In this document: positions 1 through 35,705 of the stretch, in pieces
Numbering within the stretch: position 1 is the stretch's first letter
How the letters are laid out: each line of letters begins with the position of its first letter
Virus record (IMG/VR): IMGVR_UViG_3300048548_000283
Location: 1-35,705 of that record
DNA: 35,705 bases
Source: a virus
Strand: one strand, 5' to 3'
The notes under the pieces: generated by a model
Database searches by the model: none
What the model was told of the DNA's origin: nothing
What the model saw: only the letters and a program-made list of their open reading frames with translations
Program-made: the position numbers and the translations under genes

Positions 1-1516
1 CGCTGCCGTCAACGCGCATACGTTCTGAGCCGTTAGTAGTAAACAGTAAAGTATTAGCTATACTACCTGTGCTATCAAACCCGACAATCTTTGTTTGGTC
101 ACTTACGTCACCAAAATGGAGGACACCTGCGTTAACACCATTGTCAACTTTTAAGTCTCCAATTACTACTAAAGCCTCATCTGGCGAAGTCGTCCCAATG
201 CCAACATTTCCAGAGCTGTCTATAACTACTCTACTTGAACCTGATGTACCAAAATAAAGTTTGTCCGTGTCGTGGGTATATTGTATAAAACCTGCATATG
301 CAGCCGCGCCAGAAGTGCCATCAGCGAAAAACAAACTGCCAGCGTTAGTAGATGGAGAAACAATAGTTATACCAGCATGACCGCCATCATAAATAACCAA
401 GTTATTGCCTGACGAATGGTAAGAGCTTGGGCTTGTTACCCCCAAGCCAACCAATCCGCTGCTGTCTATGCGGAGTTTTTGTGTTAAAGAACCGCCACCA
501 TATGTATAAAAATCTAAGGCGTGGTTTCCTGTTGACTGCCAACGGCTTTGAATCTTACCAACTGTAGCATTAGATCCACCACTTGTAGCGACGGCATCAA
601 AGGATAAAGAAGTACCGTAACCCCAATCCAAAGTAGAGCGTAATGTAAGGCCATCGTCGTAATTGTTGTTGTTATGCAGTATTATAGCACCAGTGGTAGC
701 AGTAGTTATCTTGACGGCGTTATCATAATAAAGGGTTACTGCACCATCAGTGGCAAAGTTAGCCATGTTCTCGCCGCCTGCCTTGATAATATCAACGCTA
801 GCACCACCAGAAACAAGTTGTAGGTTTCCCGTCCCATTATCATATATCACAGAATTTGTGCCGTTGTGATATACCTCAAGATCTGATGATGCCCCAAAAA
901 AGGCTTTGTTATTGTCGCCTAATTTTATGTCATGGTTAAAGATAGCAGTCCCTGCGTCTGACATATCAAGGGTGAGGGCAGTTACTTGAGCACCTCCATC
1001 AACACCTATAAATTGAATATCTCCATCTGATATTGCTGAATAAATGCCAAAATTATTGCCACCTTTAAACAGATGGGCAAACTCTGTACCACCATCTTTA
1101 AATTTAACATCAGCCCCATCAACATCAATAATTAAATCACCACCCACATCAAAAGTAAGATCACCACCATCAGATATGGTTGAGCCGTTGATCGTGATGT
1201 CATCCACGGTTAGTGTTGTTAGTGTACCTAAAGATGTGATGTTAGATTGTGCAGCCGTAGCTAACGGCCCAACTAAGCTCGTACCCGTAATAGTCGTACC
1301 TGTTATCGCCGCAGGCGTAGATCCACCAATCACAACATTGTCTAAAGTACCACCGTTTATGTCGGCAGTGGTAATCACAACGCTTGTTATCGTCGTATTG
1401 CCAGTGAGGATGCTTTCATATTTATCTATGTTTGCATTTAGGTAACCGCCCCACGCATCTTCGTCACCTGATACGTCTGGTTTTTGAAAGCTGTATACTG
1501 TTGTAGTCGTTACCAT
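1..1516 (-). CDS. Tail fibre/spike protein, N-terminal part (runs off the left edge)
   Basis: The frame is open from an ATG at 1516 to base 1 with no stop; I checked every codon. The N-terminus reads MVTTTTVYSFQKPDVSGDED followed by AWGGYLNANIDKYESIL, a start common to marine phage fibre proteins, then low-complexity Thr/Ile/Gly-rich beta-structured sequence. The motif IDSSGNVGIG or a close variant (IDSSGLVGLG) occurs around 450-480 and 185-225 and again in the other part of the protein. The frame continues in register into 35579-34490 when the ends are joined at the 126-bp repeat, giving 861 residues ending in an S74 chaperone domain. The ATG overlaps the stop of the upstream gene (TAATG), indicating translational coupling. 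Likely role: receptor-binding fibre on the virion. Confidence 0.85.
   Translation of the reverse strand, partial: MVTTTTVYSFQKPDVSGDEDAWGGYLNANIDKYESILTGNTTITSVVITTADINGGTLDNVVIGGSTPAAITGTTITGTSLVGPLATAAQSNITSLGTLTTLTVDDITINGSTISDGGDLTFDVGGDLIIDVDGADVKFKDGGTEFAHLFKGGNNFGIYSAISDGDIQFIGVDGGAQVTALTLDMSDAGTAIFNHDIKLGDNNKAFFGASSDLEVYHNGTNSVIYDNGTGNLQLVSGGASVDIIKAGGENMANFATDGAVTLYYDNAVKITTATTGAIILHNNNNYDDGLTLRSTLDWGYGTSLSFDAVATSGGSNATVGKIQSRWQSTGNHALDFYTYGGGSLTQKLRIDSSGLVGLGVTSPSSYHSSGNNLVIYDGGHAGITIVSPSTNAGSLFFADGTSGAAAYAGFIQYTHDTDKLYFGTSGSSRVVIDSSGNVGIGTTSPDEALVVIGDLKVDNGVNAGVLHFGDVSDQTKIVGFDSTGSIANTLLFTTNGSERMRVDGS
21..146. repeat. Left copy of the 126-bp end repeat
   Basis: Identical to 35580-35705. 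Bases 1-20 match 35560-35579 with four differences (positions 7, 11, 13, 20). The repeat lies inside fibre coding sequence and joins the two fibre parts in frame. Confidence 0.9.
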
Positions 1517-1860
1517 TATGCGGCCTCATTCCATGTAACACTATTATCCGTTAGCGGCGTCCAGGTATCCGTTGGATCAGTTTCGCCCGTCCACGTATCT
1601 GTCGGGTCTGTATCGTCAAGCCACTTATATCGCGCCGTAATTGTAACTGATGATGTAGCAGCCGCGCTGATGCTGATGTTTTGCAGCATAGACGCCGTAA
1701 TAGTAGTAGAAGAAATAGCCGCAACTGATACAGACGCGCTGAGTAATGTTGTGGCAGAGATGGAAACAGTTGAGGATGCTGTTACGGCTATCACAGCGTC
1801 TTTGTAAACGCCGTCTACACCGTAAAACCAACTTCCATATAAACCGTCACCGTATGACAT
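1516..1860 (-). CDS. Small fibre-associated structural protein
   Basis: 114 residues. The N-terminus is aromatic and Gly-rich (MSYGDGLYGSWFYGVDGVYK), the middle is a Ser/Thr/Ala/Ile/Val repeat likely to form beta-strands, and the C-terminus has a tandem repeat of DPTDTWT (about residues 85-101). It lies between a tail protein (1863-2243) and the long fibre, overlapping the fibre start by one base. Composition and position point to a virion tail or fibre component. I do not recognise a named family. Confidence 0.7.
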   Translation of the reverse strand: MSYGDGLYGSWFYGVDGVYKDAVIAVTASSTVSISATTLLSASVSVAAISSTTITASMLQNISISAAATSSVTITARYKWLDDTDPTDTWTGETDPTDTWTPLTDNSVTWNEAA

Positions 1861-1862
1861 AT

Positions 1863-2243
1863 TTAATCCAACGTAATCGTAAATTGATTTGCTTGTATGC
1901 GCAAAACATCGCCCGTCTCTATAACCTTATCATCAGCCAACGTACCGTAGGCCAACATGTTGCCAGACGTGGCCGCGTCAAATATTGCGCCATGCGTAAC
2001 CGTACCCCAATTACTGCCTGCCGCAGCAAACTCAATTGCGCTTGTTAAACTTGCCGTATTGCTAGAAACCGTAAACGCGCCAGACACCCTTGCGTAGTTT
2101 GTGCCGCTAACCTCAGTGCCGCCGCCAGTGTCGCTTGGCGCTGCCGTGAAAAGAGCAAAATATAAGGTGGTCGGAGCAGTGTACGCATTGCCGCCAAAAA
2201 CATGATCTAGCACTTCCGTTTCCAAAAAATTAGTGAGGCTCAT
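1863..2243 (-). CDS. Phage tail protein of the short 'SLTNFLE...HVFGG' family
   Basis: 126 residues. The start MSLTNFLETEVLDHVFGG, then TLYFALFTAAPSDTGGGTEV, and the end (GDVLRIQANQFTITLD) match a widespread family of small phage tail-associated proteins found next to fibres. It is all-beta in character with no catalytic motif. The start is supported by a GGAG ribosome site 7 bases upstream (minus-strand aggagtaaaca before the ATG). It sits between the connector/adaptor gene and fibre genes in the leftward unit. Family assignment is from recalled sequence pattern; the exact role in the virion is inferred. Confidence 0.75.
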   Translation of the reverse strand: MSLTNFLETEVLDHVFGGNAYTAPTTLYFALFTAAPSDTGGGTEVSGTNYARVSGAFTVSSNTASLTSAIEFAAAGSNWGTVTHGAIFDAATSGNMLAYGTLADDKVIETGDVLRIQANQFTITLD

Positions 2244-2252
2244 TGTTTACTC

Positions 2253-2873
2253 CTAATAAGCAGATATTTTCATTTTCAAACTACTGTTGGAATTTTTCGT
2301 TCGATCACTTGAAGTGTTTAGACTAGCAACCGCGCCATTATATAAACCAGACCATACAGCTATGCGTTCATCTTCTCCCAAATATGGTGCAGCCTGGGAA
2401 AGAGCGCCGTATAAATACGCGTCTGGCCCATCAGACAAAAGCCAATTTGAGGTATTGCTATCTGATAACGGTGTTATTTTTTCGTAATACACCAACTCGC
2501 TTGCGTAAGTTCCGTCTGGGGTAGGGTAAAGCTCAAAACTGTCTCCTATGTGGCAATAGAATTTTGGGCGTCCCGTTGTGTTGTTACTATTTTCTCTTTG
2601 GCTTGCCATTTCATCTATTGAAATAAGTTGCAATCGAGATGGGCTGCTTGTTGTTAAAGTAAAACGAATTGTCTCTAGCCAATCAGCAGGGACGGCGTTG
2701 TATCGACTATCAAGGTTTGCAGAACTTCGCTCAGTCATTTTGTAATGCCGAACCTCTCTGCTCATTTGATGCTCGGCAAGCATAATAAAATCCGGGATTA
2801 CTGACGTTAAATCATCACGATCTAACCAACCGCTTATCGCTGTCTTTAGTTCTGCGTATGTCGTAATTGCCAT
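2253..2873 (-). CDS. Head-tail connector/adaptor protein (SU10-adaptor-like)
   Basis: 206 residues. The N-terminus (YAELKTAISGWLDRDDLTSV, IPDFIMLAEHQMSREVRHYK) and the later PADWLETIRF and ELYPTPDG segments are typical of phage adaptor proteins that bind below the portal in podoviruses with SU10-type capsids. That fits the DUF5309-type capsid protein encoded here. It would be helix-rich at the N-terminus with a beta-domain after about residue 60. It lies immediately downstream of three tiny basic genes and TerL, and upstream of tail genes. No catalytic function is expected. Assignment to the connector class is fairly confident; the exact ring position is inferred. Confidence 0.75.
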   Translation of the reverse strand: MAITTYAELKTAISGWLDRDDLTSVIPDFIMLAEHQMSREVRHYKMTERSSANLDSRYNAVPADWLETIRFTLTTSSPSRLQLISIDEMASQRENSNNTTGRPKFYCHIGDSFELYPTPDGTYASELVYYEKITPLSDSNTSNWLLSDGPDAYLYGALSQAAPYLGEDERIAVWSGLYNGAVASLNTSSDRTKNSNSSLKMKISAY

Positions 2874-3092
2874 CTACGTCCTCACTGAATTTTTACCACG
2901 GCAACCCCAATTCTTGCGCCGTACTTTGACTTTTGGCGTGCGCTTCTGGCTCACCGTTCTTGCGCAATATGCCTTACCTCGCTTTGTGCCAGGAGACGAT
3001 ACACGCTGACGCGTTTTGCCATCGCCATCCTTATATGTCGTGCCATCTGCAAATTTTTTGCTGGCTGGCGTCTTCTTGCGCTTGGCTGGCAT
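2874..3092 (-). CDS. Small basic protein, two cysteines
   Basis: 72 residues, very rich in Lys and Arg (starts MPAKRKKTPASKKFADGTTY; ends NWGCRGKNSVRT). The central stretch SSPGTKRGKAYCARTVSQ also carries a Cys. The ATG overlaps the stop of the upstream basic gene as TAATG, and the stop abuts the adaptor gene, so it is translationally coupled on both sides. The charge suggests nucleic-acid binding, perhaps DNA condensation or a minor head protein; this is inference from composition only. Confidence 0.7.
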   Translation of the reverse strand: MPAKRKKTPASKKFADGTTYKDGDGKTRQRVSSPGTKRGKAYCARTVSQKRTPKVKVRRKNWGCRGKNSVRT

Positions 3093-3259
3093 TATTTCTT
3101 CTTCGCCGTCTTGGCGCTTTGCTTGAACGCCTTGGCCGTGGGCGCACCCTTCGATCCTACCTTGCGCATTTTCTCCGGGGTTTTACCCGCAGCCTTCTGC
3201 CTCTTTATCCGTTTACGTTTAGCGTGAATATTTGAGTATAAGCCGGGTTTCTTAGCCAT
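3092..3259 (-). CDS. Small basic protein (MAKKPGLYxNIHAKRKR type)
   Basis: 55 residues, read directly from the sequence: MAKKPGLYSNIHAKRKRIKR, then QKAAGKTPEKMRKVGSKGAP, then TAKAFKQSAKTAKKK. This mini-protein pattern recurs in marine podovirus and cyanophage genomes near structural genes. It has no Cys and is strongly positive. Its TAA overlaps the ATG of the next gene (TAATG). Function unknown. The conserved pattern, coupling and tight packing make it a real gene despite its size. Confidence 0.75.
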   Translation of the reverse strand: MAKKPGLYSNIHAKRKRIKRQKAAGKTPEKMRKVGSKGAPTAKAFKQSAKTAKKK

Positions 3260-3261
3260 GC

Positions 3262-3333
3262 TTATTTCTTTCCGCCTTTTTTCTTAGGCGGCCTGCCTTT
3301 TTTCGTTCCATACGTGCCCATTCCTTTTGGCAT
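3262..3333 (-). CDS. Tiny basic peptide, 23 residues
   Basis: Reads MPKGMGTYGTKKGRPPKKKG then GKK. A clear GGAGG ribosome site lies 9 bases upstream (minus strand ggagg-ttttttgtt-ATG), which is strong for so short a frame. The GRPPKKK segment resembles an AT-hook-like basic motif and hints at DNA binding. It stands first in a chain of three basic mini-genes (3333 to 2874) between TerL and the connector. Comparable short Lys-rich peptides are seen in marine phages; function unknown. Confidence 0.6.
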   Translation of the reverse strand: MPKGMGTYGTKKGRPPKKKGGKK

Positions 3334-3397
3334 AACAAAAAACCTCCATGCTAGTTACACAAACAACTTAACACAGAGCCTGTTTAGCCCCAAAAAA

Positions 3398-4798
3398 TCA
3401 CGCAATACCCTGCAAGTTTCGCCGTAGCTCGCCGCGATACATTTTAAACGACCCAGACTGCGCCGTCACCGCGTCGGAGGCCATCGTTAAACACAAAGAG
3501 TCCGCCAAATCTGGTGAGCCCAATCCACGGCGGCGCATCTCGTCCTTGCTTTCTGCCTTCATCTTGCCTGAGCTGGTAAAGCTATACCTAATCGCCGTCA
3601 GCTCTGCCAACAACTGGTCGTCCTTGGGCAACTTGCAGCTCCGATCCTCCAGCCAACCCTTACACTTAAACCACAGCTCAGACCGCAAGTTCATATAAGT
3701 ATCGCCCATGCTGGGGCTCTCGGCCACGTTCACGCCCCGCACGGGCAAACCCAGCTCTTGCAAGCGATCCACAATGCCTGCGCCCAGGCCGATGCTGTCT
3801 ACCAGTATCTCTGTGGGCTGGCGGGACGGGGGCAACGCCTCAAACTCAGCCACAACCCGCCCGGTGGTCTGCATTAAGTCTAACCCGCGCCACGCACGCA
3901 GCTCAGTGACGACCGGGCCCTGCCTCTTGCACAACGCCGTCGCGTCAGAGCCAAACCGACTCACATCCAAGCCCCACACCTCGGTCGTCTCGTCGGCCAC
4001 CTCTATGTCACGGTTTTGCGCCGCCTCCACAAGGTGATACGGAATAATCGTGTCGTCGTCGGTCAACGGGAAGTCACCCAAGACGCGCACCAAAAAAGCC
4101 GAACTTTGCTCCCCGTAGCGGTTGCGCATCTCATCGATAAACTCTTTCGCCACCAACGGGCTATCCTGGCAACTCCACTGCCGGGTCCACCAGGAAGATT
4201 TCATTCTGTTGTGGCTCTCAAAAAACGTGCCGCTGGACCGGGTGGGGTTGGACAGCATTATCGTCGTTGCGTTGAACGAGCTCATTGACCCTGCGCTGGC
4301 CTCAAAAACACTTTCTGGCACGCCGCTAGCCTCGTCGATGACTAATAATACATTATCACTATGCACCCCAGCCAAGGCCTCGCTGGCGTTCTCAGCTCGC
4401 GCAGTCCGACAGCTAATAAACGCCTCCGCAGGGGCCGCAACCAGCTCCACGCGGTCAGACTTCACGTTAAGCAGCTCTTGCAGCTCCTTGGGCAGCTCAT
4501 TGACCCAACGCTTCAACTCAGCAAACATCGCGTCAAACAACTGCCCAGACGTCGGCGCAGTCACCACAACCTTGCACGGATACCGCAACAGCAAAAACCA
4601 CAGCATCGCCCAGGACGCCGTCGTGGATTTACCCGTGCCGTGCCCAGATCTTACCGACAGACGCCGGGTGGGGCTGGCAACCTCACGCAAAAATTCAGCC
4701 TGGTAGTCAAACGGGGTCGCGCCCAGCATCTCCTCCACAAAACGCACCGGGTCGTCGTGGTAGGCCTCCACAAATTCTTCCATGAAATTTTTAGTCAT
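3398..4798 (-). CDS. terL: Terminase large subunit (packaging ATPase-nuclease)
   Basis: 466 residues, usual length. The N-terminal ATPase has Walker A SGHGTGKST (51-59), Walker B LLVIDEAS (151-158, D155 and catalytic E156) and a coupling-type motif MLSNPTRSSG (181-190). The C-terminal RNase H-like nuclease has acidic residues in GLDVS (D278), LVDSIG (D334) and SPDLADSL (D430/D433). It docks on the portal, translocates DNA into the prohead and cuts the concatemer. The start overlaps the terS stop by 8 bases. Together with TerS it forms the packaging motor. All key residues are present. Confidence 0.95.
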   Translation of the reverse strand: MTKNFMEEFVEAYHDDPVRFVEEMLGATPFDYQAEFLREVASPTRRLSVRSGHGTGKSTTASWAMLWFLLLRYPCKVVVTAPTSGQLFDAMFAELKRWVNELPKELQELLNVKSDRVELVAAPAEAFISCRTARAENASEALAGVHSDNVLLVIDEASGVPESVFEASAGSMSSFNATTIMLSNPTRSSGTFFESHNRMKSSWWTRQWSCQDSPLVAKEFIDEMRNRYGEQSSAFLVRVLGDFPLTDDDTIIPYHLVEAAQNRDIEVADETTEVWGLDVSRFGSDATALCKRQGPVVTELRAWRGLDLMQTTGRVVAEFEALPPSRQPTEILVDSIGLGAGIVDRLQELGLPVRGVNVAESPSMGDTYMNLRSELWFKCKGWLEDRSCKLPKDDQLLAELTAIRYSFTSSGKMKAESKDEMRRRGLGSPDLADSLCLTMASDAVTAQSGSFKMYRGELRRNLQGIA

Positions 4799-5300
4799 CG
4801 CCGTGCTCTATCGTCTTGGTTGCGTCCTGGACCAGCTTGACCTTCCGCAACGCGTCCAAATGCATGTCGCCCACGTTAACCGTGATTTGCGTCTGGCCCT
4901 TGCTTGAGCCGTACCGCTTCTGGTTCCACGCCTCCGCAATAAACCTATGCTGCATGGCCTCCTCCTTCGCAATACTAATATCTAACGCAGACAACTCAGA
5001 CACCTTGCTGCCAGGCTCGGCGCCGGATCGCTCGGTGCGGCGGTCCTCACGCAGGCGGCGCATAATGTCAAACCCAGCCTCGGCGTGCGCGTCCGCAGCC
5101 TCCTCCCGCACAGCCTCCATCGCCGCGCTGTAGCCCTCGTGCTTGCCCAGGACGCGGTGCAAGTAACCCCGGTCCAGGTTTAACTCTACCGCCAAGCCAG
5201 ACACAGTGCCGCCAGAAAGTAAAAACTCCTGCAAATACTCCGCGCCGCCTCGCTTCTCAATCTCCGCAAAGGCCGCCTTGCGTTTGGGTCTGCCTGCCAT
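4791..5300 (-). CDS. terS: Terminase small subunit
   Basis: 169 residues from the ATG at 5300, which is preceded by GGAGA 9 bases upstream. A longer frame reaching 5783 crosses a GC-rich non-coding stretch with no plausible protein and was not used. MAGRPKRKAAFAEIEKRGGA begins a basic N-terminus. Residues about 29-52 (SGGTVSGLAVELNLDRGYLH) form a helix-turn-helix, followed by a charged helical part. Position directly before TerL with an 8-base overlap, the HTH and the length all fit the DNA-recognition subunit of the packaging terminase. Confidence 0.85.
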   Translation of the reverse strand: MAGRPKRKAAFAEIEKRGGAEYLQEFLLSGGTVSGLAVELNLDRGYLHRVLGKHEGYSAAMEAVREEAADAHAEAGFDIMRRLREDRRTERSGAEPGSKVSELSALDISIAKEEAMQHRFIAEAWNQKRYGSSKGQTQITVNVGDMHLDALRKVKLVQDATKTIEHGDD

Positions 5301-5775
5301 AATTTTTCTCCAGTTAAAGTGATAATAAACAAAGGGGGTGCCGGGGGGCAAAATTCGGTGGGAAAGTGTGTGTGGGGTTGTACAAGAACTACCCCTATGC
5401 ATGCCCGGGCCGGGGGGGGTTATCTCTGACTCACGACACAACATCTTGTGTTTTGCCCCCGGACAAAATGGTCGAGCATTTGTCATACACGCTGAAACCC
5501 CATATTTATATAGCAAAAACGCACTTTTCGTAATTCTCATAATAAACATTATGTTAACAAAATGGGGTCGCACGCGTATGCGAGCACCACTCCGTCGCTG
5601 TCTCATCCCCAGTATAAAAGGGGCGACGCTTGAGTATATGGAGGAGCAAACGTCGCCCAAGTTGGAGCATTTGGTCGGAGGAACCTCAGCCCCTGATGCC
5701 AGCCGTTCAGTGCGATCCGGCCAGCGGCAAACATAGGAAATACTATGTGCCCCCAATGTAACCCAGCCAGTCATC
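5301..5775. other. 475-bp non-coding gap upstream of terS, with GC tracts and inverted repeats
   Basis: I see no credible gene here. Near terS it is rich in G runs (5332-5346 and 5409-5419). A 12-base pairing, with one extra G on one side, links 5342-5353 and 5451-5462 (ccgggggcaaaa type) across about 100 bases. Further away, cataat/attatg arms flank a 4-base loop at 5538-5553, and an 8-bp perfect stem lies at 5621-5658. The middle (about 5500-5565) is AT-rich and could hold a leftward promoter (weak TTACGA-15-TATATA on the minus strand). This is the largest gene-free stretch and adjoins terS, so it could hold the packaging (pac/cos) site, a terS leader, or both. Confidence 0.6.
5621..5658. 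repeat. Perfect 8-bp inverted repeat with 22-base loop
   Basis: gggcgacg at 5621-5628 is the exact reverse complement of cgtcgccc at 5651-5658. The loop contains tatatggaggag. There is no U-tract after it on either strand, so it is not a classical terminator. It could be an operator, a terminase recognition site or an RNA stem-loop. Confidence 0.5.
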
Positions 5776-6072
5776 TCAGCCAAACTCCCGTGTGTCTTCC
5801 ATTGCCAACCGATACGCGATCACCAGGTAGTTTATTTGATCTATGATGCTATCCTGATGAAACCCGTTGTCATCCACCCGGGCAGCCTTCAGTTCACCCA
5901 TCATTCGTGCAACATCATACGCGCTCAGAGAGGCGCCCTCAGTTAGCTTTCCCTTGAGCACGCTGTTCCATCTGTCTGCGATGCTTTGGTGCATCTGACG
6001 GGCGTCTCCGTAGCTCTGCTCACGCTCTGAGATTATCTCTTGCGCTTCCTTAAAAATCTCCTGGTAATTCAC
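5776..6072 (-). CDS. DUF6378/MazG-like phage protein
   Basis: 98 residues, helical. The features ISEREQSYGDARQMHQSIAD, then SAYDVARMMGELKAARV and DSIIDQINYLVIAYRLAMED, match a phage family (DUF6378-like) with the pattern 'ER..QYGD...DV..MM..LK.AR...D...D..NYL'. The fold is probably all-alpha, related to MazG/dUTPase-type pyrophosphatase helices. A role in nucleotide turnover is conceivable but not shown. Its start overlaps the upstream wHTH gene by 23 bases. Confidence 0.7.
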   Translation of the reverse strand: MNYQEIFKEAQEIISEREQSYGDARQMHQSIADRWNSVLKGKLTEGASLSAYDVARMMGELKAARVDDNGFHQDSIIDQINYLVIAYRLAMEDTREFG

Positions 6073-6403
6073 TTGCTGTCCTCGCTCTGTATTTTGCGTA
6101 ACCTTTGAGATCGCTGACGACCTTGACGTACCCTCGGTCGATCAGGCTCATCAGCGTCTTCCTGGTAACGCGTAAGTTTTCATCCATTGCCCCGGCCAGC
6201 TCCTCGGCTGTCATTATTCCCTCAGCTCGCATAAACCCCAGGAAGTGTAACTCATGTTTCGTCAATGGTTCGCTCCATACTCGTCTGCGTTTGTCGTCGG
6301 GCAGGGCGGCACGCAATCCAAGCGCGGCTCGCTTCCGTTCAAACTCCATCATTAATTTCTTGAGCTGCTCCTCAAACGGGTCCACTGCATTTCTCCAGCT
6401 CAT
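6050..6403 (-). CDS. Winged helix-turn-helix DNA-binding protein
   Basis: 117 residues. An N-terminal charged helix (EEQLKKLMMEFERKRAALGL) precedes a MarR/GntR-like winged helix at about 50-97. Its segment TAEELAGAMDENLRVTRKTL is the HTH pair, and MSLIDRGYVKVVSD leads into the wing. It overlaps the previous gene by 32 bases and the next by 23, typical of tight phage operons. It lies next to the TACCA/TGGTA repeat cluster (6616-6829) and is one candidate to bind it. No enzyme motif is present. Confidence 0.7.
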   Translation of the reverse strand: MSWRNAVDPFEEQLKKLMMEFERKRAALGLRAALPDDKRRRVWSEPLTKHELHFLGFMRAEGIMTAEELAGAMDENLRVTRKTLMSLIDRGYVKVVSDLKGYAKYRARTASELPGDF

Positions 6404-6599
6404 ACTTTCGGTTGAGGATTGCGTTGCGTTGCCAGGCGTTCCATTTCACCAGGTGATTTGCGTTGAGGAATTTCCGGCGATTTGCAATTCCCTCCAGTTG
6501 AGGCAGATCAACATCAGCCAACGCCCGGTTGAAATCTCTCTCCGACAATGTGGAATAATCTGGAGCTCGCCAGCGTAAATCCTCTTTCAACTTACGCAT
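6372..6599 (-). CDS. Hypothetical small protein
   Basis: 75 residues, charged, starting MRKLKEDLRWRAPDYSTLSE and containing HLVKWNAWQRNAILNRKYEL. No recognised domain, signal or membrane segment. It overlaps the downstream wHTH gene by 32 bases and is the first gene after the repeat-rich gap that follows the primase gene. The ribosome site is weak (agg about 10 bases upstream of ATG). It is probably a real coupled gene because it fills the operon without a gap. Confidence 0.55.
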   Translation of the reverse strand: MRKLKEDLRWRAPDYSTLSERDFNRALADVDLPQLEGIANRRKFLNANHLVKWNAWQRNAILNRKYELEKCSGPV

Positions 6600-6615
6600 C
6601 GCAATTGCCTGCTTT

Positions 6616-6829
6616 TGGTATACCAGCCCACAAGCAATACCATTATACCATACCTAAAGGTATATGGTATAAATGGTATAGTAAGCCTTGTCCGATACCA
6701 TTTGCTATACCAAGCAGTACCAAACTGTACCATTTGTAATATTTTATGTAATGTTTTCAGTATCATATGCTTTGCCGTTTTTGGTACACCTCTGGTATAC
6801 CCCTCATATTTTGTGCTTGGATCGTACCA
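6616..6829. repeat. Cluster of 13 TACCA/TGGTA half-sites, possible origin or operator array
   Basis: In 214 bases I count 13 exact copies of TACCA or its complement TGGTA: TGGTA starts at 6616, 6665, 6674, 6782 and 6793; TACCA starts at 6621, 6638, 6646, 6696, 6708, 6718, 6728 and 6825. Most are extended to TATACCA/TGGTATA, and 6616-6625 is a perfect palindrome TGGTATACCA. About 0.4 copies would be expected by chance. The stretch is AT-rich relative to its flanks, mostly gene-free (6600-6803), and lies just downstream of the primase-helicase gene, which its last copy enters. An origin of replication or a multi-site operator is the best guess. Confidence 0.75.
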
Positions 6830-8747
6830 ACCAGAAAAACCCCTCATTTTTGGCTATTTCACCCTTGTCGGTGAGCCCCTCTATCGCCCGTTGCCAGGCC
6901 TGGCTTTTGTTAACTGCGGCGACCTTCCCGTAGAAGTGTTTGCGTATGTCTTCCTCTTCTATTGCCCACCTGGTGCCGCCCTCCGGGAAGCCCGCGCCGC
7001 TCTTGTTTGGCCCTCCGACGAGCTCGCCCCAGAGCTGCGTAAAGCAATTCATCACCAGCTTTTCGTTTTTGGTGAGCTTTGTTTTTGCTTCTGACTGGCG
7101 CTCTTCATCCACCGGGATAATGTGGCAGCTCGTGACCGGGTCGCCGTCTTCATCTATGCCCAGCTCAACCGCGTTTAATTCAAATGCAAACTCGTGGCCG
7201 CTCTCCATGTCACGTTGCTTGGTTGCCTTGGCGAACCTTAGCCTGCTGCCGTCGTCCACGGTGAGCTCTATCTCTGTGTCTGTGGCGGCGCGTAAGCTAC
7301 TGTGACCCCTGGCAGTGTCTGTGGCCTTGCCTGAGTGATGCACCACCGCAATGGACGCCTTTGCGTGCCCCCTGAGTATGTCGCAATGCTGAATGACCGC
7401 AGTCATCGTTTCCGGCGCGTTTTCGTTACCCCCGGCGATGGCGCGGGACAGCGTGTCAACCACGATAAGCTCAATGCTGCCGTGCTTTTCTTTTACCAGG
7501 TCGATCAGGTCCAACAATTTTGGCATGTCTGCCGCCGGGTCGAGCAAGTTAACCGGGCAGGGGCGCACCGCCAATGGCACGTCTTCATCCTGGTAGTAGT
7601 CTTGTATGACCCTGGCGCGGTTGAGGTACCCGTGTCCCCCCTCCGCAGCCAGGTATAACGTGACGCCTTGCTTGACCTTGTGCCCGTGCCAATCTCGGCC
7701 TGCGGCGACGTGGTAAGCCATGTCCAGCATGAGAAAGCTCTTCCCGGTGTTCGACTGCCCGTAAAGCACAGACATTTGTTGGCGGCCCAGCCAGCCTTTT
7801 ATGAGATAGTTTGAGCGCAGCATGGGTTTGGCGTCGCCGATCCACACCAGCTCATCCAGGAGCGTCTCAGGCTGCGTGAGCTTGTTGAGCCCCGCCTTTA
7901 CCGCGTGCAGTCCTTGCTGGGCGTGTACGTCGTTCCAGTCTGTGTTTGGTTGCTCCGGCGCGGCGTAAGGCAGCCCGGTCTTTCTTGCTGCCTCCTGGCC
8001 GCCGTTGTCTGCGTCGTTATCTGCGGCGATGCGTAGGTCTATGCCGGGCCACTTTTGTTGCAGCGCGTCCACCACTGTTTGTAAGTTTGATTTGTCTAAG
8101 CCAAAGAACACCGGGTAGAGCTCGTCGAGCCCTTGGAAAACTGACACGCTCGTGGCCCAGCCTTCGCTCAACCAACAGGTGCCGGGATTGTCTGGTGTGA
8201 AAGTGCCCACCACGCCAAACACCCCGCCGTCCTTCTTTAGGCCTTGGTTGAACTTTTTGTTGCCGTTGGGTGAGATGCGTTGCTGTCCCACTTGCTGCTT
8301 GTCGGTGTTAAACAGCGGGACCACGACGTCTGCGCCCTCCAGGACCGCGCCTATGAGCTTTACGCCTTTTCGCTCATTGTACGGCGTGTAAGGGTCAAAC
8401 TGCGGCTCAGGCTTAGGCTCAGGCTCTGGCTTAGGCAACGGCACGACATTGGCGAAGTCTGCCGCCGTGACGCGATGCTGCATGACGCCCGGTTGGGTCG
8501 GCGCTATGGGCCAAACGCCGTCGTGCTCCATCTCAGCCACGATGGCGTTAAAGTCGTTGCACTGGCGGCAGGCGAACTTAACCAGGCCGTCCTTTTCGTT
8601 GATCCAAAACCTGGTGGACGGCCAGTCGTTGTGGCCGCAGCTCGGGCAAGCCCCGTGATGCTCGCCCGGCGGCCCCACACGCAATGAGTAGCGCGTGATG
8701 ATACGGTCTGACCACTCCGACCAGTATGGCTTGGGAAAGTCAGGCAT
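6804..8747 (-). CDS. Bifunctional primase-helicase (zinc finger, Toprim-like, RecA-like ATPase)
   Basis: 647 residues. A zinc ribbon with C34, C37, C60 and C63 (CPSCGH ... CRQC) is followed by a Pro/Glu-rich linker (104-116). A Toprim-type primase region has E195 (LSEGWA), the acidic run DNDAD (243-247) and TDWNDV. A RecA/RepA-like helicase domain has Walker A GQSNTGKS (330-337), Walker B ELIVVDTLS (D431) and VVHHSGK (468-474). The C-terminus is wHTH-like. It would prime and unwind at the phage fork. The start overlaps the ParB-like gene's end by 8 bases. No DNA polymerase is encoded nearby, so it presumably loads the host replicase. Confidence 0.9.
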   Translation of the reverse strand: MPDFPKPYWSEWSDRIITRYSLRVGPPGEHHGACPSCGHNDWPSTRFWINEKDGLVKFACRQCNDFNAIVAEMEHDGVWPIAPTQPGVMQHRVTAADFANVVPLPKPEPEPKPEPQFDPYTPYNERKGVKLIGAVLEGADVVVPLFNTDKQQVGQQRISPNGNKKFNQGLKKDGGVFGVVGTFTPDNPGTCWLSEGWATSVSVFQGLDELYPVFFGLDKSNLQTVVDALQQKWPGIDLRIAADNDADNGGQEAARKTGLPYAAPEQPNTDWNDVHAQQGLHAVKAGLNKLTQPETLLDELVWIGDAKPMLRSNYLIKGWLGRQQMSVLYGQSNTGKSFLMLDMAYHVAAGRDWHGHKVKQGVTLYLAAEGGHGYLNRARVIQDYYQDEDVPLAVRPCPVNLLDPAADMPKLLDLIDLVKEKHGSIELIVVDTLSRAIAGGNENAPETMTAVIQHCDILRGHAKASIAVVHHSGKATDTARGHSSLRAATDTEIELTVDDGSRLRFAKATKQRDMESGHEFAFELNAVELGIDEDGDPVTSCHIIPVDEERQSEAKTKLTKNEKLVMNCFTQLWGELVGGPNKSGAGFPEGGTRWAIEEEDIRKHFYGKVAAVNKSQAWQRAIEGLTDKGEIAKNEGFFWLVRSKHKI

Positions 8748-9549
8748 TTAGCCCTAACTCTCTCTCGGTCCAGCCAGAAATACTTAAACCTCTGCCATTG
8801 AGCCTGGCATTTTGCATTGGATGCATTTGTATAAATTTTTCTAAGCCCGTGTTGAATAAACGCCGTCGAAAATCTATTGAAAGGCGCAGCTCATTGTTTT
8901 GGTGCTTTATTAAATATTCCCGGACAAACACCATCGCGTCGTGGTTGTATGATTGCTGGCCGCTTTTCCAAACGTAAAGCAAGTCATCCGCCCGGCTTTG
9001 CGGGTAGCCCAAATACTTAATAATGTAATGCCCAGCGCCAATGTACGTCGCCATTTTGGGAAAAATTTTAGCTGTGGCTGCGGCGCTGTCGATTATGCCG
9101 GGGTGCAAATCCAAAAGTTTTGCCATTTCGCTGTGGGTCAGTGATTTTATTTTGATTTGACCAAACGCAAGATTGGCAAGCGTTTTAAGAGTTGCAGCCA
9201 CCGCCGTAGAATTTGGTATATCATTCATAAACAAACGGTCTGCAAAGGTACGCTTTTTGCCAGTGTCGATGGTGTGAACGACGTCAGGATTTAACCCTCT
9301 GACGACCACAGTAATCAGATCCACCCCGCACTCAGCGGCGGCGACTAATCTATGCTGGCCGTTTACGACGTTACCATTTATGTCTATGCCAATGGTTTCG
9401 CCATTTACCTCCCACTTTCCGGCGGCAATGTCTCGCTTATACTCCTCAACCTTGTTTCTGTTTAATTTGCGATTATTTTTGTTGCGGCTTAACAAATTTA
9501 AGCACATTTGCTTGTTTAGTGTTTCAATTTTAGATGTTACTTGTTGCAT
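8740..9549 (-). CDS. ParB/sulfiredoxin-fold N-terminal domain protein
   Basis: 269 residues from the ATG at 9549. GGAGGAGG sits 8 bases before this ATG, so an upstream ATG at 9567, which lies just 5' of that ribosome site, is unlikely to be used. About residues 40-90 hold the ParB-like core: KWEVNGETIGIDINGNVVNG, then QHRLVAAAECG and VVVRGL. The remainder is helical with no obvious catalytic site. Such proteins occur in phage replication and regulation modules and may bind DNA or hydrolyse CTP; neither is shown here. It lies between ssb and the primase gene and is about 1.9 kb from the TACCA repeat cluster. Confidence 0.75.
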   Translation of the reverse strand: MQQVTSKIETLNKQMCLNLLSRNKNNRKLNRNKVEEYKRDIAAGKWEVNGETIGIDINGNVVNGQHRLVAAAECGVDLITVVVRGLNPDVVHTIDTGKKRTFADRLFMNDIPNSTAVAATLKTLANLAFGQIKIKSLTHSEMAKLLDLHPGIIDSAAATAKIFPKMATYIGAGHYIIKYLGYPQSRADDLLYVWKSGQQSYNHDAMVFVREYLIKHQNNELRLSIDFRRRLFNTGLEKFIQMHPMQNARLNGRGLSISGWTERELGLNA

Positions 9550-9569
9550 GTTTTTAACCTCCTCCAAAG

Positions 9570-10292
9570 CTAAAATGGGATCTCGTCGTCCATATCGTTA
9601 GACGCGGTTTTCTGTTCTTCTTTTTGCTCGGTTTCGCCAAACGGATTCACGGCGTCGGTCTTGGGTGGCTCTGCCGGGGCGTTGTCATCCAATGCCTTGC
9701 CCATGAGCGTGTTACGCAGCGGGTCAGCCTCTATCAGATCGTCAAACATCGCGCTGGCCGGGGCTTCTTGCGGTTCAGCCAGACGCACAACCATGACGCC
9801 AGTGGGGCGCAACCCAATGCCAACCTTTTTACCATGCGCCCAGGCCTTGATGCGAAACATGACGTGTATAATGCTGCCCCGGGTCAGTTGGAAATCGTCC
9901 GCTGCTGGCGTGCCGTCAGACATGTATTGCTTTGGTTTTGTCTTGATGTCGCCATATGTAGGCATTTTTAATTTTGCCCGGTAGACGCCGTCATCCTTTA
10001 TGAAAAGGTCATCTAAACTTTTCACAACTTTTTGTGACTCTAATCCAGTTTCTGCATCTTCTTTTGTTATGACCCACTGCTTGCCCTGGGTTTTCTCGTC
10101 GGAGTTGAAGACCTCTTTCATTTTTGCCGCGAGATCCTTGGCTTGCTCGTCTCGCATAATTACTTGCATTGAATAATAGCCATTGCGGTCTGTCGCCGCT
10201 GTCGGGACTGAGCCGCCTTGAGCCGTGTCGTAATAATAAGCTTGGTCTATGCGAGGATATAAAACCTCAACTTCTGTTAGTCTGTAGTCCAT
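9570..10292 (-). CDS. ssb: Single-stranded DNA-binding protein (phage type)
   Basis: 240 residues. The body resembles phage ssDNA-binding proteins (MQVIMRDEQAKDLAAKMKEV; VYRAKLKMPTYGDIKTKPKQ; RGSIIHVMFRIKAW, an OB-like strand pattern). It ends in an acidic tail finishing NDMDDEIPF, which matches the DDDIPF tip that bacterial and phage SSBs use to recruit replication partners. It sits between the exonuclease and the ParB-like/primase genes, as expected for the replication and recombination module. The gap to the exonuclease gene is a single base. The family is inferred from the C-terminal tip plus context. Confidence 0.8.
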   Translation of the reverse strand: MDYRLTEVEVLYPRIDQAYYYDTAQGGSVPTAATDRNGYYSMQVIMRDEQAKDLAAKMKEVFNSDEKTQGKQWVITKEDAETGLESQKVVKSLDDLFIKDDGVYRAKLKMPTYGDIKTKPKQYMSDGTPAADDFQLTRGSIIHVMFRIKAWAHGKKVGIGLRPTGVMVVRLAEPQEAPASAMFDDLIEADPLRNTLMGKALDDNAPAEPPKTDAVNPFGETEQKEEQKTASNDMDDEIPF

Positions 10293-10293
10293 T

Positions 10294-11127
10294 TTAGTCT
10301 CCTATTGTGTCTGCCAAATAACCTGGTAAGTCGTGCTCTGAGTATGAGCCCCAATTTGAGTTGTATTTTCTTGTGATCCGCGCCTCGGCTATCTCCAGCA
10401 ACGTCTGATCGACGACGCGTAAGGCATAGTCCATTGCGGATGGGCTCAGTGTGTGGAAGTGGGCCAAGTATGGCTTCTTCTTCTCCACGGCCAGGAAGCC
10501 CCAGGTTTTAACGTCCCAGCCGTGTAATCTCGCTATCATGCAGTACCAAGCCGCCTGCAAATGGTAGCCTCGTTTGTATATCTCCCGGCCAAAACCACGC
10601 TCGCTGGCGTCCTGGCACGTCTTGACGTCTCCCATTACTTTAAGTTTGGGTGAGTAAATGTCTGGTCTTATTGATAAAAGCAGCCCGGAGTGATGCTTAA
10701 CAAATATGCTTGCCTCGCAAATCCTATCCTCTTGCTTCAGCAGTTTGCCGCAGTGGCTGTCGTTCATCAGGCCACCGATTATTTCGCCGTCGTCGGTGGT
10801 AAAACCGTGAACCATGCCCCGCACCAATTCGTAATCCTTGCGGGGCAGTAAGACCTTACCTTCAATCCTACATAGCTCCGCGTGCTCCTTGTAAGCCTTG
10901 GTGGCGCGGGTTTTCTCATCGCTGCACACGACGTTACCTTTTCCCGGTTCGAGCGCCTCCGAGTGCGTTGCGGTGCCAATGGCGGCAACTATCTCACTGA
11001 TGTTTACCTCGCCGTACTGGGCGTGCATCGGGCTTTCCATTAGCCACTGCTTTAGGTATGACGAGGAAACCGCTGGTTTTGCGTGATAATCCTCGTTTGT
11101 CATGTCGTAATATATGCCTGGTTTCAT
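10294..11127 (-). CDS. PD-(D/E)XK exonuclease (RecE/YqaJ-type)
   Basis: 277 residues from the ATG at 11127, chosen because it overlaps the upstream stop as ATGA; ATGs at 11136 and 11157 are alternatives. The fold signature is complete: GTATH (H55), ICEASIF (E138), RPDIY (D156), GDVKT (D167, K169) and YHLQAAWY (Q191). It starts with GIYYDMTNEDYHAKPAVSSS, typical of the DUF3799/RecE-like group. It would degrade double-stranded DNA ends to feed recombination and concatemer formation. No separate annealing protein was recognised; the adjacent SSB may cover that step. Confidence 0.88.
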   Translation of the reverse strand: MKPGIYYDMTNEDYHAKPAVSSSYLKQWLMESPMHAQYGEVNISEIVAAIGTATHSEALEPGKGNVVCSDEKTRATKAYKEHAELCRIEGKVLLPRKDYELVRGMVHGFTTDDGEIIGGLMNDSHCGKLLKQEDRICEASIFVKHHSGLLLSIRPDIYSPKLKVMGDVKTCQDASERGFGREIYKRGYHLQAAWYCMIARLHGWDVKTWGFLAVEKKKPYLAHFHTLSPSAMDYALRVVDQTLLEIAEARITRKYNSNWGSYSEHDLPGYLADTIGD

Positions 11128-11945
11128 CCTGTGCATTCTCCATCGTCTGCCTGGCATAAAAATGCCTCGTTATCGAAAATCCAATCACCTTGACGCTCAA
11201 TAAAATTGCCAAGGTCTGCATAGCTACGTGACTTGTGAAATGTCCCGCCAGCCTTTGTTTCCATGTCTGCCCACCACTGCATTCTGTCTGGGTGCTCACG
11301 CCACATCATTGCCAGTGTTGCTTCTGATTTTAAAAAGCAGCCGTCACAATTACCTTTTGCAGTTACGCCATTTGGCCCATGCAAACGCAGATCAAAGGTT
11401 TGGCTGTTCCAAAACTGCATAACTTCTTTTTTGGTGACATTGGCGTGATACAGCGGATACCAAAACGTCCACCGATCTTCTTTTTTCTTTTTATTGACGC
11501 GTCTTGCTTCATCTGCACGGATGCCAATGCAAGAGTACCAGTGTTTCCAACCTTGCTTTACAAGGTATCGCTTGATTGTTCTGACTTTAAGTTCTGCGGT
11601 GCAAAATCGAGCAACGGCGTTGGGCAGGTAGGGGCGGTAAAGCATTTTCTCAAACGGCTCACCATTTCTTGCTGCACTATTATGAGAGACAACTTTATAT
11701 GCGACTTTATTATCAATGCGGTCATACTCTAACCAGGTAATCGGGACATCCCAATGCTCGCTGCAATCTTGCACAAAGTTAAGTGTCTGTGGCATTTCTC
11801 TGCCAGTGTTTGCAAAAACTACTTTGGTTGTATCTGACAAACCGTCGTTAGCTGCTAAGATTTCATGCAACATATAACCAGACGTTCTGCCACCTGAGAA
11901 GCTAATGAGCACGTTGCCATCTGGTAAAGAGTAGGGGCTTGTCAC
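11124..11945 (-). CDS. PAPS-reductase-like PP-loop protein with extra cysteines
   Basis: 273 residues. The PP-loop SFSGGRTSG (15-23) binds an adenine nucleotide, and FCTAELKVRTIKRYL (C115, K120) is the second signature of the phosphoadenosine-phosphosulfate reductase family. The C-terminal half has GNCDGCFLK (C200, C203), C264 and C271, which could hold an iron-sulfur cluster. Phage members are common but their substrate is unknown; options are sulfur or base modification of DNA or RNA, or true sulfate reduction. It overlaps both neighbours by 4 bases, inside the replication/recombination module, which favours a nucleic-acid role over cysteine synthesis (inference). Confidence 0.85.
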   Translation of the reverse strand: MTSPYSLPDGNVLISFSGGRTSGYMLHEILAANDGLSDTTKVVFANTGREMPQTLNFVQDCSEHWDVPITWLEYDRIDNKVAYKVVSHNSAARNGEPFEKMLYRPYLPNAVARFCTAELKVRTIKRYLVKQGWKHWYSCIGIRADEARRVNKKKKEDRWTFWYPLYHANVTKKEVMQFWNSQTFDLRLHGPNGVTAKGNCDGCFLKSEATLAMMWREHPDRMQWWADMETKAGGTFHKSRSYADLGNFIERQGDWIFDNEAFLCQADDGECTG

Positions 11946-12394
11946 TTCACTAGCCTCCCGTATGTCGCCATCAATAAAGCCTCGGCGCGGTGTTCATCTT
12001 TCTTGCGCTTGAGGTCGTCAGCCAGGGCAGGGAATTGCTGTATCGCTAATCGCCGGGCGCCATCCTTATCTGCCGGGACACGCAACGCCTTTTTCCAACT
12101 GGCCGGGGTGACGATCTGGTAGGGAATGCCAAGCAATGAGACGGCACTTAAAATCTGACCAAAACCCATCCCGATCTTAAATGCCGAGCTCACGCCTTGC
12201 TTTGGCCGGGCTCCCTGCTTCTCTATGACAAGGTAATCCACAGCCACACTGCTTAATATCTGCCTCAATTCGTGGGCGTCGAGGCCACCCTCAGTGAAGA
12301 CGGGGAGGTCGTGTACCTCAGCCCAATCCCCCTGGAGGAGCGCCACGCCGCCCGTTTTATATCCGGGATCAATGCCTGCGAATGTCTTGGTCAT
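11942..12394 (-). CDS. RuvC-like Holliday junction resolvase
   Basis: 150 residues. RNase H-fold landmarks are present: AGIDPGYKTGGVA (D9), DYLVIEKQ (E58), the mid-region GMGFGQILSAVSLLGIPYQI, and KKDEHRAEALLMA (D133, E138) as the C-terminal acidic pair. It would cut branched DNA before packaging or during recombination. Usual RuvC length is 160-175, so this is a compact phage version. The start overlaps the RHH regulator by 26 bases and the stop overlaps the PP-loop gene by 4. Confidence 0.85.
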   Translation of the reverse strand: MTKTFAGIDPGYKTGGVALLQGDWAEVHDLPVFTEGGLDAHELRQILSSVAVDYLVIEKQGARPKQGVSSAFKIGMGFGQILSAVSLLGIPYQIVTPASWKKALRVPADKDGARRLAIQQFPALADDLKRKKDEHRAEALLMATYGRLVK

Positions 12395-12533
12395 CTTCGT
12401 CCCTTACTGATTCGCCGAGGATCTCCTTGCATAGGCTCGCCAGTGACCGCTCTTCGGCCTTGGCCTTGGCTACAAGCTTAGTTTTGATCTCTTCGGTGAT
12501 GCGTACAAATAACGCAACTCGTTGTTTATCCAT
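12369..12533 (-). CDS. Arc/CopG-like ribbon-helix-helix regulator
   Basis: 54 residues, found by reading the minus strand: MDKQRVALFVRITEEIKTKL, then VAKAKAEERSLASLCKEILG, then an acidic tail. RVALFVRI is the N-terminal beta-ribbon that contacts DNA. EEIKTKLVAKAKAEER and SLASLCKEILGE are the two helices. It is the first gene of the leftward unit, beside the divergent control region, and overlaps the RuvC-like gene by 26 bases. RHH dimers bind short, regularly spaced direct repeats, so it is a prime candidate to bind the 11-bp AGACAG arrays. The ribosome site is weak. Confidence 0.7.
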   Translation of the reverse strand: MDKQRVALFVRITEEIKTKLVAKAKAEERSLASLCKEILGESVRDEDDQDIRRH

Positions 12534-12569
12534 GATGTTTTCACTGTTTGCCGTTTTTTTATAAAAAGT

Positions 12570-12587
12570 AACTTCTGGTACTTGTAT
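12570..12587. repeat. Dispersed motif copy (AACTTCTGGTACTTGTAT)
   Basis: This is a divergent left half and an identical right half of the motif AGTATCTGGTACTTGTAT found at 14961, 14982, 19873, 21816, 21846 and 33873. Here it lies in the divergent promoter region, 37 bases before the RHH gene start. See the finding on the dispersed motif. Confidence 0.6.
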
Positions 12588-12620
12588 ATAAGCTAGCTAA
12601 TAGCTATCTTAATATCAATT

Positions 12621-12653
12621 AGACAGTTTACAGACAGTTTTTAGACAGGAGAG
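12621..12653 (+). repeat. Three AGACAG direct repeats at 11-bp spacing
   Basis: Units start at 12621 (agacagtttac), 12632 (agacagttttt) and 12643 (agacaggagag), exactly 11 bases apart, so about one helical turn each. The last unit runs into the ribosome site of the gene at 12658. The same repeat at the same period recurs at 14534-14577. Likely operator sites for an oligomerising regulator. Confidence 0.8.
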
Positions 12654-12657
12654 AACG

Positions 12658-12825
12658 ATGAAACATATTATAGACTACGACCACATGTGCAGGGTTTGTC
12701 AGGGAAAGCAACGTATATACAGATGGGAATACTCGCCAACCACCGGGAAAGAGATTTTAACTGGTGAGGACTGCAACGCGTGCGTCGGCGGGTACCGCGC
12801 CATTTTCATAGGCAAGAGACAATGA
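12658..12825 (+). CDS. Small two-CxxC zinc-ribbon-like protein
   Basis: 55 residues: MKHIIDYDHMCRVCQGKQRI, then YRWEYSPTTGKEILTGEDCN, then ACVGGYRAIFIGKRQ. C11-x2-C14 and C39-x2-C42 form a likely single zinc-binding knuckle. It is the first gene of the rightward unit, with aggagag about 5 bases before the ATG inside the third AGACAG unit, so a protein bound to that array could also limit translation or transcription. The stop overlaps the next start (ATGA). Probably an early regulator or host-takeover protein; no named family recognised. Confidence 0.7.
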   Translation: MKHIIDYDHMCRVCQGKQRIYRWEYSPTTGKEILTGEDCNACVGGYRAIFIGKRQ

Positions 12826-13007
12826 ACCAGGCGAAATCTAGAAAAGTTGTAGACATGAGCTGTAATAAAATTATGTTTACTGGCACTTGGGCTCAGTGCG
12901 TGAACTACTGCGTCCACAATAAGTTAGGCACGTATCACGAGCACGGCTGGTTGGGGCACGTCCTCAACATGGCGGAGCGATACGTGATCCAGGAGGTAAC
13001 ACAATGA
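12822..13007 (+). CDS. Hypothetical small protein
   Basis: 61 residues from the ATG at 12822, chosen because it overlaps the previous stop (ATGA); an ATG at 12780 in the same frame would overlap the CxxC gene by 46 bases. It reads MNQAKSRKVVDMSCNKIMFT and includes WAQCVNYCVHNKLGTYHEHG, with three Cys and several His, so metal binding is possible. It is coupled on both sides by 4-base overlaps. Function unknown. Confidence 0.6.
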   Translation: MNQAKSRKVVDMSCNKIMFTGTWAQCVNYCVHNKLGTYHEHGWLGHVLNMAERYVIQEVTQ

Positions 13008-13732
13008 AAGTCGGGGGGTTTATTTTTGGCGCGTCTGCGGAACATCAGAAGCATCAACGCCAACGCATCAAAGCAACGCTAGACACGAGCTCGGAGGTCA
13101 AATGGTTTACGGAAGAGCAGGGGCGTCAGAAGCGTGACCCGGACGACCGCACGGAGCTGCAACGCGCCGCCAGGTTTTGTCGGACGAACGACGCGACCTT
13201 CACCGTCAGCAGCCTCAAGGGCGCCTTTAAGTATAAGTGGCAGGGTCTCACCTGGTTGAAGCATCAGGTCGAGATGTATGACATGCGCGTGCTTGTGGCC
13301 GACGATCCGACAATATCAAAGGGGTCGCTGCATGTGTTATCTGCCGCCGCAGACATACAACGCGCCAGGATTGCAGAGAAAAGCAAGGCGGCCCTGGATG
13401 AAATAAAACGTAAACTGGCTGAGGAGGGGTCTCACGTCAGTAGGAAGGGCAAGAAGATCGAACGCCTGGGTATGCACAAGAAAACCAGTGAGGCTGGTAA
13501 GATTGGCAACAAAGCCCAGCGAGAGTTGGCCGCAGAACGTGACGCCGAGGTGTGGCCGATTATTGAACGATGCTTGGCGCAGGGCATGGGGTACACCGCT
13601 ATCTCACGCCATTTAAACTTAACAGGAGTAGCCACCCCCGCCGTCAGGCGTCGAGAAGCGAGAGACACGATGGGGCTGTGGTACGCCTCAACCGTGCAAA
13701 ATATTGTCTTGAGACAAAGGAGGAAAAAATGA
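13004..13732 (+). CDS. Serine-recombinase (resolvase)-like protein with altered active site
   Basis: 242 residues. The N-terminal domain aligns by eye with resolvases: IFGASAEHQ (8-15) where YxRVSxxxQ is expected, DRTELQRAARFCRTNDATFT, then VADDPTISKGSLHVLSAAAD and QRARIAEKSKAALDEIK, the dimerisation helix. The C-terminus (YTAISRHLNLTGVATPAVRR, then GLWYASTVQNIVLRQ) matches the recombinase-type HTH. Ser (S11), Gln and the DRxELQ Arg remain, but the Arg before Ser is Gly (G9), and the LDRLxR motif reads LKGAFK. Catalysis is therefore doubtful; a DNA-binding or regulatory role is likely. It overlaps the next gene by 4 bases and the upstream gene by 4. Confidence 0.7.
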   Translation: MKVGGFIFGASAEHQKHQRQRIKATLDTSSEVKWFTEEQGRQKRDPDDRTELQRAARFCRTNDATFTVSSLKGAFKYKWQGLTWLKHQVEMYDMRVLVADDPTISKGSLHVLSAAADIQRARIAEKSKAALDEIKRKLAEEGSHVSRKGKKIERLGMHKKTSEAGKIGNKAQRELAAERDAEVWPIIERCLAQGMGYTAISRHLNLTGVATPAVRRREARDTMGLWYASTVQNIVLRQRRKK

Positions 13733-13920
13733 CAAATAACCTTAAACACATGTGTAATGGAGAATACACTTTTATATATCTGGCGAACTCGACTAACAAG
13801 CTTACACAGATTTCCAAACGTCGAGCTCTTGGCAATTACACGTGTGGATGGAATGCAAAAGGTCAGCCATTCGCTCCAATCGCACCTCCAACTTACGGAG
13901 GGTCAAATGTCCAAGCATGA
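13729..13920 (+). CDS. Hypothetical small protein
   Basis: 63 residues, starting MTNNLKHMCNGEYTFIYLAN and ending PPTYGGSNVQA. A strong AGGAGG lies 5 bases before the ATG at 13729, and the ATG overlaps the resolvase-like stop (ATGA). The 3' end overlaps the next gene by 14 bases. No domain recognised; it has two Cys and a Pro/Gly-rich tail. Confidence 0.6.
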   Translation: MTNNLKHMCNGEYTFIYLANSTNKLTQISKRRALGNYTCGWNAKGQPFAPIAPPTYGGSNVQA

Positions 13921-14467
13921 TGCAAAAATTGACTTTATAGAGGCGCAAGAAACGGAGCTGGCTGATGAACATAAAATACCACACTACCCATCAGACGGTA
14001 ACGATCTGCGCGACTTTAGAGAGAGCCTCATCCAACGCTTTGTCCAAACGCAAATTAAACTTGAGCACCAGTTATATTTAGACAAGAAAAAATGGTCTGA
14101 GAATGATGAAATTTCACGCTGGACTTTTGCAACGCATAATCGTCAAATGGTTTTTTGGATGTTTGCAATTGAGGACATTGGCGAGGGGTTTTCAGTCTCA
14201 AGGGCGGCAGATTACCTTCAACGCGATAGAGCAAGTGTATCAAAAGATTTGTCAGAGTTACACGCTTTGAAGTATATTATACGCAATACAAAAGAGGGCT
14301 GTCAGCGGTATTACTTGCCGTCGCAACGGCTCTTAAACAATGCCGCGTGGTACTCAAACTACTATGTAGACTTGACTTTAAGCCTGACAGAAGACAAAAA
14401 TCGTGGCGCATTTTTTGAGTATAGATCAGCAGAACGCGACTACTTTAAAGCGCAAGAAAAAGCGTGA
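13907..14467 (+). CDS. Winged-helix transcription regulator or replication initiator-like protein
   Basis: 186 residues from the ATG at 13907, which has GGAGGG 5 bases upstream (13897-13902); an in-frame ATG at 13757 is less likely because it would overlap the previous gene almost entirely. After a charged helical N-terminus, residues about 92-140 form a MarR-like winged helix: GFSVSRAADYLQRDRASVSK, then DLSELHALKYIIRNTKEGCQ and RYYL. It is the last gene before the second AGACAG array, so it is a candidate to bind either array. No enzyme motif. Confidence 0.7.
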   Translation: MSKHDAKIDFIEAQETELADEHKIPHYPSDGNDLRDFRESLIQRFVQTQIKLEHQLYLDKKKWSENDEISRWTFATHNRQMVFWMFAIEDIGEGFSVSRAADYLQRDRASVSKDLSELHALKYIIRNTKEGCQRYYLPSQRLLNNAAWYSNYYVDLTLSLTEDKNRGAFFEYRSAERDYFKAQEKA

Positions 14468-14501
14468 CACTGTGCAACAAAAAATATGTGTACACGTCAC
14501 A

Positions 14502-14531
14502 TTGACGCAAAGAATCAAATATTGTTAGGAT
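14502..14531 (+). promoter_or_regulatory. Probable sigma70-type promoter
   Basis: TTGACG (14502-14507) and TAGGAT (14526-14531) are separated by 18 bases in the gene-free gap 14468-14590. The first AGACAG unit begins at 14534, about where transcription would start, so a protein bound to the array would block it. It would drive the gene group beginning at 14591. Confidence 0.5.
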
Positions 14532-14533
14532 TA

Positions 14534-14577
14534 AGACAGTTTGCAGACAGTCGTTAGACAGTTTGCAGACAAGTCTT
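14534..14577 (+). repeat. Four AGACAG direct repeats at 11-bp spacing
   Basis: Units start at 14534 (agacagtttgc), 14545 (agacagtcgtt), 14556 (agacagtttgc) and 14567 (agacaagtctt, one mismatch in the hexamer), each exactly 11 bases apart. Units one and three are identical, so the array is also a 22-bp tandem pair. It matches the array at 12621-12653 and lies between a promoter-like sequence and the gene at 14591. Confidence 0.85.
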
Positions 14578-14590
14578 AGATGAGGAAGGC

Positions 14591-14959
14591 ATGAGACGTA
14601 ACAAGCTAAAGATAAATCCTACGGTTCTCAAGATGAGCATGGGGCTGATGAAATTTCGCAGGCGGGTCGAGATACCGTGTTGGCACGTAGACCACCTGAG
14701 AAAAATCGTTCGCATCTTTAGGGAGTACGCCGACCGCCTGGAGGCTATCGCTGACGCGAATAAGCTTCGACCCTCAGACAAGACGTCCGCGTCACAGCAA
14801 GTCATCTGCCAGATGAACCTGGATATGCAGCTAATGACGCCAAAAGATCCTCGGGAACGGGGTGAAGAAAGGGGCGGGTACAACCACGGCTTCGGCCGGG
14901 GATACCTAAACACCAACGGCTTTGACGAGCTGCTTGCCCGTGACGACATGGACGACTAA
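14591..14959 (+). CDS. Hypothetical basic protein
   Basis: 122 residues, starting MRRNKLKINPTVLKMSMGLM, with a helical basic first half (HVDHLRKIVRIFREYADRLE) and a Gly/Arg-rich tail (GEERGGYNHGFGRGYLNTNG). GAGGAAGG precedes the ATG by 2-3 bases. First gene after the second AGACAG array, so probably under its control. No family recognised. It is separated from the next gene by a pair of palindromic motifs. Confidence 0.6.
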   Translation: MRRNKLKINPTVLKMSMGLMKFRRRVEIPCWHVDHLRKIVRIFREYADRLEAIADANKLRPSDKTSASQQVICQMNLDMQLMTPKDPRERGEERGGYNHGFGRGYLNTNGFDELLARDDMDD

Positions 14960-14960
14960 C

Positions 14961-14994
14961 AGTATCTGGTACTAGAGCCAAAGTATCTGGTACG
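14961..14994. repeat. Pair of palindromic motifs AGTATCTGGTACT, 21 bp apart
   Basis: AGTATCTGGTACT at 14961-14973 and AGTATCTGGTACG at 14982-14994 start 21 bases apart, about two helical turns, in the gap before the gene at 15017. The motif is a 13-bp near-perfect palindrome. Five more copies occur elsewhere in the window. Likely a two-site operator or RNA hairpin pair in the leader of the gene at 15017. Confidence 0.75.
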
Positions 14995-15016
14995 TCAAAA
15001 AAAAGGAAAACTAAAA

Positions 15017-15271
15017 ATGTTGAGCGCAGTAGAACAATTAGTAAAAAAGTATCAGGGCGTTAGGCGAGAGACCTCAACCGAGACCCGTAAATCTAATTCG
15101 CATAATATATATTATCTGTATATGTTCAGAAAGGGTGTTTTAGCTACCCAAACAGACCAGACTAAACAGAATAGCAGATTAATCAGAGAGCTAGCTGGGG
15201 ATATAATCGGCTGCGTCTCTCTTATGGTCTTGTTTTTCGTAACACTTTTTATTGCGGGGGTCTACCAATGA
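15017..15271 (+). CDS. Small single-pass membrane protein
   Basis: 84 residues. The N-terminal part is hydrophilic (MLSAVEQLVKKYQGVRRETS), and residues about 62-82 (IIGCVSLMVLFFVTLFIAGV) form one clear transmembrane helix near the C-terminus, so most of the protein would face the cytoplasm. AAGGAAAAC lies about 9 bases before the ATG. The stop overlaps the next start by 4 bases. In an early block such a protein might act in superinfection exclusion or host membrane alteration, which is inference only. Confidence 0.65.
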   Translation: MLSAVEQLVKKYQGVRRETSTETRKSNSHNIYYLYMFRKGVLATQTDQTKQNSRLIRELAGDIIGCVSLMVLFFVTLFIAGVYQ

Positions 15272-15537
15272 TTATCCGCGACGTAAAATTTAAGTCTAAC
15301 GCAAAGAACGAAAGACTCATACAAGACTTTGAGGAAAACCTAGTTGACCTGGCAGATCAGCTCGCTGTTTGTCACGCTGAGATAAGAAAGTGGAAAGCTT
15401 TTGAGCGTGCCGCCGCCCAGGGTTTATTTGAGGGTATGCGGTTATGTGAGATCGCGCAGCTTACCACTGACGACCATGTTTTTACTCTTAGCCATGACAC
15501 GGTTGAGGTGGAGTATGACAAGGGGGTGGTGCATTGA
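15268..15537 (+). CDS. Hypothetical small protein, partly coiled coil
   Basis: 89 residues, starting MIIRDVKFKSNAKNERLIQD. Residues about 18-50 (FEENLVDLADQLAVCHAEIR, then KWKAFERAAAQ) are strongly helical with heptad-like spacing; the C-terminal part looks beta-rich. It overlaps its neighbours by 4 bases at each end. Function unknown. Confidence 0.6.
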   Translation: MIIRDVKFKSNAKNERLIQDFEENLVDLADQLAVCHAEIRKWKAFERAAAQGLFEGMRLCEIAQLTTDDHVFTLSHDTVEVEYDKGVVH

Positions 15538-15782
15538 CCAAGTATCCAATGAGCCCCCCGCAAAAAGAAATCTACGATTTTATTGTGGAGTTCTACAACG
15601 AATATCCTGACCGTTACCCATCACTGGCGGCCATGTGTACTGGCATGGTTGGCGACCGTCGCATCTGTAAAAAGAGATCCGGCAGGGAGGGACCGCGTCA
15701 CCTGGTAAAACAGTTAATCAATAAAGGTTGGTTGGAAGAGAAGTTTTACCGCAACGTGGCTTATTGGGTTCCGACAGATTGA
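15534..15782 (+). CDS. LexA-like winged-helix small protein (TTG start)
   Basis: 82 residues, starting at a TTG that overlaps the previous stop (TTGA); MTKYPMSPPQKEIYDFIVEF then YNEYPDRYPSLAAMC resembles the N-terminal DNA-binding domain of LexA-type repressors (TPxQxxILxFI...GxxPSLxxIA). The C-terminal part (GPRHLVKQLINKGWLEEKFY) would be the end of the HTH and the wing. There is no protease domain. An ATG six codons in is an alternative start but loses the overlap. Confidence 0.6.
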   Translation: MTKYPMSPPQKEIYDFIVEFYNEYPDRYPSLAAMCTGMVGDRRICKKRSGREGPRHLVKQLINKGWLEEKFYRNVAYWVPTD

Positions 15783-15820
15783 GCCACGCGTATCGGCGTG
15801 ACGTGCGTAACTTAGATCAA

Positions 15821-16018
15821 ATGAAACGATTTGAGGTTGCCCACGTCACCGTCGAGGTCAATGAGGCAGAGCAAACTTTCGCACTCATCCCCGGCGAGGC
15901 AATCAACGCAAAGGATCGCAAGCCCCTGTTCTCCGGCATAATCACGGACGGCATGGGCGTGCAGCTTAGGATTTTAACAAACGAAATAGAAGAGATAATA
16001 CTGAGGGGCAGAGCATAA
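15821..16018 (+). CDS. Hypothetical small protein
   Basis: 65 residues from the ATG at 15821 (MKRFEVAHVTVEVNEAEQTF); an in-frame GTG at 15803 is an alternative. Beta-rich sequence, no motif recognised. The ribosome site is weak. The stop TAA overlaps the next ATG (TAATG), supporting expression. The 38 bases before it hold nothing recognisable. Confidence 0.5.
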   Translation: MKRFEVAHVTVEVNEAEQTFALIPGEAINAKDRKPLFSGIITDGMGVQLRILTNEIEEIILRGRA

Positions 16019-16257
16019 TGATGTTAGTTTATTATACGGCGCTCGTTCTTGGCTACACGTTAAACGACGAGAAGTTATCGGCAACATTTTGGATGAAATC
16101 ATACGACCAGTGCCTGGAGGCGATGACACACCTGGAGGACATGTATGATTATTTAGCCGATTACGTCGTGGAAGATAACCGCATGTTTATGTGGTGCGAA
16201 AAATCAGACGTACCCAGCAATACAATAACCAAACCCAGGATGAGGCCAAACAGTTAA
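16018..16257 (+). CDS. Hypothetical small protein (FWMKSYDQC type)
   Basis: 79 residues. It has a hydrophobic start (MMLVYYTALVLGYTL), then LSATFWMKSYDQCLEAMTHL, then DYVVEDNRMFMWCEKSDVPS with the second Cys, and a Pro-rich tail. I associate this pattern with small marine phage proteins of unknown role. The N-terminus may be a strand rather than a signal peptide. The start overlaps the previous stop by one base. Confidence 0.6.
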   Translation: MMLVYYTALVLGYTLNDEKLSATFWMKSYDQCLEAMTHLEDMYDYLADYVVEDNRMFMWCEKSDVPSNTITKPRMRPNS

Positions 16258-16269
16258 AGGAGTAAAAAA

Positions 16270-16614
16270 ATGAAATGGCGAATAGATAAAGAAAACGAAT
16301 TATTAATTTTGGATGGGGATTACAGAATAGATTTTGACCGTCTGCAAGAAGGTGATTGGTTAAAACATTTAGCAGAAAAACGATGGGTCGATATGGATGA
16401 ACTGTTCAAAGCTTTTGTCAGCGCATTTAGAGCGGCAGAGTTACCCTTAACAAAGGATTTCTTTGCTAAATTTAAACTGGCGTATCTGCGAAATGTTGAC
16501 GATAAATTTTACGATTTAATATTTAATTTACGCCACGCAAACGATGAAAAGCTTTTCAGAAAAGTCAGCGATTTTAAATCAGAACAAGAATTAATAAAAG
16601 AAATCGTCGCTTAA
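16270..16614 (+). CDS. Hypothetical protein, last gene of the rightward unit
   Basis: 114 residues, starting MKWRIDKENELLILDGDYRI; mostly helical, charged (FDRLQEGDWLKHLAEKRWVD; AYLRNVDDKFYDLIFNLRHA). Good ribosome site aaaggag, 7 bases before the ATG. No recognised domain. More AT-rich than its neighbours. It is followed by a structured gap and a strong terminator. Confidence 0.65.
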   Translation: MKWRIDKENELLILDGDYRIDFDRLQEGDWLKHLAEKRWVDMDELFKAFVSAFRAAELPLTKDFFAKFKLAYLRNVDDKFYDLIFNLRHANDEKLFRKVSDFKSEQELIKEIVA

Positions 16615-16625
16615 AATTATGGTAA

Positions 16626-16705
16626 GCTATGAGTGCCGGGTTTTATCGCAATACCCTAACCATAGCAGTCTAGGTTTTCTTTGATATAGTAGAAAATGAC
16701 TAGAC
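16626..16705 (+). other. Two tandem stem-loops before the terminator
   Basis: gctatg (16626-16631) pairs with catagc (16661-16666) with an inner gggt/accc stem (16638-16641 and 16653-16656). gtctag (16668-16673) pairs with ctagac (16700-16705), with an inner ttttct/agaaaa stem (16675-16680 and 16691-16696). Followed by the terminator hairpin, they form three stems in about 100 bases between converging units. This could be the structured 3' end of the rightward transcript, or a small RNA. Confidence 0.5.
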
Positions 16706-16710
16706 ACTAA

Positions 16711-16734
16711 GGGAGGTTGCAGCCTCCCTTTTTT
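16711..16734 (+). terminator. Intrinsic terminator ending the rightward unit
   Basis: gggagg (16711-16716) pairs with cctccc (16723-16728), extended by a T-G pair around a tgca loop, and six T follow. On the minus strand only a short run of A/T follows, so leftward termination here would be weaker. It overlaps the stop codon region of the endolysin gene, as expected between convergent units. Confidence 0.85.
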
Positions 16735-17275
16735 ATACAATAGACAAGGCGAGCTCTAAGGTTTCTTTATTACGCCTTGTCCAACCCTTCCCGTAATGCT
16801 GGAAGTCATCCAAAGATTCATAGAACTTCTGTCGCCCGTAATAATAGTTGTCTAAAACTTCCTTTGGGTCGCGGTCATGCACGGCGGCAATTGTCATTTT
16901 ACCGATAGCCCCGTCCACAGTTATCCCGCCAGTAGCCTTTTGCAGTATTTTGGCAGCTCTACTCGGCCCGGCGTTCACACACATGTCAGCGGTGCTTATA
17001 TCGACGCCTGCTGGCAAATTGTCGGCCTTGACGACGTCCCAATAGTTTTTCTTGTACAGCGGCTTCACGTCTTCCTCAGTCAACGCCTTCATAACCTCAA
17101 TTGGAGCTGGCTTCCCGGTATACTCTGCCCACGTCCAGGCAGTCACTCCCAGCATCGTGGAGCCCTTGTTGCCGTGGCCGTCGCCCTTGGCGTTTCCGTT
17201 GTCACGTTCGTCGTCTGTGAAGCCTCCCTCATGCTTGATGAGCATCTTAAAAAACATATACCAATTTTCTTTCAT
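16733..17275 (-). CDS. Endolysin, GH108-type lysozyme with peptidoglycan-binding C-terminus
   Basis: 180 residues from the ATG at 17275, whose A is shared with the upstream stop (TAATG) and which has GGAG 8 bases upstream; an in-frame start at 17305 is less likely. LIKHEGGFTDD carries the catalytic Glu (E16) of the GH108 family; MLGVTAWTWAEYTGKPA and KPLYKKNYWDVVKADNLPAG follow the family pattern. The second half (GPSRAAKILQKATGGITVDG, then AIGKMT) is the PG_binding_3 domain. It cleaves peptidoglycan for lysis. Last gene of the leftward unit, directly after spanin-like and holin genes. Confidence 0.88.
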   Translation of the reverse strand: MKENWYMFFKMLIKHEGGFTDDERDNGNAKGDGHGNKGSTMLGVTAWTWAEYTGKPAPIEVMKALTEEDVKPLYKKNYWDVVKADNLPAGVDISTADMCVNAGPSRAAKILQKATGGITVDGAIGKMTIAAVHDRDPKEVLDNYYYGRQKFYESLDDFQHYGKGWTRRNKETLELALSIV

Positions 17276-17541
17276 TACTCTGTCTCCACTTCCTTGGTTC
17301 CCCATCGCCGGGTGTATCCGTCTGCCTCATATGAAGCGCCCCATTTATTCTCGGTAAACGTGGCAAACTTTATAAGATCCTCGGTGTCTGCATATAGCTG
17401 GTCGATCCAGCCGTTGTTTTCTTCGACCTGAGCCTCTAGGTGATAAAGCTTGTGCATTTGCGAGCTGACCCACCACACCCCAGCGACGGTCTGCAACAGT
17501 ATTGCCCCCACGAGCACAATTGGAATTTTGAGATCACTCAT
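17275..17541 (-). CDS. Small membrane protein of the lysis cassette (spanin-like)
   Basis: 88 residues. One N-terminal transmembrane helix (about 6-25, PIVLVGAILLQTVAGVWWVS) is followed by a charged, partly coiled-coil periplasmic-type region (MHKLYHLEAQVEENNGWIDQ). The topology and place between holin and endolysin fit an inner-membrane spanin or a holin accessory. No lipobox partner was recognised. Its start overlaps the holin stop by 4 bases. Confidence 0.6.
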   Translation of the reverse strand: MSDLKIPIVLVGAILLQTVAGVWWVSSQMHKLYHLEAQVEENNGWIDQLYADTEDLIKFATFTENKWGASYEADGYTRRWGTKEVETE

Positions 17542-17996
17542 TTCTTTACCCCGTAATATTTACTGACTGCCCGGTTACCAAACCAGAAAGACATGATGGC
17601 CGCGAATAATCCTTGCGTCTCCGCTGTCCACATCAAAGGCACGGCGTCTGTCCAGTTGCCGCCCTCTGTCATTACGCGCATAATCACTACCGCTTGTACG
17701 GCAACGAAAAGAGCAAAAAAACAGTAAGTAATAACAGGCCGTACACTACCTCGTAATGCGTTGACAAAACCCCCAGCATCCATTGCGTCATGCTTGTATA
17801 ACCCCTCTGTTTCTTTTATCTCTGCTTGCTTATCTATAATGTTAAGCTTCAGCTCGTTGCGCTTGGTCATCATATCCATCTCAACTTTCATGCGCTCCAG
17901 GTTGTGTTTGTGATCCTGGCTTGCTTTGAAATAGTTAAGGATTTCTGGAAGGAAAGATGTGGAAAAGCCCAATAAACTGCCTAGTAATGTCATCAT
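17538..17996 (-). CDS. Holin of the GTA 3-TM type
   Basis: 152 residues. A weakly hydrophobic N-terminus is followed by a long charged helix (about 25-65), then RPVITYCFFALFVAVQAVVI (86-105) and a C-terminal hydrophobic segment with IMSFWFGNRAVSKYY (134-148). The RPVITY and FWFGNR signatures are those of the holin family first described from gene-transfer agents. It would make the membrane lesion that frees the endolysin. Ribosome site gggag, 8 bases before the first of two tandem ATGs. Confidence 0.85.
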   Translation of the reverse strand: MMTLLGSLLGFSTSFLPEILNYFKASQDHKHNLERMKVEMDMMTKRNELKLNIIDKQAEIKETEGLYKHDAMDAGGFVNALRGSVRPVITYCFFALFVAVQAVVIMRVMTEGGNWTDAVPLMWTAETQGLFAAIMSFWFGNRAVSKYYGVKK

Positions 17997-18010
17997 GAGT
18001 CAGTCTCCCT

Positions 18011-18379
18011 TTATTTTTCGTTTGATATTTCCGCACTGGCTGTCATGCTGGTGCTTGTTTTCTTGGTGGCGCTCTTACTTTCCATGCTGGAAAAACCAAA
18101 AAATGCGCCAACCAAAGCCGCGATACTTACAAAATAAATGGATGCCATAGCGCCAATAATTTCGGCTGCCTGGTCAAGGCCAATGGCGCTGGCAAGCAAA
18201 ACCGCAAAGGGATAAAGAAGGAGGCCTAACAAAGAAAACCACGCCATGTTTCGCTGACTGTCTCTACGTTTGTCAGCATCCTCAATCTCTTTTTTTCTAT
18301 TCAAAATTTCGAGAGCTTCCCACTCAGTTGGCTCTATTACCCCGTTGCCGTTTTTGTCCATTTTTTGAAAATCGTTCAT
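18011..18379 (-). CDS. Membrane protein with an N-terminal EF-hand
   Basis: 122 residues. DKNGNGVIEPTE (8-19) is a complete 12-residue EF-hand calcium loop (D8, N10, N12, E19). A charged helix follows, then two transmembrane segments (about 46-67 and 75-96) and a Ser/Thr/Lys tail. The likely topology leaves both ends in the cytoplasm. It sits in the lysis cassette just before the holin; calcium-responsive lysis control is an attractive but untested idea. A single EF loop in such proteins may also be structural. Confidence 0.7.
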   Translation of the reverse strand: MNDFQKMDKNGNGVIEPTEWEALEILNRKKEIEDADKRRDSQRNMAWFSLLGLLLYPFAVLLASAIGLDQAAEIIGAMASIYFVSIAALVGAFFGFSSMESKSATKKTSTSMTASAEISNEK

Positions 18380-18482
18380 TGGCTTTCCTCGCTATACTTA
18401 ATGCTATTGCCCGGTCCCTTGTTATGACCACCACCTTGCCGTTTTCGTTGTAAAGCACCCATTTATTTTTGCTCTCTATCAA
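18324..18482 (-). CDS. Possible small overlapping gene (WVLYNENGKVVVITRDRAIA)
   Basis: Between the genes ending at 18463 and starting at 18379 the only protein-like frame reads WVLYNENGKVVVITRDRAIA then LSIARKANE, an amphipathic strand-strand-helix pattern. It has no ATG; TTG at 18482 or GTG at 18458 could start it. It would end at 18324, inside the EF-hand gene. Another frame (18376-18462, 28 residues, ATG start, ATGA overlap) looks compositionally unlike a protein. One of the two probably fills this gap. Confidence 0.35.
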   Translation of the reverse strand: MIESKNKWVLYNENGKVVVITRDRAIALSIARKANERFSKNGQKRQRGNRAN

Positions 18483-18651
18483 CTTCAAAACAATGAACCG
18501 CGCTGTTGCTGTTTGTGACCATCACTCGCGCTTTAACCATTTGCGCTTTGCACGCTTCTTCGCTGCCGTAGGTTCCAACCTGAAAGTAATCAAACTCTTG
18601 CGCTGCAAACTGCATCCAGACTAAAAACCACATCACCAGCGCCCCTGCCAT
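18463..18651 (-). CDS. Small protein with N-terminal membrane or signal segment
   Basis: 62 residues. MAGALVMWFLVWMQFAAQEF is hydrophobic and could be a signal peptide cut after AQ or A, or an anchor. The rest (EEACKAQMVKARVMVTNSNS, then AVHCFEV) has two Cys that could pair in the periplasm. It overlaps the previous gene by 19 bases and belongs to the lysis cassette by position. Function unknown. Confidence 0.6.
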   Translation of the reverse strand: MAGALVMWFLVWMQFAAQEFDYFQVGTYGSEEACKAQMVKARVMVTNSNSAVHCFEVDREQK

Positions 18652-19118
18652 TTGCCCAAAAAGTAAAAAGCGATAAACAAAATACCACCACTTAAAACAA
18701 AAATAACTGCGCCAATTGCAAAGTTTATGAGGTTATCGATTTGCTCTTGCTTACGGTAAAGCTCATCCTTGCGCCTTTTGCGTTGCTGCGCCTCTATAGC
18801 TAAAACCTCTTTCCATGCTGACGGCCCGTACATGAACGAAATTTCATCCTTTAAGCTTTGGCGCATCTCCTTGAATTTACGCTCATTATTCCACAAAAGG
18901 ATCGCTGACTCCTCGTCGCTACCTTTGAATGTCTTTTTCCAAAATGGTGGGTTCTCTTCTCTCCGTTGAAGTTCTGTAAAATCTGAAAATGCTTTGCCCC
19001 ATTGATTTAATTGCCCGGCCATTTTTCCTAGATCCTCGCCGGCGGAAATGGCGCCCTTAAGCGCCTTAAAACTGCCAGTGGCGAGAGCTACACATCCACT
19101 AATTGTAACCGGGTCCAT
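18633..19118 (-). CDS. Membrane-anchored charged protein of the lysis region
   Basis: 161 residues. After a small-residue N-terminus (GCVALATGSFKALKGAISAG) comes a long charged helical region (NERKFKEMRQSLKDEISFMY, then EAQQRKRRKDELYRKQEQID) and a C-terminal transmembrane helix (about 132-155, FAIGAVIFVLSGGILFIAFY). Similar proteins appear beside lysis genes in marine phages, but I cannot name the family with certainty. Ribosome site agga, 3-4 bases before the ATG. Confidence 0.6.
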   Translation of the reverse strand: MDPVTISGCVALATGSFKALKGAISAGEDLGKMAGQLNQWGKAFSDFTELQRREENPPFWKKTFKGSDEESAILLWNNERKFKEMRQSLKDEISFMYGPSAWKEVLAIEAQQRKRRKDELYRKQEQIDNLINFAIGAVIFVLSGGILFIAFYFLGKWQGRW

Positions 19119-19122
19119 TGTC

Positions 19123-19320
19123 CTAGCTAAAAAACGTCATTCGCAGGAGTAACAGCAAACTTGCGCCAGTAATGGAAATCATTATTGCTTCCATTTTCTT
19201 AATGCGATTGTACAAGTCCTTTAGCTGTATTCTCATTTCAGTTTTTATTTCCACAACCTCTTTCTCCAATCCATCAATACGTGTATGCGCCGAGGCTACG
19301 GTGCGTTTGTCAGTGCTCAC
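19123..19320 (-). CDS. XhlA-like coiled-coil membrane protein (GTG start)
   Basis: 65 residues from a GTG at 19320 that overlaps the upstream stop (GTGA). TRIDGLEKEVVEIKTEMRIQ then LKDLYNRIKKMEA is a coiled coil, and IMISITGASLLLLLRMTF is a C-terminal transmembrane helix. This layout matches hemolysin XhlA-type lysis accessory proteins. It leads into the downstream membrane-protein genes of the lysis cassette. An in-frame ATG further upstream (19410) would overlap the neighbouring gene by about 90 bases and is unlikely. Confidence 0.65.
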   Translation of the reverse strand: MSTDKRTVASAHTRIDGLEKEVVEIKTEMRIQLKDLYNRIKKMEAIMISITGASLLLLLRMTFFS

Positions 19321-19613
19321 CAGGTTCCCTCCCAGTTGCGCAGTTTGGCGAACTCGCCGTCCATCAGTTTGCGCTTGATAACCTCTTTCATGGCTTCGGT
19401 GTCTGTCCACGCCACGCCAGCCTCCTGGAGCCAGTTGTTAAGCAGGGCGGGGTGTAAACTGCCAATATGCTTGTAGTCTGACCCAAATGCGTTTGGTGAT
19501 TGCTCACGCGCGTGCTCCACGTCTTTAATCATGCCGGACGCGTCAAAGGTGTGCTTCAGTATGATTTTCTCATCGTCAAAAAATACTTGCTCTGAGATTT
19601 TATCTCTATCCAT
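19317..19613 (-). CDS. Hypothetical protein between capsid and lysis genes
   Basis: 98 residues from the ATG at 19613 (MDRDKISEQVFFDDEKIILK); an upstream in-frame start at 19655 would overlap the previous gene by 50 bases. HTFDASGMIKDVEHAREQSP, then SDYKHIGSLHPALLNNWLQE and AGVAWTD, is a recurrent pattern in marine phages next to the capsid gene, of unknown role. Likely helical. It overlaps the next gene by 4 bases. Confidence 0.65.
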   Translation of the reverse strand: MDRDKISEQVFFDDEKIILKHTFDASGMIKDVEHAREQSPNAFGSDYKHIGSLHPALLNNWLQEAGVAWTDTEAMKEVIKRKLMDGEFAKLRNWEGTW

Positions 19614-19860
19614 CTTCCCAGGCCTCATTGACGTCCGGCGTAGACTTGTCGTCACCCTTCAAGGTGCCATTGGCATTTCTGGCGCGTTTTTTAGGTTTGG
19701 CTGACTGAAATACTGGTTGCTCGGGTTCTAAAATCTGCAACGCGTCTGGCCGCATTTTTAATATCTTTGTGACTTCATCTTCGGGCAAATCAACAATTTC
19801 CTCATTGGATTTTATCCCGGCTGACGTAGACATTCTACGTGATGTAATTTTAACTCTCAT
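19606..19860 (-). CDS. Hypothetical small head-region protein
   Basis: 84 residues. MRVKITSRRMSTSAGIKSNE, then EIVDLPEDEVTKILKMRPDA, resembles small proteins next to phage capsid genes with a 'DLP..EA..LL...P.A..' core; the tail is charged. GGAGAGAAA precedes the ATG. A copy of the dispersed palindromic motif lies in the leader (19873-19890), between this gene and the capsid gene. Possibly a minor head or completion protein; this is inference. Confidence 0.6.
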   Translation of the reverse strand: MRVKITSRRMSTSAGIKSNEEIVDLPEDEVTKILKMRPDALQILEPEQPVFQSAKPKKRARNANGTLKGDDKSTPDVNEAWEDG

Positions 19861-19872
19861 TTTCTCTCCAGT

Positions 19873-19890
19873 AGTATCTGGTAATTGTAT
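19873..19890. repeat. Dispersed motif copy (AGTATCTGGTAATTGTAT)
   Basis: One mismatch to AGTATCTGGTACTTGTAT. It lies in the 63-base gap between the capsid gene stop (19924) and the gene at 19860, just ahead of that gene's ribosome site. Confidence 0.65.
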
Positions 19891-19923
19891 GAAAAGGGGG
19901 CAGTCTCCCGCCCCCTAAGTTGT

Positions 19924-20883
19924 TTATGAAGTTGTGTTGTCTGCAATCATTCCAGACGCCTTTTCATTTTTACATACGAGGGTTAGCTCAGTAGTAATTT
20001 GTCTTTGAGTTGAGTCCCCAGTTTTGGCTAACGCTACGTTCTTAGTTGGACGTAGTGTTGCGACTTCCCACATGTTGTCTTGCATGATGAAAACGTCCTT
20101 ACTTCTGTTCTCCCTACTAGGCTGGAAAGCTACCTGGCCCCACGGGGTCAGATAAACCGACAACGAGTTGACCACACGCTCATCAGCGGCCACGACGTTT
20201 GCTCTTTGGTTGTTATTACCAGTGAACGCCAACGCCTTATTCATCTGAAACGCAGACAAATAACAGGTGTCAGGCATACCGCCATTTTCCCACATAGACT
20301 GCATAACATCGTCAAATTTAGCCTGGCTGAAGGCGGTGGGAGCGGAGGAATCTGTCCTCGCGTCTGACCCGTCCCCAGTTGCGTTTGCTCCTGATGATGC
20401 TGAAACAAAATTGACGTTGGTAATTAACCAAGTCGGAGCGCCAGCTAACTCACGCGCAGTAGTGGCATTACCCGCAACTTTTGCGTTATTGGCAAAAAGC
20501 GCTTTTTCAATATCGAGCTTTTGCTCTCGTGCCACCTGGATCAATTCGTAGGCCATCCGACGTGTTTTGCCGATATTATCCAAGCCTTCATCAGTATCTG
20601 AAATGATCACAGAATTTTTGAAAATTTGTGTTCTGTTATTATTTCTCGTTTCCTGAGTCCTGGCTTCGGCGGCAGTCGCGTCACCTTCGATGTGTGCGTT
20701 TGTCCCGGATGACCGTAGTGACGACGTTAAGAACTCGTGCAGCGTGCTGCTGGCAGTCGTTTTTGGCGTCCTCGTGTAAAACGGCGTCTCGTGAGGAGTT
20801 ACGTTTGAAATAGTTTCTGAAATGTCTTCAGCTATACTATTTGCATAGTCATAACTGTCGAACGTATTTGCTGGTTGAGCCAT
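19924..20883 (-). CDS. Major capsid protein, DUF5309/SU10 type
   Basis: 319 residues. The start MAQPANTFDSYDYANSIAED, then ISNVTPHETPFYTRTPKTTA, EGDATAAEARTQETRNNNRT, then QIFKNSVIISDTDEGLDNIG and LDIEKALFANNAKVAG, follow the DUF5309 family that forms the HK97-fold shell in SU10-like podoviruses. The end (KNVALAKTGDSTQRQITTEL) fits a usual-length protein. It lies downstream of scaffold and portal genes in the normal order. GAAGGGA lies about 7 bases before the ATG. Many copies form the head. Confidence 0.88.
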   Translation of the reverse strand: MAQPANTFDSYDYANSIAEDISETISNVTPHETPFYTRTPKTTASSTLHEFLTSSLRSSGTNAHIEGDATAAEARTQETRNNNRTQIFKNSVIISDTDEGLDNIGKTRRMAYELIQVAREQKLDIEKALFANNAKVAGNATTARELAGAPTWLITNVNFVSASSGANATGDGSDARTDSSAPTAFSQAKFDDVMQSMWENGGMPDTCYLSAFQMNKALAFTGNNNQRANVVAADERVVNSLSVYLTPWGQVAFQPSRENRSKDVFIMQDNMWEVATLRPTKNVALAKTGDSTQRQITTELTLVCKNEKASGMIADNTTS

Positions 20884-20903
20884 GATTTTTTCCCTTCAAT
20901 GAC

Positions 20904-21908
20904 TTAATTGTTTAAAATAAGGTTGATCGCATCTTCGACCGACCCCGTTTGCTTCAAGCGGCCTTCCGCTTTTTTGCGAGCCGCAGCCTTACCAGTGTTT
21001 GGGCGTTTTTTTGCTCCAGCGGTGACGTTGGGTAAGCTCTCATTGGTTGAGGTCGCCTTGCCACGTTTTGCGACGAGCTGTCGGTATCGCATCGCGTCGT
21101 GCATCGCCAAAATGTAACGATGGTCCTTCACGCTGCTTAACTCTTGCTCTGTGAAGCCGTAGTGGTTACCTACTTCCATGAGACCCTTTTTTATTGCTTC
21201 ACCCTTTTTGGGGTCCACAATGGCCGGGAGACGATCAGCCAGGAGTTGAGCCTGTTGTGCGGTGTACTCTTGCACTTGCTGTTCCTGGATTGCTGCCTGC
21301 TGCTGGCGCATTTGATGCACCTGAGCCACCTTGGTGTCGTAAGCCTTTTTGGCTTCGTCGTATTGCATTTTCCGCTCCATGTAGCCAATTGGATCATTCT
21401 GAAAATCGGACTGATTCAATTCGGCTGGAGGTTCCATGCCTGTCTGCTGGATATTTTGTATAAACGCCTGCACCTGTTGTTGCTGCTGGGCTAATGCCTG
21501 ACTTTGCGCCTTGTAGTCTTTCTCAAGCTTTGCGACGTCTTGCATTCTTTGGTTGATGTAACCCTGGCCCGCCGCAGACTGTTTCAATTGGTCAAGGGTC
21601 CACTGCTCTTCTTTGCCGTTAATCTTAACGGGGATGAGCGTGTCTGACGCAGTAACTTCCTCGGCTAGGTCTATGTCATCAAAATCGCCGTCCTCTAACT
21701 CTAGGTCGTCAGACTGCGTGTCTGCTTCTGCCTCAACTTCTGGTTGGTCCTCGCTCTCAATCTCTTGAGTTTGCTCGGGTGCCGCCTCAGTCGTTTCTGT
21801 TGGCTCTTCAGACTTAGTATCTGATACTTGTATATTATCTGTATCAGTATCTGGTACTTGTATTATCTGCTCGACGGCAGACATAATATTACTAGTCGTC
21901 GTGTCCAC
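20904..21908 (-). CDS. Head scaffolding protein (GTG start)
   Basis: 334 residues from a GTG at 21908 with AAGGA about 9 bases upstream; the first in-frame ATG (21884) lacks such a site. Residues 1-90 are acidic and disordered, about 95-125 contain IPVKINGKEEQWTLDQLKQS, 125-225 are a Gln-rich coiled coil, and the C-terminus is basic (KKRPNTGKAAARKKAEGRLK). This acidic head, coiled body and basic capsid-binding tail are typical of scaffolds, and the gene sits between portal and capsid. Two copies of the dispersed motif lie within codons 16-31. Confidence 0.8.
   Translation of the reverse strand: MDTTTSNIMSAVEQIIQVPDTDTDNIQVSDTKSEEPTETTEAAPEQTQEIESEDQPEVEAEADTQSDDLELEDGDFDDIDLAEEVTASDTLIPVKINGKEEQWTLDQLKQSAAGQGYINQRMQDVAKLEKDYKAQSQALAQQQQQVQAFIQNIQQTGMEPPAELNQSDFQNDPIGYMERKMQYDEAKKAYDTKVAQVHQMRQQQAAIQEQQVQEYTAQQAQLLADRLPAIVDPKKGEAIKKGLMEVGNHYGFTEQELSSVKDHRYILAMHDAMRYRQLVAKRGKATSTNESLPNVTAGAKKRPNTGKAAARKKAEGRLKQTGSVEDAINLILNN
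21816..21863. repeat. Two dispersed motif copies inside the scaffold gene, 30 bp apart
   Basis: AGTATCTGATACTTGTAT (21816-21833) and AGTATCTGGTACTTGTAT (21846-21863). The first is a perfect 6+1+6 palindrome (AGTATC-T-GATACT). On the coding strand they specify QVPDTDTDNIQVSDT. Both lie close to the gene start, so they may act in cis as well as code. Confidence 0.7.
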
Positions 21909-21912
21909 GGTA

Positions 21913-22149
21913 CTAGTTCCTTTCAGTTAGAAATCTCTCTGCGTCAATCGCCGCGTCAAGGTTGATTTCAATTGCCTGCAATGCACGAATTATTCCGTGC
22001 GCTTCTTCGCGGATTTCAATGTCTTGAGATCCACTAGTCGCAAACACCTCTTTTTGTTGTTCACGAACATTCCTAACGAACTGCTGGAAGGCGGTGTCGT
22101 TTTTTAATCTCTGGGCCTCTTCGGCCGTTAATCTTACGTCTGTCGTCAT
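21913..22149 (-). CDS. Hypothetical small protein after the portal
   Basis: 78 residues, helical: MTTDVRLTAEEAQRLKNDTA, then FQQFVRNVREQQKEVFATSG, then a second helix (EAHGIIRALQAIEINLDAAI). No Cys. Genes of this size and composition occur between portal and scaffold in many podoviruses; its role in head assembly is inferred from place. The start overlaps the portal stop by 4 bases. Confidence 0.65.
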   Translation of the reverse strand: MTTDVRLTAEEAQRLKNDTAFQQFVRNVREQQKEVFATSGSQDIEIREEAHGIIRALQAIEINLDAAIDAERFLTERN

Positions 22150-24221
22150 TGTCCCTGGGCAATCCCTGCAATGGTTCGGACTTTATCTTGTTCTGCTTTC
22201 ACTCTTGCTACATCTACCGCAGTTCCATACTCACCAGCAACTTTTGCTGCATCCACCAGTAGATCCTGAGCCATTTGATCGCGTTTTAAATCGTCTGCGG
22301 CGGCTGATTTTGCGGCGTCTAATTGCAACTTAGCCATGTCTGATTGCATTTTTACCTGGGCTTTCATTTGCTCTGCCTGGAGGTACGCCGCGTTTGGATC
22401 TGGCTGGCTTTGAGCCATTTGAGCTTGCTGCTGTTGTTGCATCGCCAACATTTGCTGCTCTATTTCCTGATTGATAGGCGCAAAGTATCTGTCTGAGTTA
22501 CGAACCCCGGCGGCGGCCATCATGTCAGTTAAGGTGTTTCTAATGTTTGTCAGGCTCACCAAGCCGTTGGAGGGGCCGTACTGCTGGTAAATCTGTGTTT
22601 GCATTGTCAGCGCCTGCTGTAGGGCCGCCACGCGTTCATCCTCACGCCCGGTGCCCAAACCCACATTTACACTTATGTCCATGCTGCTGTCCCAGACGCG
22701 TGGGTCTACGGGTACGAAAATGCCGTTTAAACGCATCATGCGCTCCTCATCGACGTTCTTGTGGACAATGCGCAGCATCAACCGAAATAGATCCTTGAGC
22801 CCTTCAGATAGATTTCTAACCATGACCTCAACTTGACCCGCTGCGGCCTCCACTGACGCCGTGACGGCTGCCTTTGTGGTTGATTGCAACATGTCTGGGT
22901 TTAACGCTATGTTCTGCGTGACGCCCGTCTTCTGCTCCACGAGCTTATCCATGTAGGTGAGTGCGCTCAGTGTCTGCCCGGCGACAAAGGGCACTGATAA
23001 CTCTTGCACCGACCCCGGTTGGCGCATCCTGACCAAAGCGCCTATCTCGTTGTTTAAAAGGTCATCGACGGCCACCTGACCCTCGACAAATCCCACTCGC
23101 GGGTTGTTGGTTAGCGCCACATTATCCAGGATGCCCCGGAGGATCGCTGTGGCGGCGTCCTGGTCGTCGCAAATCATCTCAGCTATGGAATTACCGTAAA
23201 ACGAATGCGGTTCCGGGTCTACCTCTAGCTTAACCAGCGGCACCTCATCGCAAGGCTCAAAATCCAGCAACTCATACTTTGACCCGCCGCAGATAAACTT
23301 GTGTAGGACTGGCACGCCGGACCCGTCAGCGTCTACACGCATGTAGGCCTCGGTAATTGCCACGTTTTTCATTGTCGGGTCTTGCGAACTCTCATCGTCA
23401 AAATCGTCGTCGTAACCGTTCCTGGCGAAAGCCTCGACGTTTGTCATATCTGATCCGCTGGAAAAGCTGTCTAGGTTCGTGACAATTTCCGGGTCAAAGC
23501 CCATCGCAATAACATCCCCGGCACGCATCTCGGTGCGGTGCGCGACCACGTAGGCGTCTTCCATTGTCCTGGCGTCACGGTTTACAAATATTTCCTCTGG
23601 CGGGACGCTTTCCAGGCATAGGTCGCCCTTCATCTCAGTGCGTGATATTTTCACGCTAAATATTGGAGCCTCAATGTCCATGCCAAACTCGTCCATTTCC
23701 ATCCGCATTTCCATTGTCTGCTCCAGGACTGTCACATCTGAATCTGACGTGAGTAGGGACAGCTCATCCTCGCTTAAATCGGAGAAGGTGTAAATCTTAG
23801 CTTTTGGGTAGTTTTTGTAATACGCCTTGAGCACTCCCTGTTTTTTGACGAGGGCGTCGTGGATCGCGTCGTTGAGCAACTTATAACCGTTTAGCCGGGA
23901 AAACTCGTGGTGCATGTAATTAGTTGCTTGCTCCGCCAGGGCGACGTCCTCCGGGCCTTTCGGGACGTATTCCACTGGCTTTCCCGTGCTGAGAAACACC
24001 CGCATGATGCTGGGCTTGACCGCGCGCACCGTGTCCCGGACCTTCGTACTGGTGACCTTGGATCTGCCTTCCTCATGCCCAATGTCTACATCCCCGTCCA
24101 TATAGCGTTGGCTTTTAACCCTTATGTCGGTTATTTCGCTTTCCACAAAGTCCACCGCGTTTTGTATTGCGTCGGTTACAATGCCTTGGATTTCTTCTCT
24201 GCTTTTTGGTTTTAATTCCAT
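22146..24221 (-). CDS. Portal protein
   Basis: 691 residues. Features of a large podovirus portal: an N-terminal helical part (REEIQGIVTDAIQNAVDFVE), the wing (VRAVKPSIMRVFLSTGKPVE; YMHHEFSRLNGYKLLNDAIH), an acidic insertion, DQDAATAILRGILDNVALTN, a tunnel-helix region near VEQKTGVTQNIALNPDMLQS, and a long Gln/Ala-rich C-terminal barrel helix (QEIEQQMLAMQQQQQAQMAQ onward). It forms the dodecameric DNA channel that binds TerL and the adaptor. The ATG overlaps the upstream stop (TAATG). Confidence 0.9.
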   Translation of the reverse strand: MELKPKSREEIQGIVTDAIQNAVDFVESEITDIRVKSQRYMDGDVDIGHEEGRSKVTSTKVRDTVRAVKPSIMRVFLSTGKPVEYVPKGPEDVALAEQATNYMHHEFSRLNGYKLLNDAIHDALVKKQGVLKAYYKNYPKAKIYTFSDLSEDELSLLTSDSDVTVLEQTMEMRMEMDEFGMDIEAPIFSVKISRTEMKGDLCLESVPPEEIFVNRDARTMEDAYVVAHRTEMRAGDVIAMGFDPEIVTNLDSFSSGSDMTNVEAFARNGYDDDFDDESSQDPTMKNVAITEAYMRVDADGSGVPVLHKFICGGSKYELLDFEPCDEVPLVKLEVDPEPHSFYGNSIAEMICDDQDAATAILRGILDNVALTNNPRVGFVEGQVAVDDLLNNEIGALVRMRQPGSVQELSVPFVAGQTLSALTYMDKLVEQKTGVTQNIALNPDMLQSTTKAAVTASVEAAAGQVEVMVRNLSEGLKDLFRLMLRIVHKNVDEERMMRLNGIFVPVDPRVWDSSMDISVNVGLGTGREDERVAALQQALTMQTQIYQQYGPSNGLVSLTNIRNTLTDMMAAAGVRNSDRYFAPINQEIEQQMLAMQQQQQAQMAQSQPDPNAAYLQAEQMKAQVKMQSDMAKLQLDAAKSAAADDLKRDQMAQDLLVDAAKVAGEYGTAVDVARVKAEQDKVRTIAGIAQGQ

Positions 24222-26161
24222 TACTGAACTCCAATCATATTAAGAAGGCCGTCAGTAAATGGTTTTACATTTGGGGCAAATTCATTTGCTGAAGCTCCTG
24301 ACAAGGGACGAACGACGCCAGGCCGCGCTGCCTTAGCTGATAAGTTTATTATGCCGTTAACCATGCCCTCCAGGCGTTTTAACGCGCCCGCGTCAGTAAC
24401 CGCAGACTTAACAAGCTCTGGATCTTCGCTAACTAAGATTTTTGCTATGCGTAAGTTTTCGGCGTCGGTTAAATCACGACCAAACATTTTCACGATGCTG
24501 CGAGCTATGTCGCCTAAAGCCCTGGGGTCGCCCATTTGCAATTGCATTAAACTGTTTGCGCCTAGTCTAGATCCAAAATTTGAGTTTTCTATCAGGGTCT
24601 CGGCGGTGTTAGTCCTATCCATTATTGCAGACTTGGCGGCGTTACTTTCTGTCGCTATGTCTAGCTTTTTCAAAACACTTTCTATTGTCTCATCCGGCAA
24701 GGCCATGCGTAAAAGCTCATTCATGCCCAGCTCATCATCTGATAAATTTTTAATGAAGCTCGCCCGGTTTCCACTTTTTAATCTAGCTTGAATTGATGAC
24801 AGCATGCCGGACCTAAAGGCGTCAATTGCCTCCTGATTTCCGGCAGCAAATAAATCTTGCAATTGAAGGATTTTCTCATCGGCACTACCAGTAAAAGCTT
24901 TTCTCCCGGCGTCAAACGCGTCAAAGTTATCCCTGGCTAGTTTGGCCTGCGTTCTGGCCGCAGCTAAGTCTGGGATATTGGCGTCAATTGCGGTTCGCAC
25001 GTCGGTTGCGATTTCTGCTATGTCTGAGCCGACAAATCCGCCGCCCGGCTTCGCAAACTTTTTACTTGCCGCCGCGTCTAAACTGCGCCTGACCACCTCG
25101 GCCTCCTCTGGGTTTGGCCTGCGTAAAAATTGTAAATCGCCGTCTTTCATTTTAAACAATGGCTCATAATTTGGGTCGTTTACCCTTGTTTGGAATTTTT
25201 CCATTAATGATTTTCTGGCGGCCGGGACAGCCTGCACGGCCATAACTAACTCACCAAAAACCTCGTCGTTAACTTCACCCGTTTTAAATGGCGCGTAAGC
25301 CGTGTTTTCTGCCTCACGGACGGCCTGCCTGTTTGCTTGATTTCTTGCTACTTGCAGTTGACCGTCGCCGCCCAACGCCTCATCAACCGCGCTGGCCGCT
25401 TGCTGCCTGGTTTGCGCCGGGCGATTAGTCAACGTGGTGTTTATTAAATCGCCAGCCTCGCCGCCTTGCGCCCGTAAAGCTTTAGCGGCCGCAGCCAGGG
25501 TTTTATTTTCAATTAATATTCTGCCGTCCATTATGTCTTGAACGATTTCCTCTGGTGTTTTTTGCAGCTTATTCACCAGGCGTTGTATTTCGTTATTAAC
25601 AATGGTTGAGCCTCGACGACCCACCAGGTTGCGAGCTGACCGCACTAATGCTTTCAATCCATCTCCGCTCTTTCTGAGCGCCGTGCTTGCAACCGGGTTG
25701 ACGACAGCCCCCGTGGCGGCTCCAACAGGAACGCGGGATACCCTTTCTTTAAAACCTCCCTCGCCAGTGTTAAACGCATACGCGCCGCCCTCAGCCGCGC
25801 CCATTAACGCCAGACGTCCGGCCGTTGCGGGTATTGAAGCTCCACCAGTAAAGGGAGCCGCCGCGATTGACGACGCCACAGCCCCGCCAGACTCTAACGC
25901 TAACGCCTGCAACGGGTTTGCCTCTCGGAACATGCTTAGATCGTCTCTTATTGACTGAAGAACTGTGTCGTAATCTTGCTTACCCAACGACCTCACGAAC
26001 GCCTCTATTTCGTCTGAGCTGCCAAAGCTTAAACCCTGCAAAACCGTTTTGAGTTTTGTCATTGTAGTTGCTTCATAATCATCTGGCACACGAGCCGTAT
26101 TGTTTGCACCGCCAGTAGAATTTATTAAATTTCTGTAAAGCTCCGATGTTTCAGTACTCAT
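24221..26161 (-). CDS. Internal virion/ejection-type protein (large)
   Basis: 646 residues. A small-residue hydrophobic stretch about 87-135 (GGAVASSIAAAPFTGGASIP, then ATAGRLALMGAAEGGAYAFN) could insert in a membrane; the rest is helical and charged, rich in Ala. No lytic enzyme motif was seen. Its place between the portal and two further long helical proteins fits the set of proteins packed in the podovirus head and ejected into the host envelope. Specific function not shown. Confidence 0.65.
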   Translation of the reverse strand: MSTETSELYRNLINSTGGANNTARVPDDYEATTMTKLKTVLQGLSFGSSDEIEAFVRSLGKQDYDTVLQSIRDDLSMFREANPLQALALESGGAVASSIAAAPFTGGASIPATAGRLALMGAAEGGAYAFNTGEGGFKERVSRVPVGAATGAVVNPVASTALRKSGDGLKALVRSARNLVGRRGSTIVNNEIQRLVNKLQKTPEEIVQDIMDGRILIENKTLAAAAKALRAQGGEAGDLINTTLTNRPAQTRQQAASAVDEALGGDGQLQVARNQANRQAVREAENTAYAPFKTGEVNDEVFGELVMAVQAVPAARKSLMEKFQTRVNDPNYEPLFKMKDGDLQFLRRPNPEEAEVVRRSLDAAASKKFAKPGGGFVGSDIAEIATDVRTAIDANIPDLAAARTQAKLARDNFDAFDAGRKAFTGSADEKILQLQDLFAAGNQEAIDAFRSGMLSSIQARLKSGNRASFIKNLSDDELGMNELLRMALPDETIESVLKKLDIATESNAAKSAIMDRTNTAETLIENSNFGSRLGANSLMQLQMGDPRALGDIARSIVKMFGRDLTDAENLRIAKILVSEDPELVKSAVTDAGALKRLEGMVNGIINLSAKAARPGVVRPLSGASANEFAPNVKPFTDGLLNMIGVQ

Positions 26162-26164
26162 AGT

Positions 26165-27628
26165 TCATTCAGCCCTTCTTTTGACCTCATCAATTACAAA
26201 TTGACGATTTTTAGCCGATAACGGGGACGTCCCGTCCATAATTGGAATGTATAATTTCTCCAGCTCTTCAAATGATTTTTTGCTGTATGGGTTCTCAACC
26301 TTTACTTTTTCAAGCGAGTCTAAGTAATCGTCGAAATTTTTATCGGGATCTGCATAGATACGTGCGGCTTCCATAAGTGATTGACGGTACTTTTGAATTG
26401 CGAGCTCGCGCCGTTCTATAAATTCTAAGAGTTGTTGAGGCCTAAGACCTAACGGCAGACCTTGTGTTAAAGCTAAATCTAACTCACCCTTAGACAAAGC
26501 TCCAAAGGTGACTGACCCAACTACGTCTAGACCGAGGGCATTTCTTGCGCTTGTAAGTTCAGCCGCTTCAACTGATATATCTGCAAAATATTGCGTTATT
26601 GGACCAGAAATATCAGCCTGACCAGATGCTATTGAATCACGCAAGGCTCGCTTGGCTCTTGCCATGTTACGCAAGGAACTATCCACATTTATCAAACTAC
26701 TAATAGTAGTTTGAACCATCTTAGCTTTAGCACCCGCCGATTTAGTTTCAAACTCAGTGACCCTCGCTTGCTCAACTTCATTAGCCTGAGCAATCCTTAT
26801 AGCCTCGGTTGCCGCCGGACCAGTTAGTATCTGGTTGTCTGGGCTGACCACTTGCTTTGTCCCATCTTGGAACACACTTATAGTAAGACCGTTAAGATAT
26901 TGTTTTGTGTTGGCCGCCGTCTTGTTTGCGGCGTTTGTGCTTTGTGAGTTGATGTAGGTTTTCATTGCCTCGCTAGCGCCCATTGGGCCTACAAGTAACA
27001 ACGCAGCCTGAGCGTTTTCATCTCCCGCCGCTGCTTTTTGTTCAAGGAAAGCCACCGTTTGATTGTTTGCGCCTGGCAGGGTGAAGCCCTGTTGCTGGTA
27101 AAACATATTTGCTGCCGTTTGAAAATCTACTCCAAGCCTAGACTGCAAATTCATAATAGCTTCGTCTTCTTCGGTTAACTGACCAGGTAACACACGCTGC
27201 CCGGCGTTTGGCCCGGTGATGTAATATTTAAACTTATCTCTACCAGTTTCTATTTTGGCCTGCTGCGGATTGAGTTGTTTTTTTGCAATTTCGCTAAATA
27301 TACTTCCGACCATGCTGGGGTTGTTTTCTGCCAATGCTGCCAGGCGGGGATCAATTGTTTTTAAGTATTCAATGCTTTTATTTGTCTGCGCTTGCGCCTT
27401 GCGCTCTTGTAAGTCGCTCGCCGCCATTTCCTTACGTTCTTGTATGTCGTTCGCCGCCATTTGCATCAAAGGCTGTAGCTGTTGCGGATTGCCAGACAAA
27501 CTCATTAAACCAATTGCCAGCCTATCGCTTGCGTCTCGATCACGACCAGTTATGGCATCGCCTAAACGGCCAAACCCGCGCTGTACATTGTTGCCAAATT
27601 TACTAAGAACGCCATTTCTTTGCGCCAT
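26165..27628 (-). CDS. Internal virion/ejection-type protein (coiled-coil)
   Basis: 487 residues from the ATG at 27628; AGGAG is 6 bases upstream of it, whereas it abuts the in-frame ATG at 27634. It starts MAQRNGVLSKFGNNVQRGFG. Residues about 55-80 carry a tandem repeat (AANDIQERKEM/AASDLQERKAQ); the remainder is helical, Gln-rich and without Cys. TVAFLEQKAAAGDENAQAAL resembles short helical repeats. Second of three long proteins upstream of the portal; probably ejected with the DNA. Confidence 0.65.
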   Translation of the reverse strand: MAQRNGVLSKFGNNVQRGFGRLGDAITGRDRDASDRLAIGLMSLSGNPQQLQPLMQMAANDIQERKEMAASDLQERKAQAQTNKSIEYLKTIDPRLAALAENNPSMVGSIFSEIAKKQLNPQQAKIETGRDKFKYYITGPNAGQRVLPGQLTEEDEAIMNLQSRLGVDFQTAANMFYQQQGFTLPGANNQTVAFLEQKAAAGDENAQAALLLVGPMGASEAMKTYINSQSTNAANKTAANTKQYLNGLTISVFQDGTKQVVSPDNQILTGPAATEAIRIAQANEVEQARVTEFETKSAGAKAKMVQTTISSLINVDSSLRNMARAKRALRDSIASGQADISGPITQYFADISVEAAELTSARNALGLDVVGSVTFGALSKGELDLALTQGLPLGLRPQQLLEFIERRELAIQKYRQSLMEAARIYADPDKNFDDYLDSLEKVKVENPYSKKSFEELEKLYIPIMDGTSPLSAKNRQFVIDEVKRRAE

Positions 27629-27648
27629 TGCCATCTCCTAATATTTCA

Positions 27649-28482
27649 TCAACCGAACGGTAAAGCACCTGGAAAAATATATTTAATTGCTCCAAGACTA
27701 CCCAATATGCCAGGGTTTTTTGTTTCTGTTTCTGACTGTGGCGCTGGCGCTGCACCCAACGCAGCAAGTGGCGCAGTTAAGCTTTGCATTGGGCTGTTTG
27801 AGTAACCCGCGAAATCACCCCTGGCGGCGTCGATCAACGCTTGCTGTAAGCCTTGCTGCATAAGTCCTTGCTGCATCATATCTTGATTAATTGTGCGGCC
27901 AGTGTTGAAAGCTTGGTTGCTTAAACCGCCTAGCTGATTAGCATAATTAACACGTTGGTTTCTGTCAGTCATTGCGTTGCTCATGGCGGTGTTGTAGCCG
28001 CTCTGTCTTAGTCTCCCGGCAACATCGCCCATAGTGTCAAGCTCAGTCACGCCATGTCTCGACCCGCCAAACGCTCCACCACGCAAAGCCGCAGCGCCAA
28101 CGTTTTGCCTAACGTCGTTTAATGATTGCTGCACCACTTGGTTCTCAAATGGGTTCATATACGCGCCGACTTGCAATGGCCCCGTCATCGCTGCCGCAGT
28201 GCCTGTCATTGCGCCTTGCAGCCCTTGTGATGCTGCGGTGTTTACGTTGAAAGGGGCAGGCGCTGCATTAGAGGCAGAAAAGTTATCCCCGCCATTAGGT
28301 GCTAATGGTGGAAACTGATTTCCTCCATATGGAACGAAATTTCCTTGCGGATCAAAAAAACCCTGCTGACCCCCTTGAGTAATTCCACCCGCTGTTGTCA
28401 TTTGAGGCGATGCTGAAGCAGGCGTTGCGCCCGTATTTGCCTGCTGAACTTGACCGCCGCCCTTTGATCCTTGACCTGCCAT
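27649..28482 (-). CDS. Internal virion protein (AFGGSRHG family)
   Basis: 277 residues. The first third is Gly/Gln/Pro/Asn-rich and disordered; the middle has YMNPFENQVVQQSLNDVRQN and AALRGGAFGGSRHGVTELDT, a signature shared by many podovirus internal or injection proteins; the rest is Gln-rich helix (QDMMQQGLMQQGLQQALIDA). The C-terminus is hydrophobic (GILGSLGAIKYIFPGALPFG). Ribosome site GAGGA, 8 bases upstream of the ATG. It belongs with the two downstream ejection-type proteins. Confidence 0.7.
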   Translation of the reverse strand: MAGQGSKGGGQVQQANTGATPASASPQMTTAGGITQGGQQGFFDPQGNFVPYGGNQFPPLAPNGGDNFSASNAAPAPFNVNTAASQGLQGAMTGTAAAMTGPLQVGAYMNPFENQVVQQSLNDVRQNVGAAALRGGAFGGSRHGVTELDTMGDVAGRLRQSGYNTAMSNAMTDRNQRVNYANQLGGLSNQAFNTGRTINQDMMQQGLMQQGLQQALIDAARGDFAGYSNSPMQSLTAPLAALGAAPAPQSETETKNPGILGSLGAIKYIFPGALPFG

Positions 28483-28507
28483 TATTCTGTCCTCTGTGTG
28501 TTAATCA

Positions 28508-29671
28508 TCATCTGCCGCCTATGTTTCTGCCACCAACGCCAGTTTTTTGTTTACGTTTAGCAAATGCTCCTTTGCCCTTTTTAGCATCATCTTTAAGCTT
28601 CTTTTTTTCTCTGCGTTTTTTTGCTGCTATTCTTGCATCATCTGTTGTTTTTAAAATACCGCCGTCGTATGAAGTGTCATCAAAAGGCGTGACTAAGTTT
28701 GCAATTGTCTGCGCTAAACTGTTTTCTCCAGTTGCATTATTTCCAATTACGCCAGGGGCGGGGGAACCAGTGTATCCGGCGGCGGTGGCTAATCTAGGAT
28801 CAACTTGACCTTGCCCATAACCAACCGAAACCGTAGAGCCAAATTGATTAGTAGCGGCATTATTGTCGTTGGTATTATCTGCATATTTAGTAAAATCAGT
28901 TGCAGTAGCCGACGAACCAACTGGGAAATCACTAGCGGAATAAATTGGGCTATCGGTATAAAAACTTGGGTCGATGCCGTATGCGTCGTTTACAATTGCT
29001 AAACTTTCATCAGTTGGGTCTAGCACGCCGACAATTTGGTTATTATCTGCAACAAAAGGATTATCGTAATTAATGTCTGGGTTTACAATTTGGTTATCTT
29101 GCCCAAAATTTCCAGTTTGATCGTCCGTTGGTACGGTTGAAATAACTTCTGGGGTAGGGGTAAAGCCACCGCCACCGCCGCCACCGCCGCCGCCACCGCC
29201 GCCACCGCCGCCGCCACCGCCGCCACCAGAACCACCGCCACCACCAACAGTGCCGCCATCGTCGGGTAAAACTGGGTTCATTGGGTTGTAACTTCCACTA
29301 AACGGATCAATAAACATGCTGTTTATAGCGTTAAACTGGCCTGGTCGAGCCGCAGCAAATTCGTCCATCATGCCTTGAAACAATGGCGCGGCAGAGTAGG
29401 CACGCACGCCGTTTGCGTATGTGGTTGGCTCTCCCATTCCACCAAAAATATCTGCACCAGTTGGAGCACCCAAGCCAAAAGCATTAGCCGTCTGCGCAGT
29501 ATTTCCAAACGCGCTTTGTTGCATTGGCGTAAAAGCTGCAACCGTTGGGCCAAAACTTTGTGGCACGTAACCAAGCTTACTAACAAAGTCTGCGCGTTGC
29601 AGATTGTTTTTAGCTGCATCCTCGATGTATTGCGGTATTTCTACGCTTGTGCTTGATCCACCTTTACCCAT
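28508..29671 (-). CDS. Virion protein with long polyglycine linker
   Basis: 387 residues. The N-terminal part (MGKGGSSTSVEIPQYIEDAA; KLGYVPQSFGPTVAAFTPMQ) resembles the start of podovirus internal/tail proteins; a run of about 22 Gly follows (encoded near 29166-29230), then an Asp/Asn/Tyr-rich acidic region and a very basic C-terminus (KKRREKKKLKDDAKKGKGAF). A flexible linker joins two unlike parts. Strong ribosome site aaggagatataa before the ATG. Likely structural, ejected or inner-head; not proven. Confidence 0.6.
   Translation of the reverse strand: MGKGGSSTSVEIPQYIEDAAKNNLQRADFVSKLGYVPQSFGPTVAAFTPMQQSAFGNTAQTANAFGLGAPTGADIFGGMGEPTTYANGVRAYSAAPLFQGMMDEFAAARPGQFNAINSMFIDPFSGSYNPMNPVLPDDGGTVGGGGGSGGGGGGGGGGGGGGGGGGGGGFTPTPEVISTVPTDDQTGNFGQDNQIVNPDINYDNPFVADNNQIVGVLDPTDESLAIVNDAYGIDPSFYTDSPIYSASDFPVGSSATATDFTKYADNTNDNNAATNQFGSTVSVGYGQGQVDPRLATAAGYTGSPAPGVIGNNATGENSLAQTIANLVTPFDDTSYDGGILKTTDDARIAAKKRREKKKLKDDAKKGKGAFAKRKQKTGVGGRNIGGR
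29165..29260. repeat. GGC/GGT microsatellite encoding polyglycine
   Basis: On the plus strand the tract is an array of gcc and acc triplets in mixed order, broken once by accaga. It encodes the Gly run in the gene at 28508-29671. Such tracts are prone to slippage, so the exact length may be an assembly estimate or vary among strains. Confidence 0.8.
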
Positions 29672-30031
29672 TTATATCTCCTTAACGTAGCTAGTATGCA
29701 TTGGTTTCCATCCATGTTTTGCTAATGGTTTTTTCCACCCAAAACGGCCGGTCATATTCAATGCGGTGCATCCTTGCTGTTTTGCCCAACTTATCACGTC
29801 TTCATGCATGGATAAAATTTCGGTGAGATCGCCGCCGCCCAGGAAAACATTGAGCACTTTTTTCTTCGGATATTTTATGATTTCCGTGACCAGACAACTT
29901 TTTTTGGCAGGCCACAACTGCATCGTCCCGTTGTGCAAACCTTCATAAATATCAATTATGTCATGCGTGCCGCCAGAATAGTTTAATGCTGCTTCTATGT
30001 GTGGCTTGCAACGCTCAAATTCTGGATGCAT
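29672..30031 (-). CDS. GNAT-like acetyltransferase
   Basis: 119 residues from the ATG at 30031, overlapping the upstream stop (TGATG). SCLVTEIIKYPKKKVLNVFL, then GGGDLTEILSMHEDVISWAK, then QQGCTALNMTGRFGWKKPLA and KHGWKP, follow the late GNAT strands and the helix that carries CoA; in this phage subfamily the usual Q/RxxGxG/A loop is replaced by GGGDL. Frequently found among podovirus structural genes. Target unknown; it may modify virion or host proteins. Confidence 0.7.
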   Translation of the reverse strand: MHPEFERCKPHIEAALNYSGGTHDIIDIYEGLHNGTMQLWPAKKSCLVTEIIKYPKKKVLNVFLGGGDLTEILSMHEDVISWAKQQGCTALNMTGRFGWKKPLAKHGWKPMHTSYVKEI

Positions 30032-30387
30032 CAAAACGCACCTCCGCTTAAAGCCACGCGCTTCCAGATGTTTGCGCTTCCATCATGGCTTGCCGTGCAG
30101 ACGTAAATATAATTTGCATCCCAACTGACTAAACCCGCTGTATCGCCAGACGCGCCAACGCTACTAGCAGGCACAGATTGCTTAACTACTATTTCTTTAA
30201 AACTGCCTGTCGCGCTTACAATTGGATACTTGTAGGTACGATCCCACAGCAAAACGCCATCCTCTGCGGCACTGTCATAATCACGCCTATGCGTTAAAAA
30301 AGAACGTGTGCTTTGTATCCAGTTGGTAAACTTTTCAGCCCACACACGTAAATCTTGACTTATAGGCGGAACGCCGTAAAAACTCAT
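30031..30387 (-). CDS. Small tail/fibre-associated protein
   Basis: 118 residues. Its N-terminus is helical (MSFYGVPPISQDLRVWAEKF, then TNWIQSTRSFLTHRRDYDSA); the second half is beta-rich and ends DANYIYVCTASHDGSANIWK then RVALSGGAF, a closing pattern used by marine phage fibre and tail proteins. Coupled at both ends (4-base overlap with the nozzle gene, TGATG into the acetyltransferase gene). Likely a tail accessory protein. Confidence 0.65.
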   Translation of the reverse strand: MSFYGVPPISQDLRVWAEKFTNWIQSTRSFLTHRRDYDSAAEDGVLLWDRTYKYPIVSATGSFKEIVVKQSVPASSVGASGDTAGLVSWDANYIYVCTASHDGSANIWKRVALSGGAF

Positions 30388-31877
30388 CGTTTACCACCCT
30401 GCAAGGCGTCTAACCTCATAATGCCCACACGCCAATCCGCAGCCTCAACGCCCTCAACCCTCATGCGAACTTGACGCCCTTGGAAACGTACAGATGTTGG
30501 GTTGGCCGTTGCAAATGGACCCTTTTCTGTTTCGCTGCCATTTGGAAAATTTCTAACTTTAAATTTCAACCTAACATCACCCTGATTTTTTTCATCAGGG
30601 ATTACCTTTTTAACTTTAATCAAACGATCCCCAGAGCCTATTGCAATTGGGCCAGTTTCCGCGAAAGGCGTCGCGCTGTCGTAGTTAAATCCAACCTCAT
30701 GCTCGTAAACAATTGCATCTGATTTAACCATTAACGGCAAGCGAAATACGCCACGGTCAATGCCAGAAGTTCTGTCGATATTTCCAGTTGACCAAATGTT
30801 TTCTAGGTAGTCGTAAACCACGTACTTGTCACATTCGCTTGAGCCTTGAGATTGATAAAACCACCAAATCTCGTTCCACTGGCTGTTAACCATTGCCTGC
30901 ACTTTTGAAGCCTGGTCGTAATTAATATCTGAGAAAACAAGATCAGCAACTGAACATGGTATTTCTTGAACAGCGCCGCCAGAGTACAAGAAAAACCCGC
31001 GCTTACCCATCCATATCACACCTACATCAACTGACGCGTAAGCCCCGGCGCTGATAATTCCGCAAGATGTGCCAACCCTAGAAAAACCGAAAACAAAGGG
31101 TGGCCCTTGATAGGTCATAGTGTGCACATCTTGGTCAGTTAACAGCAAGGACTGACCTCTGGTTTTTACTCCCGCTAACAAAGTTCCGTTGGTTTGTAGC
31201 TCAATATCTCCCGCCTGATTGCTAGCCGCAGCCGTCCAGGTGTTGTAATCCTCTTGATCCGAAAACTGTACTTTACGCGGATTTCCTCCGGCACCCAACG
31301 CAACTAAAAACCTTTCTTCGGTAACGAATAACGCCTGGTTATTGGTTGGTGCGTTTGTGATAGTTGCGGCGTTGTTGCTAGTGTTTAAATCCCAATACAA
31401 AAGCTTGCCGTCATCGCTAGAACACGCGACCAATTGCTCACCCCAATTGTCTAAGCTCCACGTTGTAGCCCTCAAAATTGACCCTAAGTCTGGACGTGCC
31501 ACGCCCCAACCAAACAAGCCCCAACCGCCCGAACCCCAACCAGTGTTAACTGTCGCATCAACGCGGCCAGTAGTAAACGTGCCGGGCGTTATGTCGTGGG
31601 TTACTGAGCTTTCGAGCATTGCAGTAAGTTTATTGTGGCTGCCGAACGCGGCGTATCTGTTTCCATTGTTTGCAACCCACGCGTGGACGCCGCGAACGAC
31701 ACCGCCAGAATTAACAGACGTGTTATCGCTTTGAGAGCGTGGCCTCCAACCACCAACAGGCCTTAATGCATCCTCATGCCAACGTACTAGGTTTACATCT
31801 CGCCATCTGCCTTGAGACATATATTCAGTTCCGTTGGCGTACTGTCCTTTGGGTATGTTGAGTGGCACTAAAGGCAT
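30384..31877 (-). CDS. Tail nozzle / stabilisation protein (P22 gp10-like)
   Basis: 497 residues. The sequence is beta-propeller-like with repeated Trp-rich blades: YMSQGRWRDVNLVRWHEDAL, then RPVGGWRPR; NRYAAFGSHNKL; WGLFGWG; ERFLVALGAGGNPRKVQFSD; LLLTDQDVHTMTYQGPPFVF; GVIWMGKRGFFLYSGG. This order is characteristic of the nozzle proteins that plug podovirus tails (P22 gp10 family). It would cap the adaptor ring and hold the fibres. It lies next to fibre genes. Four-base overlap with the gene at 30387. Confidence 0.8.
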   Translation of the reverse strand: MPLVPLNIPKGQYANGTEYMSQGRWRDVNLVRWHEDALRPVGGWRPRSQSDNTSVNSGGVVRGVHAWVANNGNRYAAFGSHNKLTAMLESSVTHDITPGTFTTGRVDATVNTGWGSGGWGLFGWGVARPDLGSILRATTWSLDNWGEQLVACSSDDGKLLYWDLNTSNNAATITNAPTNNQALFVTEERFLVALGAGGNPRKVQFSDQEDYNTWTAAASNQAGDIELQTNGTLLAGVKTRGQSLLLTDQDVHTMTYQGPPFVFGFSRVGTSCGIISAGAYASVDVGVIWMGKRGFFLYSGGAVQEIPCSVADLVFSDINYDQASKVQAMVNSQWNEIWWFYQSQGSSECDKYVVYDYLENIWSTGNIDRTSGIDRGVFRLPLMVKSDAIVYEHEVGFNYDSATPFAETGPIAIGSGDRLIKVKKVIPDEKNQGDVRLKFKVRNFPNGSETEKGPFATANPTSVRFQGRQVRMRVEGVEAADWRVGIMRLDALQGGKR

Positions 31878-31885
31878 GTTTCTTC

Positions 31886-32956
31886 CTACGCTATGGCTAC
31901 ATAAACAAAACGGTGTAAATTTAAATTAATGTAATGACTTTGCCCGTTTATACGAAAGCCGCTAGACGTTGTGGTTACGCCTACGCTGCTATCAATATTT
32001 TCTTCAAAAGTTGTATCTGAAATTAATAAAAATGGGTCACCCCCAAGGCCTGCGTTTCCAATACCTCTTGTGCTGTCCAAAATAACAACTGGCGCTTTTG
32101 CGTCTGAAGCTGCAAGAGAAGTCCCTTTGATCATTATAAAACGCGGAGCGCCATCAAAACCGCAATCAATAATTGGGCCTTGGTCACTATCTCCATCCCC
32201 AACATACGAACCGCAACTGATTAAATTTTTGCCGTTTACTTGCGTGCCACCAGTGGAATGGTGGGCAAAGAAATACCCAATGTAATCATTGCCTGATCCA
32301 TTGCATAATGCGTCATTATTTAACGTAATATTTGTGGCGTCTGGCGCAGTATTGTTAAGCAAACTACTAGTAACTGTAGCAGTATCTTCATCATTCCACG
32401 CGATAGAAAAATCCTGTGGCCTGGCTGCGCCGCCTGCGCCTGCGTTTATTGAATGATGATAACAAGTAAAGTTGCTGTTGGTTGTCTTGTTTTTAATTAT
32501 AAAAAAGGCAGGGGTAGCGCCAAGTCCATGAGCTATGGTTCTTCCGCTAGTTGAATTTCCAGACCACTCAACGATGCTCATAAATTTTGGATGAGCCGCA
32601 AAACTCCAAGCGACGTTATTAATTCCGTTACTATTTACTTCACTGTTTAGGCCAAGATTAAACCCATCAATATTAAACGATGTAACAGTTTGCGTTTCAG
32701 TAAAAGATGAGTTTACGCGGTTAAATCTAAACGCCTTGCCAGTACCTCTTGCGGTATCTTGTAGAAAGTGGTCATTTGTATATTGCGTTTCATTTCTTGC
32801 CTTTATCCACACCAATCCACCACGCTCCGACAAATTAATGCCATTTGTAATAGTTCGTGTACTTGCGCTGCCAGTGTAAAGGGCAGTTGCAAACAAGTCT
32901 GTGTTTGCCACAACCTCGTCTGGCGAAACCATCAGCAATCTTTCCCAGTTCATCAT
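31886..32956 (-). CDS. Tail fibre or receptor-binding protein of the marine DUF7483-like type
   Basis: 356 residues. The features FATALYTGSASTRTITNGIN, then LSERGGLVWIKARNETQYTN and DHFLQDTARGTGKAFRFN, then MSIVEWSGNSTSGRTIAHGL and GATPAFFIIKNK, are a pattern widely seen in marine phage fibres (lectin-like beta-sandwich). The end (SGFRINGQSHYINLNLHRFV then YVAIA) matches too. The start overlaps the previous fibre stop (ATGA); a second ATG follows at once. Probably contacts host surface glycans. Confidence 0.75.
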   Translation of the reverse strand: MMNWERLLMVSPDEVVANTDLFATALYTGSASTRTITNGINLSERGGLVWIKARNETQYTNDHFLQDTARGTGKAFRFNRVNSSFTETQTVTSFNIDGFNLGLNSEVNSNGINNVAWSFAAHPKFMSIVEWSGNSTSGRTIAHGLGATPAFFIIKNKTTNSNFTCYHHSINAGAGGAARPQDFSIAWNDEDTATVTSSLLNNTAPDATNITLNNDALCNGSGNDYIGYFFAHHSTGGTQVNGKNLISCGSYVGDGDSDQGPIIDCGFDGAPRFIMIKGTSLAASDAKAPVVILDSTRGIGNAGLGGDPFLLISDTTFEENIDSSVGVTTTSSGFRINGQSHYINLNLHRFVYVAIA

Positions 32957-33852
32957 TTCAAGTCTGCGCCTGCTCTAAATCCGTAATAAGTCGTACCCCC
33001 ATCGTGCGTGTAAAAAATGTATATATCCACCGCATTAGCCGTTGCTGTCGGCGTTGGCGCAGAGCCGCCTGCCCATTTTACGCTTGCAGGGAAATTTGCG
33101 GCGAATGAGCTTGCACTTGCGTCTTGAACAAGCTTGAGAGTAAAGCCCGATACTTTCCCAGACGCGGCAGGGTTCGTAAATGCAAACGTTGTGTTTTCTG
33201 TGAGTGTATGCCCAAAGTTTGTGCCATCGCGTAAGTTAATCGTGGTCGCTGCGCTTGAAGATGTAACGGCTGTAAATTCTTCATAAACACCATTATCAAA
33301 TGTAACCACACCGTTGGCATCAGCCGTTACCACCTTGCTTGCTTGAGAAGTGCCTAAAGTTGTAATGTCGTTGTAGTTTAGTTCAGCGGCAGTAGCGGTA
33401 ATGCCAAATGACGCAAGCGTTGTCGTGTCAATAATTGATACTACCGCAGCCGCAGCCCCTGCGCCATTGGCGTAAATAATACCAGTTTTACCGTTGCCTA
33501 CCGTAACATTTGCGCCAGAGCCTTGAGAAAATGTGCAATCCTGGCCACTATTATTATCCACGAAATAAAGCTTATCTGCATCGTTGGGGCTGATAGTAAT
33601 TGTGCAAGCCTGAGTAGCGCCGCTTAAAACAAGAACTTTATACATGCCATCGGTTAACGCATCGCCAACAGTGCCATCAGTTGTGTACAGCGTGTGAGCC
33701 GCACCAGAGCTAGATAGATCTATTGTTCCAACGCCGCTAGATGCACGATCTAAGATGTCAAAGTTACGATTTGTAATTTGACCCCATGTATCTGTTTTTT
33801 CGCCATCTGCTATTTTCTCTACAGCGTTATTAAGTGTCCAGGTGCTTGACAT
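32953..33852 (-). CDS. Tail fibre-like protein
   Basis: 299 residues. The start MSSTWTLNNAVEKIADGEKT then DTWGQITNRNFDILDRA is a common fibre N-terminus that probably attaches to the tail, followed by beta-strand-rich Thr/Ser/Ala sequence and a C-terminal region (FTLKLVQDASASSFAANFPA, then VDIYIFYTHDGGTTYYGFRA) typical of phage fibres. A motif copy (33873-33890) lies just before its ribosome site aaagga. Its 3' end overlaps the next fibre gene by 4 bases. Confidence 0.75.
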   Translation of the reverse strand: MSSTWTLNNAVEKIADGEKTDTWGQITNRNFDILDRASSGVGTIDLSSSGAAHTLYTTDGTVGDALTDGMYKVLVLSGATQACTITISPNDADKLYFVDNNSGQDCTFSQGSGANVTVGNGKTGIIYANGAGAAAAVVSIIDTTTLASFGITATAAELNYNDITTLGTSQASKVVTADANGVVTFDNGVYEEFTAVTSSSAATTINLRDGTNFGHTLTENTTFAFTNPAASGKVSGFTLKLVQDASASSFAANFPASVKWAGGSAPTPTATANAVDIYIFYTHDGGTTYYGFRAGADLK

Positions 33853-33872
33853 GATTTAGTCCTTTAACATTG

Positions 33873-33890
33873 TGTATCTGGTACTTGTAT
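33873..33890. repeat. Dispersed motif copy (TGTATCTGGTACTTGTAT)
   Basis: One mismatch to AGTATCTGGTACTTGTAT, in the 60-base gap 33853-33912, 20 bases before the fibre gene start. On the plus strand TTAACA (33864) and TATAAT (33888) are 18 bases apart and overlap it, so a promoter-like pair exists here, facing antisense to the genes. Confidence 0.65.
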
Positions 33891-33912
33891 AATTAATTTC
33901 ACAATACATTTT

Positions 33913-34128
33913 TTATGCAGCTTCGTCTACTTTCTCTAAACTATCCTTGAGCATCTTTACAAATGCGTCTTGGCCTACCTTCAATTGATCTAAATTAAAC
34001 TGCGATGAATTTATTTTTTGTTGCAACGAATTGACGTGGTTTACCATCATTTTTTGCTCATCAGTTAGTTGATCTTCAGTGTATTCTATATCGTCTATTG
34101 TAATTGTAGCCTTTTTATCTTCAGCCAT
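33913..34128 (-). CDS. Small DUF6447-like protein
   Basis: 71 residues: MAEDKKATITIDDIEYTEDQ, then LTDEQKMMVNHVNSLQQKIN and two helices. The pattern (short beta-hairpin, then acidic helix-helix) fits the DUF6447 family of marine phages. No catalytic residues. It is between two fibre-region genes; possibly a fibre-assembly factor. The start is followed by coding with no doubt; upstream gap only 18 bases. Confidence 0.65.
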   Translation of the reverse strand: MAEDKKATITIDDIEYTEDQLTDEQKMMVNHVNSLQQKINSSQFNLDQLKVGQDAFVKMLKDSLEKVDEAA

Positions 34129-34146
34129 TTTTACGTTCCTTCTAAG

Positions 34147-34479
34147 TTATGCAGCCCAAGGTTGCCCCGAGCCTGTGGTTGGTGTTTTCTTGACGGCAAT
34201 ATTATCAGCAATAGCTGTTTCAATTGCGTCCTTGTCTAGCGCAGCTTGCGCCCAAGCAATGCAATTTGCCTCAGTCACATCGTCATATGCAATGAAACCG
34301 CTGCCTGATGCATCTGGTGTATGGCCTGTTGTGCCATATTGACCATCGGTGTAGGTAACAGCGTCATCGCCAGAGCCTACTGTTTCCGTTCCACTACAAC
34401 GCCAGTGGATGACGTTAATGCCACCGTCACTAAGATTGCGCTCTACGGTAGGTATAGTCCACGTATATGTTACAGCCAT
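34147..34479 (-). CDS. Small marine-phage tail-region protein (MAVTYTWTI family)
   Basis: 110 residues. MAVTYTWTIPTVERNLSDGG, then INVIHWRCSGTE, YTDGQYGTTGHTPDA, GFIAYDDVTEANCIAWAQAA, then a C-terminus PTTGSGQPWAA, match a family common beside fibre genes in cyanophages and other marine phages (DUF7936-like by recollection). The role may be fibre assembly or attachment; no enzyme motif. Confidence 0.7.
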   Translation of the reverse strand: MAVTYTWTIPTVERNLSDGGINVIHWRCSGTETVGSGDDAVTYTDGQYGTTGHTPDASGSGFIAYDDVTEANCIAWAQAALDKDAIETAIADNIAVKKTPTTGSGQPWAA

Positions 34480-34489
34480 GATAAATCTC

Positions 34490-35705
34490 CTATATTGCTG
34501 CTATAATAAAGGCTAAGAGTTCGCTGTATCTCACGCCCATTCTAGTTCTTTCTTCGCCAGTTTCTTCATCAGTCCAAGTGCTAGAGATAAACATTGCGTA
34601 ATCCCCTGCGTCTAATCCTTCAGCCTCAAATGCAGCTTGTAAGTCTTGAGCTATAATACCAAAGTGTGTTCTAGCTTCATCGCCTTTCTCAGCTACTTTG
34701 TCCTTCCAACGAAACTTACGCAGCAAACCTTTGGCAGCTACAGCAACTCTTTGCTCTGCATCTGTTAGCTCTGCAATGTCTTGCTTTTCGTTGCGATCAG
34801 ACGTTTGGATTGTACCATTAGTAGCGTAAACGTCATCAAAGCGAGCAGAAGATGTGCCTAAATCAACTGCATCGTCACCCGAAAATGGATAAACAGCGTC
34901 TACAACAGGGCTAAAGCCAAGAGTAGAATTGCCTGTGCCAATGTATATTCTATTACCAGATGCACTCCCAATACTCCCCACTGAAGAGCCGTCTTTGCGG
35001 AAACTTAATATTTCTCCATCTGATGATTTGCGGTTTAAAACTGCAACAGTATCCCCATCTCTGGTTGCTGCCATAAAGCCTGTTGGTTTAGCCTCAAAGC
35101 CTACGGTGGCACTTGAAGCAGCAGTCTTACCCACAAGCAAGTTGCCATCAGAGGTTATGCGCATGGCTTCTGATGTAGCGCCATTGCTAAACGCTATAGC
35201 GGCAGCTGAACTATCGCTGTCTGTGTATGCCTTAAATATTACACGGTCGCCACCAGTACCTACCTCAAGGCGCTTATTGTTAGCTCCTCCAGAGCTTGGA
35301 ACACGGAAAGTTGCTATTGTACTTGCGGTTGATGATACGTCCAAACGAGTGCTAGGCAAAGTCCCAATGCCAACATTTCCGCTGCCATCTATAAGTACAT
35401 CTGTTCTGCCGTCTGTTTCATTTCTAATCCGCAAACCGCTTTCAGATAGTTCAATGTCCATTATGTCGTAGCTATCACGCTCAAAACGCAACCCATTGCC
35501 ACCAGAGCCTTGATCTAAATGCAGTAAAGAAGCGGGCACCGTGCCAATGCCAACATTACCGCTGCTGTCTATGCGCATGCGTTCTGAGCCGTTAGTAGTA
35601 AACAGTAAAGTATTAGCTATACTACCTGTGCTATCAAACCCGACAATCTTTGTTTGGTCACTTACGTCACCAAAATGGAGGACACCTGCGTTAACACCAT
35701 TGTCA
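34490..35705 (-). CDS. Tail fibre/spike protein, C-terminal part with S74 chaperone (runs off the right edge)
   Basis: Open from base 35705 to the stop at 34490. It contains two further DSSGNVGIG/DGSGNVGIG repeats, beta-rich fibre sequence, and a C-terminal peptidase S74 intramolecular chaperone: TSDRNEKQDIAELTDAEQRV, GLLRKFRWKD, HFGIIAQDLQAAFEAEGLDA and MGVRYSELLAFIIAAI. The Ser of the SD pair (codon at 34799-34801) is the usual autocleavage site, which would release about 103 residues after trimerisation. The reading frame joins 1-1516 in register across the end overlap, giving an 861-residue protein. Confidence 0.88.
   Translation of the reverse strand, partial: DNGVNAGVLHFGDVSDQTKIVGFDSTGSIANTLLFTTNGSERMRIDSSGNVGIGTVPASLLHLDQGSGGNGLRFERDSYDIMDIELSESGLRIRNETDGRTDVLIDGSGNVGIGTLPSTRLDVSSTASTIATFRVPSSGGANNKRLEVGTGGDRVIFKAYTDSDSSAAAIAFSNGATSEAMRITSDGNLLVGKTAASSATVGFEAKPTGFMAATRDGDTVAVLNRKSSDGEILSFRKDGSSVGSIGSASGNRIYIGTGNSTLGFSPVVDAVYPFSGDDAVDLGTSSARFDDVYATNGTIQTSDRNEKQDIAELTDAEQRVAVAAKGLLRKFRWKDKVAEKGDEARTHFGIIAQDLQAAFEAEGLDAGDYAMFISSTWTDEETGEERTRMGVRYSELLAFIIAAI
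35580..35705. repeat. Right copy of the 126-bp end repeat
   Basis: Identical to 21-146. It supports circular closure, terminal redundancy or assembly overlap; an internal duplication of a fibre segment is the alternative. Confidence 0.9.

Follow-up and report, generated by a model that had tools for sequence, protein, structure and literature searches.

Phased repeat arrays at two early promoters of an uncultivated phage are probable operators of a phage-encoded LexA-like protein

We analysed a viral DNA of 35,705 bases, a whole IMG/VR record that is called the window here, in which two predicted early promoters are followed by arrays of short direct repeats. The arrays are probably LexA-type operators, to which a phage-encoded relative of LexA consisting of the DNA-binding domain only (encoded at 15534–15782) would bind, repressing both promoters. 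Observed in the sequences themselves are the arrays, their conservation in related phages, the joint change of the two arrays, the LexA-like character of the protein family, the shift of its contact residues with the motif, and the replacement of protein and arrays together. The portal is podovirus-like, and its closest relatives among named phages are those of Octadecabacter, Sinorhizobium, Sulfitobacter, and Pelagibacter, so the host is likely to be an alphaproteobacterium. No nucleotide match to the window was found among named phages, and no match to the gene g14591 was found among them. The features of the region are as follows.

12369–12533, − strand: RHH (Arc-like) gene, the first gene of the divergent leftward operon, with weak PHROG Arc-like matches
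12582–12610, + strand: predicted promoter 1, TTGTAT (12582–12587), 17 bp, TATCTT (12605–12610); sequence and spacing are kept in relatives
12592–12608, no strand assigned: imperfect palindrome GCTAGC-N5-GCTATC in the −35/−10 spacer of promoter 1; candidate RHH operator
12621–12648, + strand: array 1, AGAC-N7-AGAC-N7-AGAC, putative LexA-type half-sites about 11 bp after the −10; the period is kept in relatives
12658–12825, + strand: first gene after array 1, 55 aa with CxxC motifs; relatives insert accessory genes between the two
13004–13732, + strand: catalytically degenerate serine-recombinase-like (resolvase-like) protein, conserved in the locus; rival binder
13907–14467, + strand: winged-helix protein (wHTH) in a variable slot before array 2; the arrays do not require it
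14502–14531, + strand: predicted promoter 2, TTGACG (14502–14507), 18 bp, extended −10 TGTTAGGAT (14523–14531)
14534–14572, + strand: array 2, four AGAC half-sites, the first over the predicted start site
14591–14959, + strand: g14591, the first gene of operon 2, 122 aa, a predicted helical hairpin without HTH; conserved directly after array 2
15534–15782, + strand: LexA-DNA-binding-domain-like winged-helix protein, 82 aa, encoded in operon 2; proposed binder of both arrays

The original prediction described two arrays of AGACAG units spaced exactly 11 bp apart. Inspection of the window located them at 12621, 12632, and 12643 (array 1) and at 14534, 14545, and 14556 (array 2), while the fourth unit of array 2, at 14567, is AGACAA and departs from the described repeat by one mismatch. 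When the unit is read as the tetramer AGAC, all seven units are exact, three in array 1 and four in array 2. As had been described, the arrays lie directly upstream of + strand genes, which start at 12658 and 14591, and the TTGACG-18-TAGGAT element precedes array 2 (14502–14507 and 14526–14531); its TAGGAT is preceded by TG, forming an extended −10 that reads TGnTANNNT in relatives. The pattern AGAC-N7-AGAC occurs seven times in the window, five of these within the arrays, against an expectation of 0.64 ± 0.81, and none of 100 shuffles reached seven. All six exact + strand copies of AGACAG in the 35.7-kb record fall inside the two arrays, and the triple AGACAG-N5 pattern is found twice in the record and its reversed control not at all. 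The arrays span roughly −4 to +35 of the two predicted early promoters, and this location at predicted transcription starts gives no support to reading them as iterons. A separate short element, TCTGGTAC, is located at 12574–12581, just 5′ of the promoter 1 −35, and recurs at 14965–14972 and 14986–14993, 21 bp apart, before the gene at 15017.

A database scan for the triple repeat returned 85 stretches, compared with 64 for the reversed pattern, so bare-pattern counts are uninformative alone, and the informative evidence is conservation behind conserved promoters. The same scan also yielded a coherent group in which array 1 stands behind CTTGTAT-17-TATCTT and is directly followed by a ribosome-binding site and then by a different gene in each phage. 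About 100 related contigs were gathered by searches with the RuvC-like neighbour, g14591, the RHH gene, and the resolvase-like gene. Array 2 precedes the g14591 homologue, behind an extended −10, in 18 of 19 close relatives. When 30 non-redundant leaders were aligned by the promoter alone, a motif-agnostic measure of self-similarity peaked at lag 11 (z = 14.6) and lag 22 (z = 6.8). The position directly after array 1 acts as a cargo slot in relatives (L026, L030, L060, L062, L066, L072, L083, L087, and L107–L111), where differing accessory genes precede the g12658-g12822-resolvase-like block; at 12650–12660 of the window this slot carries no insertion.

Comparison of the homologous sites revealed that the 11-bp period is kept and that the AGACAG sequence itself is not, since it differs by clade. 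The window clade has AGAC units and another clade has A(G/C/T)AC; GAAC is present in G001/G005/G006, L138/L144, L269, L271, and L281, AAAC/ATAC in L258, GTAC in both L277 and L299, and GGT(A/C) throughout the L284–L294 group. Read in register, most clades (AGAC, GAAC, AAAC, GTAC) conform to NNAC-N7-NNAC-N7-NNAC. In G005/G006 both arrays are GAAC-type, so that AGAC changed to GAAC jointly within one genome, which suggests that one factor reads both arrays. The conservation of both arrays at homologous sites and their joint change speak for the phage-specific operator common to two early promoters that had been proposed. Arrays of three to four AGACAG units at 11 bp were also observed in unrelated prophage-like contigs (L004, L031, L039, L048, L051, L054, L078, and L084), where they precede a terminase-small-subunit-like gene and are possibly a packaging or terminase site; a search of the L004, L054, and L031 group for a LexA-like protein found none.

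The proposed binder, encoded at 15534–15782, was absent from the candidates listed in the original prediction (the RHH protein, the resolvase-like protein, and the wHTH). In a search of the PDB with the profile of its family, the best nine matches were all LexA structures (top E value 7e-10), and Pfam LexA_DNA_bind was matched above the cut-off by six distant members; the window's own protein had no match in Pfam, its relationship to LexA being drawn from the family. The protein lacks the peptidase (self-cleavage) domain, and its 82 aa correspond to the length of the DNA-binding domain only. A member of the family is present in every examined array contig that reaches that far. Comparison of the protein from L105 (AGAC arrays) with that from G005 (GAAC arrays) revealed 14 differences in 77 residues, which include all five LexA-contact positions (P = 1e-4), with GREGARK in the L105-type recognition helix and SRTSAYG in the G005-type; the RHH protein does not differ between the two. 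These positions of the LexA-like protein correspond to Ser39, Asn41, Ala42, Glu44, and Glu45 of E. coli LexA, which are contact residues in the LexA-DNA structure. In L133, L136, L137, and L024, a differing helix (SRQSIYPHV) accompanies nearly the same motif (AGAC) nonetheless. Rank correlations between protein and motif over 27 phages gave rho values of 0.42 for the recognition helix and 0.67 for both the rest of the protein and g14591; they do not discriminate between binders, and the helix is not singled out because all genes share ancestry.

Analysis of G024 indicated that protein and arrays were replaced together, in one clade and on one long contig: both arrays are missing, and an unrelated tandem-HTH protein occupies the slot of the 15534 gene, while the RHH gene, the resolvase-like gene, a wHTH, g14591, and g15268 are retained. 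By these comparisons, the 15534 protein appears to fit as the binder better than the RHH protein, the resolvase-like protein, or the wHTH. g14591 was rejected as a binder, being a helical hairpin without HTH in its predicted model and being retained in the array-less G024. The candidacy of the wHTH, one of the binders first put forward, was not borne out: G005/G006 retain both arrays but have no wHTH in the interval from the resolvase-like gene to array 2, and a wHTH persists in G024. In a relative without arrays, L270, a protein with two helix-turn-helix-like repeats (6706–7185) stands in the place of the LexA-like gene.

The geometry of the arrays matches that of a known DNA operator. Alphaproteobacterial LexA binds the direct repeat GTTC-N7-GTTC (PMC3323433; for Caulobacter, PMC12907096), which on the other strand reads GAAC-N7-GAAC with an 11-bp period. 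A query sequence for this LexA matched 80 genome sequences at 89–94% identity; an N7 direct repeat was found upstream of 77 of 79 alphaproteobacterial lexA genes (helix SKSGIHRLI), compared with 2 of 158 for the N6/N8 controls. The window arrays resemble this box in their direct tetramer half-sites, 7-bp spacers, 11-bp period, and promoter location. They differ from it in the half-site, which is AGAC and not GTTC/GAAC (exact GAAC occurs in the relatives G001, G005, L138, L269, L271, and L281), and in having three or four half-sites at early-promoter start sites where the LexA box has two; the proposed cognate protein is moreover phage-encoded and devoid of a self-cleavage domain. In L281, whose units are GAAC/AAAC/GAAC, the recognition helix SRSTIHNHI is similar to SKSGIHRLI of the alphaproteobacterial protein. 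Taken together with the box geometry, this likeness suggests that the array is best read as a lengthened LexA-type operator. The nearest precedent for the 15534 protein, and the only relative that has been studied, is gp6 of GIL01, a truncated phage LexA homologue limited to the DNA-binding domain, which activates a late promoter of this Gram-positive tectivirus from a site over the −35 (PMC6182141). GIL01 gp6 and the 15534 family share the fold of the LexA DNA-binding domain and the absence of a peptidase domain, whereas the arrays, unlike the gp6 site, follow the −10 at two early promoters and belong to podovirus-like phages.

On the proposed mechanism, monomers of the 15534 protein would occupy the arrays one per half-site, side by side along one face of the helix, and their physical binding may be cooperative; lacking the dimerisation and cleavage domain of LexA, the protein would presumably need more half-sites to bind tightly. 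Positioned over the start site and leader, it would block initiation or clearance at both predicted promoters, acting in repression rather than activation. The protein would be made from operon 2 and, as it accumulates, may shut off its own synthesis together with the early genes; with the gene behind array 2, such autoregulation would amount to negative feedback on both early operons. The case for this protein, built by sequence comparison, rests on the L105/G005 comparison, the replacement in G024, and the match in geometry to LexA boxes.

Among the alternatives, the resolvase-like protein, also among the binders named in the original prediction, was favoured at first. It would be a serine recombinase turned repressor, binding the arrays via its C-terminal helix-turn-helix and regulating its own operon through array 1. 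It occurs in every array phage with a long enough contig, its AlphaFold model matches serine recombinases, and its catalytic arginines, retained in other groups, are lost in the window group, making a regulatory role plausible; in GAAC-class members the stretch just before the recognition helix is altered. Its Pfam Resolvase/Recombinase matches are below the cut-off, and its profile found no match among PDB sequences. Comparison of L271 with L277 and of L281 with the L280/L282 group revealed that the helix-turn-helix is nearly constant within these pairs despite their differing motifs, its similarity correlates poorly with the motif (rho 0.21), and the protein persists in G024 without arrays. 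These results weakened the candidate, and we now regard it as unlikely. Across the relatives, and always at the same early locus, this gene shows a gradation: distant phages encode serine recombinases that are catalytically intact (RVST...DRFSR), and the window group has the degenerate form (compared in the window, L279, L281, L299, L302, and L308).

It is very unlikely that host LexA is the main ligand, an arrangement that would place the phage early promoters under SOS control. The GAAC-N7-GAAC arrays of several relatives do equal the alphaproteobacterial SOS box, and the portal relatives infect alphaproteobacteria, but the half-site in the window is AGAC and not the GAAC of the host box, and the motifs of the clades (AGAC, GTAC, GGTA) drift from that box and shift together with a phage gene.

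Binding of the arrays by the RHH protein, which had likewise been predicted, is highly improbable. RHH dimers bind phased short repeats, and the operators of Arc, MetJ, and ParR resemble the arrays in their short phased repeats, cooperative binding, and small phage repressors. The RHH gene always adjoins array 1 and is conserved beside it in about 45 loci. Identical RHH proteins are nevertheless found beside the AGAC arrays of L194 and the GAAC arrays of L195–L197; between these loci the promoter palindrome is unchanged, and the sequences diverge from the array onwards. Unlike in the Arc/MetJ/ParR systems, the RHH gene here does not track the array motif, and it is retained in the array-less G024. 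An apparent covariation of RHH residue 5 (Arg) with G2 of the unit, promising on 40 loci, was refuted by L192/L195–L197. A better candidate for the RHH site is the promoter 1 palindrome, which in relatives reads GATAGC-N5-GCTATC and is conserved together with the RHH gene; this element, not the array, is probably what the protein binds. The leftward operon also contains a phosphoadenosine phosphosulfate reductase-like gene (11124–11945).

It is scarcely credible that the repeats work in the RNA leader as the target of a translational or RNA-binding regulator close to the ribosome-binding site: the arrays do overlap the Shine-Dalgarno sequence, and in relatives they also reach the start codon, but unit 1 of array 2 is no further downstream than the predicted start site and the array geometry equals that of the alphaproteobacterial LexA box, a DNA operator. 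In relatives, unit 1 of array 2 lies over the predicted start, and in several of them a later unit falls within the coding sequence. The array keeps a fixed place relative to the promoter but stands at varying distances from the start codon, and this speaks for an operator in DNA more than for an element in RNA.

If the arrays are read as operators of the 15534 protein, a repeat of uncultivated marine phages that had lacked an explanation becomes part of a tractable regulator–operator pair. This reading also provides natural variants in specificity that differ at known contact positions of LexA, with which the change of half-site recognition by winged-helix proteins could be tested. A more tentative idea, which we hold possible but doubtful, is that the phages possess a specificity system that diversifies rapidly, made up of a non-cleavable LexA mimic of their own and operators with several half-sites, in which protein and operators are changed or swapped together and half-sites become clade-specific. 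If this were true, early genes would escape host LexA through the departure from the host GAAC box, which may also divide co-infecting phages into incompatibility (immunity-like) groups. The finding bears on whether lytic phages acquired the SOS repressor of their hosts and adapted it to the timing of early gene expression.
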